From the NCBI GenBank assembly GCA_945870425.1, contig CAMBSD010000002.1:62001-126000 (forward strand): a DNA stretch of 64,000 bases. The letters run 5' to 3'. Below, piece after piece: positions 1 to 64,000 of this stretch. Each line of letters opens with the position of its first letter. The first letter of the stretch is position 1. This stretch comes from Chitinophaga pinensis. Its GTDB lineage: Bacteria; Bacteroidota; Bacteroidia; UKL13-3. Below the pieces are notes generated by a model. That model was given only the letters and a program-made list of their open reading frames with translations, was not told where the DNA came from and did not search any database. Position numbers and translations under genes: made by a program.

Positions 1-1
1 A

Positions 2-1624
2 GTATCGCAAAGTAATAGCTATTTTGTAGATTCCTTTGCTACAAATCATTCAAGCAACAACTATTGTTATACAGTTTATAGTACCAATTATTGCAAGCTG
101 CATTCTGACACATCAAGAACTATTTGCTCCAATGTGATGCCCGATTCGGCTAATAAAATTTTTATAAAGAGCAATGATGAATTGATTTTATTGGGTCCAA
201 ACGATACACTTACTATAAACGATAGCATTATTCATTTTGATAATAAAGATTCTGTTTTCATATCCCTAACAAGTAGTGAAAGTTCGAACCCCAAATTGAT
301 ATATGCTTTACAAAATGAAAAAGGGAAGGCTTATTACAAAATAACGCTCCCGCTACATTGTCAATATGCTTTATATGATACCCTTACATTTACCCTAGAT
401 CTAGTAAACAACCGATGCCCGAGACCTAATATTGGCAAGAAAACAATAAAGGTAGTTCCAATAACATATAAACCTGACTTTTCTATTCATTTAGCTTGTC
501 CTAAAATTTATTCAAACAATAAGGTTGACCTTAGCATAAAAAATAAAAAACAAGACCCTCACTTTGACTTTTATAAAATTGTTCAACTAGAACAAAATAA
601 TACATATAAAGTGGTAGGTAAATTCTCACCCTCAAGCATAGATTCAACCATAAGCATATTAAGCACAAGCAACTTGCAAAATCAGAATGTTTGCTTCTTG
701 TTATTCCCTATCGATGTGTGTGGGAATGTTGGAGATACCATAAGTCGAGTTTGTACCCAAGATGCGGCCTCATCACCTCCAAATGGTGTAGATTTCCATA
801 GTGTTACGGTAGTAAACGATAAGACTGTTAAGCTTACATGGCTAAGATTGCAGGATACAAATTTTTGGCAATATCGAATTTATAAGCACACTCGATTTGC
901 TGATACAAGTATGTTGCCTATTCAAGTTTATTCATCAAATAGCGACACCACTTTTATAGATGAAAATGTGAAGGTCGATGAAAACGCCTATTGCTATGAA
1001 GTGCGCTCTGCCAACCAATGTGGCATAAACAGTGTAGCAAATACCAAATCATGTAGCATACTTTTGAATGGAATTTCTAGCCCATTTAAACACGATATCA
1101 ATTGGACAAATTATACCTATTGGCAAAACGGAATTCGAAAATATGAAATCATTAGAACTGAACCTTTTTATTCTCAATTGGATTCTGTTTTAACAAGCAC
1201 CAGTTTCAAACAAGAAAGATACATAGATGAAAAATGGAATTATGACAATGGGCTGTATAATTACAAAATAAGAGCTCTTGAAGGAATTGGAGGCAACAAT
1301 TCATTTAGTGAATCAAATACCATCGAGTTGATTCAATCACCTGTAGTGAACGTGCCAAATGCATATACACCGAATGGCGATAATATCAACGACCTATGGA
1401 AGGCAGTACCTGTGTTTGTAAAAGATTTCAATTTAAAACTTTATAACCGTTGGGGAGAAAAGTTATGGGAAACCAATGATAAAAAAGAATTTTTTAGCAA
1501 TAAATTCAGTGATAAATTTCCGGAAAACGATATTGCCATGAATGTGCTTGTTTATGTTATTACCTATAGTGGATGGGATGGAACAATTGGAACCAAAACT
1601 GGGAATGTTACCTTGCTGAGATAG
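2..1624 (+). CDS. T9SS type B (gliding-motility C-terminal) surface protein, 5' truncated
   Basis: The reading frame is open from base 2, so the gene begins before the window and only its last 540 or so residues are present. The visible part contains beta-rich, Cys-containing Fn3/Ig-like segments. Around bases 1348-1624 it has a classic CHU_C / type B sorting domain: NVPNAYTPNGDNINDLW, then a KLYNRWGEKLWE core, then YSGWDGT near the end. In Bacteroidetes this domain directs export through the type IX secretion system and attachment at the cell surface. The first ATG inside the frame (134) is not a likely true start, because clear coding sequence continues upstream of it. The ligand or enzymatic role is unknown; an adhesin or structural role is inference. 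Confidence 0.9.
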   Translation, partial: VSQSNSYFVDSFATNHSSNNYCYTVYSTNYCKLHSDTSRTICSNVMPDSANKIFIKSNDELILLGPNDTLTINDSIIHFDNKDSVFISLTSSESSNPKLIYALQNEKGKAYYKITLPLHCQYALYDTLTFTLDLVNNRCPRPNIGKKTIKVVPITYKPDFSIHLACPKIYSNNKVDLSIKNKKQDPHFDFYKIVQLEQNNTYKVVGKFSPSSIDSTISILSTSNLQNQNVCFLLFPIDVCGNVGDTISRVCTQDAASSPPNGVDFHSVTVVNDKTVKLTWLRLQDTNFWQYRIYKHTRFADTSMLPIQVYSSNSDTTFIDENVKVDENAYCYEVRSANQCGINSVANTKSCSILLNGISSPFKHDINWTNYTYWQNGIRKYEIIRTEPFYSQLDSVLTSTSFKQERYIDEKWNYDNGLYNYKIRALEGIGGNNSFSESNTIELIQSPVVNVPNAYTPNGDNINDLWKAVPVFVKDFNLKLYNRWGEKLWETNDKKEFFSNKFSDKFPENDIAMNVLVYVITYSGWDGTIGTKTGNVTLLR

Positions 1625-1660
1625 GTAGTAGTTGATGGTTGCCTGTTGATAGAATCTATA

Positions 1661-1948
1661 ATGATTAATTTTATTCGCATGATGAGAATATTAGAAATAT
1701 TTATAGAGATATTATCTTGGCTTAGAATAATGGCATCTCCATTGATAATAGGTGTTGGCGTTGGCATCCTTGTATACGACAATAATCCTAATAATTCAGG
1801 TATGGCCATAGGAATTATTATTTCACTCATTGGTTTATTAGTTGGTATAATTGGGGCCACAAAAGTTTGGAGAAAAACAGGTACAAGTAATTTCATGTCA
1901 AGAGTAAATTCAACTCCTGAGTTAACTAATAAAGTAGATTCTAAATAA
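1661..1948 (+). CDS. Small two-helix membrane protein of unknown function
   Basis: This protein of about 95 residues has two hydrophobic stretches. One is near LRIMASPLIIGVGVGILVY and the other is GMAIGIIISLIGLLVGIIGA, separated by a short polar turn (DNNPNNS). A polar C-terminal tail follows. The frame is open from a TTG at 1646, but the ATG at 1661 (or 1679) is the more likely start. The Gly-rich helices suggest a small inner-membrane protein. It lies 36 bases after the T9SS protein on the same strand, so co-transcription is possible. I do not recognise a named family. Confidence 0.6.
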   Translation: MINFIRMMRILEIFIEILSWLRIMASPLIIGVGVGILVYDNNPNNSGMAIGIIISLIGLLVGIIGATKVWRKTGTSNFMSRVNSTPELTNKVDSK

Positions 1949-2041
1949 TTATTTGTCACAAATACCTGCGGTGATAATAGCCTCATCAAAGATGCTTTGC
2001 CCGAGTTGTTCAATAGGTTTAATATTCCTCTATATGCATAT

Positions 2042-2377
2042 ACCACAAAAATATTTGTTATACAAGTTGGAATCATCCTCATTTATCTAACCAATATCCC
2101 TTCAAGGGAAAGAATTACTAAACTTAACACTATATAACATAATTTAACAGGTTATGATAACAGTACTATCCAAAGGCAAATAGACAATAAAGTTAGTTTC
2201 GCAGATTTCTTTAATAATGCAAAATTTAATACAAATGCATCACTCATCACAGGACTGATTTGCGTTAATCAAGTAGAGGAAATTGAAAACCCATTAAGTA
2301 AAAAGGTTAGATTTTTGGCTAAATTGATTGATGAATTAGCCAAAGAAAAAAAGATGGAAAAGATATTGGGAAGTTGA
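2042..2377 (+). pseudogene. Decayed DUF2200-like gene
   Basis: One frame ends at the TGA at 2375-2377 and reads LTGYDNSTIQRQIDNKV, then NASLITGLICVNQVEEIENP, then a KVRFLAKLIDELAKEKKMEKIL tail. From memory this matches the C-terminal two thirds of DUF2200 proteins (GRTKEEV..IICWLTGYD...VDFETFF...NPNA.LI.G.ICG.RVEEIEDPL...R.LDKL.DELAKGK..EKIL). The same frame upstream (TTKIF...YLTN...RERITKLNTI) aligns with the usual N-terminus, but it is interrupted by an in-frame TAA near 2135 and has no ATG. The normally conserved Trp before LTGY is also lost. I read this as a degraded gene. The alignment is from recall, not from a search. Confidence 0.6.
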
Positions 2378-2519
2378 ATTAACTTGATTGCATAAGGTTA
2401 AAACCTCATAATGCTATAAATTAACAATATGAAGCAAAGGATTTTATGGCAATATTTGGATAAAACTGATTAAACTTTCTACGCTATTTTTATCAAAGCA
2501 TTTCAATTATTATTGCATC

Positions 2520-3161
2520 GTGAAAAAAACGATTTTATTTAGCCTAATATTCTTAGCAGGATTCACTGCCTACTCGCAAAACGCCAAAGATGCTGAAAAA
2601 CTATTGGACCGCATTAGCCAGCGCTATAAGAAGTTTAAAACCATTAAAGCTGATTTTCTATATTCCATTGAAAGTAAAGTGGAGAAAATAAATGAAAAGC
2701 AACGAGGCACCATCGTTGTAAAAGGCAATAAATTCAGACTGGATGTGGCTAATCAAGTCATTATTTGCGACAATAAAACCATTTGGACATACAGCAAAGA
2801 AGTGAACGAGGTGCAAATAAACCACTATAGCCCTAAAGAAGGTGCAATTAGATTGGACGATATTTTTACTATGTACAACAAAGGTTTTTTATTTAAAATA
2901 GCGGAGACTCGCAAAGAAGGCAAAAATGATATTGCCATCTTTGAACTAACGCCAAAAGATAAAAAGAAAAGCTTTTATAAAATTAAACTTACAGTAGATA
3001 AAACCAACCAAAGTATTAGTAAATCTGAGGTATTTGATAAAAATGGAAGTGTTCATACTTATACCATCAGCAACCAAGTACCTAATATCAAATACGAAGA
3101 CAATCAGTTTTCTTTTAATGTAAAAAAATATCCAGGGGTAGAAGTAGTGGATTTGAGATAG
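2520..3161 (+). CDS. lolA: LolA-like outer-membrane lipoprotein carrier protein
   Basis: The 213-residue protein has a signal peptide (about residues 1-19, ending AYSQ). It then has the LolA-type half-barrel: a helix (KLLDRISQRYKKFKTIKADF), GTIVVKGNKFRLD, a DNKTIWTYSK strand and a VDKTNQSISKSEVFDKNG strand pair. LolA chaperones lipoproteins across the periplasm from LolCDE to the outer membrane; the Bacteroidetes homologues keep the fold with low identity. The frame begins with GTG at 2520 directly before the KKT signal sequence, and no better ATG exists. Upstream 2378-2519 is AT-rich non-coding DNA. It converges with the lipoprotein gene at 3260. Confidence 0.85.
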   Translation: MKKTILFSLIFLAGFTAYSQNAKDAEKLLDRISQRYKKFKTIKADFLYSIESKVEKINEKQRGTIVVKGNKFRLDVANQVIICDNKTIWTYSKEVNEVQINHYSPKEGAIRLDDIFTMYNKGFLFKIAETRKEGKNDIAIFELTPKDKKKSFYKIKLTVDKTNQSISKSEVFDKNGSVHTYTISNQVPNIKYEDNQFSFNVKKYPGVEVVDLR

Positions 3162-3259
3162 GACCACATTTAGCTTATCGTGAAAGATAGTTTAAATCGT
3201 TCAATATGACGTTAGAACTACAATTTCACTTCGCCTTTTTGTCAATTCGCATTCCGAAC

Positions 3260-3829
3260 TTAATATTTTTTGATAATACGTGCGCTCACCTTGTAAGATG
3301 GCGAATGAACCAATTTCACTTTTTGGTTTCCTTCAATCATATATAGGCTATCAGGAAAATACGCGTATAATTTATAGCTTTGGTACAATAGGTTGTGAGA
3401 GGCAAAATCTGCTTTAATGGAATTTATTTTTTGATGATTAAAATGCACTTGTAATTGCTTTAAATCAAGGCTGCTATCGTTTGGTATATAATTAACTGTG
3501 AATTCATCTAGTCCCACCAAAACACTGTCAACATTCAATCTTCCTGTATATGTATTTTTAAGAATATCTAATTCAAGAAAAGGCTCAATCTCCTTTTTCC
3601 AATTCACTTTCGAAGTGTTTATAGTCTCCGTTTCGCCATCAAATAATAAGGTTTTTTCCAAGGCATAATTCGAATGATTCAAACGTAATATTTCAGCTTC
3701 AAAATACGATTTCAAATCCACATATTTTGACTGATTAAGCGCATTGCGTTCATCATTTTCCGTGTCAGCGCATGAGGCTAACATTAACAAAAAGAATAAA
3801 TAAATGATATTAGATTTTAGAAACATCAT
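3260..3829 (-). CDS. Putative lipoprotein, unknown function
   Basis: The N-terminus is a lipoprotein signal: a hydrophobic run followed by the lipobox LASC, with Cys at about residue 20 and polar Ala-Asp after it. The mature part is about 170 residues, mostly beta-strand in character, with no enzyme motif that I can see. The frame extends back to a TTG that touches the gpmI stop codon, but two ATG codons follow at once (3829 and 3826), so ATG is chosen. It sits directly downstream of gpmI on the same strand and is probably co-transcribed with it. No family is recognised. Confidence 0.75.
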   Translation of the reverse strand: MMFLKSNIIYLFFLLMLASCADTENDERNALNQSKYVDLKSYFEAEILRLNHSNYALEKTLLFDGETETINTSKVNWKKEIEPFLELDILKNTYTGRLNVDSVLVGLDEFTVNYIPNDSSLDLKQLQVHFNHQKINSIKADFASHNLLYQSYKLYAYFPDSLYMIEGNQKVKLVHSPSYKVSARIIKKY

Positions 3830-3832
3830 CAA

Positions 3833-5359
3833 TTACATTAATAAACTTTCACCCGTCATAGCTGCTGGCTGAGGCAGTCCCATAAGAGCCAAAGCAGTTG
3901 GGGATAAATCAGCTAGTTTTCCATTTTTTATTTTATGTTTTGTATTAGGTTCAACCAAGATACAAGGCACATCATTTGTCGTATGCGCAGTGTTAGGTGT
4001 GCCACCATCGTTAATCATAAATTCACCATTGCCATGATCTGCTGTGATGAGTAAAGAATAATTGTTTTTCAAAGCGGCTTCAACAATTCTACCCACGCAA
4101 TTATCAACTTTCTCCACTGCTTTTATCTCGGCACTTACCACACCCGTATGCCCCACCATATCGGCATTGGCAAAATTCACACACATATAATCTGCTTCAT
4201 TTTTAGCAATCTCATCAAGGGTAAATTGACATACTTGCTCGGCACTCATTTCTGGTTTTAAGTCATATGTGGCTACATCTTTAGGAGAAGGAGCCATATA
4301 ACGGGTTTCTCCATTAAACACATTCTCGCGACCACCACTAAAAAAGAAAGTAACATGGGGGTATTTTTCAGTTTCAGCAATGCGTACTTGTTTTTTATCT
4401 TCCTTTTCAAGCACTTCTCCCATGGTCATCTGCAGGTCAATATCTGGGAAAACCACTTGCACATTTTTAAAGGTTTTATCGTATTCGGTTAAGGTGATAT
4501 AATGCAAATTCAAATGCTTCATACCTTGTTCTGCAAAATCTTTTTGAGAAAGGGCTTCCGTAATTTCACGTCCTCTATCTGTTCTAAAATTGAAGCATAT
4601 CACCACATCATCCTTTGCTATTTTTGCAAGAGGATTATTATCATTATCAACTGCTATAATCGGTTTGATAAACTCATCTGTTTCATTAGCGATATATCTT
4701 TCTTCAAGAGTAGCAATAACATCTTTTGTTTTCTCTCCTACACCATTCACAATGGCATCGTAAGCTAATTTCACCCTGTCCCAACGCTTATCACGATCCA
4801 TGGCATAATACCTACCCGTAACTGAAGCCAAATGACCATGGGTTTTATCCAAATGTTGTATCACATCTTTCAAATAATCAACACCACCCTTAGGGTCAGT
4901 ATCACGGCCATCGGTAAAGGCATGTATATAAAAATCTTTCATGTCATTATCAGCCATCAATGTGCACAAGCCTTTCAAATGATCTATGCTTGAATGTACA
5001 CCACCATCGCTCACAAGGCCCATCAGGTGAATCTTTTTGTGGTTAGCTTTGGCATACTTGATAGCATCCAACAATACCTTGTTCTCATTCACTGTTTTTT
5101 CTCTGAAGGCTTTGTTGATAAGCACCAGTTGCTGATATACCACACGACCAGCACCGATATTCATGTGACCTACTTCGCTATTTCCCATTTGCCCATCAGG
5201 CAAACCTACCCACTCGCCACAGGTATGCAATTCGCAATTTGGATACGAAGATATAAGTTTATCAAAGTTGGGTGTATTGGCTAACTCGATGGCATTTCCA
5301 GGATAGCTTTTTCCTTTTCCCCATCCATCTAAGATAAGTAGTATCACACGTGCGTTCAT
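3833..5359 (-). CDS. gpmI: 2,3-bisphosphoglycerate-independent phosphoglycerate mutase
   Basis: This enzyme interconverts 3- and 2-phosphoglycerate in glycolysis and gluconeogenesis using two metal ions and a phosphoserine. The 508-residue length is normal. Asp11 in LDGWG and the catalytic Ser61 in MGNSEVGHMNIGAGR are intact. Further signatures are VSDGGVHSS, HAFTDGRDTDP, FNFRTDRGREI, FFFSGG, VNFANADMVGHTG and ITADHGNGE, which supply the remaining metal ligands. It starts at ATG 5359. A TACCTTCG element just upstream resembles the Bacteroidetes -7 box. The lipoprotein gene follows with no gap. Confidence 0.97.
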   Translation of the reverse strand: MNARVILLILDGWGKGKSYPGNAIELANTPNFDKLISSYPNCELHTCGEWVGLPDGQMGNSEVGHMNIGAGRVVYQQLVLINKAFREKTVNENKVLLDAIKYAKANHKKIHLMGLVSDGGVHSSIDHLKGLCTLMADNDMKDFYIHAFTDGRDTDPKGGVDYLKDVIQHLDKTHGHLASVTGRYYAMDRDKRWDRVKLAYDAIVNGVGEKTKDVIATLEERYIANETDEFIKPIIAVDNDNNPLAKIAKDDVVICFNFRTDRGREITEALSQKDFAEQGMKHLNLHYITLTEYDKTFKNVQVVFPDIDLQMTMGEVLEKEDKKQVRIAETEKYPHVTFFFSGGRENVFNGETRYMAPSPKDVATYDLKPEMSAEQVCQFTLDEIAKNEADYMCVNFANADMVGHTGVVSAEIKAVEKVDNCVGRIVEAALKNNYSLLITADHGNGEFMINDGGTPNTAHTTNDVPCILVEPNTKHKIKNGKLADLSPTALALMGLPQPAAMTGESLLM

Positions 5360-5484
5360 AGGGCGAAGGTATGAAAAAAAATGTAAGGAAACTGGGCTTA
5401 TGGAAGTATTAGTTGCTAGTTAGTTACCCATGGCTTTTGTGGCGATTAGCTTGCACGCTATGTGTGGAAGGCTTTAAATAGTTA

Positions 5485-5715
5485 CTAATATTTAAAATCT
5501 AACATATCTTTTAGTTTAACATCCAAGGATTTTGCAATAAGTAAAAGAGAGCATATTGTTACATTATATTGACCTCTTTCAATTCTTCCAATTTGTTCAG
5601 CGTGATTATCGCATAATGTGGCAAGATCTAATTGAGTCAAACCCTTAGCTTCTCTCAATTCTTTTACACGACTACCTAGCACAGTTAAAAATTTCTGGTC
5701 TTTAATATTTTGCAC
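5485..5715 (-). CDS. XRE-family HTH regulator (Cro/C1 type)
   Basis: This 76-residue protein is almost entirely one Cro/C1 helix-turn-helix: LGSRVKELREAKGLTQLDLA forms the first helices, HAEQIGRIERGQYN is the recognition segment, and SLLLIAKSLDVKLKDML closes the fold. The start appears to be GTG (5715). It is a DNA-binding repressor-like protein with no effector domain. It is divergent from the LamG gene at 5812; the shared spacer holds a perfect 12-bp palindrome that could be its operator (inference). Small XRE proteins of this kind occur both as orphan regulators and as antitoxins, but no toxin partner is visible on its strand. Confidence 0.85.
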   Translation of the reverse strand: MQNIKDQKFLTVLGSRVKELREAKGLTQLDLATLCDNHAEQIGRIERGQYNVTICSLLLIAKSLDVKLKDMLDFKY

Positions 5716-5751
5716 AACGCAAATAGCGAGTAGAAGTAAAAAATAGTTAAG

Positions 5752-5763
5752 AACATATATGTT
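5752..5763. promoter_or_regulatory. Perfect 12-bp palindrome in divergent promoter region
   Basis: AACATATATGTT is its own reverse complement and lies between the divergent starts of the XRE regulator and the LamG protein. A dyad of this size in such a place fits a binding site for a dimeric Cro/C1 repressor. AT-rich palindromes of this length can also occur by chance, so the assignment is tentative. Confidence 0.35.
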
Positions 5764-5811
5764 GTTTTATTCGTTTTGTTTTTTAGATTGAATATAATAA
5801 AAACAATAATT

Positions 5812-6792
5812 ATGAAAATAAAAAAAATACTATTAACAGCAATTACAGCCTTTTATTTAACAATCATATTGCACGCACAAGTACCTTCTTATGTTCCAAG
5901 TAATGGACTTGTAGCTTGGTATCCATTTAATGGTAATGCCAATGATGAAAGCGGTAATGGGAATAATGGAATTAACAATGGAGCAACTTTAACAGTAGAT
6001 AGGAATGGAAATGCTAACAAAGCATATAGCTTCAATGGTAACAATATCAGTACAAGTTATTCTGGGATTTCGGGTAATGGAGCAAGAACAATATCTTTTT
6101 GGTACAATTTAAGTCAAAATAGCAGTCAAACAGATATGGCTACAATGGTTGGTTATGGGGGAAGTGGGTTAGCAGGAGGAGCCTGGGCGTGTGCTATTTT
6201 CCAAAATCAACCATTAATTGATGTTATTGCTTCATACGCCATTTACAATGCAACTGCAAATATTAATAGTTGGTACTTTTATTGTGTAACTTATGACCAA
6301 ACGAATGGTAGCAATGTATTATCTACACGTTTATATATTAATGGTATATTGCAAACATCAACAACTAAAACTTATAATACTAGAATTGCAATTAATACTG
6401 GAAAAAACTCTCCGCTTACTATAGGTAGTAGTAATACTCCAGAGAGTAATTTTTTTGGTAAACTTGATGATATTGGCATTTGGAATAGAGCATTAACTCA
6501 ATTAGAAATTACTAAATTGTTTAATAGTAGTACATCAAATGTAGTGGAAGCTAATGAAAATATTGATTTAAAAGTATATCCTAATCCTGCATCAAATCGA
6601 ATAAATATACAATCAAACTTTCAATTGATCAATGCTGAATACATCATATCCGATCTATTTGGTAATACTATCTTACAAGGTAAGATTATGAATGAAAATA
6701 CGAATATTGAAATAGCAAATTTTTCAAAAGGAATTTATTTATTAACCGTTAAGAATGATGCTAAACAAACTTTTAAAATTGTGAAAAATTAA
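5812..6792 (+). CDS. LamG-domain surface protein with T9SS type A sorting domain
   Basis: After a signal peptide (MKIKKILLTAITAF..HAQ) comes GLVAWYPFNGNANDESGNGN, the typical opening of a LamG/concanavalin-like lectin domain. Its closing strands are also visible (LTIGSSN and KLDDIGIWNRALTQLEI). The last 75 or so residues are a type A sorting domain: LKVYPNPASNRINI, ISDLFGNTI, FSKGIYLLTV, FKIVKN. The product is therefore predicted to be secreted and surface-bound, possibly carbohydrate-binding. An in-frame TTG at 5776 exists, but the ATG at 5812 sits exactly before the signal peptide. It is an isolated gene between the XRE regulator and the toxin-antitoxin pair. Confidence 0.88.
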   Translation: MKIKKILLTAITAFYLTIILHAQVPSYVPSNGLVAWYPFNGNANDESGNGNNGINNGATLTVDRNGNANKAYSFNGNNISTSYSGISGNGARTISFWYNLSQNSSQTDMATMVGYGGSGLAGGAWACAIFQNQPLIDVIASYAIYNATANINSWYFYCVTYDQTNGSNVLSTRLYINGILQTSTTKTYNTRIAINTGKNSPLTIGSSNTPESNFFGKLDDIGIWNRALTQLEITKLFNSSTSNVVEANENIDLKVYPNPASNRINIQSNFQLINAEYIISDLFGNTILQGKIMNENTNIEIANFSKGIYLLTVKNDAKQTFKIVKN

Positions 6793-6813
6793 TTTGGAAT
6801 TACCATAGCCCTT

Positions 6814-6853
6814 AGTTCTCGCAAGTGTTAAGCAAGGCGTCACTTGTGAGAAT
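6814..6853. repeat. 40-bp repeat, copy A (hairpin-forming)
   Basis: The copy starts AGTTCTCGCAAG and ends CACTTGTGAGAAT. Its arms TTCTCgCAAGTG (6816-6827) and CACTTGtGAGAA (6841-6852) pair at 11 of 12 positions around the 13-base loop TTAAGCAAGGCGT. It matches copy B at 7724-7763 in 34 of 40 positions by direct reading. It lies 21 bases after the LamG stop but has no T-run, so it is not an ordinary terminator. Confidence 0.75.
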
Positions 6854-7002
6854 TGCAATTCAAAGTTTGCAACATATAAAAAAATAGCCAACAAACTTCT
6901 TGTAATCTGTAGTCTCCAAACGATGCCTTTGCTTCAGACAACAGATAGTTCCGCATCACCGTTAGGCAATTACACTGCCAAAATAAATTTTTAATTCAAC
7001 AA

Positions 7003-7018
7003 AAAAATACGTATTTTT
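7003..7018. promoter_or_regulatory. Perfect 16-bp palindrome upstream of the antitoxin gene
   Basis: AAAAATACGTATTTTT is fully self-complementary and ends 21 bases before the ATG of the antitoxin gene. A second palindrome, ACACGTGT (7031-7038), sits directly before the start, with its centre 24 bases away. Both have ACGT at the core. VapBC-type operons are usually autorepressed by the antitoxin or complex at such inverted repeats, so these are candidate operators. Confidence 0.45.
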
Positions 7019-7039
7019 ATTCGAAAATTTACACGTGTT

Positions 7040-7285
7040 ATGATAAGCAAACTAACATTGACAATAGATGACTCGGTAATATCTGTTGCAAAAAAATACG
7101 CTAAACAAAAAGGGAAGAGCCTATCTGCCATAGTGGAAAATTACCTTATGTCGATAAGCTCAAAAGAAATTAAAGAAGAAAGTATTTCACCTAGCATATT
7201 AAAACTGATGGGTGCTATTGAATTGCACGAAAACTTTGACTATAAAAAAGAATTAAGGAAGGGTATTGCAAAAAAACATACATAA
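7040..7285 (+). CDS. VapB-like antitoxin, DUF6364-type
   Basis: This 81-residue protein opens with LTLTIDDSVISVAKKYAKQKGKSLSAIVENYL. That is the short beta-strand plus two-helix layout of DUF6364 / ribbon-helix-helix-like antitoxins found upstream of PIN toxins in Bacteroidetes. The C-terminal part (SPSILKLMGAIEL ... DYKKELRKGIAKKH) is the usual toxin-binding tail. Its TAA overlaps the toxin ATG by one base (TAATG), showing translational coupling. Candidate autoregulatory palindromes lie immediately upstream. The role is inferred from arrangement and sequence type. Confidence 0.8.
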   Translation: MISKLTLTIDDSVISVAKKYAKQKGKSLSAIVENYLMSISSKEIKEESISPSILKLMGAIELHENFDYKKELRKGIAKKHT

Positions 7286-7707
7286 TGAAAAGTATTTTCA
7301 TCGACACTAATGTGATAATTGATTTCTTTGCTAACCGAAAACCCTTTTCGATAGAGGCTGCTTTACTTTTTAATTATTCCTTTAATAAGAAAATTAATAT
7401 TTATATCTCAGCCGTTTCATATAACAATATTTATTACATACTACGACAATCATGTTCGCATACGGAAACAATTAAAATGTTAACGGAACTAAATGAATGG
7501 ACGGATACAGTAGAGGTTTCTAAAGACATCATAAACAAATCTCTTAAGTCGAATTTTAAAGACATTGAAGATGCTATTCAATACAATTGCGCCAAATCTT
7601 TAAAAAAAATTGACTTCATTGTTACACGTGATACGAAAGACTTTAAAACAAGTTCAATACCAATACTTACACCCAACGAAGCCGTTACTGTAATCGAAAG
7701 TTCCTAA
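7285..7707 (+). CDS. PIN-domain toxin (VapC-like RNase)
   Basis: This 140-residue protein has a complete set of PIN acidic residues: Asp in IFIDTNVIIDF near the start, Glu in SIEAALLF, Asp in DIEDAIQYNCA and Asp in FIVTRDTKDF. PIN toxins are Mg-dependent endoribonucleases, often cutting tRNA or rRNA, held in check by the co-encoded antitoxin. It overlaps the antitoxin stop by one base. Length is normal for the family. Seventeen bases after the stop lies copy B of the 40-bp repeat, so the pair is bracketed by repeats. The actual RNA target cannot be told from sequence. Confidence 0.88.
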   Translation: MKSIFIDTNVIIDFFANRKPFSIEAALLFNYSFNKKINIYISAVSYNNIYYILRQSCSHTETIKMLTELNEWTDTVEVSKDIINKSLKSNFKDIEDAIQYNCAKSLKKIDFIVTRDTKDFKTSSIPILTPNEAVTVIESS

Positions 7708-7723
7708 GGGTTCCATTGTGCAA

Positions 7724-7763
7724 AGTTCTCGCAAGTTTTAAGCAAAGCGTTATTTAGGAGAAT
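7724..7763. repeat. 40-bp repeat, copy B
   Basis: This is the second copy of the element at 6814-6853, in the same orientation and 910 bases away start to start. It begins AGTTCTCGCAAG, keeps the TTAAGCAA.GCGT centre and ends GGAGAAT. Six differences from copy A fall mostly in the 3' arm and weaken its hairpin. Together the copies bracket the antitoxin/toxin pair as direct repeats. Confidence 0.7.
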
Positions 7764-7878
7764 AGATAAAAAAAGTTTGTGTCTTTGGGTACCGAATTAT
7801 CCTCAAAGTGAGTGCTGTGATTTGTCCAAATTCTACACTTGTATTTTGGGTAGAAAACACTATTTTTACAAAACAAAA

Positions 7879-8010
7879 ATGTTCAATCAAAAAATACAAA
7901 AAAATGCGGTAAGAGTTGTTAGTCGCGCAAAAGCTGACGATGATGATATTTTATTTTGGCTGAATAAAACCCCTGCTGAACGACTAAGTGCATTAGAAGA
8001 AATACGTTAA
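7879..8010 (+). CDS. Small partner protein of a nucleotidyltransferase module
   Basis: The ATG at 7879 gives a 43-residue protein rich in charged residues, with DDDDILFWLNKTPAERLSALEEIR at its end. Short proteins ending in an ERL.A.E.LR-type helix commonly precede nucleotidyltransferase genes in Bacteroidetes and are thought to act as partners, possibly antitoxins. The open frame reaches back to 7777, but that part does not look coded. The downstream gene begins 19 bases later. The family link is from recall, so the function is uncertain. Confidence 0.6.
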   Translation: MFNQKIQKNAVRVVSRAKADDDDILFWLNKTPAERLSALEEIR

Positions 8011-8029
8011 TCATACAACGATTGGAAAT

Positions 8030-8491
8030 ATGGAACTGAGCAACGATTTCAAAGAGTTTATAGAATTATTAAACGTAAATAAAGTTAAATATTTAGTTGT
8101 AGGTGGATACGCTGTGGGGTTTCACGGCTATCCTCGGTATACAAAAGACATTGACTTGTGGGTGCTTATGAAATCTAATAATGCATCAAATATTATAAAA
8201 TCTGTAAAAGAATTTGGTTTTGAATCCTTAGGTCTAGAAGAAGAAGATTTTTTAAATTCAGATAATATAATTCAATTGGGCTTTCCTCCAAATAGGATTG
8301 TTTTATTAACTGAAATAGCTGGTGTAGAATTTGAATCCTGCTATTCAAATAAATTAACAATAGAATTTGAAGGGGTAACCATTCCATTTATTTCTTTAAA
8401 TGATTTAATTAAAAACAAGCAATCATCAGGAAGACTTCAAGATTTAGCCGATGCAGAAAAATTAGAGAAACTGAAAAAGCAAAAATATTAG
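8030..8491 (+). CDS. Nucleotidyltransferase-fold protein (DUF6036/MNT-like)
   Basis: This 153-residue protein has the Pol-beta-type nucleotidyltransferase signature. KYLVVGGYAVGFHG provides the GG motif, and RYTKDIDLWV provides the two catalytic Asp residues two positions apart. FISLNDLIKNKQSSGRLQDLADAEKL is the typical C-terminal helix of this group. Related proteins are AbiEii/MNT-type toxins or minimal nucleotidyltransferases that modify tRNA or a partner protein. With the small gene at 7879 it forms a likely two-gene toxin-antitoxin-like module. Substrate and true role are unknown. Confidence 0.8.
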   Translation: MELSNDFKEFIELLNVNKVKYLVVGGYAVGFHGYPRYTKDIDLWVLMKSNNASNIIKSVKEFGFESLGLEEEDFLNSDNIIQLGFPPNRIVLLTEIAGVEFESCYSNKLTIEFEGVTIPFISLNDLIKNKQSSGRLQDLADAEKLEKLKKQKY

Positions 8492-8535
8492 GATTAAATC
8501 ACCTTAAAAAACTCTAGAAAGTGCCAAGCAAAACC

Positions 8536-9093
8536 CTAATTCCACCTTGGATCCAGCGGGGCATTGGCAAGGTGCTCAAAGTCCTTGCCTAGATGTTTAA
8601 CCAATACTCGCCACATATCTTCCAAATCATCTGTAAATAAAGTTTCTTTCTCACATTCACTCACCCACCAAGCTTTTTGTTCTATTTCATCATCCAATTG
8701 CCCATCAGTCCAACCGCTGTAACCTACAAAAAATTTGAAATTCTCAGGACTAGCCAAACGATTATCAATAGCATCATTTACCGAATTGATATTTCCTCCC
8801 CAATACAGCCCTTCGCAAATCTCTTCACAACCTTCGATTAAGTCGCCACAAGTATGAATAAAATGAAGGGTATTTTGTTCTACTGGACCACCATAATACA
8901 ATGGAAAATTATAGTTCAATAAATCGGGCACAAGCTCATCAGTATAGCTATTGAGCAAACGGTTTAGTACAAACCCTACCGCACCTTCATCGCTATACTG
9001 GCCAAGCAATATAACAGTACGATTAAACTCAGGATCGCTTAAAAAAGGCTCACTTATTAATATTCTACCTTTAGTTGGCAGCATTTTTTTCAT
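8536..9093 (-). CDS. yqgE: YqgE/AlgH family protein
   Basis: At 185 residues it has the full UPF0301 pattern: KGRILISEPFLSDPEFNRTVILL at the start, then GAVGFVLNR, YYGGPVEQNTLHFIH, YWGGN, FKFFVGYSGWTDGQLDDEI and a WR..L..LG tail. The family is widely conserved, but its biochemical role is not firmly established; in pseudomonads AlgH is linked to alginate and virulence regulation. The ATG at 9093 is used (ATG at 9084 is an alternative). A TACTTTTG -7 element is present at 9116-9123 on this strand. It is divergent from pdxH. Confidence 0.95.
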   Translation of the reverse strand: MKKMLPTKGRILISEPFLSDPEFNRTVILLGQYSDEGAVGFVLNRLLNSYTDELVPDLLNYNFPLYYGGPVEQNTLHFIHTCGDLIEGCEEICEGLYWGGNINSVNDAIDNRLASPENFKFFVGYSGWTDGQLDDEIEQKAWWVSECEKETLFTDDLEDMWRVLVKHLGKDFEHLANAPLDPRWN

Positions 9094-9174
9094 TTATCTA
9101 ATCTGTTTGTTAGGTCAAAAGTAATATTTATTTGTTCTAAAATATGCTTCATTATTGTTAATTTCGAGGCGCGT

Positions 9175-9825
9175 ATGGAATCTTCAAATATCAACATTGC
9201 AGCTATCAGAAAGGATTATACCTTGAAGAGTTTTTCGGAAAGTGATTTATTGAAAAACCCTTTCGACCAATTTAGGGTTTGGTTTACCGAGGCCATTCAT
9301 GCCGAAGTGAATGAACCCAATGCCATGACATTGGCTACGGTGAAGCCAGATGGCTGTCCCACGGCTCGCATAGTGCTATTAAAAGGACTTGAAGATGACT
9401 GCTTTGTTTTTTTTACAAACTACAGCAGCAACAAAGGGCAACAAATAGGCGTCAATAACAAAGTGGCTTTGGTTTTCTTTTGGCCCGAACTAGAGAGACA
9501 AGTAAGAATTGAAGGAATAGCGGAAAAATTAGAAGACTATAAATCCGATGAATATTTCAAAAGCAGACCACTCGCAAGTCAGATTGGAGCGCATGCCTCA
9601 CCTCAAAGTCAAGAGATTGAAAATAGGCAATATTTAGAAGATTTGGTAATAAAAATGGGTGAGCTATTTTCAGAAAAACCCATTATCAGGCCAAATTTTT
9701 GGGGAGGTTTTAAGGTTACTGCCCATTCATTTGAATTTTGGCAAGGACGAAGCAGCCGCCTTCACGACCGATTTATATTCAGAAAGTCTAATAATGAGTG
9801 GCTTGCAAAAAGACTTGCACCTTAG
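9175..9825 (+). CDS. pdxH: Pyridoxamine/pyridoxine 5'-phosphate oxidase
   Basis: This FMN enzyme oxidises pyridoxamine- or pyridoxine-5'-phosphate to pyridoxal phosphate, the last step of B6 synthesis and salvage. The 216-residue protein carries MTLATVKPDGCPTARIVLLKG and FVFFTNYSSNKGQQI, which contact FMN. It also has VRIEGIAEKL, SRPLASQIGAHAS and the C-terminal signature FWQGRSSRLHDRFIF followed by WLAKRLAP. Length and all blocks are normal. The ATG at 9175 gives the usual N-terminus (IRKDYTLKSFSESDLL). Confidence 0.97.
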   Translation: MESSNINIAAIRKDYTLKSFSESDLLKNPFDQFRVWFTEAIHAEVNEPNAMTLATVKPDGCPTARIVLLKGLEDDCFVFFTNYSSNKGQQIGVNNKVALVFFWPELERQVRIEGIAEKLEDYKSDEYFKSRPLASQIGAHASPQSQEIENRQYLEDLVIKMGELFSEKPIIRPNFWGGFKVTAHSFEFWQGRSSRLHDRFIFRKSNNEWLAKRLAP

Positions 9826-9892
9826 TAACAATAAATTAATGCAGTATCATTAATTTGATATTGTTTTTAATAACCATTTAGAACAAAAACGG

Positions 9893-11005
9893 ATGATAAA
9901 CATTGTACTGATTTTAGCTTCCTCTTTCATCATGAGTGTTTTTGCAATGCCTTCAATCATTACGATGGCCAAGCTTTTAGGATTATATGACAAGCCCAAT
10001 AGTCGAAAACTACATACAACCAAAATCCCACGTTTGGGGGGCATTGGTATATTTGTTTCATTTTTATTGAGCATTTGGTTTGTTATACCAGACCAAAGTC
10101 TTCCCAATGCTCGCTTTTTGTATAGTGCCTTGCTTTTGCTTTTCTTCTCAGGATTGAAGGACGATATTGTTGTGATGTCGCCCATTAATAAACTTCTTAT
10201 ACAATTGTTCGCAGCCAGTCTTATAACGATTGGACAGGGTATCACCATTGATCATTTTCATGGAATATTGGGCATTAATGAAATCACATATCCGGCCAGC
10301 ATAGCATTGAGTATTTTCACCATCATAGTTATCACCAATTCAATAAATCTTATTGATGGTGTGGATGGTCTGGCAGGGGGAATAGGTTTTATTACCGCTT
10401 TGGCATTTGCCCTTTGGTTTAATAATATTGGACAATCAGGTTTTGCCTTGATGGCATTTGCTTTATCAGGTGCCTTATTAGGCTTTTTACTTTTTAATTT
10501 CAATCCAGCCAAAATATTTATGGGGGATGCTGGGTCATTAACAGTAGGATTTTTACTCTCTATTTTCGCTATCAAATTTATATCTATCAACTCCCCTATT
10601 TCAAATTTCGAAAATAAAATTTTATCAGCACCCGCCATTGCAATTTCCATTTTGATTGTGCCCTTATACGACACATTGAGGGTATTTATCATAAGAACCA
10701 TCAAGCGTAAATCTCCTTTTGTAGCCGATAGAAACCACGTTCATCATATCCTTTTAAAAATTGGTTTAAACCACAAAATGGTTTGCTACACGCTATATGC
10801 CATTAGTATTTTATTCGCTACCACAGCCATCTTGATTAAGGAAAATCCAAGTTATATCGTTTTATCCATTATTGTAGGAATGGCATTGGTGGTAGGGCAA
10901 TTACCAGTATATTTATACAGACATCGCCTAGCAGATTTAGAGGTAGAAGAAAACATTATCAATTTTGAAAACGATATTAATCCTGCTAAAAATCAAAAAA
11001 AATAG
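9893..11005 (+). CDS. wecA: WecA/TagO-type polyprenyl-phosphate sugar-1-phosphate transferase
   Basis: This integral-membrane enzyme of the MraY/WecA superfamily transfers a sugar-1-phosphate, usually GlcNAc-1-P, from a UDP-sugar to undecaprenyl phosphate and so starts a surface polysaccharide. The 370 residues show about ten hydrophobic helices. Asp90-Asp91 lie in LKDDIVVM, with NLIDGVDGLAGG at about 152-163. FNFNPAKIFMGDAGS follows, then a cytoplasmic RNHVHHILLKIGL loop with the His motif. The exact sugar cannot be read from sequence. The next gene starts three bases after its stop, so they form an operon. Confidence 0.92.
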   Translation: MINIVLILASSFIMSVFAMPSIITMAKLLGLYDKPNSRKLHTTKIPRLGGIGIFVSFLLSIWFVIPDQSLPNARFLYSALLLLFFSGLKDDIVVMSPINKLLIQLFAASLITIGQGITIDHFHGILGINEITYPASIALSIFTIIVITNSINLIDGVDGLAGGIGFITALAFALWFNNIGQSGFALMAFALSGALLGFLLFNFNPAKIFMGDAGSLTVGFLLSIFAIKFISINSPISNFENKILSAPAIAISILIVPLYDTLRVFIIRTIKRKSPFVADRNHVHHILLKIGLNHKMVCYTLYAISILFATTAILIKENPSYIVLSIIVGMALVVGQLPVYLYRHRLADLEVEENIINFENDINPAKNQKK

Positions 11006-11008
11006 GCC

Positions 11009-12115
11009 ATGTCGTTTCATTTATGCGATTCACTAACTCAGGAAAAACTGGATTCAAACTACACAAACTTTCTTAGCCCTAAAGGCAACCTTATTAACCT
11101 GAAAAACAAACAGGACTTTGAAATAAATAGTAGTAAACATACTCTATGGAGATACAGAAAAGCTATACCCATTCAAAACGACAATTGCATCGTTTCGATG
11201 GATGAAGGCTATACAGCACTCACAAAAATTCAGTTTAAAAATGGCGAAGCCTTAATCAAACAAGAACAACTCTTTAGCACAGGAAGCTACAAAGACAGGG
11301 GGGCCTCAGTATTAATCAGCAGGGTTAAAGAGATAGGGGTTACAGAAATTGTACAAGATAGTAGTGGAAATGCAGGTTGCGCCATAGCTGCTTATGCTGC
11401 CCTTGCAGGCATCACTTGCCACATCTACCTACCATCAGACACTTCAGACGCAAAAGTGGCGCAAATGCGGGCTTATGGGGCCAATATCATAAGAGTTGAA
11501 GGCGACAGAGAAGCAACTGCCCTCGCAGCCAAGGAAGCGGCTCAAAAAATATATTATGCCAGCCATTGTTATAATCCATGGTTTTTTGAAGGCACCAAGA
11601 CTTTTGCTTTCGAGCTTTGTGAACAATTAAATTGGCGAGCACCCGATACAGTTGTTGTCCCTGCAGGTAATGGCACTTTAGTTATAGGTTGCCAAATAGG
11701 ATTTAATCAACTTTTTGCTGCCAATAGAATTAATAAAATTCCAAAAATCATAGCTATACAAAGTGTCAATTGTGCTGCTTTGGCTCAAATGTTTGATGAG
11801 AATTTGGATGAAATTCCTAAGATTTCAAAACAAACTACCTTAGCGGAAGGGATTGCTATTGCAGAACCTGTAAGAGCCAAACAAATCATAACAGCAGTGA
11901 AAGAAAGCAAGGGTCATTTCATATCAGTAAGTGAATTAGAAATTATTGAAGCACTAAAATACACAGCACGAATGGGCTATTTTATTGAACCTACATCCGC
12001 AGCGACTATTGCAGGTTTGGAAAAATACATGAGTAAACATAAAAATGAAATCGTAGTATCCTTATTCAGTGGACATGGTTTGAAATCCATAGATAAATGG
12101 ATGAAATTACTTTAA
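11009..12115 (+). CDS. Threonine synthase-like PLP enzyme
   Basis: This 368-residue fold-type II PLP enzyme has the PLP lysine (Lys95) in FSTGSYKDRGA. It also has the substrate/phosphate loop SSGNAGCAIAAYAA, the Gly-rich PLP phosphate loop VPAGNGTLVIG, and a late FIEPTSAATIAGL block. These match threonine synthase and the related threonine dehydratase/cysteine synthase group. Threonine synthase converts O-phosphohomoserine to threonine. A shorter N-terminus than E. coli ThrC and the lack of neighbouring thr genes leave the precise reaction open. It overlaps the hydrolase gene by nine bases, tail to tail. Confidence 0.85.
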   Translation: MSFHLCDSLTQEKLDSNYTNFLSPKGNLINLKNKQDFEINSSKHTLWRYRKAIPIQNDNCIVSMDEGYTALTKIQFKNGEALIKQEQLFSTGSYKDRGASVLISRVKEIGVTEIVQDSSGNAGCAIAAYAALAGITCHIYLPSDTSDAKVAQMRAYGANIIRVEGDREATALAAKEAAQKIYYASHCYNPWFFEGTKTFAFELCEQLNWRAPDTVVVPAGNGTLVIGCQIGFNQLFAANRINKIPKIIAIQSVNCAALAQMFDENLDEIPKISKQTTLAEGIAIAEPVRAKQIITAVKESKGHFISVSELEIIEALKYTARMGYFIEPTSAATIAGLEKYMSKHKNEIVVSLFSGHGLKSIDKWMKLL

Positions 12116-12871
12116 TACCCTATCACAAAATTTGATTATGGCATTTGAAAGTTTAACTGGTTCTTCCAACATTCCACAATGTGAAGATTGCTCCAAGTAG
12201 CATATTTCAGATTGTTTGCAACTAGATGCTTGTTTTAACATATCCGTTTCTGTAATAAGCGTATCGTATTTACCAACCGCAAAAAACATGGGTAAATCAG
12301 TATTTATCAAATAGGCCTCTTGATTTTTTCTAAGCATCATGACTTTTACTGCTTCTATTATCCCTATCTGTGAACCATTTTTAGCCTCTTCTAATAGCAT
12401 GTCACAAGCCTCTTTGTGATAGTCTCTATCCATAAAAAGCGTTGGAATAAAATTATCGATATAAACCTCTTTACCATTCTGCTCAATAAACTTAATAACC
12501 TGTTTTCTCTTTTCAAGTCGCTCCATATTATCAGCCAAAGCAGTTGAATGCAATAGGCCAATAGCATATAAATGTTGAGGGTATTTATTGGCAAAAGCAA
12601 GTGTCACATAACCTCCCATAGAATGTCCAAGCATCACACATTTGTTAATATTTAAATGATCTAATAACTCTTTCAAGCAGTCAACAAACATTTCCATGCT
12701 TGAATTCTCTATACATTCGCTAGCACCAAATCCTGGTAAGTCAGGACAAATAACTTTATATTGTTTGCTTAATGAAGACCCAATTGAATTGAAACAAGAA
12801 TGATTTTCGCAAAAGCCATGAATAAGAACAATGCTATGCATTGAACTACCTGAAATGTGATGATGTAGCAT
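12107..12871 (-). CDS. Alpha/beta hydrolase
   Basis: The start at ATG 12871 gives MLHHHISGSS followed by IVLIHGFCENHS, the oxyanion-hole strand of alpha/beta hydrolases. An upstream ATG at 12910 lies inside the ppiD terminator hairpin and is rejected. The nucleophile Ser84 is in MLGHSMGGYVTLAF. The acid is probably Asp in VGKYDTLI and the base His in SSHCGMLEEP. About 254 residues with a helical cap is normal. The family includes esterases, MenH-like and carboxylesterase enzymes; the substrate is unknown. It lies downstream of ppiD on the same strand, beyond a strong terminator. Confidence 0.88.
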   Translation of the reverse strand: MLHHHISGSSMHSIVLIHGFCENHSCFNSIGSSLSKQYKVICPDLPGFGASECIENSSMEMFVDCLKELLDHLNINKCVMLGHSMGGYVTLAFANKYPQHLYAIGLLHSTALADNMERLEKRKQVIKFIEQNGKEVYIDNFIPTLFMDRDYHKEACDMLLEEAKNGSQIGIIEAVKVMMLRKNQEAYLINTDLPMFFAVGKYDTLITETDMLKQASSCKQSEICYLEQSSHCGMLEEPVKLSNAIIKFCDRVLK

Positions 12872-12884
12872 GACACAAAAATAA

Positions 12885-12912
12885 AAATGCCACCCAATAT
12901 TGGGTGGCATTT
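12885..12912 (-). terminator. Terminator of ppiD
   Basis: AAATGCCACCCAAT is followed directly by its exact reverse complement ATTGGGTGGCATTT, making a perfect 28-bp inverted repeat. Read on the minus strand, T-rich sequence follows. It lies 22 bases past the ppiD stop. Confidence 0.85.
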
Positions 12913-12934
12913 CTTTATTATTATTTAATTTGTT

Positions 12935-15049
12935 CTAGAAGAATTTGAATCTAAAATCTTTTACACCCTTAATGTCTTTTAATGCTTCAAGATAACCGTA
13001 TTCCATTCTCTGTCTTACACCATTATCCATTTCACTTTTGTATTGCGCATAATCTTTGATTACAGGAGCATCGTTAAACTTATTAATCATAAATACATAA
13101 ACTGCGGCATCTCCTTTAACAGGACCGGATAATTTACCCGCAGTTGAACCAAAAACAGTTCCACCAAATACATTATCAGCGCCAACATTAGCAAAGAAAG
13201 GGTTTTCCAAATTCAATGAACTTGTGGGTACAATTGGCGTATTTAATTTTTTACTCACAGCATCCAAGGTTGTGGCACCTTCTAATGCTGTTTTCGCTTT
13301 TTCAATTAATTGCTCAGCTTTTTTATCTTTTCTATAATCCGCTTCCACTCTTGTTTTAGCTGATTCAAAACTTGCTTTGTCTTTTTCTTTGATATCTTTC
13401 ACCACAGCAATAATGTATTTATCACCAACTGTAAATACTTCGCTTACATCCCCAATATTTGCTGTATTAGCCCATTGAACAACTGAACGCGCGTCATTAT
13501 AACCAGGAAGGTAGGTATCAGTTTCTCTTACATATTCAGCAATACGCTTTTCTAATTTTCTTTCAGCCACATTTTTATCAAACTCATCAGCACTAGTTGA
13601 AGCAGAAGCAAATTGACTTGCATCATTGAATGCACGATTTAATGTTTGCTCACTTGGCTCAATAGCTCTTTCAAGTATACCAGCACAAACTAATCTCTTA
13701 GATTTGTTATCGGTAATCTTGACAATATGCCATCCAAACTGCGTTTTAACCAATTTCAAATCGCCTTTAGTGCCTTCTTTAACAGCTTTGTTAAATTCAG
13801 GGACCATCTGTCCTTCAGCAAACCAACCTAAATCACCACCTTTGTCTTTCGTTCCATCTGTACCAAAAGTTGAAGCTGTAACTGCAAAATCTGCACCATT
13901 TTTCAAATTACGCAACACTTCCTCAGCTTTTACTTTACTTTTCAATGTATCTTCAGCAGTTGGGCCATCAACTTTGAAAAGAATGTGGCTTGCATGCATA
14001 TAATAAATAGTATCTTCTTTCACTCCTGAAATTTTATATATTTTATATTTACCATCTTTAAAAATTGGACCAATTACCGAACCAATAGAATCAGAGAATA
14101 ATTTTCCAACGATCTCTTCAGGGAAGGAACCACGTGGTTTAGCAATTGGATCAAATTTAGCATCACCATTATTATCTGCATAAACAGTGTCATTTTTAGC
14201 TAACTTAAATTGTTCAGCTTGGTCTGCAGCCCATTTGCGAGCAACAGCACTATCGTCAGGGGTTGGTGCAAAATCCCAAACCACGAATTCTACCTTACGG
14301 CTATTTTCTCTTTCTTTGTATTTGTTTTGGTTTGCTCGGAAGTACGACTTCAAATCGCTCTCTTCAGCATTAATGGTACTGTCAGCAATTTGATTGTATG
14401 GCAATGCTAATAAGTTTAATTCCGCTGTACGGGTACGATTTGTATATAGATTTTTTGCCTCAAGAGATGTAACATAAGTTCCTTTTTTAATTAAGTTGGT
14501 GTATTTACGCGTGAAGGCATCTTGAACCAAATAATCTTCATATTGCTTCCATTGTTTTTTACCTTTCTCATCGCCATTATCAGTTAATTGTTTCAAATAA
14601 CGTTTTACATTATTTTTATCAAAAGCACCTGTTTTTGGATCTGTAAAACTTTGGATGATATTGGCATTGATATTATCGCCATAAATCATATCTTCTAATT
14701 CTTCATTGCTAACAGCAATACCTAATTCTTTATATTCTTTAGCCATCAAGTTATCCTGCAATAACTGATTCCAAACTTGGTCTCTTAATTGATTTCTGGT
14801 ATTATCATCAATTGGTTGATTCGGATTACGGTCCTTCATGATTTGCTCTTGCTCATCATATTTTTGTTGAAAAAGCTTAATGCCCACCTTTTCGCCTGCT
14901 ATTTCGCCCACGGTACTTGAGTTTCCTTTGCCACCAAAAATAGCTGTGTTGCTATTTAGCGCATCTGAAATTACAAAAAGAGCCAGTGCTAATCCTACAA
15001 AGCCAACAGCTAATCCTGATCTGTTTCTAATTTTGGTTAATATTGCCAT
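12935..15049 (-). CDS. ppiD: PpiD/SurA-like membrane-anchored peptidyl-prolyl isomerase
   Basis: This 704-residue periplasmic folding factor for outer-membrane proteins has one N-terminal membrane anchor (about residues 12-30, GLAVGFVGLALALFVISDAL). A SurA_N-like chaperone region of helices spans about 40-250. A parvulin rotamase domain spans about 350-447, marked by HASHILFKVDG, GADFAVTASTFGTDG, KGGDLGWFAEGQMVPEF and TQFGWHIVKI. A second, degenerate isomerase-like region follows. This matches the PpiD architecture, though Bacteroidetes often annotate it as SurA. A consensus promoter lies at 15071-15102. Confidence 0.93.
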   Translation of the reverse strand: MAILTKIRNRSGLAVGFVGLALALFVISDALNSNTAIFGGKGNSSTVGEIAGEKVGIKLFQQKYDEQEQIMKDRNPNQPIDDNTRNQLRDQVWNQLLQDNLMAKEYKELGIAVSNEELEDMIYGDNINANIIQSFTDPKTGAFDKNNVKRYLKQLTDNGDEKGKKQWKQYEDYLVQDAFTRKYTNLIKKGTYVTSLEAKNLYTNRTRTAELNLLALPYNQIADSTINAEESDLKSYFRANQNKYKERENSRKVEFVVWDFAPTPDDSAVARKWAADQAEQFKLAKNDTVYADNNGDAKFDPIAKPRGSFPEEIVGKLFSDSIGSVIGPIFKDGKYKIYKISGVKEDTIYYMHASHILFKVDGPTAEDTLKSKVKAEEVLRNLKNGADFAVTASTFGTDGTKDKGGDLGWFAEGQMVPEFNKAVKEGTKGDLKLVKTQFGWHIVKITDNKSKRLVCAGILERAIEPSEQTLNRAFNDASQFASASTSADEFDKNVAERKLEKRIAEYVRETDTYLPGYNDARSVVQWANTANIGDVSEVFTVGDKYIIAVVKDIKEKDKASFESAKTRVEADYRKDKKAEQLIEKAKTALEGATTLDAVSKKLNTPIVPTSSLNLENPFFANVGADNVFGGTVFGSTAGKLSGPVKGDAAVYVFMINKFNDAPVIKDYAQYKSEMDNGVRQRMEYGYLEALKDIKGVKDFRFKFF

Positions 15050-15070
15050 ACTTTATTTTTTTGAAGTTGG

Positions 15071-15102
15071 CAAAAATATAGGGTAATGCCATTAAAATCA
15101 AA
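15071..15102 (-). promoter_or_regulatory. Bacteroidetes-type promoter for ppiD
   Basis: On the minus strand TTTG (15099-15102) is followed after exactly 20 bases by TATTTTTG (15071-15078), matching the TTTG / TAnnTTTG consensus of the Bacteroidetes primary sigma factor. The -7 box lies 22 bases before the ppiD ATG. Confidence 0.7.
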
Positions 15103-15148
15103 TAGAATATCATTATTTAAATAATTAAAAACCATACAATTAGTAAAT

Positions 15149-15865
15149 ATGCAACACAAAGGCTACGGTAAACTCTACTTAATACCCAATTTTTTGAGTG
15201 CTGAAAACCCAAATAATTTTTTGGCCGATTATGTTCGAGATGCTATAAAACATGTCAAAAAATTTATTGTAGAAAGCGAAAAAGGTGGCAGAGCCTTGAT
15301 AAAAAAACTTGGAACAGATGTTCCATTGCCTGAGGCTGAACTATTTTTATTGAACGAGCATAGCAATAAAAACGAAACTTATAAGCTATTAGAAATACTC
15401 CAGAATGGTTGTGATGCTGCCATTATCAGTGATGCTGGTTTGCCTTGCGTGGCCGATCCCGGTAGTGATTTAGTAGCTTTGGCCCAACAGAAAAACATTG
15501 AAGTGATTCCATTGCCCGGTGCATCAAGCATTTTCATGGCATTGATGGCGAGTGGTTTTAGTGGACAGAGCTTTGTTTTTTATGGCTATTTGCCCATTGA
15601 CAAGCCGCTAAGAGCCAAGAAGATAAAGGAAATGGAGAAGGATGCAATCACAAAAAACCAAAGTCAAATTTTCATGGAGGCTCCATACAGAAACAATCAA
15701 TTACTTGAGGATATTTTGAAAAATGTTGCTGCCACTACTAAAATCTGTATTGCGTGCCATATCAGTAGCCCTGAATCATGTATAAAGACTAAAAGCGCCA
15801 AGGAATGGATGTTACAAAAACCAGAACTGCATAAAAAGCCAGTAATATTTGTGATGGGGGCATAA
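15149..15865 (+). CDS. RsmI-like SAM-dependent methyltransferase (tetrapyrrole methylase fold)
   Basis: This 238-residue protein belongs to the tetrapyrrole methylase superfamily. It has GKLYLIPNFLS at the start, AAIISDAGLPCVADPGSDLVALA as the SAM-binding block, and VIPLPGASSIFMALMASGFSG and FMEAPYRNNQLLEDIL, which match RsmI (16S rRNA C1402 2'-O-methyltransferase). The opening YLIPN rather than LYLVPTPIGN and the altered C-terminus define the variant common in Bacteroidetes, so the RsmI target is probable but not certain. It is divergent from ppiD and convergent with the crotonase, with a shared terminator between. Confidence 0.85.
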   Translation: MQHKGYGKLYLIPNFLSAENPNNFLADYVRDAIKHVKKFIVESEKGGRALIKKLGTDVPLPEAELFLLNEHSNKNETYKLLEILQNGCDAAIISDAGLPCVADPGSDLVALAQQKNIEVIPLPGASSIFMALMASGFSGQSFVFYGYLPIDKPLRAKKIKEMEKDAITKNQSQIFMEAPYRNNQLLEDILKNVAATTKICIACHISSPESCIKTKSAKEWMLQKPELHKKPVIFVMGA

Positions 15866-15897
15866 AAAAGCCCCAGACCAATGGTTCAGGGGCTTTT
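15864..15897. terminator. Bidirectional terminator
   Basis: AAAAGCCCC and GGGGCTTTT flank an extended stem (GACC/GGTT) with A-runs and T-runs on both sides. It lies between the convergent methylase and crotonase genes and can serve both. Confidence 0.85.
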
Positions 15898-15917
15898 CAC
15901 TGGATATTCATTCCTAA

Positions 15918-16694
15918 TTATTTTCCTTTGAAATCAGCTTTGCGTTTTTCTAAAAAGGCCTTTGTACCTTCTATAAAATCTTCGCTTCCAAAGAAATTAC
16001 CAAACTCATTAATCTCAAGGTTGTTGCCATCAGCTCTTTTTTCGTAATAAGCGTTTGCACAGCGGATAATACTTGAAATGGCCAATGGTGCTTTGTTTTT
16101 AATCTTAGCAAAAATCTCTTCGCATTTAGCAAGTAATTCCTCTTGCGGAACCACGTGATTTACCAATCCAAGGTTCAAAGCAGTTTGGGCATCAATTAAA
16201 TCAGCCGTCATTAATAATTCCAAAGCTCTACCTTTTCCTATTAATTGGGCAAGTCTTTGTGTACCTGCATAACCTGGTATGATTCCTAGGTTTACCTCTG
16301 GTTGTCCGAATTTTGCATTTTCAGAGCAAACACGCATGTGACAGCTCATTGCCAATTCATTCCCACCACCCAAAGCAAAACCGTTGATCGCTGCTATAAC
16401 TGGCTTCGGGCAATTGTCTATTGCTCGTAAAGTAGCATGTCCTTCAGCACTTAATTTTGTTCCTTCTTCAACAGTAAAGTTGGCAAACTCAGCGATATCA
16501 GCACCTGCAGCAAATGCTTTTTTGCCTGCACCCGTAATAATGATACCACGAACAGAAGCGTCATCATAAGTATTTAATATAGCATTTTTTATGTCTGCTA
16601 AAGTTTGAATATTAAGTGCATTTAGTTTATCTTCACGATTAATTGTAATGTGAAGCACTTGTGCTTTTAATTCGGTTAAAATAGTTTGATACAT
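15918..16694 (-). CDS. Enoyl-CoA hydratase/isomerase (crotonase) family protein
   Basis: This 258-residue crotonase hydrates trans-2-enoyl-CoA in fatty-acid or amino-acid breakdown. The oxyanion-hole segments are KKAFAAGADIAEF and NGFALGGGNELAM. Both catalytic glutamates are present, one in GGGNE and the other in FGQPEVNLGIIPGYAGTQRL. Length is typical. It is monocistronic between two terminators, with ATG at 16694. Substrate range cannot be determined; closely related paralogues act as methylglutaconyl- or crotonyl-CoA hydratases. Confidence 0.93.
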   Translation of the reverse strand: MYQTILTELKAQVLHITINREDKLNALNIQTLADIKNAILNTYDDASVRGIIITGAGKKAFAAGADIAEFANFTVEEGTKLSAEGHATLRAIDNCPKPVIAAINGFALGGGNELAMSCHMRVCSENAKFGQPEVNLGIIPGYAGTQRLAQLIGKGRALELLMTADLIDAQTALNLGLVNHVVPQEELLAKCEEIFAKIKNKAPLAISSIIRCANAYYEKRADGNNLEINEFGNFFGSEDFIEGTKAFLEKRKADFKGK

Positions 16695-16872
16695 GGTTTG
16701 TATGATCTTTTTTGTATTAAATAATTGATAATAGTCTACAAATTATCATTGCAACTATATTGTTTTAATATCACTTTACGAAACCAAATTTTTCCTTTTT
16801 TTAAACAGTTTATACAAATCAATTTTCATTTATAATATTACAATTCGAGAGGCATTTCATCGGTCATAAAAT

Positions 16873-16904
16873 AAAAAACTTGCCTTTTGGGTGGCAAGTT
16901 TTTT
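16873..16904 (-). terminator. Terminator of the ECF sigma operon
   Basis: AAAAAACTTGCC and GGCAAGTTTTTT form a 12-bp stem around an 8-base loop. It lies just past the Spy-like gene, the last gene of the minus-strand operon. Confidence 0.88.
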
Positions 16905-16925
16905 ATAAACTTTTAGTTTACATAA

Positions 16926-17381
16926 TTAATTAGCATCACGCCTCCCATTATCCCTCAGCTTTTTTAACAATTCTCTTTTAAAATCATTTTCGGCTTTGTA
17001 GAGCATCACTACCTTTTTGATAGGTAAAACTTTTTTGAATTCTGAAGCATATTTCTTAATCATTTCAGCTTCGCTAATTTTATAATTTAGCATTTCATTT
17101 AGCGTTTTTTCTGCGTCAGTTTCCGACATGGAAGCCAATTCACTTAACTCATCAGCCAATTTATCTTTTGTGCTCGAGCGCAATTTCTGTAAATCATCAT
17201 TGAACTTATTATAAACGGGCCAGAATTTTTGGGCTTCTTCCGATGTTAAACCTAATTTTTGAGTTATATAGGCAATTTTTAATGGTTCAATTCGATCCTT
17301 TATTTTACCCTTTTGAGCTATTAGGCTAAATTGTGCAAATAAAAGCAATCCTAAAATACCAAATTTTATTGTCTTTTCCAT
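16926..17381 (-). CDS. Spy/CpxP-like periplasmic protein
   Basis: This 151-residue secreted protein has a signal peptide ending SLIAQ and a fully helical mature part. LTSEEAQKFWPVYNKFNDDLQKL is the LTxxQ-like, sensor/Spy-type motif found in many Bacteroidetes proteins encoded next to ECF sigma factors. Spy-like proteins are periplasmic stress chaperones or metal-responsive sensors. It is the third gene of a sigma, putative anti-sigma and Spy-like operon, 11 bases after the anti-sigma gene, so it may be an output or modulator of envelope stress (inference). Confidence 0.75.
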   Translation of the reverse strand: MEKTIKFGILGLLLFAQFSLIAQKGKIKDRIEPLKIAYITQKLGLTSEEAQKFWPVYNKFNDDLQKLRSSTKDKLADELSELASMSETDAEKTLNEMLNYKISEAEMIKKYASEFKKVLPIKKVVMLYKAENDFKRELLKKLRDNGRRDAN

Positions 17382-17392
17382 TTTTCTATCTT

Positions 17393-17911
17393 TTATAAAT
17401 TATCCATTAATAGATCTTCATCTGCATTATCGTATAGATATTTCTCTATGTCGTTTTCATTTTTATTGGTCTTATTTCGATTTAATAATTCACAAATTAA
17501 ATCCTCACTTACATCATTTTTTACCAAATGATTAAAAATTTCTTCGTTACTAATATTGGCGGTAAAATCAGGTGACTTGCTCGAATTTTCGAACAAAAAT
17601 AAAAACCCAACTATAGTGATCATCGCTGCAATTGATGATACTCTCAATATAATTTGATTGTATGATAAACTAATTTTATGTGCGCGAGACGTAGTTGATT
17701 TTGATAAAATCTTATTTTTTTGCGTTTCAAAAAACAATTCAGGAACAACAAATCCACCTTGATGGTCATAAATAGTCAATTTATCACCTGATGTTTTTGC
17801 AATAATTGAACTTTTCATTGCATCGAAATAATTATCAGGGGTAGTAAAACCACCCTGCTCATTCATTTTTCTTAGCAAATTTTCCTGTCTATTTTCTTCT
17901 AATGCTGGCAT
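17393..17911 (-). CDS. Putative single-pass anti-sigma factor
   Basis: This 172-residue protein has an N-terminal cytoplasmic part of about 85 residues containing the repeated phrase GGFTTPDNYFDAMKSSI and GGFVVPELFFETQKNKI. One membrane helix follows (VSSIAAMITIVGFLFLF), then an acidic periplasmic tail ending NADEDLLMDNL. The layout, and its position directly after the ECF sigma gene, fit an anti-sigma factor, although no zinc-binding ZAS motif is present. The duplicated GGF..P segment is seen in related Bacteroidetes proteins (from recall). Function is inferred from context. Confidence 0.65.
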   Translation of the reverse strand: MPALEENRQENLLRKMNEQGGFTTPDNYFDAMKSSIIAKTSGDKLTIYDHQGGFVVPELFFETQKNKILSKSTTSRAHKISLSYNQIILRVSSIAAMITIVGFLFLFENSSKSPDFTANISNEEIFNHLVKNDVSEDLICELLNRNKTNKNENDIEKYLYDNADEDLLMDNL

Positions 17912-17944
17912 CCTGCTTATATGACTTTAATTCTTAATAATGGT

Positions 17945-18496
17945 TTAATCGTGCTTTAAAAATTCTTCAATTTTTTTCACCGCATGGTGATAGGATGCTT
18001 TCAATGCCCCAACAGACGTACCCAATACCTGCTCCATATCTTCATACTTCATATTTTCATAATATTTCATATTAAACACCAGTCTTTGCTTTGTAGGCAA
18101 GATTAATATAGCTTGTTGAAGTTTCAACTCGATTGCATTTCCATTAAAATAGCTTCCAGCTACTAAACTTTCACTAAGAATATGCTCATAATCACCAAAT
18201 GAGGATGTGGTTGCAGATTTTTTCTTATTCAAATATCCCAAGGCTTCATTGGTGGCAATCCTAAATATCCAAGTATATAATTTAGAATCTTCTCTAAAAT
18301 TTTCAAGGTTTTCCCAAATCTTAATAAAGGTGTTTTGGGTAACATCATCAGCATCATCATGACTAATAACTATTCTTCGGACATGCCAATATACACGCTT
18401 TTGAAAGGCATCTAGAATTTGCACAAAAGCATTATGTTTCGTAGATTCGTTACGAAAAAGTAAAATAACCTCTTGCTCATTCAATATTCCTGCCAT
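17945..18496 (-). CDS. ECF-type RNA polymerase sigma factor
   Basis: This 183-residue sigma-70-family protein has region 2 (HVRRIVISHDDADDVTQNTFIKIWENLENF, then YTWIFRIATNEALGYLNKK) and region 4 (LILPTKQRLVFNMKYYENMKYEDMEQVLGTSVGALKASYHHAVKKI). Regions 1 and 3 are absent, as in ECF factors. It directs transcription of an unknown regulon, probably responding to envelope signals through the downstream membrane protein. It is the first gene of a three-gene operon that ends at a clear terminator. ATG at 18496. Confidence 0.95.
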   Translation of the reverse strand: MAGILNEQEVILLFRNESTKHNAFVQILDAFQKRVYWHVRRIVISHDDADDVTQNTFIKIWENLENFREDSKLYTWIFRIATNEALGYLNKKKSATTSSFGDYEHILSESLVAGSYFNGNAIELKLQQAILILPTKQRLVFNMKYYENMKYEDMEQVLGTSVGALKASYHHAVKKIEEFLKHD

Positions 18497-18560
18497 TAGT
18501 AAATTTTGCAGCTAAGATAATCGAATGATCAAAAGGTTTAAAATAGGTATAAACTTTTTA

Positions 18561-18965
18561 TTAGTGTCTTATCAGTTCAAATATCTTCTCATCAAACTTA
18601 GCCCTGATTTTAGCATGAAGACTTGCTAAGTCAGGCATGAGCACTATTTCTTCAGCTCCTTTTTGTATAAGAAAGAAATCATTCATTTTTTTCTTATCAG
18701 CTGCCACCACAAAAATAGGTATATATTCATTATGTTTTTTTACCATAGTTAATACATCATAAGCTTCAAAACCCTTGCTAGTACGAGTGGTTACAACTGC
18801 ATCAGGGTTAAACAAATGAAGTTCCTTATAAAGGTTAGCTAGGTCATTAACAGAGTGTGTAACACATCGTTTAATGCTGTTTACCTTAATGGTTTTATCA
18901 ATTAATTTTAAAGTTACCTGGTTGTTATCAACCAATAATGTTCTCATTTCCCAATTTGCTTCCAT
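18561..18965 (-). CDS. Stand-alone receiver (REC) domain protein
   Basis: This 134-residue protein has a response-regulator receiver outline. It starts MRTLLVDNNQ (acidic pocket Asp), with a probable phospho-acceptor Asp in LFNPDAVVTT, Thr/Ser-region strand IPIFVVAADKKK with the conserved Lys, and a closing KGAEEIVLMP segment. There is no output domain. The acidic pocket has only one acidic residue (DNN rather than DDE/DD), so phosphorylation may be weak. Lone receivers act in phosphorelays or in gliding and chemotaxis-like signalling. No kinase is nearby. The start may be ATG 18965 or the inner ATG at 18947. Confidence 0.7.
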   Translation of the reverse strand: MEANWEMRTLLVDNNQVTLKLIDKTIKVNSIKRCVTHSVNDLANLYKELHLFNPDAVVTTRTSKGFEAYDVLTMVKKHNEYIPIFVVAADKKKMNDFFLIQKGAEEIVLMPDLASLHAKIRAKFDEKIFELIRH

Positions 18966-19072
18966 TTTTCCTATTTTGATTCTTTACTATTTGGCTTTTA
19001 CTTTTTTGAGGCTTAAGCTAACTCAATAAACACAGGGGTTTATATGAATTAACATCTTTTATGAAAAATTGA

Positions 19073-19101
19073 GGCATAATGTATATTTCAAACATTATGC
19101 C
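19073..19101. promoter_or_regulatory. Inverted repeat in divergent promoter region
   Basis: GGCATAATG and CATTATGCC form perfect 9-bp arms 11 bases apart, between the receiver gene and the pullulanase-like gene. There is no T-run, so a protein-binding operator, or a hairpin in the 5' leader, is more likely than a terminator. Confidence 0.4.
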
Positions 19102-19146
19102 TAATAAGTGTTGTTAAGAGTCAAAGTTTTTCGCATTTTCGCTCTC

Positions 19147-21864
19147 ATGAAGAAATTACTAATCGTTCTAATCATTGCTTTAATTACTTACTATGTAAAA
19201 GCTCAAAATGCCAATGGATACAGCTACGAAAACGATACACTCAGCTTTATTTTTGACGAAGTTACTTATAAAGAAAATGCTGTTAAAAATGTCGTTGTTA
19301 CCGGCTCCTTCTGCAATTGGAGTCAAGATATGAGTGATAAGAAATGGCAATTAAAGAGAGAAAAAAATGGTACTTGGATAAAAAAAGTATACAATCCAAA
19401 TTTCGAAATGATAAAAACCAATACTTCATTTAAATTCAGAATTAATGATGGTAAATGGCTAGAACCACCAGCCAATGCAAGTAATGCTGATGGCGGCAAT
19501 TTAATTTTTATGAAAGGTATTGAGCCTCCTACATTATCAGCAACGCTCGTATCTGATGATCAAATTGAAATTACACTCAAGGGCATTAAGAAAGAGGGAA
19601 ATTTCACAGCAACTACCAATGATTTTATGTTAAGTGACGCTAAAGGAAATCTTATACCCATTTCAGAACTTAAGTTTGATATTGATGCCACAAGTAAATT
19701 AGAAAACCAACCAAATTCAACAGTTATCATTTTGGCAAAACCCAAAAACTTAATTGATAAACGAAGGGTCTATTATATTGAAATGCCAAGCATGAAACAA
19801 AAAACATTGGTTACCTACGATGGTTGGTTTAAAAATTTAAAATCAGACAAAGAATTAGGAGCTAACCTATCATCAGATGGAAAACAAACTATTTTCAGAA
19901 TTTTCGCCCCAAGAGCCAGTGCTATTAAACTATATTTATACAAAGGCAAGGATGATGCATTATCTTATGATACCATCGAATTGAAAATGGATGATATGGG
20001 TGTTTGGGAAACCAGTGTTGATGGTGATTTGCATGGCACATGGTACGACTATACTGTGCATGGTTCATCTGACCCAGGAAATTCATTTTATGAAACAAAC
20101 CCAATTCACATAAGCGATCCATATACACGTGTGAGTGATGATAGTTTTGGTAAATGCATGGTGTCTCATAAAACAACCCCTGCAAGTCCTTTGAAAAATG
20201 GTAGACCTAAAATGGAAAATGTGATAGCGTATGAAGTTCATGTGCAAGATTTCACAGACTTATTGCCATTGAGTAATGATTTAAAAGGTAATATTCCAGG
20301 TATGTTTCAAAAAGGTTTAAAAAACACTTTGGGTAAAAAAATCGGCTTTGATTATTTATGCGAATTGGGAATAAACACCGTTCATATTATGCCTATTCAA
20401 GAAATGCTTCATTGGCCAAAAGACGAATGGAGAAATGCATTTGCTAATGATAATTATATGAAAGAACAAGGAGTGGCTGAGGAAAACTATGATTGGGGTT
20501 ATAGAACTAGCCACAGCTTTGCAGTCGAAACAAGATATAGACAAAAAGGTACACAACCTGGTGATGAAAGAACGCAGTTTAGAGACTTGGTGCAAGCTTA
20601 TCATGATAAAGGAATTGCAGTGATTGTTGATTTTGTATTCAACCATACAGCTGAAAATATGGATGGTAGAAATTACTTGTTTCACTTCAATGCCATCGAT
20701 AAACAATACTATTATAGAACCAAAAATCTTGAACATATAGGAGCGTATGGCAATGAAACAAAAAGCGAAAACCGTTATATGACCCAAAAATGGATTATTG
20801 ACCAATGCAAAAATTTCATAAATGAATTTGGTATAGATGGATTTAGGATTGATTTAGCAGGTCAAACCGACAAACAAACCTTGCTTAAGTTGAAACAAGA
20901 ATTACCTAAAGATATTATTATTTATGGTGAACCTTGGATAGACAGTAACGATCCTGAATACAATAAAAATCCTAAATGGCACTGGTATAAACAAGATGCC
21001 CCAATCTGCTATTTTAATGATGACACTCGCAACACATACAAAGGACCTGTATTTGAATTAACAGATAAGAAAAAACACAGGGGTTGGGCTGGCGGAGATT
21101 GGACCTTGAGAAACGATGTAATTAAAGCGCTATCTTGCACTTTTCCTACTCAAAAAAATATCAATAGTGGTATCAATTACCTTGACATACACGATAATTT
21201 CGCATTGGCTGATCAATTCGGTAAATTTAATTTTGATGGCCGATTTGGAGTTGATGAAAATAGATACAAATTAGCTGCCACTTTATTGTTTACTACCCCT
21301 GGTCCAATTGTTCTTCATGGAGGAAGCGAAATTATGCGAAGCAAGGGCTTAGCCCCTTTGCGTGAAATAGAAAAGGAAATACCTAGCGGTAAATTATATT
21401 TTCATGGTAAGCGAGATACATACAATGTTAGAAATGCAAACCAATTTATTTGGGAGAATATAGGTAAATCAACTACAATCAAAAACAAAAACCGTTTGGT
21501 TCCCTATACTAATAGCGATTTCAATGGTATGTTAAATTATTGGAAAGGTCTGATGGACCTTAGAAAGCAAATATTATTTGAAATTCCTTGTTACAAATTT
21601 GATTCTAAAATAATACCTAAAGACAATATTGAATTTATCCTACCAATAAAACAAAGTTTATTAGCCTACGTCATAAATAATCAAATCCTGGTAATGATTA
21701 ATTCGGGGGATAAATCAGCAAAAATTGATTCTAAATTATTACCTAAAGGGGAATGGGAATTATTAGGTGATATCAATGAAATTAACCTTAAAGGAATTAA
21801 TAAAAAAATAGATTTAAAACTAGCGATACCAGCACAAAGTTTATATATATTTAAGAGAAAGTAA
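19147..21864 (+). CDS. Pullulanase-type alpha-amylase family (GH13) glycosidase
   Basis: The ATG at 19147 gives a 905-residue protein with a signal peptide ending YYVKAQ. Two N-terminal beta domains follow: a CBM48-like domain with VTGSFCNWSQDM, and an E-set with ETSVDGDLHGTWYDYTV. The GH13 barrel then has IAVIVDFVFNHT, GFRIDLAG (nucleophile Asp569), YGEPW (acid Glu595) and YLDIHDN (Asp683). YDWGY near residue 448 corresponds to the YNWGY motif of type I pullulanases, which cut alpha-1,6 links in pullulan, starch and glycogen. Secretion suggests periplasmic or surface starch use. An in-frame upstream start at 19108 would spoil the signal peptide. Confidence 0.9.
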   Translation: MKKLLIVLIIALITYYVKAQNANGYSYENDTLSFIFDEVTYKENAVKNVVVTGSFCNWSQDMSDKKWQLKREKNGTWIKKVYNPNFEMIKTNTSFKFRINDGKWLEPPANASNADGGNLIFMKGIEPPTLSATLVSDDQIEITLKGIKKEGNFTATTNDFMLSDAKGNLIPISELKFDIDATSKLENQPNSTVIILAKPKNLIDKRRVYYIEMPSMKQKTLVTYDGWFKNLKSDKELGANLSSDGKQTIFRIFAPRASAIKLYLYKGKDDALSYDTIELKMDDMGVWETSVDGDLHGTWYDYTVHGSSDPGNSFYETNPIHISDPYTRVSDDSFGKCMVSHKTTPASPLKNGRPKMENVIAYEVHVQDFTDLLPLSNDLKGNIPGMFQKGLKNTLGKKIGFDYLCELGINTVHIMPIQEMLHWPKDEWRNAFANDNYMKEQGVAEENYDWGYRTSHSFAVETRYRQKGTQPGDERTQFRDLVQAYHDKGIAVIVDFVFNHTAENMDGRNYLFHFNAIDKQYYYRTKNLEHIGAYGNETKSENRYMTQKWIIDQCKNFINEFGIDGFRIDLAGQTDKQTLLKLKQELPKDIIIYGEPWIDSNDPEYNKNPKWHWYKQDAPICYFNDDTRNTYKGPVFELTDKKKHRGWAGGDWTLRNDVIKALSCTFPTQKNINSGINYLDIHDNFALADQFGKFNFDGRFGVDENRYKLAATLLFTTPGPIVLHGGSEIMRSKGLAPLREIEKEIPSGKLYFHGKRDTYNVRNANQFIWENIGKSTTIKNKNRLVPYTNSDFNGMLNYWKGLMDLRKQILFEIPCYKFDSKIIPKDNIEFILPIKQSLLAYVINNQILVMINSGDKSAKIDSKLLPKGEWELLGDINEINLKGINKKIDLKLAIPAQSLYIFKRK

Positions 21865-22308
21865 TGTACCTTTTCAAACAAAATTTATTCAAATTAATGA
21901 TTGATAAAAACAAACAGAAGTAAGGCACAAATAAGCATACTTTACAATGATTTACGCCAATAAAACGTTCATAATATACATTTCATCTATTCTTTAACTG
22001 ATATATAAAATCATTTAAACTATTCATGTTATAGATGCGAGTATCAATAGGACTTTCAAATGGACAAAAGTATTTTTGATTCACTTCATTGCTTAGAACT
22101 TGAGATTACATATCTGTACATCAAGTAGAAGATAGATTTGAGACAGCTAATAATAATTAGAATTAATTTTACGATTATTAAAATTTAAAGTCAAAAAAGA
22201 CGTGATTATTGAAAAAATACGTCACCTTACAGATTGTATTTTTGTTGCAGAAAAATTAAAAGAGGTGATAAACGATAAAAATAAATGTTTAAAGACAGTA
22301 ATTCTAAT
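21865..22308. other. Gene-free spacer (444 bp)
   Basis: This is AT-rich DNA between the pullulanase-like gene and the START-like gene, whose ends converge. A short open stretch on the plus strand (about 22150-22311, ending at a TAA) reads KKDVIIEKIRHLTDC..KLKEVINDKNK but lacks a convincing start. No terminator, repeat or RNA was recognised. Confidence 0.5.
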
Positions 22309-22695
22309 CTAAGCTCCTATAGAAGCTTTTAAATCATGGACTTGCGAATCCCATAAAGAACTTATGTTTTTTTCGTCTTCAGGCATTACAAAATCTGTGA
22401 TGACCAATGCTACATCATCAGTTAATTCATCTACTATGATTTCAAACTCAAAGAATTCATCAGGTTTACTATCGAGCCAACGAAAGCGAATCATTTTATT
22501 GTTTACTTTTTTTATCAACTCTGCAATATTTTCTTCTGAATCCCATTTAAACTTGAATTGATTATTATATACATCAACGTCATTACAAAACCAATTGCTC
22601 AAGCCCGATGGGCTGCTTATATAATTAAACAATAATGCAGGAGATGTACGAACTCCATACTCTAATCTAATCTTTATTTTCTTCGTGCTTGTCAT
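22309..22695 (-). CDS. START-like (SRPBCC/AHSA1-type) domain protein
   Basis: This 128-residue cytoplasmic protein has the AHSA1/START-like fold pattern: IRLEYGVRTSPALLFNYISSPSGLSNWFC at the start, FKFKWDSEEN, a MIRFRWLDSKPDEFFEFEI strand, LVITDFV and a C-terminal helix ending WDSQVHDLKASIGA. In Bacteroidetes this conserved family has no proven function; the fold binds hydrophobic ligands or assists Hsp90 in other lineages. It starts with ATG at 22695, alone on its strand between the UXS terminator and a long spacer. Confidence 0.85.
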   Translation of the reverse strand: MTSTKKIKIRLEYGVRTSPALLFNYISSPSGLSNWFCNDVDVYNNQFKFKWDSEENIAELIKKVNNKMIRFRWLDSKPDEFFEFEIIVDELTDDVALVITDFVMPEDEKNISSLWDSQVHDLKASIGA

Positions 22696-22770
22696 ACAAT
22701 ATTTGTTTTAACTATTATTGGCAAATATGTATAATTACTATTAACAAGCAAGCTATTTTTTAAAAAGTGT

Positions 22771-22804
22771 AAAAAAAATGGCGCATGTTTTCAATCATGC
22801 ACCA
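22771..22804 (-). terminator. Terminator of the ugd-uxs operon
   Basis: On the minus strand TGGTGCATG and CATGCGCCA form a hairpin (one mismatch) followed by a run of eight T. It lies 22 bases after the UXS stop. Confidence 0.8.
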
Positions 22805-22825
22805 TTAATCACTAATTATTTTTTT

Positions 22826-23809
22826 TTATTTTTTGTCAAAAGAGCGATGCTCTTTTTTAAACAACTCCTCTTGTGGCAAAGATTTAAAATAATCATAAGT
22901 GATTTTTAATCCCTCTGCTCTTGACACTTTAGGTTCCCAACCCAAAATCTCTTTTGCTTTGGTAATATCTGGTCTGCGTTGTTTAGGGTCATCTACAGGC
23001 AATGGCAATGAAATTAATTTTTGGTTTGCACCCGTTAATTTCAAAATCTCTTCACCAAATTCTTTAATTGTGATTTCATTAGGATTGCCAATATTCACAG
23101 GAAAAGCGTAATCACTCATTAACAAACGATAGATACCATCTACCAAATCACTTACATAACAGAATGAACGTGTTTGGGATCCATCACCAAACATGGTTAA
23201 ATCCTCACCTCGCAATGCTTGTCCAATAAAAGCTGGTAAAACTCTACCATCATTCAGGCGCATTCTTGGTCCATATGTATTAAAAATCCTGATAATACGG
23301 GTCTCAAGACCATGGAAAGTATGGTAAGCCATAGTGATTGACTCCTGGAAGCGTTTTGCTTCATCATAAACACCTCGAGGACCAACCGTATTCACATTCC
23401 CCCAATACTCCTCAGTTTGCGGGTGAACGGTTGGGTCTCCATAAATTTCAGAGGTAGAAGCCACTAAAATTCTAGCTTTTTTCTCAAGAGCAAGTCCTAA
23501 ACAATTATGAGTTCCTAATGAGCCCACTTTTAATGTTTGTATAGGTATTTTCAAATAATCAATTGGACTAGCTGGTGAGGCAAAATGCAGGATATAATCT
23601 AATTTACCAGGGACATGTATAAACTTACTTACATCGTGATGATAGAATTCAAACTCCTTCAATTTAAAAAGGTGCTCTATATTCTTCAAATCGCCAGTGA
23701 TAAGGTTATCCATACCTATTACTTCATACCCTTCTGCAATGAACCTATCGCAAAGATGTGAACCTAAAAAGCCTGCTGCTCCCGTTATTAAAATACGTTT
23801 CTTAATCAT
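22826..23809 (-). CDS. UDP-glucuronate decarboxylase (UDP-xylose synthase)
   Basis: This 327-residue extended short-chain dehydrogenase has the NAD-binding [14 protein letters not shown] near the start, [11 protein letters not shown] (typical of UXS), STSEIYGDP and the catalytic pair Tyr/Lys in [19 protein letters not shown] and [15 protein letters not shown] follow. It converts UDP-glucuronic acid to UDP-xylose. It directly follows ugd, whose product is UDP-glucuronate, on the same strand with a 23-base gap, making a two-step route from UDP-glucose to UDP-xylose. A terminator follows. Confidence 0.93.
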
Positions 23810-23832
23810 ATGTGTTGTTAACTAAAACTTGA

Positions 23833-25155
23833 TTAATTTGTTTTGATACCGATACAGTAATAGTCGAAGCCTAATTCTTTCATTTCAGCTACATCATATA
23901 TGTTTCTACCATCAAAAATCACATTTCCTTTTAAGAGTTTATGCATTACTTTAAAGTTAGGAGATCGAAACTCAGGCCACTCAGTTATAATCAACAAGGC
24001 ATCTGCATCTATTAAACACTCTTCTCCATCTTTGCAATATTCAATTTGCTCGCCCAACATGTGTTTAGCTTCTTTCATAGCTACCGGGTCGTATGCTTTT
24101 ACATTGGCACCAGCTGCTAACAATTTCTCGATAATAACTAGTGAAGGTGCTTCACGCATATCATCTGTTTTTGGTTTAAATGAAAGCCCCCATAATGCGA
24201 AAGTTTTACCTTTTAAGTTACCATCAAAATGCTTGATAATTTTGTTGTACAAAACAGATTTTTGAGCTTCGTTAACCGACTCAACCGACTCCAAAATCTG
24301 CATTCTATAACCGTTTTCAGAAGCTGTTTTTATTAAAGCTTTAACATCTTTAGGGAAGCAACTTCCACCGTATCCGATACCAGGATAAATAAATTTATTA
24401 CCAATTCGGGCATCACTACCAATTCCTTTACGCACCATATTCACATCTGCTCCCATGATTTCGCAAAGGTTAGCAATATCATTCATAAAGCTGATTTTTG
24501 TTGCTAGCATGCTATTGGCAGCATATTTGGTCATTTCAGCACTAGGAACATCCATGAAAATTATTGGATGGCCATTCAATAAAAATGGTTTATATAACTT
24601 GCGCATGATTTCTTCAGCATGCTTGCTCTCAACACCAATTACAATTCTATCTGGTTTCAAGAAATCATCAATAGCTGCACCTTCTTTTAAAAACTCAGGA
24701 TTTGAAGCCACATCAAACTCAATATTTGCGTTGCGTTTTCCCAACTCGTCATTAATGGCATTTTTAACTTTTTGAGCGGTCCCTACAGGCACAGTGCTCT
24801 TAGTTACTACTACAATATAATCATTAATATTTGCACCAATTTCTCTTGCAACACCAATTACATATTTCAAATCAGCACTTCCATCTTCACCCGGAGGGGT
24901 ACCAACAGCTATAAAAGCCACATCACACTGTGATATACTATCTTTTAAACTTGTACTAAACTTTAATCTGCCCTTTTCAACATTACGACTAACCATTTCT
25001 TCTAGACCTGGCTCGTAGATTGGAAGAATTCCCTTGTTTAAGTTTTCGATTTTTTGGGTATTTACATCAATACAGACAACATCAATGCCAACTTCTGCAA
25101 AACACGTTCCGGTAACTAAGCCAACGTAGCCCGTACCTACTACAGCAATTTTCAT
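23833..25155 (-). CDS. ugd: UDP-glucose 6-dehydrogenase
   Basis: The start at ATG 25155 gives MKIAVVGTGYVGLVTGTCFAE, the NAD-binding Rossmann motif; the longer open frame upstream is not coding-like. The 440-residue enzyme oxidises UDP-glucose to UDP-glucuronate. SNPEFLKEGAAIDDF, the catalytic Cys in GYGGSCFPKDVKAL, AEMTKYAANSMLATKISFMNDIANLCE and WGLSFKPKTDDMREAPS are all present. It supplies UDP-glucuronate to the adjacent decarboxylase and probably to surface polysaccharide. Confidence 0.96.
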   Translation of the reverse strand: MKIAVVGTGYVGLVTGTCFAEVGIDVVCIDVNTQKIENLNKGILPIYEPGLEEMVSRNVEKGRLKFSTSLKDSISQCDVAFIAVGTPPGEDGSADLKYVIGVAREIGANINDYIVVVTKSTVPVGTAQKVKNAINDELGKRNANIEFDVASNPEFLKEGAAIDDFLKPDRIVIGVESKHAEEIMRKLYKPFLLNGHPIIFMDVPSAEMTKYAANSMLATKISFMNDIANLCEIMGADVNMVRKGIGSDARIGNKFIYPGIGYGGSCFPKDVKALIKTASENGYRMQILESVESVNEAQKSVLYNKIIKHFDGNLKGKTFALWGLSFKPKTDDMREAPSLVIIEKLLAAGANVKAYDPVAMKEAKHMLGEQIEYCKDGEECLIDADALLIITEWPEFRSPNFKVMHKLLKGNVIFDGRNIYDVAEMKELGFDYYCIGIKTN

Positions 25156-25371
25156 AATAGTTAAAATTTTAGATGCGAATATAGATGTTAAACAATGTGA
25201 TGCTGTAATTAATGCCAATTATCAGTGTTAATATTCTATTTAATAATACAATCCAACAATTAAAATAACACATATCAAAAAAAGACCAGACCAAGAACTA
25301 TTTTATTAAGAAATACTTAGATTAGTCACAGATAAATATATTTTCAATAAAATAACTTTATTATTGCATAA

Positions 25372-26148
25372 ATGAATTTCAAATCCCTGTATTTATTGAC
25401 CTTTTTTTTTATTTTTAGCTTTCATGCAAGCTCTCAAAAAACTAAAAAACTTAGGAAATATACTTTAAGCAATAAAATTGCTGACATTAACATTGGCTAT
25501 AATTATCAATTTCCATCAGCAGATCTTCTTAATCGCTTTGGTAATTTTAATTCCATTTATATTGGGGCATCTCTTAAGTCGCGTAGTCAATGGTTTATCT
25601 CTGTTGAGGCTAATTATATGTTTGGAAGTGAAATAAAAGAGATTAACATTTTAAACAACGTTAGCAATAGCAGCGGTATAATCAACGATATGAGTGGAAA
25701 CCCAGGGAAATATTCCATTGGAATGCGCGGCTATGGTTTTTATGGCAAGTTTGGAAGGTTATTCCCCATTTCGAGATACAATAAAAACAGTGGCATACTT
25801 GCTATGGCAGGAGCTGGATATATGTTTCATTGGATAAATTTCAATATTCCTCAAGACAATATAGCTCAAATTGGACCCGATTATCAAAAAGGATACGATA
25901 GGTTAAGCGCTGGATTGGCATATAATCTTTTTACCGGATATATGTTTCATTCACAAAACAGACTTTTGAATTTTTATGCAGGTGTTGACCTAACCAACGC
26001 ATACACACAAAGTGTTAGAGGCTACAATTTTGATGAAATGAAAAAGGATGATGCAAATAGATTCGATCAAATCATTTCGATGCGTTTTGGCTGGTTAATA
26101 CCGATTTACCTAAATACAAAAGACGAAAATGAGTTCGAATTTAAATAA
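25372..26148 (+). CDS. Putative outer-membrane beta-barrel protein
   Basis: This 258-residue protein has a signal peptide ending HASSQ. The mature chain has alternating aromatic and small residues typical of barrel strands (IADINIGYNYQFPSADLL, NSIYIGASLKSRSQWFISVEANYMFGSE, GYGFYGKFGRLFP, GILAMAGAGYMFHWINF and a terminal SMRFGWLIPIYL). No enzyme motif is visible. It overlaps the first 20 bases of waaA, so the two are translationally linked and the protein may work in LPS or envelope biogenesis (inference from context). Confidence 0.75.
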   Translation: MNFKSLYLLTFFFIFSFHASSQKTKKLRKYTLSNKIADINIGYNYQFPSADLLNRFGNFNSIYIGASLKSRSQWFISVEANYMFGSEIKEINILNNVSNSSGIINDMSGNPGKYSIGMRGYGFYGKFGRLFPISRYNKNSGILAMAGAGYMFHWINFNIPQDNIAQIGPDYQKGYDRLSAGLAYNLFTGYMFHSQNRLLNFYAGVDLTNAYTQSVRGYNFDEMKKDDANRFDQIISMRFGWLIPIYLNTKDENEFEFK

Positions 26149-27406
26149 CTTTTTTTTTTACTTTGGCCTTCTTGTTTATTCTATTAGCCTTCATGCTTAT
26201 AGATTAAGCTTATTCCTTGCCTCACCATTTTACTACCGAGCAAAGAAAATGTTAGAGGGAAGAAAAAACATTTGGCAGAATATAGAGCAAAAATTAGATA
26301 AGGATATTGAAAATAACATCTGGTTCCATGTAGCTTCATTAGGTGAATATGAGCAGGCAAGACCTGTAATGGAAGCCCTCAAAATAAAACATCCTAACTA
26401 CAAAATAGTCTGTACTTTTTTTTCACCCTCAGGTTATGATGTTTTAAAAACCGATAAAGCATCCGATTATATTTTTTATTTACCCTTAGACAGCAAATCA
26501 AATGCTAAAAAATTGATTCACCTTATAAAACCTAAAATGGCGTTTTGGGTAAAATATGATTTGTGGTATTTCTACATTAATGAATTACATGACAAGAAAA
26601 TACCATTGTATCTCTTGTCTGCTTCTTTCCGAAATAATCAATTATATTTCAAACCTTATGGTTTTTTTTTAAAATCAATCCTTCAAAAATTCAACCGTAT
26701 ATTCACACAAAATAGCGAAACAAAAGAACTACTAAATAGTATTAATATTGATAGTATTGCAAGCAAAGATACAAGGTTCGACAGGGTATATAGAAATGTG
26801 CATCAACTCCATGAATTACCTGCCATTGCTGCATTTAAAGGCAATAGCTTATTGTTGGTGGCTGGTAGTTCTTACAGCATTGAAGAGCAGATTTTAGCTA
26901 ATTTTATCGCAGTCAATGCCACTGATTGTAAATTCATAATTGCCCCGCATTTTGTGGATGAAAAGCGAATTAATGAAATAGAAAATACCTTTCGAAACAA
27001 TTGTGTAAGATGGAGAGAGTATGAAGTAAGTGGGGATGTAAATGGTAAAAAAATATTAATTATTGATTGCATTGGTATCTTGTCAAAAATATACCGTTAT
27101 GCCGATATAGCCTTTATTGGTGGAGGATTTAAACATGGTGGTTTACATAATATTTTAGAGGCGGCTAGCTTTGGGGTGCCAACCCTATTCGGACCAGAAA
27201 TAAAAAAGTTTCCAGAAGCTTCAGATTTAATAAAAGTAGGTGGTTCGAGTCTTGTTAAAGACAGCACTGATTTTTCAATTCAACTTAAAAATTGGATACA
27301 AAACGATGAAGAAAGAACTCGAGTGGGCCAAAGCGCAGCCAAATTTATCAAAAACAATGTGGGGGCTACTGAGCTAATAATGCAATGTATTTTCGAGAAA
27401 CAATAA
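26129..27406 (+). CDS. waaA: 3-deoxy-D-manno-octulosonic acid (KDO) transferase
   Basis: This 425-residue GT30 enzyme adds KDO from CMP-KDO to lipid IVA in LPS assembly. It has an N-terminal membrane segment (residues about 8-35), then WFHVASLGEYEQARPVMEAL with the catalytic Glu at about residue 73. TFFSPSGYDVLK, PLDSKSNAKKLIHLIKPKMAFWVKYDLW and the C-terminal nucleotide site (DIAFIGGGFKHGGLHNILEAASFGVPTLFGP) are all standard. Length is normal. It shares 20 bases with the upstream barrel-protein gene. Confidence 0.96.
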   Translation: MSSNLNNFFFYFGLLVYSISLHAYRLSLFLASPFYYRAKKMLEGRKNIWQNIEQKLDKDIENNIWFHVASLGEYEQARPVMEALKIKHPNYKIVCTFFSPSGYDVLKTDKASDYIFYLPLDSKSNAKKLIHLIKPKMAFWVKYDLWYFYINELHDKKIPLYLLSASFRNNQLYFKPYGFFLKSILQKFNRIFTQNSETKELLNSINIDSIASKDTRFDRVYRNVHQLHELPAIAAFKGNSLLLVAGSSYSIEEQILANFIAVNATDCKFIIAPHFVDEKRINEIENTFRNNCVRWREYEVSGDVNGKKILIIDCIGILSKIYRYADIAFIGGGFKHGGLHNILEAASFGVPTLFGPEIKKFPEASDLIKVGGSSLVKDSTDFSIQLKNWIQNDEERTRVGQSAAKFIKNNVGATELIMQCIFEKQ

Positions 27407-27483
27407 AACCCACTTTGCCGAAAAACAAAATACTCTTACTTACGTTTTTTTCGTTACGTTTGTCTTAAATATAATTTTCTATC

Positions 27484-27879
27484 ATGATAAAAAGAATTCT
27501 TTCTGTTTTGGCAGGTCTAGTGGCAGGTTTCATTACTATAAGTATTGGGGATGGCATTACCCAACATTTATACCCAGCCAATGGCTTAAATTACCAAGAC
27601 AAAGAAGCCTTAAAAAACTTCATCACCCAGCTTCCAAATAGTTGCTTTGCAATTATGCTTAGCTATTGGTGCCTATCTTCATTTATTGGTGGAATGGTAG
27701 CAGGTAAAGTAAACCCAAAGTCTTGGCTGCATTCTTCCCTATTAACAGGACTTTTATTATTAGCCGCATCAATCGGTAACATGGTAATGATTCCATACCA
27801 CCCCAATTGGATGATGGTTTCATGTATTATTTTTTATATTCCCTTGGCTTATCTTGGCGGCAAACTAGCAAACCAATGA
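27484..27879 (+). CDS. Small four-helix membrane protein
   Basis: This 131-residue protein has four hydrophobic segments (ILSVLAGLVAGFITISIGDGI, CFAIMLSYWCLSSFIGGMVAG, LLTGLLLLAASIGNMVMI and MVSCIIFYIPLAYLGGKLA). Gly-rich small-residue helices are frequent. Its stop overlaps the start of the next gene (ATGA), so the pair is translationally coupled. I do not recognise the family with confidence; similar small proteins occur in Bacteroidetes with no assigned role. Confidence 0.7.
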   Translation: MIKRILSVLAGLVAGFITISIGDGITQHLYPANGLNYQDKEALKNFITQLPNSCFAIMLSYWCLSSFIGGMVAGKVNPKSWLHSSLLTGLLLLAASIGNMVMIPYHPNWMMVSCIIFYIPLAYLGGKLANQ

Positions 27880-28394
27880 AACGACACATTGTAAAATATA
27901 GCTTAATAGCAGCAGGCTGCAATGCTTTATGGATGCTATTGTATGTAGCTACATTCGGAATTTTCACATTACATTGGGGTGAAGCTTTTCGGGTTGCCAT
28001 TCTTATCTCCACATTCTCATTTTTCACTTATTTATGTATTAAGTCTTATAGACAAACCAACCCAAATTCTAAAATAAGCATGAAAGAGGCCATGAAATTG
28101 GGAATCCTTATCACGATTTTTGCCACCACATTGTATGCTGTGCTTTGGGCCATAATAAATTATTTTTTTATCCCTGACTTCGCAGATCGATTTGCCGACC
28201 ATACAATTGAATATAACAGATATTTAGGGAAAAGCCCTGAAACTATGAGAAAAAAGATTATTGAAATGAATGAATACAGAGTAAATTATAAAAAACCAAT
28301 AGTAAATATAATGTATAGCTTTTCTGAAATATTACCTATTGGCATAATCCTTTCAGTGATTTGCGCATTTGCTTTAAAGAACAAAAAGAGCTAA
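27876..28394 (+). CDS. DUF4199 membrane protein
   Basis: The ATG at 27876 overlaps the stop of the upstream gene (ATGA) and gives 172 residues. The N-terminal MKRHIVKYSLIAAGCNALWMLL, a second helix pair, SMKEAMKLGILITIFATTLYAVLW and a NYFFIPDFADRF segment followed by a charged loop and a last helix match DUF4199, a Bacteroidetes membrane family of unknown function. The frame is open further upstream (to 27807), but that part overlaps the neighbouring gene's last helix. Confidence 0.8.
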   Translation: MKRHIVKYSLIAAGCNALWMLLYVATFGIFTLHWGEAFRVAILISTFSFFTYLCIKSYRQTNPNSKISMKEAMKLGILITIFATTLYAVLWAIINYFFIPDFADRFADHTIEYNRYLGKSPETMRKKIIEMNEYRVNYKKPIVNIMYSFSEILPIGIILSVICAFALKNKKS

Positions 28395-28471
28395 AATTTA
28401 TCAATTATGTTTAGGTTCATCATGCTAAAAATTATTCCTAATTTGTTTCTCTTTTTTCATTTTTTTGAGGA

Positions 28472-30412
28472 ATGAAAAAACTTGTTTTCATACTATTTTC
28501 CTTGGCTTTAGGCACTATTATATTAAGCAATATTCAATGCGGAAACAATACATCTAAACCAGAGTCTGTTGCCTACCTGAACCATAACGACACTGTAAAA
28601 TACATAGGCAAAGAGCAATGCCGCGCCTGCCATGCCAGCATATACAATTCCTTTATAGAAACGGGCATGGGTAAGAGTTTTAATGTGGCATCAAAGACCA
28701 AATCAACTGCAGATTTTTCTAAAAAACATGTGGTGTATGATAAGTTTAAGGATTTTTACTACATACCATATTGGAAGCAAGATAGCTTTTACATCATGGA
28801 ATTTAGATTGCAAGGCAAAGATACCATCCACAAACGCATTGAAAGGGTGGATTATATTATTGGATCAGGGCAGCACACTAATTCACATTTTACTAATATC
28901 AATGGTTATGTGTATCAATTACCTTTGACATGGTATGCCCAAAAAGGCAAGTGGGACTTGCCGCCTGGTTATGAAAATGGTCGCAATGTGCGCTTTACTC
29001 GTGCCATAGAGTTTGAGTGCATGAGTTGCCACAATGCCATGCCAACTGTAGCGGATAACTCAATAAATAAATTTACCAGTATCCCGGATGGCATTGATTG
29101 CGAGAGGTGTCACGGCCCAGGTGAATTACACTTGAGAGAGAAGTTGGCTGGTCATATAGTGGATACAGCACATTCTATTGACTATACGATTGTGAACCCT
29201 AAAAAATTGCCTTGGGAAAGGCAAATAGACCTTTGTCAGAGGTGTCATCTGCAAGGAAATGCCATTCTCAAAAAAGGAAAAAGCTTTAGGGATTTTAGGC
29301 CTGGCATGGTACTCAGCGATTTTTATGATGTGTTTATGCCTCGCTACAAGGGTAATGACGAGGCTTTTATCATGGCTTCGCATGCGCAGCGTTTGCAGCT
29401 AAGCAAGTGTTTCATAGAAAGTTCTAAAAACAGCAATGGGGTAGGTAAAGCGGATGGCTTAACGTGTATCAATTGCCATAACCCACATGTGAGCGTGAAG
29501 GTAACGGGCAAAGAAACCTTTAACAATGCCTGCTTAAAATGCCACCAATTGGCAGATGCTTGTAAGGAAAAGAATAGTGTAAAAATAACTAATAACAACA
29601 ATTGTGTGGCTTGCCATATGCCTAAATCAGGTACTATAGACATTCCACATGTAACAGTTCACGACCATTGGATACGCAAACCTGCCAAGCAAAAAGATAT
29701 TGAAAGTATGAAGTCTTTTGCAGGAATTTATTGCATAAACAACCCCGAAAGCAGCGCACTCATCAAAGCCAATGCGCTTATGAATTATGTAGAAAAATTT
29801 GAAGGTGAAAAGTCTTCATTAGACTCTGCAAATAGCTTGCTCAATGCCATATCGAAGGATGAAAATGTAAATGATGTTTTAGATGCACGTATCCACTTGT
29901 TGTATTTACAAAACCAAGATGAAGACATCATTGCCCAATCGAGATTTGCTAAAATAGCGGACATTAAAAACCCTTGGATGACATACAGAGTTGGTCAGGC
30001 TTTTCAGAATGTTGGTGATGCAGGGACTGCTGAAAATTGGTATGGCAAAGCAGTTGAATTGGCACCTGAGAATTTAGAGTTTATAAATAAATGGGCTGGG
30101 GCAAAAATTCAGTTAGAGAAAAACGAGGAGGCTATTGCTGTTTTGAATAGACTGTTGTCCAAAAACCCTAAATTGGTGGATGCTTTTGTGAACAAAGGTT
30201 TTGCTTTACTTAAACTTAACCGACAAGGAGAGGCAATGGCTTGTTACAATCAAGCTTTACAATTGGATTGTGATAACCATCAAGCCTTGCTAAATAGATC
30301 AGGATTGTTGCATTTGATGGGTAAAGATGAGGAGGCTAAAAAGGATTTGAAGCATCTATTGAAACTGAATCCACAAAATAAATATGTAAAGGATTTGCTG
30401 AGTTCATTGTGA
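28472..30412 (+). CDS. Seven-haem c-type cytochrome with C-terminal TPR repeats
   Basis: This 646-residue exported protein has an N-terminal hydrophobic signal with a possible lipidation Cys (NIQCGNN). Seven CxxCH haem-attachment motifs follow: CRACH, CMSCH, CERCH, CQRCH, CINCH, CLKCH and CVACH. The last 200 or so residues are TPR repeats (AENWYGKAVELAPENLEFINKWA, and LVDAFVNKGFALLKLNRQGEAMACYNQAL). The arrangement resembles cytochrome c554-like/TPR proteins. It probably carries electrons in the periplasm or outer membrane; no partner oxidase or reductase is encoded nearby. A convergent T9SS protein downstream also has a CxxCH. Confidence 0.88.
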   Translation: MKKLVFILFSLALGTIILSNIQCGNNTSKPESVAYLNHNDTVKYIGKEQCRACHASIYNSFIETGMGKSFNVASKTKSTADFSKKHVVYDKFKDFYYIPYWKQDSFYIMEFRLQGKDTIHKRIERVDYIIGSGQHTNSHFTNINGYVYQLPLTWYAQKGKWDLPPGYENGRNVRFTRAIEFECMSCHNAMPTVADNSINKFTSIPDGIDCERCHGPGELHLREKLAGHIVDTAHSIDYTIVNPKKLPWERQIDLCQRCHLQGNAILKKGKSFRDFRPGMVLSDFYDVFMPRYKGNDEAFIMASHAQRLQLSKCFIESSKNSNGVGKADGLTCINCHNPHVSVKVTGKETFNNACLKCHQLADACKEKNSVKITNNNNCVACHMPKSGTIDIPHVTVHDHWIRKPAKQKDIESMKSFAGIYCINNPESSALIKANALMNYVEKFEGEKSSLDSANSLLNAISKDENVNDVLDARIHLLYLQNQDEDIIAQSRFAKIADIKNPWMTYRVGQAFQNVGDAGTAENWYGKAVELAPENLEFINKWAGAKIQLEKNEEAIAVLNRLLSKNPKLVDAFVNKGFALLKLNRQGEAMACYNQALQLDCDNHQALLNRSGLLHLMGKDEEAKKDLKHLLKLNPQNKYVKDLLSSL

Positions 30413-30721
30413 TATAGCAATGCAGATTGGTAAAAAGAATTTTTTTATATTCGAAATGAACATTGAGCGCCTTCGATATGGCTTTTCGGCTTTGCTCAGC
30501 GAATTGAGGACACCTTGATTTCGATTAATCTGAAAAAGCATAAAATAGGTTATATTAGCTTTCATTTTGACTGATACACCCGCGCATTGCTAATTAACAG
30601 TTTCTGATGAAAAAATAACTTTTATCGAGATAGTACTAACCCAAACTTTATTAATAATTGGCCATAAAAAAGGCCACCCATATTTCAAGGCAGCCTCTCT
30701 CATAATTTGTCTTATAATAAT
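30413..30721. other. Gene-free spacer with repeat-like motif
   Basis: The 309 bases lie between two convergent genes. About 30467-30515 reads TTGAGCGCCTTCGATATGGC, then TTTGCTCAGCGAATTGAG. This resembles the dispersed hairpin-forming repeats often found between Bacteroidetes genes (TGAGC and GCTCA can pair). The right end holds the terminator at 30665-30698. No coding sequence was seen. Confidence 0.4.
30665..30698 (-). terminator. Terminator of the choice-of-anchor V protein gene
   Basis: On the minus strand AGGCTGCC and GGGTGGCCT form a stem with two G-U pairs around TTGAAATAT and are followed by a run of six T. It starts 24 bases after the stop codon of the gene at 30722. Confidence 0.7.
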
Positions 30722-33298
30722 TTATTCAACCATCAACTTTCTTAGCATGGTTTCATTCTCAGTTTTAATGTTAATCAAATAAGAACCTTTGCTTAAACCG
30801 TCAATAGCAATTTCGAAGACACTGCTATTGAAGCTTCCATTTAAAATTGTTTTACCAAGCATATCTGAAATTACATACTCACCTTTATCGCCATTAAGTA
30901 ACTCAACATGCAAAGTATTGTGCGCAGGTATTGGATAAATTTTCACATCCGATTTCAACATTTCATTGATGCCCACTTTTGAAATGGTTAATGCTTTCCA
31001 AGCCGTATCGTAGCATCCATTAATATCTTTTACAATAAGTGATGGATAGAAAGTACCATTACTTGTATATTGATGATTGGTAGATTTAACCAAAGAGTCT
31101 TTACCACCATCTCCAAAATACCAAAATCTATTATCACTCGCATCTTGAGTGGTTTGAATAAACTGAACATTTCCGGCAGGACTTCCCATAGTTATACTAA
31201 AATCTGTTCCTAATCTGGCAATCTTTTGCACAAATACAACGTCTGACTTGCTGCAACCAGAGAAATTGTTTTTCAAACGCACTAAAATCAAATTATCAAT
31301 AGCTTTGAAAATATTCGTATTAGTAGAGAACGTAGTATCATTGATTGTACTTTTCAATGGTGTTGCCATAAAAGTTAACAAATCAAGATTAGAGAAAATA
31401 ATACTATCAGTTCCTACTAATTTTCTTACTTTAATATTTACTATTGAATCGTAATGACAATACACCCCGCTTGGGTTTGATGTAGTAATCTGCATCGGTC
31501 CTGTTGGACTATCATAATTGGTAATTTGTATTGTTGTATCGAAGCTACATGACAAGCTGCTAGAATCAAGCACCTTTATATTTACATCGTATTTTCCTGC
31601 TTGAGGCCCAAATTTAATGTTGTATTTGCCTGGCTTGGCAGGTGGAAGGTTATTTACAAAAATAGTATATACCCTTCCATCATTTGGAACAGATAAATTA
31701 ATAGCTGCTTTGCCACTATCGCTTACACATGCTTTGGTATCCGCAGTAATGGTTACAGGTAATCTTTGGCAATTAGCAGCCTGGCAGGTTGAATTAGACA
31801 CTATACCGGGACCGCAGATATTATTAACAGCTCTTACCCAAATATTGGCAAGCCCATTTATCGGTAAACCTGCAATAATATGAGATAACCCACCTCCACC
31901 TGATGGAGCACTCCAATTAAAACCCGAATCAATACTAACTTCATAACTAGTTGCGCCAATCATCGCTCCCCAACTAAATTCAACAGAGGTTAATGTTTTG
32001 TTTCCACAACCGATATTTGGGGGAGGTAAAGGGGCATTAATATTCGCAATTATGTTATTTGAAACATTTGAACAATAGATAGAATCTTGTGCGACAACCG
32101 AAATGTTATACAAACCTGGCTGAGATTTAAAGTAATAATTACTGTCCGTATTGTTTCTTAACAAGGATGGTCCATTGTAAAAAGCATAGCTGCTGGCTTT
32201 TCCTTTAGCTGAAAACAAGATTGAATCATCCAAACATATGGTGTCTTTACTTGATATTAAATTGATGCTTGGTTTAGCCCTTTGGGTTATCACTGTTGCC
32301 AAACTAGTTGTTTTGCAACCTAAATTTGAAGTAACTCTTACAGTATAGGAACCTGCTTTTGCTACATTAATAGTTCTAGAGGTTTGATTAGCATCACTCC
32401 ATAGGTATGTAAATCCATTCCCCGCATTAGCAGTTAGGCTAATACTGTCGTTTCCACAAACCAAAGTATTAGGTGCTGTAATGGTAGCAGTTGGTTTTGT
32501 ATTAACCAATACTTGAATTGAATTAGGACTGCTACTCCCATTGCTATTAGAAGTAGTTAATGTGATGGTTTTTAAACCTGAAGTGGCATATACCACTTTT
32601 GCAACTTGGGTATTAGCTGTAACTGGGGTTCCACCAGTCATGGTCCAACTAAATCCAGTTGGGCTATTATTTCCTCCACCTGTTAAGGTTAGCGTATCGC
32701 CTAAACAAATAGCTGTTGCTGATGGCGTAATTGTAGCTGTTGGCAAATTAGAAGCTTGCTCAGAAAGTGTGAATGATTTAACATAAATATTGTCACCTGA
32801 ACCAGAACTGTTATTGTTATTACTTCCATTAAAAGCAACATAAAAAGTGACGGTTCCAGTTCCAGAAGATGGAGCAGTCCAGTTAAAAGTCCAACTACTA
32901 ACAGATGCAGTAGTTTGACGAAGGTACACCTTACCAGAAGTAATAGTTGATGAACCAGTACCTGCAGTCAATGTGCCAATTGAGGCATTACTACTATTTA
33001 GAACAACTAACTGAAAACCATTTTTGGCTGTGGCTGCAGTCGAACCATTTAAAGTTAGTGAGTAATTAGTGCCTGGAACATATGCCGTAGGCATACCAGA
33101 AATATTGATGGCACTCCATGCAGTTCCACTGCTAATGGCGGTTCCTGTGTGACAGCTTGTACAATTACCCTCACCAGGTGCACCTGTTAAACCTGTAGGA
33201 GGATTTGAAGCATTCGTAAAAATGTCGTTTGAAAAAATTAGTCCTAGAATTGTAAAAACAATGGCAATTAATTTAGTTTTAGTTGTTTGTTTAATCAT
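30722..33298 (-). CDS. Choice-of-anchor V / PKD / T9SS type A surface protein with a CxxCH
   Basis: This 858-residue secreted protein starts with a signal peptide, then GLTGAPGEGNCTSCHTG. This is the reeler-like choice-of-anchor V domain, which carries a haem-type CxxCH motif (about residues 46-50). Several Ig/PKD-like domains follow, including a Fn3-like stretch (PPPNIGCGNKTLTSVEFSWG..YEVSIDSGF). A PKD module with FWYFGDGGKDSLVKSTNHQY comes late. The end is a type A sorting domain (DVKIYPIPAHNTLHVEL, ISDMLGKTIL, LSKGSYLINIKTE, LRKLMVE). It is predicted to be exported by the type IX system and surface-anchored. Its ligand is unknown. Confidence 0.88.
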   Translation of the reverse strand: MIKQTTKTKLIAIVFTILGLIFSNDIFTNASNPPTGLTGAPGEGNCTSCHTGTAISSGTAWSAINISGMPTAYVPGTNYSLTLNGSTAATAKNGFQLVVLNSSNASIGTLTAGTGSSTITSGKVYLRQTTASVSSWTFNWTAPSSGTGTVTFYVAFNGSNNNNSSGSGDNIYVKSFTLSEQASNLPTATITPSATAICLGDTLTLTGGGNNSPTGFSWTMTGGTPVTANTQVAKVVYATSGLKTITLTTSNSNGSSSPNSIQVLVNTKPTATITAPNTLVCGNDSISLTANAGNGFTYLWSDANQTSRTINVAKAGSYTVRVTSNLGCKTTSLATVITQRAKPSINLISSKDTICLDDSILFSAKGKASSYAFYNGPSLLRNNTDSNYYFKSQPGLYNISVVAQDSIYCSNVSNNIIANINAPLPPPNIGCGNKTLTSVEFSWGAMIGATSYEVSIDSGFNWSAPSGGGGLSHIIAGLPINGLANIWVRAVNNICGPGIVSNSTCQAANCQRLPVTITADTKACVSDSGKAAINLSVPNDGRVYTIFVNNLPPAKPGKYNIKFGPQAGKYDVNIKVLDSSSLSCSFDTTIQITNYDSPTGPMQITTSNPSGVYCHYDSIVNIKVRKLVGTDSIIFSNLDLLTFMATPLKSTINDTTFSTNTNIFKAIDNLILVRLKNNFSGCSKSDVVFVQKIARLGTDFSITMGSPAGNVQFIQTTQDASDNRFWYFGDGGKDSLVKSTNHQYTSNGTFYPSLIVKDINGCYDTAWKALTISKVGINEMLKSDVKIYPIPAHNTLHVELLNGDKGEYVISDMLGKTILNGSFNSSVFEIAIDGLSKGSYLINIKTENETMLRKLMVE

Positions 33299-33340
33299 CT
33301 TGTTTAATTATTTTGTTTCGAAAATAAAGAAATAAATATA

Positions 33341-33380
33341 AAAAAAGCGCTGACAAACAATAAGTTTACCAGCGCCTTTT
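33341..33380 (-). terminator. Terminator of the cold-shock gene
   Basis: On the minus strand GCGCTG and CAGCGC close a hairpin with an internal mismatch and a GTTT/AAAC upper stem. A run of seven T follows. It lies about 50 bases past the csp stop. Confidence 0.75.
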
Positions 33381-33429
33381 AGTTTTTTACAAAAGTGATA
33401 TTTAAATATACTTGTGTGTTTTGTTAAGA

Positions 33430-33630
33430 TTAGATTCGCTCTACATTAACAGCATTCATTCCTTTTTTGCCTCTTTCAAGGTTGAATTGTACACGGTCGT
33501 TTTCTTGAATTTCGTGAATTAAACCTGTTTGGTGTACAAAAGTTTCTTCGTTCGAATCGTCATGCTTAATAAATCCGAAACCTTTTTCTTTGTTGAAGAA
33601 CTTTACAGTTCCTGTTTGTGGTGTGCTCAT
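33430..33630 (-). CDS. Cold-shock domain protein (CspA family)
   Basis: This 66-residue protein is a single cold-shock OB-fold. The RNA-binding motifs RNP1 (KGFGFIKHD) and RNP2 (ETFVHQTGL) are intact, and the start TGTVKFFNKEKG is canonical. The proteins act as RNA chaperones that melt mRNA structure. A TACCTTTG -7 element sits 29 bases upstream of the start (33659-33666). It has its own terminator, so it is monocistronic. Confidence 0.97.
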   Translation of the reverse strand: MSTPQTGTVKFFNKEKGFGFIKHDDSNEETFVHQTGLIHEIQENDRVQFNLERGKKGMNAVNVERI

Positions 33631-33658
33631 TATATTTTATTAATGTTGTTTAAAGCGT

Positions 33659-33666
33659 CAAAGGTA
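33659..33666 (-). promoter_or_regulatory. -7 promoter element of the cold-shock gene
   Basis: TACCTTTG on the minus strand matches the TAnnTTTG Bacteroidetes -7 consensus, 28 bases before the csp ATG. No convincing TTTG is present at -33. Confidence 0.5.
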
Positions 33667-33713
33667 GTAATTAAAATTAGAATTTCTACTTTACATGGAT
33701 ATGTTAATATTTA

Positions 33714-34703
33714 TCAGTCATTTATTAAAGTCCAAAGTTTGTCCTTCAATTTATCAATAGACTGATTAGTAGCTGAACTAATAAAAATGTGCGGAACACG
33801 AGGTAAAGATTTTTTTATCTCTGCCAATTCCACTTCAGTAAGCAAATCACATTTTGTGATGGCCAATAATCGCTTTTTATCGGCTAGTTCTTTGTTGTAG
33901 AGTTTTAGTTCTTTTAATAAAATATTGTATTCAACTTTTATGTTTTCAGAGGTGGCAGGCACCATGAATAGCAAAGTAGCATTACGTTCAATATGTCTTA
34001 AAAACCTTGTTCCCAAACCTTTTCCTTCATGCGCTCCCTCAATGATACCTGGAATATCGGCTACCACAAAGGATTTATAGTCACGGTAATCTACTATACC
34101 TAAATTAGGCACTATGGTTGTAAATGGATAATCAGCTATTTCGGGCTTTGCAGCCGTTATTACCGATAAAAGTGTTGATTTACCTGCATTGGGCAATCCT
34201 ACCAATCCCACATCTGCTAATACTTTAAGTTCTAATATCTTCCATTCTTCTTTCCCATCCTCTCCAGGCTGAGCAAAACGCGGTGTTTGGTTAACTGAAT
34301 TCTTAAAATGAAAATTTCCCAACCCTCCCCTACCACCACGAAGTAAAACATGTTGCTCTCCATCTTTGGTAACTTCAAAAAGAAATTCACCAGTTTCAGC
34401 ATCGCGGGCTACAGTTCCTAGTGGCACATCTAAAATCTCATCTTTGCCATCAGCTCCTGATCTTCTGCCTGCATCTCCATTTCCGCCTGGTGCTGCCAAA
34501 ATATGCTTACGGTATTTCAAATGCAGCAATGTCCACATATTGCTATTGCCTCGCAAAATAATGTGACCAGCCCTACCTCCGTCTCCCCCATCTGGACCTC
34601 CCATGGCTGTTCGTTTATCACGATGTAAGTGCATGGCTCCCGCCCCACCTTTTCCCGTACGACAGCATATTTTCACATAATCTACAAAATTTGATTCGGC
34701 CAT
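33714..34703 (-). CDS. obgE: GTPase Obg/CgtA
   Basis: The ATG at 34703 ([20 protein letters not shown]) gives a 329-residue protein; the open frame extends further upstream, but the Obg fold starts here. The Gly-rich Obg domain ([32 protein letters not shown]) precedes the G domain with G1 GLPNAGKST (169-177), G2 DYPFTT, G3 DIPG (216-219) and G4 TKCD. The C-terminal OCT domain is absent or minimal, as in many Bacteroidetes. Obg binds the 50S subunit and links ribosome maturation to ppGpp. A TACTTTTG -7 element lies at 34724-34731. Confidence 0.97.
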
Positions 34704-34841
34704 TTTAACTTTCTTACTGACTGCAAAAGTAGGCATTTTCAGTAGATTAACGAACCAAACTGAAACCTTACTTTATAGAACAGACCAAAAACTTAAGTCT
34801 GCAACGCATTAGAAAATCTCATAAATCCTATATTTGTATGA

Positions 34842-35978
34842 GTGAATGCACCAAAAAACATACTCGCCATCATTTCATTCCCTTTTTTACCCGCAACCAC
34901 AGGAGGTGAAATATCGACTTTAAATATACTGAATTATACTGCACAAAAACACAATGTGACCGTTTTTACTGTTGACCCTTATAGCCAAAATTTCAAGCCT
35001 CAAAGTTTGCACTTCAAACTAATTTTCGGTATGCGTTTTAAAGCTTGGCGCTACATGAATGTGGGTTTGATTTTTACCATCATCAAACTTATTAAACAAA
35101 CCAAAGCGGATTATATATTTTTTGATCAACCTTGGCTAGGTTGGCTAATGCCCTTCATTAAAATCTTTACCCGCAAAAAAATCTATTTGCGTAGCAACAA
35201 CATCGAGTACTTGCGTTTTAAAAGTATGGGAAAATCATGGTGGACCATTCTTTACATGTATGAAAAGTTTGTGTATCGCATGTCTGATTTGGTCATATTT
35301 GTAAGTGATGTAGACCAAACAAAAGCCATAAATGAATTTTACATTCAGCCTTCAAAAACCTTTTTGTGTCCTTATGGTATTGAACTTGAAAACCGACCAA
35401 AATTATACAATATTGCCAAAAATGCGCTGCAACAAAGACATTCCATAAATGCCGACACGAGTATTATTTTGTTTTTTTCAACCCTAAGCTACCAACCCAA
35501 TTATGAGGCAGTAGAATTTATTGCTGATGAAATTTATCCTAAACTGAAGAAAAGAAATCAAAAGTTCAGGATACTTATTTGTGGTAAAAATCTTCCTGAA
35601 ACTATTAAACAAAAACTGGAAGGAAAAGCCGAAATACAATACCTAGGTTTTGTCGATGATATCAATGAATACATTGATGGTAGCGATGTGATGATAAACC
35701 CTATTTTGAGTGGTGGTGGTGTTAAAACAAAAGCCATCGATACCCTAGCCCGGAGCCAAACGGTGATATCAACCCAAACAGGTGCAGAAGGCATTGATGC
35801 AATTGTATGTGGAAACAACCTTCAAATAGCAAGCAATCGTGATTGGAATGCCTTTACAGAAAAAATACTTCTTCATGTAAATAGTGGCAAAGACAATATT
35901 ATTCCTGACGATTTTTATAAAACCTATTATTGGCCAAATATTATTGATAGACTAAGCGAAAGATTAGAGAAAAATTAA
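34842..35978 (+). CDS. Glycosyltransferase family 4 protein
   Basis: This 378-residue GT-B enzyme has the N-terminal acceptor domain opening ILAIISFPFLPATTGGEISTLNIL and LRSNNIEYLRF. The C-terminal donor domain has IILFFSTLSYQPNYEAVEFI and the GGGVKTKAIDTLARSQTVISTQTGAEGI block, which includes an EX7E-like region altered to a K..D..A pattern. It probably adds a sugar in surface glycan synthesis. The start is GTG; a TATATTTG promoter-like box lies only 5 bases upstream, so the transcript would be nearly leaderless. The next gene begins three bases after its stop. Confidence 0.88.
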   Translation: MNAPKNILAIISFPFLPATTGGEISTLNILNYTAQKHNVTVFTVDPYSQNFKPQSLHFKLIFGMRFKAWRYMNVGLIFTIIKLIKQTKADYIFFDQPWLGWLMPFIKIFTRKKIYLRSNNIEYLRFKSMGKSWWTILYMYEKFVYRMSDLVIFVSDVDQTKAINEFYIQPSKTFLCPYGIELENRPKLYNIAKNALQQRHSINADTSIILFFSTLSYQPNYEAVEFIADEIYPKLKKRNQKFRILICGKNLPETIKQKLEGKAEIQYLGFVDDINEYIDGSDVMINPILSGGGVKTKAIDTLARSQTVISTQTGAEGIDAIVCGNNLQIASNRDWNAFTEKILLHVNSGKDNIIPDDFYKTYYWPNIIDRLSERLEKN

Positions 35979-35981
35979 GCA

Positions 35982-36317
35982 ATGACAGAGAAGATAAGAA
36001 AAAGCGAAAACCTACATGTATTGCTTTGGCTTGTAAAAGACTTTTGTTGGATGATGGAAATTAAGTCCCTTGGCACCTTTATGGTTTTTCCCACTATTGC
36101 CATGTCTGCTTATGTTTGTTATATTTCAAAGAAAGAACTCAATAATTTGTTGCCTAATTTGGCTGTGACGAGTTGGATTTGTGCCAATAGTCTTTGGATG
36201 CTTTTTGATTTTTACCAATGGATACTTAAGCCTTATGCTTTGTTTTTTTTCAGTATAGGCTTTATTTTTATTATGATATACCTTTACAGAATTATTATTA
36301 TGGGCAAGAAAGGCTGA
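35982..36317 (+). CDS. Small membrane protein of unknown function
   Basis: This 111-residue protein has an N-terminal charged start (MTEKIRKSENLHVLLWLVKDFCWMMEIK) and three hydrophobic segments (SLGTFMVFPTIAMSAYVCYI, NLAVTSWICANSLWMLFDFY and YALFFFSIGFIFIMIYLYRIIIM). Trp and Phe are abundant. It begins three bases after the glycosyltransferase, so it is probably co-expressed with it. No family is recognised; a role in membrane glycan assembly is only a guess from context. Confidence 0.65.
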   Translation: MTEKIRKSENLHVLLWLVKDFCWMMEIKSLGTFMVFPTIAMSAYVCYISKKELNNLLPNLAVTSWICANSLWMLFDFYQWILKPYALFFFSIGFIFIMIYLYRIIIMGKKG

Positions 36318-36356
36318 TGATAATAATATCATTTAACCTTAAAAAATAATTAAAAC

Positions 36357-36599
36357 ATGATAGACTTAGTAAACATTAATAATCAATTCGATACTAAATT
36401 TGAAACGTTTTCAGAATTGGTAGAAAAGATTGAGCGTAAATACAAAATGTTTAATGAAGAAAACCCATTGATGGATGCAATCGTTTTTAGCTTTGTTGAT
36501 GAAAAGGTGGTTTTGATTTTTAACCCTGAATTTGAAATCCCCTCCCAAGTTAAAAGTGAAGTAGAAGTTGCCTATAAGAATGTATTTAAAAAGGATTAG
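36357..36599 (+). CDS. Small hypothetical protein
   Basis: This 80-residue soluble protein has MIDLVNINNQFDTKFETFSELVEKIERKYKMF, then AIVFSFVDEKVVLIFNPEFEIPSQVKSEVEVAYKNVF. Coding-like composition, and a start 40 bases after the preceding gene on the same strand, support it being real. No motif or family is recognised. Confidence 0.55.
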   Translation: MIDLVNINNQFDTKFETFSELVEKIERKYKMFNEENPLMDAIVFSFVDEKVVLIFNPEFEIPSQVKSEVEVAYKNVFKKD

Positions 36600-37288
36600 T
36601 AAATTGTTCGCTAAAAATGGTGTTCAATTGATGATTTTTAACTAATAAACGATTCAGAAGATATAATGTATTTTTAGCGATTATATGCACCTTTAAAGGA
36701 AAATATAGATGCTAATAAAATTTATAAGTCTAATTTTCATATTGATCACATTATTTTAAGCCAATTGCAGATATTCTGCAGAAGTTGACGCGAAGCAGGA
36801 TCATTCTGTATCTTCAAAAATTCAAAACACAGCAAAACTATTTGTAGCTTTTTTTTATTCAATTGGAACTAATAATTTAGTAATAATAATTGAAAAATGA
36901 GTTTGAAACTTGCTGTTGTAAATCTATTGATAAAGTAAAGCTTAATACCTTCTACCACAAATTCTTTCCCATAAATCAGTAAAGTTTTCTTTAAAATTCA
37001 TGTTTTTTTCATTAACTTTTTCCATGCGCATCAACTACTCTCTTTTTTTTGATAGCGTTTGTAATTAAACACAAAGGTCTTTTGCAATTTAGTTTCTTGC
37101 ATATTTGTTCTTCCAAATTTAACAGCATAAATGTTCACTCTATCGCCATTTCTATGCGCATGGGTAAAAGGGTCGCTAAACCATCTAGTATGTCTATATC
37201 CTTTTTGCTATTAAACTACTGCATAAAATGTTGGTTGCGTGATAGCTATGCCAAGTAACTAAATTTTGTTTATGAAACAAACTAAAGT
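36600..37288. other. Long gene-free spacer (689 bp)
   Basis: AT-rich. The minus strand from about 37218 down to 37012 has one frame with protein-like runs (DIDILDGLATLLPMRIEMAIE, then MLNLEEQICKKLNCKRPLCLITNAIKKK) separated by stop codons, which could be a decayed gene. A 69-residue plus-strand frame at 37049-37258 covers the same DNA but looks non-coding. No terminator, RNA or repeat was recognised. Confidence 0.4.
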
Positions 37289-38272
37289 CTATTCCTTGTA
37301 TTCCTTAGGCAAAGGCTTGCCAGATAAAGTGCATTGTTGTTTTAAACTCATCAAACCAATGGCTTTTCTTCTCCTCTCTACATTTTCAATATCCATTATA
37401 GGGAATTTAAAAAACTGATTCACCCCATACAAAGAACTCTTCACTACACTTAAAGAATAATCAGTTACATAGGCATAATGCCATGGGCTGAATTCACCCA
37501 AATTAATTTGCAGCAACAGCACTGAATCTAAATACTGAAATTTTGCTCTTTTAAAAGCACTTAATGAATCAGTTTTCTCATTGTAGTTATACAAATGCAA
37601 TATAATGGTGTGCATATAATCCTTACCTCCAAGTTTCTTACGACCAGGGAAACCATAAGTAAAAATATGCTTTTTCAACCTCGTAAAATTTACACTATCT
37701 GTATATTCAATCAAATCAGGCTTAAACGATTTGAAAACAGAATCGGGCATATATTTGCGAAGCAATTTGTTAAAACCCGCTCTAGCATATTGGTCAGTTG
37801 CATCAACAGCACGAATAAAACCAAATACAGAAGGGTCAATGGTTTTACGGTTTTCGTCTTCCCATTTTTTCTTTTCTTCAATATATCTTTTTCCTTCACT
37901 GCATTTCAAAAAAATCTGAAAAGTAGAGTCAAATATTTCATCATTAAACCAACCTGTTTTTATTAATTTTTCTTTTAGTAGGGCAAAGGTTTTTTTTGCA
38001 TTATCAAGTTTCAATGAGGCTTTTACAGCATCTGTATAATCATCCTCAAAACCATAGTACTTAGAAAATGCTTCTTCATATTTGCTTAGCGATTTTTGGT
38101 ACTCTTTGTTATGCAGAAGCATACGTGCTTCGCTGACCAATTCATAGTAGGGCATATAATTTACAGTGGCTTCTTGGGCTAAAGATTTGTTTTCCAATAA
38201 ATAAAACCAAGTAAAAAAAGCAAGGAGTGAAAGTAGCTTAGCGAAATTATTGGTTGTTTTTTTCTGTATCAT
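37289..38272 (-). CDS. Secreted DUF6624-like protein
   Basis: The ATG at 38272 gives 327 residues with a signal peptide (KLLSLLAFFTWFYLLENKSLAQ). An N-terminal TPR-like helical part (YELVSEARMLLHNKEYQKSLSKYEEAFSK) follows. The C-terminal half has ATDQYARAG, then DSVNFTRLKKHIFTYGFPGRKKLGGKDYMHTIILHL. The DQ.yR .. N...l...i..yGfPg....G pattern matches DUF6624 as I recall it. Function is unknown. It is an isolated gene on the minus strand between long spacers. Confidence 0.7.
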   Translation of the reverse strand: MIQKKTTNNFAKLLSLLAFFTWFYLLENKSLAQEATVNYMPYYELVSEARMLLHNKEYQKSLSKYEEAFSKYYGFEDDYTDAVKASLKLDNAKKTFALLKEKLIKTGWFNDEIFDSTFQIFLKCSEGKRYIEEKKKWEDENRKTIDPSVFGFIRAVDATDQYARAGFNKLLRKYMPDSVFKSFKPDLIEYTDSVNFTRLKKHIFTYGFPGRKKLGGKDYMHTIILHLYNYNEKTDSLSAFKRAKFQYLDSVLLLQINLGEFSPWHYAYVTDYSLSVVKSSLYGVNQFFKFPIMDIENVERRRKAIGLMSLKQQCTLSGKPLPKEYKE

Positions 38273-38435
38273 ATATTTCAAATTCTAATTTAAATTTCTA
38301 CTGGCAATTTATGATTTTTTGGGAAAATAATGCAAGCCAAGAATCGATAATACTCGCATTCAGATTAAAAAAAACAAGTAATTATTTTACTATTTACAAA
38401 TCATTATAGGCAATATTCAATTAATAAGCTTTGTT

Positions 38436-39590
38436 TTGCCCTTGTTATTTTCCAACAAAAGCATATTGAAAATAGAACTAAAAATAGACCCAAAAATTGC
38501 ACATTGTAAGTCACTTTGGGACGATTTTTTACCCGAAAATCATCACCTAAAAAGTTCGCATTTACAAGCTTTTGAAGATGCCGAAATTGATGATATTGAA
38601 AACTTCTATATTCAAATATATTCGAAAGGAAAATTACTAGGTATTCTATATTTGCAACAGTTTCAGTTTCAGCACAAACATCTAAACTTTAACGATCAGC
38701 AACAACTACTCTCTAAAATCATCAAAATATTATTGCCCAGTAAAATACCTCTCTTGGTATGTGGACATTTGTTTCGTATAAATTTTCAAGGATTTTATTT
38801 CAAAAACGAATCACATAAAAGCTTGGTATTTGATGCCGTAAAAATTTTCACCAAAGAAAGCGGCTTTTGCAAACCTAAGGGCATTATAGTTAAAGACTGT
38901 GAAGATGTATTTATTGAACAAAATTGTGCCCTTTTTGGTTACCATTTTTTTAACGGAGATGTCACTATGGAGTTGCAAAGAAGGTCTTATTGGTTTTCGT
39001 TTGAAGACTACCTAAACGACTTGCATAAAAAGTATTTGCAACGCGCGAAGAAAATTATTAAAGCAATAGAAATTATTGAAAAGAGAGAGTTACATGCTGA
39101 TGAGATAATGAATCAAGCCGATGCTATTATGAAATTGTATTGGCAGGTGGTTAATAAACAAAGTGTGAAACTCGGTACTATCAATGCTAACTATTTCTGT
39201 GAAATGAAAAAGGATTTGAAAGAGCGGTTTGAGTTTCATGCTTTGTATAAAAACCAAGTGATGATAGGTTTCTACACATTCATATTTTATGATGCCAATA
39301 GAATGGAAACCCACTATATTGGCTTAAATTACGAAGAAAATAAAACCCATCAGATTTACTTCAATATTTTGTTCTTAGCTGCTAAACGCATGATTGAAGG
39401 CCAATACAATCGTCTAGAACTAGGACGAACCGCAAGGGATGCCAAGGCCAACCTTGGGGCGGTGCCCAAACAAATTTTCAATTATATCAGTGTAAAGAAC
39501 ATTTTTGTAAAATTCACCTTAAATCATTTTCTGAATAAATTCAATGAGAGTGAAAGTAAAAACTTGGTGAGCAGAACCCCGCTCAAGTAA
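38436..39590 (+). CDS. GNAT-like acyltransferase (peptidogalycan/FemAB-type fold)
   Basis: This protein of about 384 residues has two GNAT-like halves. The second carries HALYKNQVMIGFYTFIFYDANRMETHYIGLNYEEN and the acetyl-CoA-loop-like LELGRTARDAKANLGAVP, features of the BioF2/FemAB-like or peptidogalycan-biosynthesis group. These enzymes acylate sugars, lipids or amino groups at the membrane. No ATG exists in the N-terminal part. The frame starts with TTG (38436 or 38442), so the exact start is unsure. The substrate is unknown. Confidence 0.72.
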   Translation: MPLLFSNKSILKIELKIDPKIAHCKSLWDDFLPENHHLKSSHLQAFEDAEIDDIENFYIQIYSKGKLLGILYLQQFQFQHKHLNFNDQQQLLSKIIKILLPSKIPLLVCGHLFRINFQGFYFKNESHKSLVFDAVKIFTKESGFCKPKGIIVKDCEDVFIEQNCALFGYHFFNGDVTMELQRRSYWFSFEDYLNDLHKKYLQRAKKIIKAIEIIEKRELHADEIMNQADAIMKLYWQVVNKQSVKLGTINANYFCEMKKDLKERFEFHALYKNQVMIGFYTFIFYDANRMETHYIGLNYEENKTHQIYFNILFLAAKRMIEGQYNRLELGRTARDAKANLGAVPKQIFNYISVKNIFVKFTLNHFLNKFNESESKNLVSRTPLK

Positions 39591-40025
39591 AAGACTTAAT
39601 CAAACAAATGTTGATCAATTTTGATAGGCATGGTGGTTACACTTTTTGTCGAGAGTTATGCTTCATAGTAAGATGATTTTTTCATATTATTCAGCTTTCG
39701 GTTAAACCAATCTCTATATAATTATTTTCCATATACCTTTTTTTAAACCTAAAGGTAGTAAAAGGTTTATTTTTAATTAATCGGAAGCTAGGTGACTTCT
39801 TAACCGCGATTCAGCATCAAAATGAATTGGACTTTCAATCGACATTCATAAAATCTTATAGCATTGATTTTGTTTTTTTTTGCGGATGGTTCACAATAGA
39901 AAGGATTCTTGCGTCATGTCTATTCAATTATAAGAATATTTAATTCCAAATAACCATATGTATGTGTTGCAAGAAAAAAGTAAATATAATGGCAAAGGAG
40001 GCACGAAGCCTCCTTTGTTTGTTTA
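39591..40025. other. Gene-free spacer before RNase P RNA
   Basis: AT-rich DNA of about 400 bp. AAACCT and AGGTTT at about 39755-39772 could form a weak terminator stem for the acyltransferase gene. A strong GC-rich hairpin (39993-40017) lies at the right end and is listed separately. No coding sequence is convincing. Confidence 0.4.
39993..40017 (-). terminator. rnpB: Hairpin terminator downstream of RNase P RNA
   Basis: CAAAGGAGGC and GCCTCCTTTG are perfect 10-bp arms around a five-base loop (TTCGT on the minus strand). It lies 9 bases beyond the predicted 3' end of the RNase P RNA. The downstream T-rich tract is irregular on this strand and better on the other, so it may act both ways. Confidence 0.7.
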
Positions 40026-40416
40026 GCAAAATGATAAGCCGGGTTCTGTTTCATGCCGAATTTAATCGTCATATATCTATCATTTATCTAGCTGTATTAT
40101 CACTAATACAATCATCAGCAGCCTACCCATTGCACGTCATAACGAGCAGTTATGTGACAATTGCTTGCCTGAGCAACCTATTTGGCCTTGCAACATGTGA
40201 GGTTTACCTAGCACCCTTTGTTGCCAAAGAGTCGGTGGTCTCTTACACCGCCTTTTCACCTTTTCCTTCAGTGGTTGCCCACTGCTTGGTAGTTTGTCTC
40301 TGCGGCACTTTCTGTTACCTATACATTACATATAAGCACCCATCCGTTAGATGGCACATTACTCTGTGTTGCCCGGACTTTCCTCTTCAATTGCCTGAAG
40401 CGATAGCGCATTTTGC
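40026..40416 (-). ncRNA. rnpB: RNase P RNA, bacterial type A
   Basis: On the minus strand the conserved core GAGGAAAGTCCGGGC occurs near the 5' end (about 40373-40387), and ACAGAACCCGGCTTAT near the 3' end (about 40033-40048). These are the two universal strands of the catalytic core. Outer arms GCAAAATG and CATTTTGC close helix P1 at both ends, giving an RNA of about 391 nt. CTTCAGGCAATTGAAG just inside the 5' end is the P3 hairpin. The central GGGTAGGCTGCTG and GGTAAACC segments fit the usual type A fold. The RNA trims the 5' leader from pre-tRNA with the RnpA protein. A long open frame on the other strand is a shadow. Confidence 0.95.
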
Positions 40417-40459
40417 GTAGCAAAGGTATACGAAAAGATTGAAAAGTGGCCTAAAACAA

Positions 40460-42259
40460 TTAGTTATTTTCTAACTGTGCTTTTAATTCAGCTAATCCAT
40501 CAACGTCAGCAAATGTCGATTTCTCGTTGCTATCGTTTAATTTTTTAGTTGCTTTAGCAGTTGCTTCTTTAGCGCTTTCTTTTTTCTTGTCGTCTGCTTT
40601 TTTCTCTTCAACTACATCTCCTTTCCAGATGGCAGTGTGAGAAAGAACGATACGTTTATTGTCTTTATTGAATTCAATAACTTTAAACTGTAATACTTCG
40701 TCTTCTTTGGCAGTTTTCTTGTCTTCTTTTTGTAATTGTTTAGTAGGAGCATAACCTTCAACACCGTAAGGTAAAGCTATGATTGCGCTCTTATCTTCCA
40801 ATTTAAGAACAGTACCTTCGTGGATAGTTCCCACTGAGAATATTGATTCGAAAGCATCCCAAGGATTTTCGTCAAGTTGTTTATGACCTAAACTCAATCT
40901 ACGGTTTTCGCTATCTACTTCTAATACCAATACGTCTAATTCTTGGTCTTTTTTAACAAACTCGTTTGGATGTTTGATTTTCTTAGTCCAGCTTAAATCA
41001 GAAACGTGGATTAAACCATCAACACCTTCTTCTAACTCAACAAACAAACCGTAGTTAGTCATGTTGCGAACGATACCTTTGTGTTTGCTACCAACAGTGT
41101 ATTTTTCAGCAATGTTAGTCCAAGGATCTGGATGCAATTGTTTGATACCTAATGACATTTTACGCTCTTCTTTATCAAGCGTGATAATCATAGCTTCTAA
41201 CTCGTCACCCAACTTCATAAAATCAGAAGGGTTACGTAAGTGTTGGCTCCAGCTCATTTCACTTACGTGAATTAAACCTTCAACACCAGGAGCGATTTCT
41301 AAGAAAGCACCGTAATCAGCGATATTAACTATCTTACCTTTTACTTTGCTACCTACAGCTAACTCTTGGTCTAAACCATCCCAAGGATGACCTTGTAATT
41401 GTTTTAAGCCTAAAGATATACGTTTTTTCTCATCATCGAAGTCGATAACAACCACGTTGATTTTTTGATCCAATTGTAATACTTCTTCTGGGTGGTTGAT
41501 ACGTCCCCATGAAATATCAGTGATATGAAGTAAACCATCAACACCACCTAAATCGATGAACACACCAAATGAAGTCATGTTTTTAACAGTACCTTCAAGA
41601 ACTTGTCCATTTTCTAATTTAGATAAGATGTCTGATTTTTGTGCTTCGATATCTTCTTCGATTAACACTTTATGTGATATAACTACGTTTTTGAATACGT
41701 GGTTAACTTTTACCACTTTGAATGGCATTGTTTGACCAACATACACATCGTAATCTTTAATTGGTTTTGTGTCAATTTGCGAACCTGGTAAAAAAGTATC
41801 AAGGCCAAATACCTCAACGACTAAACCACCTTTGGTACGAGATTTAACATAACCGTTAATAACCTCATCGTTTTCGTTTGCATTAATAATGTTATCCCAA
41901 GCACGTTCGCTAACTGCTTTTTTACGAGATAAAATTAATTGTCCTAAAGCATCTTCTTTGGTTTCTAATAAAACCTCAACCACGTCACCTGCTTTTAAAT
42001 CAGGCATGTCTCTGAATTCAGTACGCGCAATCAGTCCATCAGATTTAAAACCGATGTTAAGCACTACTTCCTTTTCTGTAAATCCAACTACAGTTCCTTT
42101 TACAATTTCTTTTTCGTTAATAGAACTAAGTGTGTTTTCATAAAGCGCTTCCATGTTTTTGCGCTCATCTGCCGAATAGTTTCCAAATCCGGCAACGTCC
42201 ATGCTCCAGTCAAAATCGTTTGATGGAGTGTTTGCTGTGTTGTTTGTTTGTTCTGTCAA
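40460..42259 (-). CDS. rpsA: 30S ribosomal protein S1
   Basis: This 599-residue protein has six S1 OB-fold repeats at roughly residues 50-115, 130-195, 215-285, 300-370, 387-457 and 472-540. The first two are more divergent; repeats 3-5 carry the canonical GVDGLLHITDISW-type motif. S1 binds mRNA at the 30S platform and is needed for initiation on mRNAs with few Shine-Dalgarno cues, as is typical here. The start is TTG (42259), preceded by AAAGGAG 11 bases upstream, an unusually good SD for this phylum. A consensus promoter lies at 42294-42324. A Lys/Glu-rich tail is present. Confidence 0.96.
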   Translation of the reverse strand: MTEQTNNTANTPSNDFDWSMDVAGFGNYSADERKNMEALYENTLSSINEKEIVKGTVVGFTEKEVVLNIGFKSDGLIARTEFRDMPDLKAGDVVEVLLETKEDALGQLILSRKKAVSERAWDNIINANENDEVINGYVKSRTKGGLVVEVFGLDTFLPGSQIDTKPIKDYDVYVGQTMPFKVVKVNHVFKNVVISHKVLIEEDIEAQKSDILSKLENGQVLEGTVKNMTSFGVFIDLGGVDGLLHITDISWGRINHPEEVLQLDQKINVVVIDFDDEKKRISLGLKQLQGHPWDGLDQELAVGSKVKGKIVNIADYGAFLEIAPGVEGLIHVSEMSWSQHLRNPSDFMKLGDELEAMIITLDKEERKMSLGIKQLHPDPWTNIAEKYTVGSKHKGIVRNMTNYGLFVELEEGVDGLIHVSDLSWTKKIKHPNEFVKKDQELDVLVLEVDSENRRLSLGHKQLDENPWDAFESIFSVGTIHEGTVLKLEDKSAIIALPYGVEGYAPTKQLQKEDKKTAKEDEVLQFKVIEFNKDNKRIVLSHTAIWKGDVVEEKKADDKKKESAKEATAKATKKLNDSNEKSTFADVDGLAELKAQLENN

Positions 42260-42272
42260 GTTTGTATTGTCT

Positions 42273-42279
42273 CCTTTCG
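42273..42279 (-). promoter_or_regulatory. Shine-Dalgarno-like site of rpsA
   Basis: On the minus strand the leader reads AAAGGAGACAATACAAAC before the TTG start. GGAG sits 11 bases from the start codon, and the match to the anti-SD is far better than in front of the neighbouring genes, where no such site is seen. Confidence 0.55.
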
Positions 42280-42293
42280 CTTAAAAAAGCCTG

Positions 42294-42324
42294 CAAGTGT
42301 AATTGTAATTAATTGAAATTCAAA
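42294..42324 (-). promoter_or_regulatory. rpsA: Bacteroidetes-type promoter for rpsA
   Basis: On the minus strand TTTG (42321-42324), a 19-base spacer and TACACTTG (42294-42301, one mismatch to TAnnTTTG) form a near-consensus promoter. The predicted transcript starts about 25-30 bases upstream of the TTG start codon and includes the SD-like site. Confidence 0.65.
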
Positions 42325-42810
42325 AAAAATATTTGCGATAACGAAACAAGTTTTTTTGAAGTTCGTGTTCAGATACTTGATTTTATGCCTGTTGTTTTAA
42401 TAACTATTCAAATTGCTGTTCCATTTTGGGAAAATCATAAATTTTTAAATCAATGCGACATCTGCTTAAATAAAATAAATAGCAATTTGTGTAAAATATC
42501 ATTTGTTAACATACTAATAATAGTGAAATACTAAAGGTAACATTATATTTACCACTGATTTTAGGTATTAAATATTATAAGTTTTTGATAAATACTGTCA
42601 ATAATAATTTTTAAAAATTAACTTATTATGAACTTAACCTAACTAATCGATTGCTTTATTAGAGTCGCCTCCGTTTTACTATTTTTATTATTTTCAAGTT
42701 TACCCAATAAATAATTTGGGTTCAATCTTGCAGTGCTGGTATTCAGCCTTTGTTAATAAAATCAATTCAATCTGATTGATATAAACTTTAATTTTTTAAA
42801 TAAAAGTAAT

Positions 42811-45800
42811 ATGGGAAAGATAAATACAATTAAGAGATTTCTAAAGTTAGTTTTTTTAGTCGCCCTGTTGACAGGGATAATTATTAATAAAGTTTTAGCC
42901 CAAAGCCCAACCACCGGAAATTACTCAGTTTGTAGTAATGGTTCAGTTGTCGGTGGTTTAACTTCTACCAAGGGATTTGTGGGTACACCCGTACCTAATT
43001 TTACTGGTAATACTATTGGAGCTCCAACAATTACAAGAGGAAGTTGTTCCGCAACTTCAAATCTTTATAATTACCGGACTCATACTTTCACAGCTCCTGT
43101 TTCTGGGCTTTATACATTTAATATGTGTGCAAGTGGCACAACTTGGGATTCTTATTTATACCTCTATAACGCCTCAAGTGTAAGTCAATCAGATGCTTGT
43201 AGCAATATAATCTCTCAAGATGACGATGCCTGTTCCAGTGCTGGTTTTTCTAATATCTCAAATGTTTCGCTAATTGGAGGTAATATTTATACACTTTTAG
43301 TGACAAGTTACAATATAAATCAATCAGGTGCGTATACAATAACCACTTCAACGCCCGATGGTGTAGAATGGTTTACTGCGCCTAGTGGTGGTTCAGTTAT
43401 TGCGAGTACTTCACCATTTAATCCCGTTGGAGTTGCAGGAAGTGGAATTACCAATACATCTACTCCGGGTACTACTACCTTCTATGCTCAGTTTCTTGGT
43501 GGAACAAGCAGAACTGCTGCTGATTTTACTATAAATGGTTTACCCACTGTTTCTACTACCAACCCAACAGCCGTTTGTTCTCCAAGCACTATTGACTTAA
43601 CAGCACCTGATGTAACAGCAGGTTCAACAGGTGGATTAACTTTTACATATTGGACAAATAATATAGCTACTAATTCTTATGCAATACCATCTGCTGCAGC
43701 TAATGGTTCTTACTTTATAAAAGGTACAGATGCAAACGGATGTTATGCTATTTCAGGAGTAACAGCTGCTGTCAATACAACACCAACAGTTTCTACTACC
43801 AACCCCGCAGCCGTTTGTTCGCCAAGTACCATTGACTTAACAGCATCTGCTGTAACAGCAGGTTCAACAGGTGGATTAACTTATACATATTGGACTGATA
43901 ATGCTGCAACTAGTTCATATGCAACACCAGCTGCTGCAGCTAATGGTTCTTACATTATAAAAGGTACAGATGCAAACTCATGTTCTGCTATTTCAGGGGT
44001 AACAGCTACTGTCAATGTAACACCAACAGTTTCAACTACCAACCCTTCAGCTGTTTGTTCTCCAAGCACTGTTGACTTAACAGCACCTGCTGTAACAGCT
44101 GGTTCAACTGGTTCATTAACTTTCACTTATTGGACAGATAATGCTGCTACAAGTTCTTATGCAACACCAGCTGCCGCTACTACAAATACTTATTATATCA
44201 AAGGTACAGATGCAAACGGATGTTATGCTATTTCGAGTGTATCTGCAACCGTAAATCCATTAGCTACCATAACCAATGCCACTAAAGCAGCCTACAATGG
44301 TTTAGATCTAACATGTAATGGAACAAGTGATGGACAAATTACAGTAACAGCATCAGGTGGAACTGGAACTTTAGAATATTCAAAAGACAACAGTACTAAT
44401 TTTCAATTAAGCAACGTGTTTTCTGGATTATCAGCCAATACTTATCAAATAAAAGTAAAAGATGCAAACATATGTACCACAACAGCAACAACAGTTAGCA
44501 TTGATGCACCTGTGGTGGTTTCATTCTCAACTTCTAAAACATCTTACAATGGTGTTGATTTATCTTGCCATAATGGAGCAAATGGACAAATAACAGTTAC
44601 ACCAGCTGGTGGTTCTGGAACTTATTCATACTCGAAAAACAATGGTAGCACTTGGCAAGTTAGCAATGTGTTTTCTGGCTTAAACGTAGGCACCTATTTA
44701 ATCAAAGTAAAAGATGCAAACAATTGTAGCCCTTCAGCTCAATCTGTTACTATTAATAACCCGACTGTTTTATCAATAGGTACAATTAGTAATAATGGAA
44801 CCATTTGTGAAAACTTCGCATTGACTTTAGCCTCTTCAGCAACAGGCGGAACAGGATCATATTCTTATGCTTGGTCGGGACCTTTGTCTTATACCTCTAG
44901 TTTACAAAACCCAACTGTAAGTTCAAACGCTACTTCAGCAATGTCCGGTACTTACAATATTGTCATAACAGATGTTAATGGATGCAGTGTAAATTCATCA
45001 ACAAACGCCACTGTTAACGAAATGCCACATTTGGTATCTAACGCATCTCCAGTAACCAATACCATTTGTGAAGGAACATCAACCACCATCACTTGCACCA
45101 ATGCAGGTTCAGGAGCTGGAAGCCCGAGCTATACAGGCTTATACTCAAACAACTTTAATACAGCCATAGGCACAGGATGGACCTTCCCAGCTACTGCTCC
45201 AGTAACCGCTACACCAGCCATTAAATCATGGAATGGTGAAAGTGTATTAGGAAACATGGGTGCACAACAAGCCATCTTAAACCTAACAAATATACCTAGT
45301 CACGATTTTATCACTGTAGATTTTGATTTATTTATCCACGATTCATGGGATGGAAATAATACCAATAGCGGACCAGATGTATTCAATATGATAGTAAATG
45401 GCGATACATCAATTCATACAACTTTTTCAAATTGGAATTTCTCGCCATACAATACACAGGCATACCCAAACAATATCCCTGCAAGCAATCCAAACTTTAC
45501 GGGAGCATTAGCTACAAACTTACCAACCGCTTGTAATAGTTCAGTAAGTAACTTGAGTGCCAAATACCATATCTCAAAAACAATTGCACACACAGCTGCA
45601 TCATTAACTTTGTTATTAGAGGCTGTTGGTACAGAGATAGCATGTAATGAAAGCTGGTCAATAGACAATTTGGTTATCCAAAGAAGAACCCCAGCACCAT
45701 CAAGCAATATCCTATGGTCAACTACCCAAGTAGCATCAGCTATCACGGTTTCTCCAACAGATACCACTACCTATACTGCATCAAACGGTACTTGTTCAAA

Positions 45801-48318
45801 CTCAATAACCATCCATGTAAACCCAACTCCCAGAGCAAACTTTGACATAGATGATGCAGGACAATGTATCTTGACAAACAATTTCAATTTGACCAATACA
45901 AGTTCATTAGCAGGTCCTGGAGGGTTTACTTCATCATGGACATGCACAGGTTCAAATACACCAACTGCCACTTCAACTAATTTAACAAACTTGAACTATG
46001 CATCTCCAGGTACTAAAAATGTAAACTTGGTAGTTACATCAAACATTGGTAATTGTTCAACATCAAGCTTAAGCCTAGCATCAATAAACAAACAATTGGA
46101 CATTACAGATACTGTTTTTGTGAGAGCATCAAATAGCAATCCAATCTGTCAAGGTTCAAGCGTATCAATCAGCGCTACACAAAATGGTGTATTGAGCGGC
46201 TCAGGTCCAGCAGTTTATTCATCTATTTATTCAAATAATTTCAACACCTCGGCTGATACTGCTAATTGGACATTCCCTGCAACAGTGCCTGTAACAAGTA
46301 CTCCATCTATAAAATCTTGGAACGGACAAAATGTACTAGGTTTTATGGGTGCTCAACAAGCTATATTAAACCTTAGTGGTCTAGCTACACACGATTCAGT
46401 TAAAATTGATTATGATTTATATATTCACGATTCTTGGGATGGTAATACTTTAGAAGCGGGTCCAGATATCTTTAATATGAAGGTAGATGGCAGCAGCATT
46501 ATTCAAACTACTTTTGCCAATTGGAATTATGCACCATACAATACCCAAGCATACCCTGGCAATATACCTTCTAGCAATCCTTATTTTACAGGTGCAGTTG
46601 AAACACAATTACCAAGAGCTTGTTCAGGTCCATTAAGTACCAAATATCATATTAGCAAAATTATTGCGCATACTTCATCTTCTCTAAGTTTATTATTAGA
46701 AGCTGTTGGGATTGAAGTAGCTTGTAACGAAAGTTGGTCAATAGATAGCCTTAGTATCCAAATTGGATCAACCTCTGGAGTAGTAACTAACTCAGGTGCT
46801 GTTCAATGGTCAAATGGATCAACATCAACCAATAGCACAATTGTTGTGACACCAGGTCTGGGTAATACCACCTACACTGCAAATATTGGACATTGCTCAA
46901 CTGATTACACAGTAACAGTTGTTCCAGTTCCAACACCAGCATTTACTTATGACAATGCAAATTGTAACAAAACAGTAAGCTTCACAAACGATAATGTAGA
47001 AGCATCAGTAAGCTACTCTTGGAATTTTGGAGATGGTTCACCTGTTTACAATGGAACAACAGCACCAAATCATACCTATACAAATGGCACCTATACCATT
47101 ACCTTAACAGCAACATTACCATCAGGATGCACTAGACAAACGACAAGAACCGTTACGATTGCAGATAAACCAACAGCTTCTTTCACTTCATCAACATCAA
47201 CTAGCTGTACCAATGGTGTTTTCTTCACAAATACATCTACATTAGGTTCAGGCAATACTGCTGCTTACTTATGGAATTTTGGAGATGCAACAACATCAAC
47301 ATCTGATAACCCAACAAAAACATATGCAAGTGCATCATCTTATAATGTGAGCTTAACAATAACAACAGGCACAACTTGCATAAGCACAGTGAGCCAAACT
47401 GTGAATGCTCCAGCAGGCATAGCAGCAGCCACAGCTAACTTTACAGCAACCGTTACAACAGCTTGTGGAAACAAAGTAACTACAAACAATTTAACCACGG
47501 GTGCAGGTAATCAATACCTATGGAATTTTGATGATGGATCAACATCAAATGATTTTGAGCCAGTACACTACTATTTGAATGGCGGAACTAGAACCATATC
47601 ATTAACCGTTATCAATTCGCAAGGATGTACATCAACCTACAACCAACAAGTAAGCATTTCGGCTAACTCAGGAAGCACAGCTAGATTAGGTTTAGACTTT
47701 ACGATATCACCAAATGATACCCAAGTATTGTCAACTAACAAGTTTAGCTTTGCACCAGTATTTACGAACATGCCAAACAACAACCCACCAGTGTATGCCA
47801 ATGGCGCACCAACATGGTCGTTTGGAGATGCATCAACCTCAACCAACACAAATGTTTACAACAAGGTATATGCTTCAACTGGTAACTACACAGTTAAAAT
47901 AACACAGCTTACAACCAACACTGGTTGTTATGCAGAAGCTAGCAAAGTGGTAACTGTTATACCAATACCAGTATATGCAGCGCACCAAGGCATCAACAGA
48001 GATGTAAATGCAGCAGTTGCATCAGCTACAACAAGTATAGAGGGTGCAAGCAATACATCAACTCAATTCAACTTATATCCAAATCCAAACAATGGAAACT
48101 TTAAAGTGATATTGAAAAATGTAAATGTAAAAAATGCAGAAGTATCAATAGTTGATATGTTAGGTAGAGAAGTTTACAACAACTCATACAGACTATCAGG
48201 TTCAAGTGATGAATTGGATATCACTAACCTAAACGTTAAGACTGGAAGCTATAACATCATCATCACTTCTGATGGCGCTGTGATTGGCAGAAAAGCGTTT
48301 GTCATGTTAGCTAACTAA
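42811..48318 (+). CDS. Giant repeat-rich T9SS type A surface protein (SprB-like/PKD)
   Basis: This 1835-residue protein has a signal peptide (ending NKVLAQ). A Ca-independent choice-of-anchor-like N-terminal domain follows (YRTHTFTAPVSGLYTFNMCASGTTWDSYLYLY). Next are three 80-residue repeats (PTVSTTNP..AVCSPST..DLTA), two SprB-type repeats (DLTCNGTSDGQITVTASGGTGT and DLSCHNGANGQITVTPAGGSGT), and two copies of a 190-residue module containing IHDSWDGN. At least four PKD domains (SYSWNFGDGSP, YLWNFGDATT, YLWNFDDGS, TWSFGDAST) come after. The end is a type A sorting domain (FNLYPNPNNGNFKV, IVDMLGREVY, LNVKTGSYNIIITSDGAVIGRKAFVM). It resembles SprB-like gliding adhesins. Function as an adhesin is inference. 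Confidence 0.9.
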   Translation: MGKINTIKRFLKLVFLVALLTGIIINKVLAQSPTTGNYSVCSNGSVVGGLTSTKGFVGTPVPNFTGNTIGAPTITRGSCSATSNLYNYRTHTFTAPVSGLYTFNMCASGTTWDSYLYLYNASSVSQSDACSNIISQDDDACSSAGFSNISNVSLIGGNIYTLLVTSYNINQSGAYTITTSTPDGVEWFTAPSGGSVIASTSPFNPVGVAGSGITNTSTPGTTTFYAQFLGGTSRTAADFTINGLPTVSTTNPTAVCSPSTIDLTAPDVTAGSTGGLTFTYWTNNIATNSYAIPSAAANGSYFIKGTDANGCYAISGVTAAVNTTPTVSTTNPAAVCSPSTIDLTASAVTAGSTGGLTYTYWTDNAATSSYATPAAAANGSYIIKGTDANSCSAISGVTATVNVTPTVSTTNPSAVCSPSTVDLTAPAVTAGSTGSLTFTYWTDNAATSSYATPAAATTNTYYIKGTDANGCYAISSVSATVNPLATITNATKAAYNGLDLTCNGTSDGQITVTASGGTGTLEYSKDNSTNFQLSNVFSGLSANTYQIKVKDANICTTTATTVSIDAPVVVSFSTSKTSYNGVDLSCHNGANGQITVTPAGGSGTYSYSKNNGSTWQVSNVFSGLNVGTYLIKVKDANNCSPSAQSVTINNPTVLSIGTISNNGTICENFALTLASSATGGTGSYSYAWSGPLSYTSSLQNPTVSSNATSAMSGTYNIVITDVNGCSVNSSTNATVNEMPHLVSNASPVTNTICEGTSTTITCTNAGSGAGSPSYTGLYSNNFNTAIGTGWTFPATAPVTATPAIKSWNGESVLGNMGAQQAILNLTNIPSHDFITVDFDLFIHDSWDGNNTNSGPDVFNMIVNGDTSIHTTFSNWNFSPYNTQAYPNNIPASNPNFTGALATNLPTACNSSVSNLSAKYHISKTIAHTAASLTLLLEAVGTEIACNESWSIDNLVIQRRTPAPSSNILWSTTQVASAITVSPTDTTTYTASNGTCSNSITIHVNPTPRANFDIDDAGQCILTNNFNLTNTSSLAGPGGFTSSWTCTGSNTPTATSTNLTNLNYASPGTKNVNLVVTSNIGNCSTSSLSLASINKQLDITDTVFVRASNSNPICQGSSVSISATQNGVLSGSGPAVYSSIYSNNFNTSADTANWTFPATVPVTSTPSIKSWNGQNVLGFMGAQQAILNLSGLATHDSVKIDYDLYIHDSWDGNTLEAGPDIFNMKVDGSSIIQTTFANWNYAPYNTQAYPGNIPSSNPYFTGAVETQLPRACSGPLSTKYHISKIIAHTSSSLSLLLEAVGIEVACNESWSIDSLSIQIGSTSGVVTNSGAVQWSNGSTSTNSTIVVTPGLGNTTYTANIGHCSTDYTVTVVPVPTPAFTYDNANCNKTVSFTNDNVEASVSYSWNFGDGSPVYNGTTAPNHTYTNGTYTITLTATLPSGCTRQTTRTVTIADKPTASFTSSTSTSCTNGVFFTNTSTLGSGNTAAYLWNFGDATTSTSDNPTKTYASASSYNVSLTITTGTTCISTVSQTVNAPAGIAAATANFTATVTTACGNKVTTNNLTTGAGNQYLWNFDDGSTSNDFEPVHYYLNGGTRTISLTVINSQGCTSTYNQQVSISANSGSTARLGLDFTISPNDTQVLSTNKFSFAPVFTNMPNNNPPVYANGAPTWSFGDASTSTNTNVYNKVYASTGNYTVKITQLTTNTGCYAEASKVVTVIPIPVYAAHQGINRDVNAAVASATTSIEGASNTSTQFNLYPNPNNGNFKVILKNVNVKNAEVSIVDMLGREVYNNSYRLSGSSDELDITNLNVKTGSYNIIITSDGAVIGRKAFVMLAN
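43543..44262 (+). repeat. Three tandem 240-bp coding repeats
   Basis: Units begin at 43543, 43783 and 44023, each exactly 240 bp (80 residues) and starting CC(C/A)AC(T/A)GTTTCTACTACC or a close variant. They encode Ig-like modules with a conserved AVCSPST and KGTDANGC/SC. The high DNA similarity between units suggests recent duplication or gene conversion. Confidence 0.85.
45121..45690 (+). repeat. Duplicated 190-residue module, copy 1
   Basis: This copy encodes YSNNFNTAIGTGWTFPA, KSWNGESVLGNMGAQQAIL, FDLFIHDSWDGNN, GPDVFNM, NTQAYP, KYHISKTIAHT and NESWSIDNL. It is a beta-sandwich-like module, matched by copy 2 at 46204-46765. Confidence 0.8.
46204..46765 (+). repeat. Duplicated 190-residue module, copy 2
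   Basis: This copy encodes YSNNFNTSADTANWTFPA, KSWNGQNVLGFMGAQQAIL, YDLYIHDSWDGNT, GPDIFNM, NTQAYP, KYHISKIIAHT and NESWSIDSL. It is parallel to copy 1 along its whole length, with a linker holding one PKD-like region between the copies. Confidence 0.8.
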
Positions 48319-48336
48319 GACTAATTTAAAAAACAT

Positions 48337-48371
48337 AAAAGCCGATGATTTGCGAATCATCGGCTTTTTTT
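48337..48371 (+). terminator. Terminator of the giant surface protein gene
   Basis: AAAAGCCGATGATT and AATCATCGGCTTTT form a perfect 14-bp stem with a TGCG loop, and T's continue the run. It lies 19 bases past the stop codon. Confidence 0.92.
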
Positions 48372-48394
48372 AGGACTTAACCTATGTTATAATG

Positions 48395-48428
48395 AAAAAA
48401 ACCTTACAAACGGATTTGTAAGGTTTTT
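48395..48428 (-). terminator. Terminator of tRNA-Arg
   Basis: AAAAACCTTACAAA and TTTGTAAGGTTTTT form a perfect 14-bp stem with a CGGA loop. On the minus strand it follows the tRNA 3' end by 12 bases and ends in a T-run. Confidence 0.88.
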
Positions 48429-48439
48429 AAAATTATTAG

Positions 48440-48513
48440 TGGTCTCGCAGGGATTCAAACCCCGAACCTTCTCATCCGTAGTGAGATGCTCTATTCAGTT
48501 AAGCTACGAAACC
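48440..48513 (-). tRNA. tRNA-Arg (anticodon ACG)
   Basis: Read on the minus strand, the 74-nt sequence folds as a full cloverleaf. The acceptor stem is GGTTTCG/CGAGACC with discriminator A. The D arm is GCTT/GAGC, and the anticodon arm is TCTCA/TGAGA with loop CTACGGA. The variable loop is AGGTT, and the T arm is CGGGG/CCCTG with loop TTTGAAT. The loop gives anticodon ACG, read as ICG after deamination, decoding CGU/CGC/CGA arginine. The 3' CCA is not encoded. It has its own promoter and terminator. Confidence 0.96.
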
Positions 48514-48528
48514 TTATTTTTGTTAGGG

Positions 48529-48559
48529 CAAATATAAAGCTAATATTTTTATACGCAAC
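48529..48559 (-). promoter_or_regulatory. Bacteroidetes-type promoter for tRNA-Arg
   Basis: On the minus strand GTTG, a 19-base spacer and TATATTTG (48529-48536) match the TTTG / TAnnTTTG consensus (one mismatch at -33). The -7 box ends 15 bases before the mature tRNA 5' end. Confidence 0.7.
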
Positions 48560-48591
48560 CAATACTTGCATATTCCTTCCTTTTTTTTCAA

Positions 48592-49614
48592 TTAAAACAG
48601 TTTGTTTTTATAATTAGGCATGTAACCCAGATGTTTAAAAGCATGGTCGGTTATCTCCCTTCCTCTTGGGGTACGCATCAAAAATCCTTCTTGTATCAGG
48701 TAGGGTTCATATACCTCTTCTATGGTGCCTGCATCCTCGCCAATGGCTGTAGCTATTGTGGTTAGGCCCACTGGACCTCCTTTAAACTTATCAATAATGG
48801 TACGCAATATTTTCACGTCCATTTCATCCAATCCTTCACCATCCACATTCAAAGCATTTAGGGCAAACTGAGCTATTTTTAAATCAATGGTGCCATCGCT
48901 TTTAATTTGGGCAAAATCTCTAGTTCTACGCAAAAGTGCGTTGCCTATACGAGGCGTGCCCCTGCTTCTGCGAGCTATTTCATAGGCAGCTTCTTCATCA
49001 ATAATGGTTTTCATGATGTCGGCAGAACGACCAATAATGGTGCGCATCAAATCCCTGTCGTAGTATTGCAGGCGTGCATTGATACCAAACCTAGCTCTAA
49101 GCGGTGCAGTTAGCAATCCGGAACGGGTAGTGGCACCAATAAGAGTAAATGGACTGATTTCTATCTGAATACTGCGGGCGTTAGGCCCACTATCAATCAT
49201 GATATCAATTTTATAATCCTCCATGGCAGAATATAAAAACTCCTCCACTACAGGACTTAATCGGTGTATCTCGTCAATAAACAATACATCCCCTACATCC
49301 AAATTGGTAAGCAAGCCCGCCAAATCACCTGGTTTTTCGAGTACAGGTCCTGAAGTGGTTTTAATGTTTGAGCCAAGTTCGTTGGCAATAATTTGCGCAA
49401 GCGTGGTTTTACCCAAACCAGGGGGGCCATGAAGCAAAACATGATCAAGAGCCTCGCTACGTTGTTTTGCTGCCGCCACAAATACCCTAAGGTTTTCAAT
49501 AATCTTATCCTGACCCGTAAAATCTTCGAAATTACGAGGGCGCAACACACGTTCCAAATCGCGGTCGGTTTGTTGCAAATTTTCTTCTTCAGGGTCGATG
49601 TTAGGATTGCGCAC
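48592..49614 (-). CDS. ruvB: Holliday junction branch migration DNA helicase RuvB
   Basis: This 340-residue AAA+ motor drives branch migration of Holliday junctions with RuvA and Ruv[20 protein letters not shown] opens the fold. Walker A is GPPGLGKTT (63-71), and Walker B is VLFIDEIH (DEIH 114-117). [21 protein letters not shown] and [22 protein letters not shown] cover the sensor 1 and arginine-finger region. The winged-helix [17 protein letters not shown] closes the protein. The start is GTG (49614). Length is normal. Confidence 0.98.
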
Positions 49615-49732
49615 ACTTCAAAAATATAAGTTTTTAGTATTTCGACAAGAAATATTGTGGGATTTTAAAAATCTTTTAATGAAAAGACCTTGTGAATATT
49701 AGAGTAAATAGATTTATTTTAAGGCTTCAATC

Positions 49733-51259
49733 CTAATAGTTTCTCAAATTAATTTTCATCACTTCTTCCACCACATCACGATGGTTACTAAGTCGAGGTA
49801 TTTTATGTTGACCACCTAATTTCTGTTTATATTTTAACCAATTCCTAAAAGAGCCTTTAGGAATACTTCTCACAATTGGTTTTTGCATGGCCATGTCCTT
49901 AAAGCGCTTGGCTTCATAATCACTATTACTTTGCTTTAATGATGCATCTAAATCTTCTACAAAGGCACTCAAGTCGGAGGGTTCTTTGTCAAATTCTATC
50001 AACCACTCATGACCACCTTTTTGGGTGGTGTATTCGTTGAAATATATAGGAGCAGCAGTATAATCAATGATGGATGCTTTGGCATTTTCACAAGCTTTGT
50101 GAATGGCATAGTCAGCATTTTCAATCATCAACTCTTCGCCAAAGGCATTGATAAAATGTTTTGTTCGACCTGTTATTTTAAAACGATAAGGTTTTAATTC
50201 TGTAAACTTAATGGTATCGCCAATGATATAACGCCACAAACCCGCATTGGTACTCACAATTAGGGCATAGGTTTCGTCTTTTTTTACTTCAGCAATGGAT
50301 AGGCATTTTGGGTTTTCTTTTCCGTATTCACTCATGGGCATAAACTCAAAGAAGATACCATAATCAAGCATGAGTAAAAGGCTTTCACTTTTCAAATCAT
50401 CTTGCAAACCAATAAAACCTTCACTTGCATTGTAGGTCTCAAGGTAATTAACGCTTGAAGATCTTATCAGGCTTTTGAATTTTTGTTTATAGGGTGAGAA
50501 ACTTACTCCGCCATGGACATATAATTCTAAGTTTGGCCAAATATCGCTTAAATTTTTTTTGCCTGTAAGTTCAAATAATTTTTCAATCAAGACAATTGTC
50601 CAAGTAGGAACACCTGATATATTTGTAACATTTTCATCCAAGGTTGATAAGGCCATTTTTTCTACCTTGTCATCCCAATTGTCCATCAAAGCTATTGATA
50701 AATCTGGGGTTCTCAGGAAATGGGCCCAAAATGGCATATTCTGCATCATCACGGCAGATAGGTCACCATAAAAGGACTCATTGCTCATTTTATTTACCGT
50801 GTGGCTGCCTCCAATAATCAAGCCCTTTCCATCAAAAATATTAGAGTGAGGGTTTTGTAAAAGATAAAATAACAAAGCATCCTTGCCACCTTGAAAATGG
50901 CAGGCATCCAGGCTTTCGTAGGTTACTGGTATAAACTTGCTTTTATCACTAGTTGTACCCGATGATTTAGCAAACCAATAAACTTCACTTGGCCAAATGA
51001 TATTTTGTTCACCTAGCTTAAGTCTTTCTATGTAATGTTTAAATTCATCGTAGCTGGTTAGTGGCACTCGGCTGCGAAAAGCTTCATAATCAGTTATGGA
51101 TTTAAAATCGTATATGTTTCCAAACTCAGTATTTTCAGCAGTTTTGATCAGTGTCATCAATTGCTCCTCTTGCACTGCATGAGGTTTATCCATCAGCCTT
51201 TCAATAGCAGGAACACGCTTTTTAAGATACCAGCTAACTAAAGAATTTATGAAAGGCAT
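49733..51259 (-). CDS. GH3-family acyl-adenylating protein
   Basis: This 508-residue protein belongs to the GH3 branch of adenylate-forming enzymes. Motif I is WFAKSSGTTSDKSKFIPVT, motif II YNASEGFIGLQ, and motif III NAGLWRYIIGDTIKFTEL. KITGRTKHFINAFGEELMIENA is the hinge. Plant GH3 proteins join amino acids to auxin or jasmonate; bacterial homologues are common in Bacteroidetes, but their acyl substrate is unknown. ATG at 51259, monocistronic on the minus strand. Confidence 0.9.
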   Translation of the reverse strand: MPFINSLVSWYLKKRVPAIERLMDKPHAVQEEQLMTLIKTAENTEFGNIYDFKSITDYEAFRSRVPLTSYDEFKHYIERLKLGEQNIIWPSEVYWFAKSSGTTSDKSKFIPVTYESLDACHFQGGKDALLFYLLQNPHSNIFDGKGLIIGGSHTVNKMSNESFYGDLSAVMMQNMPFWAHFLRTPDLSIALMDNWDDKVEKMALSTLDENVTNISGVPTWTIVLIEKLFELTGKKNLSDIWPNLELYVHGGVSFSPYKQKFKSLIRSSSVNYLETYNASEGFIGLQDDLKSESLLLMLDYGIFFEFMPMSEYGKENPKCLSIAEVKKDETYALIVSTNAGLWRYIIGDTIKFTELKPYRFKITGRTKHFINAFGEELMIENADYAIHKACENAKASIIDYTAAPIYFNEYTTQKGGHEWLIEFDKEPSDLSAFVEDLDASLKQSNSDYEAKRFKDMAMQKPIVRSIPKGSFRNWLKYKQKLGGQHKIPRLSNHRDVVEEVMKINLRNY

Positions 51260-51315
51260 ATAAGAGAATTAGGAAGCGAAATATAGGAAAACTATCCCAA
51301 TTTCACAAGAAGTTT

Positions 51316-52575
51316 TTACTTTTGGTATTGCAAAGTAAAATCGCGGATGAGGCTGAAAGCCTCGTCATACTTAGAAAAAGTGAGTGCCTCATACGAATCA
51401 TGCACATCATGGTAAAAGTGGTAATTACCCATCAAATAAAAGAAAAACGATTTTACACCTGCTTCGGTAAAATAGTAATGATCGCTGTTTTGTGCCTTGC
51501 CACGTGCATTTACAGATACTAAATAATTGCTGTCAGCGTTAATGGTTTGAAGTAGCAAAAATTCGTCTTTAAACTGTGTGGCGTTAACTGCTGTCAATCC
51601 TTTATCACCTGTTCCCATTAAATCTAAATTGAGTAGCATGGCAATTTGATTGAGCGGGAATAGTGGGTTCTGGGTATAGTAATAAGAACCTAATAAGCCT
51701 ATTTCTTCACCAGTAAATGCAATAAAAGCAACAGAATATTTGGGAGGATGGCTTTTGAAATAATTTGCCAAATCTAGCATCATGGCTACTCCGCTGGCAT
51801 TGTCGTTTGCTCCCGGGAAAATGGTACTTTCGCCAAACATGCCTAAATGGTCGTAGTGTGCAGAAAATACTATGAAAGAATCGGGTTGGGTTTTACCTTT
51901 AAAATAACCAATAATATTTTGGGTATTGTGAAATTTGTATTGGGCATCAATATCAATTTTCAACTCAATCATAAAATGCGAGAAGCGGCCTTTTTTTATT
52001 TGAACCACCGGGTAATCAGCCCATTCAGGATGCACACTCCATGTGAATTTTTCTAGATCACGAGTAATGATTCCTTTTGCTTTGATGGCATTATTTGAAA
52101 CCAACTTGAACCTTTCAGGATGGGTAAACTTTGTATTTTTAAGATGGTCGAAAAAGATAAACTTATTACCAGCTTTACTTTCAAGTTTGGTAAACTCGCT
52201 GCTATTATCAATGCTAGCTGAATCGATGTATAAAATTTTAAATCGTCCACTAACCTTTGGGCAGCCTGCGTTTACCATAAACTCAGTGCCTGGAGCTAAT
52301 TCCACATCATCCACACTCAATTCAACTTTCGAGGGATAATACACCACTGGAAAGCCCAAAGCCTGATAAAAATCGCCATTAAAATGTTGGAGGCCTAATC
52401 TTTTGTACTCAGCTTTTATGAAGTTCGCAGCTTTTTGGTTGCCATCATTCACATAGCCTCTCCCAGCAAATTCTTTGCTACAAAGAGTTTCTACAATGCC
52501 TCTGGCATATTCAATGTTTTGCCCAAAAGTTATTTGAAAAGAAAGTATGAAAGTGAGGATGAAAATATTTTTCAT
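51316..52575 (-). CDS. M28 family zinc aminopeptidase
   Basis: This 419-residue secreted protein has a signal peptide ending ITFGQ. The C-terminal M28 catalytic domain has two zinc sites built from H240 (SAHYDHLG), D258 (GANDNASG), E290-E291 (TGEEIG), D318 (LDLMG) and a late His (HFYHDVHD). An N-terminal region contains a PA-like insert. These enzymes remove N-terminal residues from peptides and help use extracellular protein. It lies 11 bases after purS on the same strand, likely read with the pssA-purS group. Confidence 0.9.
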   Translation of the reverse strand: MKNIFILTFILSFQITFGQNIEYARGIVETLCSKEFAGRGYVNDGNQKAANFIKAEYKRLGLQHFNGDFYQALGFPVVYYPSKVELSVDDVELAPGTEFMVNAGCPKVSGRFKILYIDSASIDNSSEFTKLESKAGNKFIFFDHLKNTKFTHPERFKLVSNNAIKAKGIITRDLEKFTWSVHPEWADYPVVQIKKGRFSHFMIELKIDIDAQYKFHNTQNIIGYFKGKTQPDSFIVFSAHYDHLGMFGESTIFPGANDNASGVAMMLDLANYFKSHPPKYSVAFIAFTGEEIGLLGSYYYTQNPLFPLNQIAMLLNLDLMGTGDKGLTAVNATQFKDEFLLLQTINADSNYLVSVNARGKAQNSDHYYFTEAGVKSFFFYLMGNYHFYHDVHDSYEALTFSKYDEAFSLIRDFTLQYQK

Positions 52576-52586
52576 CGGCAGTATTT

Positions 52587-52838
52587 TTATAAAGGCTTAA
52601 TTGAAAACTCGTAAGTTTCCATAATCAAGTTGGCAAGTAATTTTTTGCAAGCCGTATCCACCAATTCTTTGGCCGAGACTTCATCGTTAGCTTCCACTTC
52701 AAGGCTGATGTGTTTACCAATTCTTACTTGATCAATTTGGGGCAATCCCACATTTTTCATCGAGCCCGAAACGGCTTTACCTTGAGGGTCTAACAAGGCT
52801 TTTTGAGGCATAATATCTATTTCAGCTTTAAATTTCAT
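52587..52838 (-). CDS. purS: Phosphoribosylformylglycinamidine synthase subunit PurS
   Basis: This 83-residue protein has MKFKAEIDIMPQKALLDPQGKAV, then VRIGKHISLEVEA and a helix ending LVDTACKKLLANLIMETYEF. This is the PurS pattern. PurS joins PurL and PurQ in FGAM synthase, step four of purine synthesis. PurL and PurQ are not in the window. Its start overlaps the stop of pssA by four bases, so they are translationally coupled. Confidence 0.92.
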   Translation of the reverse strand: MKFKAEIDIMPQKALLDPQGKAVSGSMKNVGLPQIDQVRIGKHISLEVEANDEVSAKELVDTACKKLLANLIMETYEFSIKPL

Positions 52839-53557
52839 TTCTGTATAAATTTATTTTGTATGGTGGACAAAAGGACGTAAAAAACAATGCACAAAGCTAC
52901 ACCTAAATAGGTAAATATTATCAAAGAAATCAAACAAATTAATAAAAATATGAACTGAATTTTGTTGTCGTTCCAGTTTAAACTTTTGAACTTCAATGCA
53001 AACAATGGCAATTCTGCCACCAATAAATATGCAGAAACAAAAGGGAAAATAATCAGAAACCAATTGTTGGTAAAAAATGTTGCCGCACCCCAAGAATCAT
53101 TTTCAATAATATATGGAATGGCCGCTATGAAAATGGTATTTGCGGGAGTGGGAACACCAATGAAGGAGTTAGTTTGACGGGTATCGATATTGAATTTTGC
53201 CAAACGAATGGCCGAGAAAACAGGAATCAAAAAGGCAATATATGAACAAACAAAAATAAAGGCAACATGCTGTGTTAATTCAGTTGTAAACACCATATGA
53301 TCTTGGCTCAACATATACATAATCATACCAGGTGCCACTCCAAAGCTAACCATATCAGCTAATGAATCCAATTGCTTACCTATATCAGAATTGGCTTTAA
53401 GAGCCCTTGCTGCAAATCCATCAAAAAAGTCGAGCACGGCTGCAAAGGCAATGTATATGCCAGCTTGTGTTAGTTCACCATTTAGTGCAGCTATGATGGA
53501 CAAACAACCAAAAAAAAGGTTGAATGAGGTTATGGCATTAGGAATATGATTCTTCAC
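52835..53557 (-). CDS. pssA: CDP-diacylglycerol-serine O-phosphatidyltransferase
   Basis: This 240-residue membrane enzyme makes phosphatidylserine, the precursor of phosphatidylethanolamine. The CDP-alcohol phosphatidyltransferase signature DG..AR........G...D...D is visible in DFFDGFAARALKANSDIGKQLDSLAD. About seven hydrophobic helices follow, including FGVAPGMIMYML. The start is GTG (53557). The stop overlaps the start of purS, and an M28 peptidase gene follows. Confidence 0.95.
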   Translation of the reverse strand: MKNHIPNAITSFNLFFGCLSIIAALNGELTQAGIYIAFAAVLDFFDGFAARALKANSDIGKQLDSLADMVSFGVAPGMIMYMLSQDHMVFTTELTQHVAFIFVCSYIAFLIPVFSAIRLAKFNIDTRQTNSFIGVPTPANTIFIAAIPYIIENDSWGAATFFTNNWFLIIFPFVSAYLLVAELPLFALKFKSLNWNDNKIQFIFLLICLISLIIFTYLGVALCIVFYVLLSTIQNKFIQK

Positions 53558-53677
53558 GGATATGTAAAATTTGCTTGCAAAATATAAAAAAATAAGGCTA
53601 CACCAATATACTTTAAATTAGCTTGATATATTGCGCCTAAATTTTATTTTTGATTATTAATCTGAAATCCATTAAGC

Positions 53678-56600
53678 ATGAAAAAAACAATACTTGTTTC
53701 ACTCCTATTACTGACATCAAGTTTATCTCTATTTGCACAAGGCCCTAACCAACCCACTTTACGTAAACCAAGTGAGGCTAAGAATAATGAGGATTTGATT
53801 AGCATTTTTAAGCAGAATAATGAAATCAAAAAATCACTCATTCAACAGAAATTGAATGGACAAGCAGCAAGAACATTAACTAATAATGGGGGTGTCATTG
53901 AGGCCGTTGGTATTACTCAAAATGGATTAATTTTATATAACACTACTTTTAATATAGGTGCAGCCAAAACCATTTCAACTGATAAATTATGGACAGGTGG
54001 AAGTTTAGGTTTGAGTTTGAGTGGTCAAGGTTTGACCAACAGACTTGGGGTATGGGATGGTAGTGGTGTGCTTAGCGGTCACCAAGAGTTTCAAGGTAGA
54101 GCAACCGTTCCTGATGGTTCAGCAGCAAGTGTTGAACATGCAACTCACGTGGCAGGGACCATGGTAGCTTTTGGCATTAACGCGAATGCAAAAGGAGGCG
54201 CCTTTCAAGCACCTATTAAAAGTTATGATTGGACCAATGATGAAGGTGAAATGACCTCTGCAGCGGCAGCTGGCATGTTAATTTCCAATCATTCTTACGG
54301 TTTAATTTGTGGATGGTATTTCAATTCATCTAATAATAGAAACGAATGGTATGGCGATTATGCTTTAAGTCAAGCCGAAGATAATAAATATGGTTTATAC
54401 AGTTCAGAAGCTGAGGGATGGGATCAAATCTGTTATTCAAATCCTTTCTATTTACCATTTAAAGCAGCAGGTAACGACAGAGGCGATAATTCTTCAAGCA
54501 GCACATGGTACTACAGGAATACAAGCGGCTCATGGGTGCAAGGGCCTTCCAACAGCAAGCCACCTGCTGATGGTCCTTATGATTGTATTTCGGATAAAGG
54601 GGTAGCTAAAAATGTAATTACTATTGGCGCTGTTAATAAAATTGGTGGCAGCAACAGCAATAATGGTTGGACAAAACCTTCTGACGTTGTAATGAGTTCA
54701 TTTAGTGGTTGGGGACCAACTGATGATGGTAGGATTAAGCCCGATGTAGTTGCATGTGGAGTGGATGTTTTTTCTACTTCTAATAGCAGTAGCACAGGAT
54801 ATACCACAATGAGTGGAACTTCGATGGCAACACCCAATGCAAGTGGTTCTGCACTTTTGATACAACAATATTACAACAACCGTAAAGGTAATTTTATGAA
54901 GGCTTCTTCATTAAAAGGACTTATCATTCACACTGCTGATGAGGCTGGTAATGCCGGTCCTGATTATACTTATGGCTGGGGCTTAATGAATACGGTTAAA
55001 GCCGTTCAACATTTGCAAGATTCAACCAATAATATGCTGGTTCAATCTAACTTAAATTCTGGTTCAAGTTATACCTATAGTTTCGTTTCGGATGGCACCA
55101 AGCCTATCAGAGCAACTATTTGCTGGACGGATGTTCCAGGAACTGGAATTGATGGATTGCTTGATCCGACAGCTTTGAAATTAGTAAATGATTTAGATAT
55201 CCGTTTGAAAAGGGTAAGTGATAATACCATTTTCCAACCTTACATTTTGAATCCTGCAACGCCCAATGCAGCTGCAACCACGGGTGATAACTTTAGAGAT
55301 AATATTGAGCAAATTTACCTGTCGGCACCACAAGCGGGTACCTATGTTTTGGTAGTATCTCACAAGGGAGCCTTGACAAATAACACTCAAGATTTTTCTT
55401 TAATTTTGAGTGGAAGAACTACAAAACCAGGGGCTGCGTTAAATGTTGCTTCACGTACTTTATGCTCTGGTCAAGCGGTTACATTTAATGATATTTCGGC
55501 TGGCGCTACTAATCGCAAATGGTATTTTCCAGGCGGAAATCCAAGTACTTCAACCCTTGCAAGCCCAGTGGTTACATATACCAATGCAGGTTCATACCCA
55601 GTATCATTAGTGGTTTCAAATATTTCAGGAACTGACTCAGTGTTTTATAATAATTACATGATTGTGGGTGGAATGGGATTGCCATTGATTGAAAATTTTG
55701 AACAAAACAGCACAACTGTTGGTTTATGGAGTGTTCAAAATCCAGGAAATGATAGTACTTGGCGATTGTTTAATGTGGCTGGAAATAACCCAGGTAATTT
55801 TGCTGCAGGTATTAATAATTATGACAACCCAACAACTTTATCAGATTATTTATTGACTCCTGTTTTAAATTTTGCGGGTTATCAAACAGCTCAGTTAAGT
55901 TTTCAGCATGCCTATTCACCATATTATTCAAATCCAGATTTTTATGCAGATTCATTAGTAGTTGCTATTTCTACTAATTGTGGAAATACTTGGACTCGTT
56001 TATTAGCAAAAGGTGAAGATGGAACAACTAATTTTGCTACCGTTCCGGCAAATTCATTTTCTGCAGCTAAAATGTTTGTACCATCAAAAACTGCTGATTG
56101 GTGCGGAGGAGGGGTTGGACCTGCTTGTTATTCAATAAACCTGAACTCTTTTGTGGGTTTGAACAATGTAAAAATTCGTTTCGAGCAAATAGGCGGTGGC
56201 GGAAACAATATGTACATTGACAATATTGCCATCACCGGAATGCCGTTCAAACCCTTTGCTAATTTTACATTACCTCAAGGTAAAATTTGTACCGGTGCTT
56301 CTTTTACTATTTTAGATTCTTCTAAAAATGCACCTAGCTCATGGCAATGGAAAATCAGTGGAGTTAATTTAACATCTGGAGATCAAAACCCTAGTTTTGT
56401 CATTAATCAACCAGGAACCTATGATGTTAGCCTGAGAATTAGCAATGCCACTGGTGCAGATAGTATAACCAAAACAAGTGTATTGGTGGTTGAGCAAGCA
56501 CCTGCAACACCAAGCATAACAAGCAATAGAGCAACCAGTGTACTATGCTCTGCCAATGATTCATTTGCTCTGAATACCACAGCAACTGGTAATTTGTTAT

Positions 56601-57508
56601 GGTATAAAAATAACCAATCCTTTGGTTCGAGCACAAGCAATTCGATAAATGTAAACCAAATAGGAGATTATACATTAAAGATTCTTAGCCCTAATGGTTG
56701 TGCTGCAGTTTCAAATAAAATCAGTGTTAATCTTTCTTCATATCCCCCAAAACCGAGAATTACAAGAAGCTTATCTAGCAATGTGTTTTGCGATGGAGTA
56801 AATTTTACCTTGACTTCAAGTGCATCAAAAAATAACCAATGGACTAGAAATGGATCAGACATTTCTGGGCAGACACTAAGTAGTTTAATTACGGGTGATT
56901 CAGGTGTGTTTGCTGTAAAAGTGGACAATGCAGGTTGTATCATAAGTTCAGATACGTTGATTATGGTGAAACTCCCAAAACCTTCTACTTCCGATATCTC
57001 AGGAAATGGAACGGCTAATAGAAATACTAAAGTTACTTATTCTGTTACTGGAACTCCTGGTTCTAGTTTCCAATGGAATGTAACTTCTGGGACCATATCA
57101 AGCGGACAAGGTACTAACCAAATTGAAGTATTGTGGGGTGCTTCTGCATCAAGTGGTTCTTTAATTGTGGTAGAAACAGGTAGCAATGCATGTATTGGTC
57201 CGCAAAAAACTAAGAATATTGGTTTGTTTAATACATCCGTAAATGAAGTTATTAAAGGTATCACCGAAATGGATATCTACCCAATTCCAGCTTATGATAA
57301 ATTAAACCTAAAATTAGAATTAACAGGGGAACAATATATCAACTATCGTGTGTATGACGTGTTGGGTAAAGTAATTTTCCAAAAATCAATGAAAGCCAGT
57401 GGCACCATAACCGAAGTTATTAACACAGCTTCTTATTTGTCAGGTATTTATTTTGTTGAAGTAAGTAACGAAATAGGTAAAGCCTCAAAACGATTTATTA
57501 AAGAATAA
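53678..57508 (+). CDS. Subtilisin-like S8 serine protease with T9SS type A sorting domain
   Basis: This 1276-residue secreted protease has a signal peptide (ending SLFAQ) and an N-terminal prodomain region. The catalytic triad is Asp127 (GVWDGSG), His157 (HATHVAGT) and Ser382 (GTSMATP). Beta-sandwich domains follow: a PKD-like region (KWYFPGGNPSTS), a jelly-roll domain (ENFEQNSTTVGLWSVQ .. IDNIAITG, choice-of-anchor J-like) and Ig-like repeats. The C-terminus is a sorting domain (MDIYPIPAYDKLNLKLEL, VYDVLGKVIFQ, LSGIYFVEV, KRFIKE). It is expected to be exported by the type IX system and degrade extracellular protein. Confidence 0.94.
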   Translation: MKKTILVSLLLLTSSLSLFAQGPNQPTLRKPSEAKNNEDLISIFKQNNEIKKSLIQQKLNGQAARTLTNNGGVIEAVGITQNGLILYNTTFNIGAAKTISTDKLWTGGSLGLSLSGQGLTNRLGVWDGSGVLSGHQEFQGRATVPDGSAASVEHATHVAGTMVAFGINANAKGGAFQAPIKSYDWTNDEGEMTSAAAAGMLISNHSYGLICGWYFNSSNNRNEWYGDYALSQAEDNKYGLYSSEAEGWDQICYSNPFYLPFKAAGNDRGDNSSSSTWYYRNTSGSWVQGPSNSKPPADGPYDCISDKGVAKNVITIGAVNKIGGSNSNNGWTKPSDVVMSSFSGWGPTDDGRIKPDVVACGVDVFSTSNSSSTGYTTMSGTSMATPNASGSALLIQQYYNNRKGNFMKASSLKGLIIHTADEAGNAGPDYTYGWGLMNTVKAVQHLQDSTNNMLVQSNLNSGSSYTYSFVSDGTKPIRATICWTDVPGTGIDGLLDPTALKLVNDLDIRLKRVSDNTIFQPYILNPATPNAAATTGDNFRDNIEQIYLSAPQAGTYVLVVSHKGALTNNTQDFSLILSGRTTKPGAALNVASRTLCSGQAVTFNDISAGATNRKWYFPGGNPSTSTLASPVVTYTNAGSYPVSLVVSNISGTDSVFYNNYMIVGGMGLPLIENFEQNSTTVGLWSVQNPGNDSTWRLFNVAGNNPGNFAAGINNYDNPTTLSDYLLTPVLNFAGYQTAQLSFQHAYSPYYSNPDFYADSLVVAISTNCGNTWTRLLAKGEDGTTNFATVPANSFSAAKMFVPSKTADWCGGGVGPACYSINLNSFVGLNNVKIRFEQIGGGGNNMYIDNIAITGMPFKPFANFTLPQGKICTGASFTILDSSKNAPSSWQWKISGVNLTSGDQNPSFVINQPGTYDVSLRISNATGADSITKTSVLVVEQAPATPSITSNRATSVLCSANDSFALNTTATGNLLWYKNNQSFGSSTSNSINVNQIGDYTLKILSPNGCAAVSNKISVNLSSYPPKPRITRSLSSNVFCDGVNFTLTSSASKNNQWTRNGSDISGQTLSSLITGDSGVFAVKVDNAGCIISSDTLIMVKLPKPSTSDISGNGTANRNTKVTYSVTGTPGSSFQWNVTSGTISSGQGTNQIEVLWGASASSGSLIVVETGSNACIGPQKTKNIGLFNTSVNEVIKGITEMDIYPIPAYDKLNLKLELTGEQYINYRVYDVLGKVIFQKSMKASGTITEVINTASYLSGIYFVEVSNEIGKASKRFIKE

Positions 57509-57526
57509 TTTAAGAATCATATTTTT

Positions 57527-57562
57527 ACAAAAAGGCTGTTTCTCAAGAAATGGCCTTTTTGT
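57527..57562 (+). terminator. Terminator of the subtilase gene
   Basis: ACAAAAAGGC and GGCCTTTTTGT bracket an inner TTTCT/AGAAA pair and end in TTTT. It lies 18 bases past the stop codon. Confidence 0.85.
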
Positions 57563-57794
57563 TTTAGGGATTATAGGATATTGGACTAAGTAAGGATCGG
57601 AATTATCCAATTTGGAAACAAGTATTTTTATAAAAACTAAATAAGTCCTGAATTCCACTTGACTCAATCCTAGATCCTTATTAATTAGAAGCACTTTCTT
57701 TTCTATCATTCAAAACCTATTTTCGCAAACTTTTATTAAAATTTTGAATGTCGCTATTCAATTAATAATTCAAAATTCCTAATTCGTAATTTAC

Positions 57795-60700
57795 ATGAAG
57801 TACAAAGAATATAAGAAGTTAGACTTTCCCGCTTTCGAACAAGATGTTCTAAAATACTGGGAAGAGAACGATATTTTCAAAAAGAGTGTTAGCAACCGCG
57901 AGGGTGCTGAATCTTTTGTTTTTTATGAAGGTCCACCTAGTGCTAACGGTATGCCTGGTATTCACCATGTGATGGCACGTGCTGTGAAAGATATATTCTG
58001 TCGATACAATACATTGAAAGGCTTTCAAGTAAAACGAAAAGCAGGTTGGGATACCCATGGTTTGCCCGTAGAGTTGCAGGTTGAGAAAACACTTGGCATT
58101 ACCAAAGAAGACATTGGAAAAAAAATTTCTGTTGCAGAATACAATGAAGCTTGCCGGAAAGATGTCATGAAATACACCGATGTGTGGGATAAATTAACCT
58201 CACGCATGGGCTATTGGGTTGACCTTTCAGACCCATATATCACATACGAAAACAACTATATCGAAAGTCTCTGGTATTTGCTTAAGAAGCTTTACGATAA
58301 AGGCTATTTATACAAAGGCTATACCATACAACCATACTCTCCTGCTGCAGGTACAGGTTTAAGTTCTCATGAGTTGAACCAACAAGGCACCTATAAAGAT
58401 GTGAAGGATATGACAGCAGTGGCTATGTTTAAAGCTTCTAACTCTCCCTTTGAAGGGGGGTGGGGGGATGTTTATTTCCTAGCTTGGACCACCACGCCTT
58501 GGACTTTGCCGTCCAATACAGCACTAGCAGTTGGCGAGAAGATTGACTATGTAGTGGTGAAATCATACAACCAATACACTCACAAACCAATAACAGTGAT
58601 ATTGGCAAAAAACCTTTTTAACAAATACTATTCTCCTGAAAATGCAACGTTAATTTTAGCGGATTATAAAGCGGGCGATAAACAAATTCCATTTGAAATA
58701 ATAAAAGAAGTTAAAGGAAAAGATCTGGCTGGATTGAGATATGAGCAATTATTGCCATTTGCCCAACCTAATGATGGAGACGCATTCAAAGTTATTATTG
58801 GCGATTTTGTAACCACTGAAGATGGAACAGGTATTGTTCATATTGCTCCAAGCTTTGGTGCTGACGATTTCAGGGTGGCTAAACAAAATGGAGTGGGAAG
58901 CTTAACCTTGGTTGATAAAAGAGGTAAGTTTTTACCAGAGGTAAAAGATGGACAGTTTTTGTACGGGGAGGAATATGTAAAAGAAGCCTACTTAACTGAG
59001 GTTGAAAAGGCTGCTGAATTAGTTGTTCAAAAAGAGAAGTTGAGTGGTGTTATTCACGATACCTCTAAGATAAGCTATCTGAGCGTTGATGAACGTATTA
59101 TTTTAAAACTTCAAACTGAAAATAAATTATTCAAAAAAGAAAAGTACGAGCATAGCTACCCGCATTGCTGGCGTACAGATAAGCCTATTTTATACTACCC
59201 ACTTGAAAGCTGGTTTATAAAAACTACTGCAGTAAAAGATCGTTTGGTGGAATTAAACAAAACCATCAATTGGAAACCTGAACATACAGGAACTGGTCGT
59301 TTTGGTAATTGGCTAGAGAATTTAGTGGATTGGAACCTTTCTCGCTCACGCTATTGGGGAACTCCATTGCCTATTTGGAGAACTGAAGGTGGCAGTGAAG
59401 AAAAATGTATTGGTTCGCAAGAAGAACTGAAGGCAGAAATTGAGAAAGCGATTGCTGCTGGATTTATGACTACCGAAGCGGAATACAGAAATGCAAAGGG
59501 GGAAATTGAATTACACAAGCCCTACGTTGACAATATTACTCTTGTTTCGTCAAAAGGGGAGAGAATGAAACGTGAAGCTGATTTAATTGATGTTTGGTTT
59601 GATTCAGGTGCCATGCCATATGCGCAATGGCACTGGCCTTTCGAAAATGAAGAGGTATTTAAAAAGAATTTCCCAGCTGATTTTATTGCCGAAGGTGTTG
59701 ACCAAACCCGTGGTTGGTTCTTTACTTTACATACTTTGTCAGTGCTTTTATTTGATTCCATTTCTTATAAAAATGTAATTGCCAATGGATTGGTTTTGGA
59801 TAAGAATGGCAACAAAATGAGCAAGCGTTTGGGAAATGTGGTAGATCCATTTGATGCCATTGCCAAATATGGTGCAGATGCCAACCGCTGGTATATGCTC
59901 ACCAACAGCGATCCCTGGGATAACCTAAAATTTGATATTGAAGGCGTTGCTGAAAGCCAACGTAAGTTTTTTGGAACCTTATATAATACATATTCATTCT
60001 TTGCCATCTATGCCAATATTGATGGATTCGAGTTTGATAAAAACAATATTACACCCGTTAAAAACAGAACAGAACTTGATCGCTGGATTATTAGTAAGCT
60101 AAATAGTTTGGTAAAATTGGTGACTGAGAAAATGGATGAATATGATGTCACTCCAGCTACTCGAGCTATTGAAGAGTTTGTGGGGGACCATTTATCTAAT
60201 TGGCATGTACGATTATCAAGAAGACGTTTCTGGAAAGGGGAAATGAATGCTGATAAACAAGCAGCTTTTGAAACCTTATACGAATGTTTAATGACCGTTT
60301 CACAGTTAATGAGTTCGGTTGCACCATTTTTCTCAGATTGGCTTTATAAAAACTTAACAGAATCAGTATCGGACAAAAAAGAATCTGTGCATTTAACGGA
60401 TTGGGTAAAAGCTAATGAATCAATAATTGACAGAGCATTAGAAGAGCAAATGGAGTATGCACAAAAGATAACTTCTTTGGTGCTTTCTATTCGTAAGAAA
60501 GAAAATATCAAGGTGCGTCAACCATTGCAAAAAATACTTATTCCTTTGGTTGATGAACGCATTAAAGACGAAATTAAACACGTACAAGGCTTGATTTTGA
60601 GCGAAGTAAATGTTAAAGAATTAGAGTTTACAGATGCCATTGCCAAAAGCATCAAGCCTAATTTTAAAACCCTTGGCAAAAAGGTGGGTGCGAAAATGAA

Positions 60701-61163
60701 AGAAGTGGCAGCTGCTGTTAGTGCATTTGGCCAAGAACAGATTGCTGAGATTGAACAAAAATCTAGCATTTCAATTGATATTCAGGGTGAAACTATTCTC
60801 ATTGAAAGGGAAGATGTGGAAATATTGTCGAAAGAAATAACTGGCTACAAAGTAGCTAATGAAGGCAAGATAACTGTGGCCTTGGATATTGAAATTGACG
60901 AGAAATTAAGAACAGAAGGTGTTGCTCGTGAGATAATTAGCAGATTACAGAACCTTAGAAAAGAAAGTAATTTTGAGGTAATGGATAAAATTAATGTTAT
61001 CATTCAAAAACATCCATACCTATCTGGTGCTATAAATGATTATAAAACATATATTTGCACCGAAATTTTGGCAGCCTCGATAATCGAAGTTGAACAATTA
61101 ACCGATGCCGCTGAAATTGATATAGACGAAAATAAAATATTAGTTCAATTAAGTAAATCGTAA
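57795..61163 (+). CDS. ileS: Isoleucyl-tRNA synthetase
   Basis: This 1122-residue class I synthetase charges tRNA-Ile. The HIGH-like motif is GMPGIHHV (52-59) and KMSKR lies at about 674-678. The CP1 editing domain (WTTTPWTLPSNTALAVG, EDGTGIVHIAPSFGADDF) and WFIKTTAVKDRLVELNKTINWKPEHTGTGRFGNWLENLVDWNLSRSRYWGTPLPIW are all present. The anticodon-binding and long C-terminal domains follow, as in the IleS type found in Bacteroidetes. An unusual SPFEGGWGD segment encoded by a G-rich tract lies at about residues 217-225. The next gene starts 6 bases after the stop. Confidence 0.98.
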   Translation: MKYKEYKKLDFPAFEQDVLKYWEENDIFKKSVSNREGAESFVFYEGPPSANGMPGIHHVMARAVKDIFCRYNTLKGFQVKRKAGWDTHGLPVELQVEKTLGITKEDIGKKISVAEYNEACRKDVMKYTDVWDKLTSRMGYWVDLSDPYITYENNYIESLWYLLKKLYDKGYLYKGYTIQPYSPAAGTGLSSHELNQQGTYKDVKDMTAVAMFKASNSPFEGGWGDVYFLAWTTTPWTLPSNTALAVGEKIDYVVVKSYNQYTHKPITVILAKNLFNKYYSPENATLILADYKAGDKQIPFEIIKEVKGKDLAGLRYEQLLPFAQPNDGDAFKVIIGDFVTTEDGTGIVHIAPSFGADDFRVAKQNGVGSLTLVDKRGKFLPEVKDGQFLYGEEYVKEAYLTEVEKAAELVVQKEKLSGVIHDTSKISYLSVDERIILKLQTENKLFKKEKYEHSYPHCWRTDKPILYYPLESWFIKTTAVKDRLVELNKTINWKPEHTGTGRFGNWLENLVDWNLSRSRYWGTPLPIWRTEGGSEEKCIGSQEELKAEIEKAIAAGFMTTEAEYRNAKGEIELHKPYVDNITLVSSKGERMKREADLIDVWFDSGAMPYAQWHWPFENEEVFKKNFPADFIAEGVDQTRGWFFTLHTLSVLLFDSISYKNVIANGLVLDKNGNKMSKRLGNVVDPFDAIAKYGADANRWYMLTNSDPWDNLKFDIEGVAESQRKFFGTLYNTYSFFAIYANIDGFEFDKNNITPVKNRTELDRWIISKLNSLVKLVTEKMDEYDVTPATRAIEEFVGDHLSNWHVRLSRRRFWKGEMNADKQAAFETLYECLMTVSQLMSSVAPFFSDWLYKNLTESVSDKKESVHLTDWVKANESIIDRALEEQMEYAQKITSLVLSIRKKENIKVRQPLQKILIPLVDERIKDEIKHVQGLILSEVNVKELEFTDAIAKSIKPNFKTLGKKVGAKMKEVAAAVSAFGQEQIAEIEQKSSISIDIQGETILIEREDVEILSKEITGYKVANEGKITVALDIEIDEKLRTEGVAREIISRLQNLRKESNFEVMDKINVIIQKHPYLSGAINDYKTYICTEILAASIIEVEQLTDAAEIDIDENKILVQLSKS
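58440..58470 (+). repeat. G-rich insert within ileS
   Basis: CTCCCTTTGAAGGGGGGTGG followed by GGGGATG encodes SPFEGGWGD, between MFKASN and VYFLAWTTTPW. It is G-rich in an otherwise AT-rich gene. Its CCCTTTGAAGGG core is self-complementary and it resembles short palindromic repeats that insert into Bacteroidetes genes. Confidence 0.5.
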
Positions 61164-61169
61164 TTTGTG

Positions 61170-62297
61170 ATGGCAAAAAAGAATACAAAAACATCAGCTA
61201 AAAAAGTAGCGAAGCCAATAGCTAAAAAAGCTGTAAAAAAAGCTGCTGCTAAACCAGTTGCCAAGAAAGCGGCAAAAACTCTAGCCAAAAAGGCCATTAA
61301 GACTGTGGCTAAAAAAGTAACTAAACCATTGGCCAAAAAGGCAGTAAAGAAGGTGGTAAAGAAGGTGGTAAAACCAATTACCAAAAAAGCTAGTAAGCCG
61401 TTAGCTAAAAAATTAGCTCCAAAAAAAGTGGTAAAAGCTTCAGCTAAAAAAGCAGTGGCAAAAAAGCCTGTGAAAAAAGTTGTTGCCAAGAAAACCAGCA
61501 CAAAAAAAGCGCTTAAGCCTATTGTTAAAAAAGTGACTCCCAAAAAAGTAGCAAAGCCTATTGCTAAGAAAGTAGTAAAAACACCTGCAAAAAAAGTAGT
61601 TAAAACAATTGCTAAATCAGCTAAAAAGGCGGTATCAAAACAAATAGCTAAGGTTACTAAGCCAGCGGCAAAAGTAAGCAAAGCTGCGGCTCCTAAAGCT
61701 AAAGTCCTAGCTCCAAAAGTGGTCAAGCCTGCAAGATCAAAAGCTAAAAAAGTTAAAATAGAGGTTTCAACAAAACCATTTGTTCCTAAACCAATAATAA
61801 AAAAATTTTCTTCTAAAAAAGCGGAAAAAGTTGTTGAACTAAACAATGATGAAACATCTGTAGTCTTAAATGTGCCAAACGAAAGTAGCTACAGCCGATA
61901 TAGTGATTTAGAAATGGCAGAAGATAAAAAACGTTATAGTGATATTGATTTAGCTGATTTCAAAGAATTGATTAACTCAAAATTATCAGTGGCGCAAGAA
62001 GAACTTACGAATCTGTTAAACCAAATGGCAAGTCCTGGATTTAATTCCGCTTCTGATACTGATAGTTCATATAGTAAAATTGATGATGGTGCGGCCACAT
62101 CAGAAAAAGAATATTTAAGCCAATTAGCAGCCCGTCAACGTAAGTTTATTGAAAACTTAGAAAATGCTTTAATACGTATCGAAAATAAAACTTATGGTAT
62201 TTGTCGTGTTACTGGTAAACTTATCTCTAAAGAGCGTTTAAGAGCTGTACCACACACCACCTTGAGCATGGAAGCTAAATTACAACAATACAAATAG
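61170..62297 (+). CDS. Lysine-rich histone-H1-like tail fused to a DksA/TraR-like domain
   Basis: The ATG at 61170 gives 375 residues. The first 215 or so are low-complexity Lys/Ala/Val/Pro/Thr (about 40 per cent Lys in the first 60), like the AKKP/AAKK repeats of bacterial H1-like and AlgP proteins. Residues about 245-375 are a DksA/TraR-like module with a coiled-coil (DFKELINSKLSVAQEELTNLLNQM .. RQRKFIENLENALIRIENKTYGIC) and the end VTGKLISKERLRAVPHTTLSMEAKL. Three of the four zinc-ligand Cys are missing (only GIC remains), as in many Bacteroidetes homologues. It sits 6 bases after ileS. It probably binds nucleic acid and RNA polymerase (inference). Confidence 0.88.
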   Translation: MAKKNTKTSAKKVAKPIAKKAVKKAAAKPVAKKAAKTLAKKAIKTVAKKVTKPLAKKAVKKVVKKVVKPITKKASKPLAKKLAPKKVVKASAKKAVAKKPVKKVVAKKTSTKKALKPIVKKVTPKKVAKPIAKKVVKTPAKKVVKTIAKSAKKAVSKQIAKVTKPAAKVSKAAAPKAKVLAPKVVKPARSKAKKVKIEVSTKPFVPKPIIKKFSSKKAEKVVELNNDETSVVLNVPNESSYSRYSDLEMAEDKKRYSDIDLADFKELINSKLSVAQEELTNLLNQMASPGFNSASDTDSSYSKIDDGAATSEKEYLSQLAARQRKFIENLENALIRIENKTYGICRVTGKLISKERLRAVPHTTLSMEAKLQQYK

Positions 62298-62649
62298 TTA
62301 CTATTCAATAATATATTTAAAGCTCGTTGATTTTTTTCAACGAGCTTTTTTATTAAGATGTTAGTAATACCAATTCTAACAAAATGTGATAATAGCAATC
62401 TGAATTATTCAGTGGCTAAGAAAAACTATATAAAAATAGAGGGTTCAGCAACAACCACTCAAGAAAAAATGAATCTATCCTGTTCAGATGCATCGGAACG
62501 GAACAATCCTCACATTAAATCTATGAAAATGTAACAATTATGGTCAATTTAGAATTTTTTTCATGCTGGTAAGAGGGCTGTAAGTATTACTAAACTTTTA
62601 AGCCAGGTAAACAAAAGCAAATAAATTAGCCCAAAAGGAAGTACTAATC
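62298..62649. other. Gene-free spacer between convergent genes
   Basis: The first 55 bases hold the terminator of the fusion gene. The rest is AT-rich, with no coding frame, RNA or repeat that I could recognise. A few short plus- and minus-strand open frames lack coding character. Confidence 0.5.
62319..62352 (+). terminator. Terminator of the ileS-DksA-like operon
   Basis: AAAGCTCGTTGA and TCAACGAGCTTT form a perfect 12-bp stem around a six-base T loop and continue with a T-run. It lies 21 bases after the stop codon. Confidence 0.92.
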
Positions 62650-63618
62650 CTAATCAAACGATTGGGTTTGGCGAGATGCAATATCTCTTATGGCATTGTA
62701 ATCATCCTCTGTTATATCGTTAAAGAAATAATTAATCGGATTTACTTTCTTGTTGTTTTTTGCCACCTCATAATGCAAATGAGGAGCAGTAGAAGTGCCA
62801 GTACTGCCCACATAGCCGATCAATTCGCCACGTTTAATCTTTTGACGCTCGCTCACTTCAATGCTGCTTAAATGCCCATACAAACTCTCATACCCAAAAC
62901 CATGATTAATGATGATATGATTGCCATATCCCCTACCCTCATACTTGGCAATTTCAACTGTGCCATTTCCTGTGGCATACACAGGAGTTCTGCGAGGAGC
63001 AGTAAAATCTATACCTGAGTGAAATTTGTAAGTTTTATAAATAGGATGTACCCTGTACCCAAAACCTGAAGCAATGCGCTTTAGGTCTTTGTTCGCTATA
63101 GGTTGAATTGCTGGAATAGAAGCCAAGAAATCTGTTTTGTTTTGAGCCAATTTTGTCAATTCATCAAAAGATCTATTTTGGGTAATCACCATCCCGGTCA
63201 GCTCATCAATTTTATTTCTCAATTTTTCTAACTCGGCAGCATATTCCAAACCTGCAATGCTTTTGTATTTGTATGAATTGGGATTAACTTTTGTTGATTT
63301 ATACTTAACAGGCTCAGCCTCAAAAATAGCTCGGTATATAGTGGCATCTTTGTCTTGCAACTCAGCCATGCTGGTATTGAGCTCGCTAATTCGGTAGTCC
63401 ATTCTGCGCAATTCTTCACGATATAATTCGTTTTCACGCTTCAATATTCTTTCCTTAGGTGAGTCGATAAAGCTGTATAAAGCCAATACCATGATAGCCC
63501 CTGCCACTATGGAAGCAGAAAGAAACCCAAAAAATCTCAAAATTACGCTTGTAAAACTTGTGCGTACTTTCTCGAAATCGAGTTTATGGGGATTATAAAA
63601 GTATTTTATCTTTGCCAA
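62650..63618 (-). CDS. M23-family peptidoglycan endopeptidase
   Basis: This 322-residue protein has one N-terminal membrane anchor (about residues 32-52, FFGFLSASIVAGAIMVLALYSF) and a coiled-coil (NELYREELRRMDYRISELNTSMAELQ). The C-terminal LytM/M23 domain has ligands in FHSGIDFTAP and HLHYEV, with GNGTVEIAKYEGRGYGNHIIINHG and YESLYGHLS between. The HxxxD zinc pair, the HLH motif and the H of YGH are all intact, so it should be an active peptidoglycan cross-link cutter. The start is TTG (63618). It diverges from alaS. Confidence 0.93.
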   Translation of the reverse strand: MAKIKYFYNPHKLDFEKVRTSFTSVILRFFGFLSASIVAGAIMVLALYSFIDSPKERILKRENELYREELRRMDYRISELNTSMAELQDKDATIYRAIFEAEPVKYKSTKVNPNSYKYKSIAGLEYAAELEKLRNKIDELTGMVITQNRSFDELTKLAQNKTDFLASIPAIQPIANKDLKRIASGFGYRVHPIYKTYKFHSGIDFTAPRRTPVYATGNGTVEIAKYEGRGYGNHIIINHGFGYESLYGHLSSIEVSERQKIKRGELIGYVGSTGTSTAPHLHYEVAKNNKKVNPINYFFNDITEDDYNAIRDIASRQTQSFD

Positions 63619-63741
63619 CCTTTTATGTTATTGTGTAAATTTCGCTATTATTGAATTTATGTGATAATTTGTAAAAAACAGAATGCGAAAGTAATTTTTT
63701 TTTAGCTAAAAATAAGCAGGAATCAATATCGCAATAACTAA

Positions 63742-64000
<259 letters not shown>

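Follow-up and report, generated by a model that had tools for sequence, protein, structure and literature searches.

In VapBC-type PIN systems, a small antitoxin gene overlaps the gene of the PIN toxin, and the acidic residues of the toxin are intact. The pair studied here resembles VapBC in its overlapping small antitoxin and PIN toxin genes, but differs from it in that the antitoxin is DUF6364. With regard to mobile palindromes, the sections of PMC6006769 on subclass 2.6 of the REP-associated tyrosine transposases (RAYTs) give the TnpA_REP signature as NH[LIV]H, WQ and YIH[QN]NP, mention genomes that have REPs but no transposase gene, and describe E. coli strains in which the REPtron is replaced by a toxin-antitoxin operon. 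With regard to cassettes, the relevant passages of PMC8618304, PMC9668308 and PMC2426708 list integrons for Bacteroidota and present toxin-antitoxin cassettes as common. In the portions that we cover of the literature on REPs flanking such modules and on Bacteroidetes/Bacteroidota/Chitinophaga integrons, we find no report of a REP-framed toxin-antitoxin cassette.

Here we analyse a window of 64,000 nucleotides from Chitinophaga pinensis (contig CAMBSD010000002.1, positions 62,001 to 126,000). The window's own genome is denoted G000 (2.96 Mb), the genome of a sister species in the same genus G001, another genus of the same family g6, and the REP family of the two window repeats, copies A and B, R1; the family sample comprises 64 genomes. 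Absences in the relatives are weak, because these are mostly metagenome-assembled genomes, some of them incomplete. The G001 contig C87 (L073; public record CANHJJ010000087.1) is 98% identical to window positions 6996-14000, and since it begins only at 6996, the left junction is known from one genome only. On the whole, we consider it probable that two independent kinds of mobile DNA overlap at this locus, an integron-type DUF6364/PIN_3 cassette and REPs copied later by a RAYT. The parts, orphan REPs of one family and a toxin-antitoxin cassette of integron type, are ordinary, and it is their overlap that is instructive. The features of the locus are as follows.

6813..6877, + strand: REP copy A, with hairpin arms 6816-6827 / 6841-6852, then a AAAGTTTG tail
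6905..6947, + strand: hairpin of a second REP family (ATCYGTAGTCT...AGAC-ACNGAT), whose arms match copies beside other REPs
6961..6967, + strand: GTTAGGC, the likely cassette 5' core (R' box position, G|TTRRRY); g6 homology begins about here
7040..7285, + strand: antitoxin gene, DUF6364 (PF19891, 9e-22), by Pfam
7285..7707, + strand: toxin gene, PIN_3 (PF13470, 6.5e-17), by Pfam
7703..7724, + strand: probable attC 5'-arm stub, with an R''-like CCTAA that covers the stop codon and after it ...TGCAAAG; truncated by copy B, as suggested by comparison with g6
7723..7787, + strand: REP copy B, decayed; the hairpin persists in the G001 orthologue

The sequence-only reading of this locus had described two direct 40-bp repeats that bracket a toxin-antitoxin pair, and our analysis confirms them. 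The 40-bp core of copies A and B is identical at 34/40 positions in direct reading, the wider alignment (6803-6869 against 7713-7779) has 75% identity over 67 nt, and the 25-mer core, which occurs twice in the window, is contained in 0/100 dinucleotide shuffles. The hairpin claimed for copy A is also found, with 11/12 Watson-Crick pairs between the arms (reached in 0/2000 mononucleotide shuffles) and a 12-bp fold of -11 kcal/mol (z -2.75, equalled by 2/200 shuffles). Copy B itself shows no hairpin in the window (z +0.94; 8/12 pairs, matched by 564/2000 shuffles); its orthologue in G001, with 10/12 pairs (5/2000 shuffles as good), still folds, and the window copy has therefore decayed. That the repeats are no target-site duplication, as had been held, is borne out. 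Several R1 copies are fused to the second REP family, which is also present in the 5' flank of a RAYT in L026, and the partner of copy A is the hairpin at 6905-6947. The latter was considered as an upstream attC and rejected, since its arms match those of the second REP family.

The view that the repeats are REP-like agrees well with their distribution. Searching G000 with the repeat by BLAST gives 12 matches, 1 of them spurious; L012, a partial match with E 2.09, is rejected as a REP copy. Eleven copies align without gaps across 65 columns, with a common stem in which 87.3% of cells are paired, above slid versions of the stem, and with a covariation score that is weak against shuffles (98/500). 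A covariance model built from these 11 detects 16 copies in G000 at E<=1, of which 15 reach E<=0.001; these 15 occupy 14 gaps, mostly between ordinary genes, with four pairs of copies within 3 kb against 0.21 expected. Of the 64 family genomes, 13 have R1 matches at E<=0.001, and most of these belong to genera g1 and g6. Only 1/74 REP matches overlaps an ORF of at least 150 aa, showing that the palindrome is mainly intergenic. By the refuting condition set in the sequence-only reading, copies scattered between genes with no link to cassettes, the distribution speaks against the repeats as ends of the pair: 11/14 R1 gaps in G000 adjoin no recognised toxin-antitoxin gene, with neighbours judged mostly by eye and few scanned with Pfam. 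Of the three gaps that do, two belong to the window pair and the third, on C5, has a PF09720 antitoxin as neighbour; near a fourth, on C7, an ORF 293 bp off resembles a member of a G001 gene pair, with no family above cut-off. Beside another REP (L017 and L076), G001 has a gene pair of which G000 shows the first ORF only, the partner frame seeming lost.

The link to RAYTs is seen in g6, where an intact 182-aa RAYT gene is flanked by R1 copies at three loci (L066, L106 and L108) and a truncated RAYT frame at L107. The L066 protein scores 98.6 with the model NF047646 REP_Tyr_transpos, whose cut-off is 80, and NHLH, WQ and YIHNNP can be read from it. In G000 no cognate RAYT is found, the best of its matches being 55% identical to the L066 RAYT and carrying an in-frame stop. 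As none of the 9 Y1_Tnp matches of G000 stands beside an R1 copy, the window repeats look like orphan REPs; several RAYT-like Y1_Tnp genes of this genome carry other hairpins in their flanks. R1 fits the 'atypical REPs' of Bacteroidetes subclass 2.6. With these, as treated in the relevant sections of PMC6006769, it shares the motifs of the 182-aa RAYT, the flanking hairpins, the scattered copies and REPs without the gene; it differs in having about 15 copies, no GTAG foot (none is found in R1, whose consensus foot is AGCTCTC), fusion with other REP families, and a cognate gene that is absent or broken. With the CGTC-tagged REPs, in the parts of PMC3733652 that describe them, R1 shares short palindromes near gene 3' ends in Bacteroidetes, but it has its GCGTC stretch in the loop region, and its copies flank RAYT genes in g6. 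In L201 and L210, a recombinase gene of the kind found in G018 adjoins a RAYT-like gene that has 35-36-bp inverted palindromes on its flanks.

The pair itself had been described as VapB-like/PIN. The PIN part stands, as PIN_3, while the antitoxin is DUF6364 and Pfam finds no VapB family in it. Four acidic residues of the toxin (D7, D93, E95 and D96) are invariant across 30 aligned toxins and D119 is present in 93%; with these residues intact, the DUF6364/PIN_3 pair should work as a PIN-RNase/antitoxin module. Three g6 genomes carry toxins 88% identical to that of the window, and their modules have about 84-85% DNA identity to the window module over 724-745 bp. For comparison, AlgH is 40-61% identical between genera, and it is not found in 10/10 g6 genomes. 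Plasmids give no match to the pair, and phages one record, at 38%. Around related pairs, 42 stretches searched for R1 give the sister record as sole match; an earlier search gave clear matches in the own and sister genomes only, and one more at E 0.87. The possibility that the REPs travel with the pair is accordingly rejected, since related pairs elsewhere occur without R1.

The pair likely starts with a core of the integron type at 6961 and ends in a stub resembling R'' at 7703. The upstream sequences differ between the three g6 genomes G068, G070 and G065, and each module opens with GTTA and then TAAGCAAGTGCGCGGC or TGTACAAGTGCGCAGC; the window reads GTTAGGCAATTACACTGCC at 6961. On the 3' side the window has CCTAAGGGTTCCATTGTGCAAA, which resembles the attC 5' arm of g6, and then REP B; the g6 modules have an attC-like hairpin in this place, of which the window keeps the 5' stub only, together with the start. 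Moreover, CCTAA (7703-7707) and TTAGG (6962-6966) are complementary over 5 bp, which is not the longest word found there in the complementarity test. This test covers 28 relatives and the window, leaving out the sister record L226, whose contig starts too late. In 8/28 relatives, the last toxin codon and the stop pair with a box that precedes the antitoxin by 72-86 bp, and the boxes covary (GCAGGTAAC/GTTACCTGC, CCACTAAC/GTTAGTGG, GCAGCTAA/TTAGCTGC); permuted partners equal this complementarity in 10/2000, a figure that ignores relatedness (L230 and L231 are near-identical). In the three g6 copies the pairing is limited to TAA/TTA. Judged from the sequences, the start/end pairing resembles that of the R' and R'' boxes of a cassette.

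Downstream of the g6 modules we find a long imperfect hairpin ending in GTTATG, an unrelated gene and a further hairpin, which is followed in 2/3 genomes by a MazF-type pair (PF02452 in L188) and in the third is not; this order of hairpins and genes gives a cassette-array layout. A 20-base motif from the 3' side of the attC-like hairpins is present in 43/64 genomes, with the reversed control nearly empty, and has 0 matches in G000. Out of 4 variable positions, the start of array cassettes agrees on average with their own R'' at 3.17 (6 cassettes) and with the upstream R'' at 1.0 (5 cassettes); a stricter criterion gave 2 cassettes for this comparison and a looser one 6. An arm pattern based on TTGCA was dropped, being found in 5/25 arms against 46/1250 random stretches, and the sequences show another arm, TAACAGCACCTAC. 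As for recombinases, the TIGR02249 cut-off is passed in 1/64 genomes, G044 (L223, G044:C58), where the match is split over two frames, and not in G000. The stretches L275-L282 (from G058, G061, G003, G005, G002 and G022), selected for this closeness, have a tyrosine recombinase at 0.3-3.2 kb from attC-like motifs. A scan of the recombinases of L276, L279 and L280 gives scores of 206-217, below the cut-off of 265, and the alignments leave out model positions ~180-238, which we take as the region of the IntI-specific domain. Compared with integron toxin-antitoxin cassettes as presented in the relevant passages of PMC8618304, the locus and its relatives share the two-gene module, the attC-like hairpin (in relatives), the GTTA core and a candidate pairing of the start with the own R''; unlike them, the window pair has lost its attC and shows no array alongside, and the recombinases near the arrays of its relatives are without the IntI-specific region. 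In G018 (L216, ~7200-9500, reverse complement), a long array of ~160-bp repeats lies directly upstream of a conserved ~347-aa recombinase; these repeats were considered as an attC array and set aside, as they look like satellite.

From the boundaries, the spread between genera and the attC-like hairpins on both sides in g6, all directly observed, we suggest that the pair arrived as a circle with two genes and one attC, which a recombinase would have inserted at the GTTA core. Later, palindromes copied by a RAYT, presumably a single-strand HUH/Y1 transposase of subclass 2.6, would have landed in the flanking gaps, copy A and the second REP upstream, and copy B 3' of the pair, about where the attC should lie. 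The dispersed copies and the g6 RAYT genes flanked by them point to a mover of the RAYT kind, and the simplest order would be the cassette first, then REP insertion and attC loss. With no attC left that we can recognise, the cassette has probably lost its mobility. Copies A and B are probably bystanders and not mobility signals of the pair. Of the earlier idea of a cassette, the mobile module thus remains, while a role of the repeats in delimiting or moving the pair is not supported, as the pair occurs without them in other genera and likely ends at 6961/7703.

It might be argued that the two direct REPs moved the pair as a unit, by a transposase or by recombination, as in an IS composite. Direct orientation on both sides of the window pair agrees with this, as does L066, where a DUF433/DUF5615 pair and one extra ORF lie between two direct R1 copies. 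The aminopeptidase/hexosaminidase site, where G065 has a DUF433/DUF5615 pair beside the orthologous REP and four g6 relatives have the REP alone, would agree too, but the REP there stands on one side of the pair only, and its junctions, with the filled and empty forms each common to two clades, fit gain or loss. As close relatives of the window pair lack the REP, the conserved module boundaries do not coincide with REP ends, and in L107 an ORF next to a DUF433/DUF5615-type pair appears to be broken by a RAYT-REP unit that came later, we regard such a composite as unlikely. Quite improbable is a gain or loss of toxin-antitoxin islets by ordinary recombination, with dispersed palindromes as homology: the window repeats are only 75% identical over 67 nt, and the pair is present in both genomes of the genus that have the window locus. 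The clustering of R1 copies in G000 speaks for it, and so does the uvrB site, where in G001 158-bp direct repeats (145/158 identical; L071 5478-6772) enclose a REP together with a PIN gene, and G000 (C7:10228-11389) has a single 158-bp copy with neither. The bracketing repeat there differs from R1, however; part of it belongs to another dispersed palindrome. The event is old, because the divergence between the two 158-bp copies is close to that between the two species at this locus, and the data fit gain or loss of the REP and PIN gene alike. A single-copy repeat in relatives without the module, which the sequence-only reading had named as a check, is present at these two other sites, with a different bracketing repeat at uvrB and a one-sided REP at the aminopeptidase site.

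Mere coincidence in a permissive intergenic region, with the GTTA start and the complementarity arising by chance, is very improbable; REPs do favour intergenic gaps and the complementarity at the window pair is short, but the shared start recurs in g6 after three different neighbours, and the attC-like arrays and the pairing with the own R'' stand against chance. A further reading, which we hold rather unlikely, is that the family has its own integron-like system, with VCR-like attC arrays and a Xer-type recombinase without the IntI-specific domain, and that single-strand RAYT elements insert into the folded attC, sealing toxin-antitoxin cassettes. If true, such insertion would turn mobile cassettes into fixed chromosomal ones; against it counts that 0/74 REP matches lie within 400 bp of the attC-like 3' motif, by which a general targeting of attC by REPs is rejected.

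The cassette overlain by later REPs, our preferred reading, carries a caution: direct repeats are not necessarily the ends of the small module that they frame, and it is the comparison across genera that moved the likely boundary. The sites above also provide clear Bacteroidota cases in which a toxin-antitoxin module next to palindromic repeats is there in one genome and missing in another, and the attC-like arrays form a concrete, testable set in a phylum for which, in the passages on integrons cited above, integrons are listed and little described. In addition, the next module in the window (7879-8491) consists of a small ORF and a DUF6036 nucleotidyltransferase; the small ORF is probably truncated, because a stop stands where G001 has a lysine codon.
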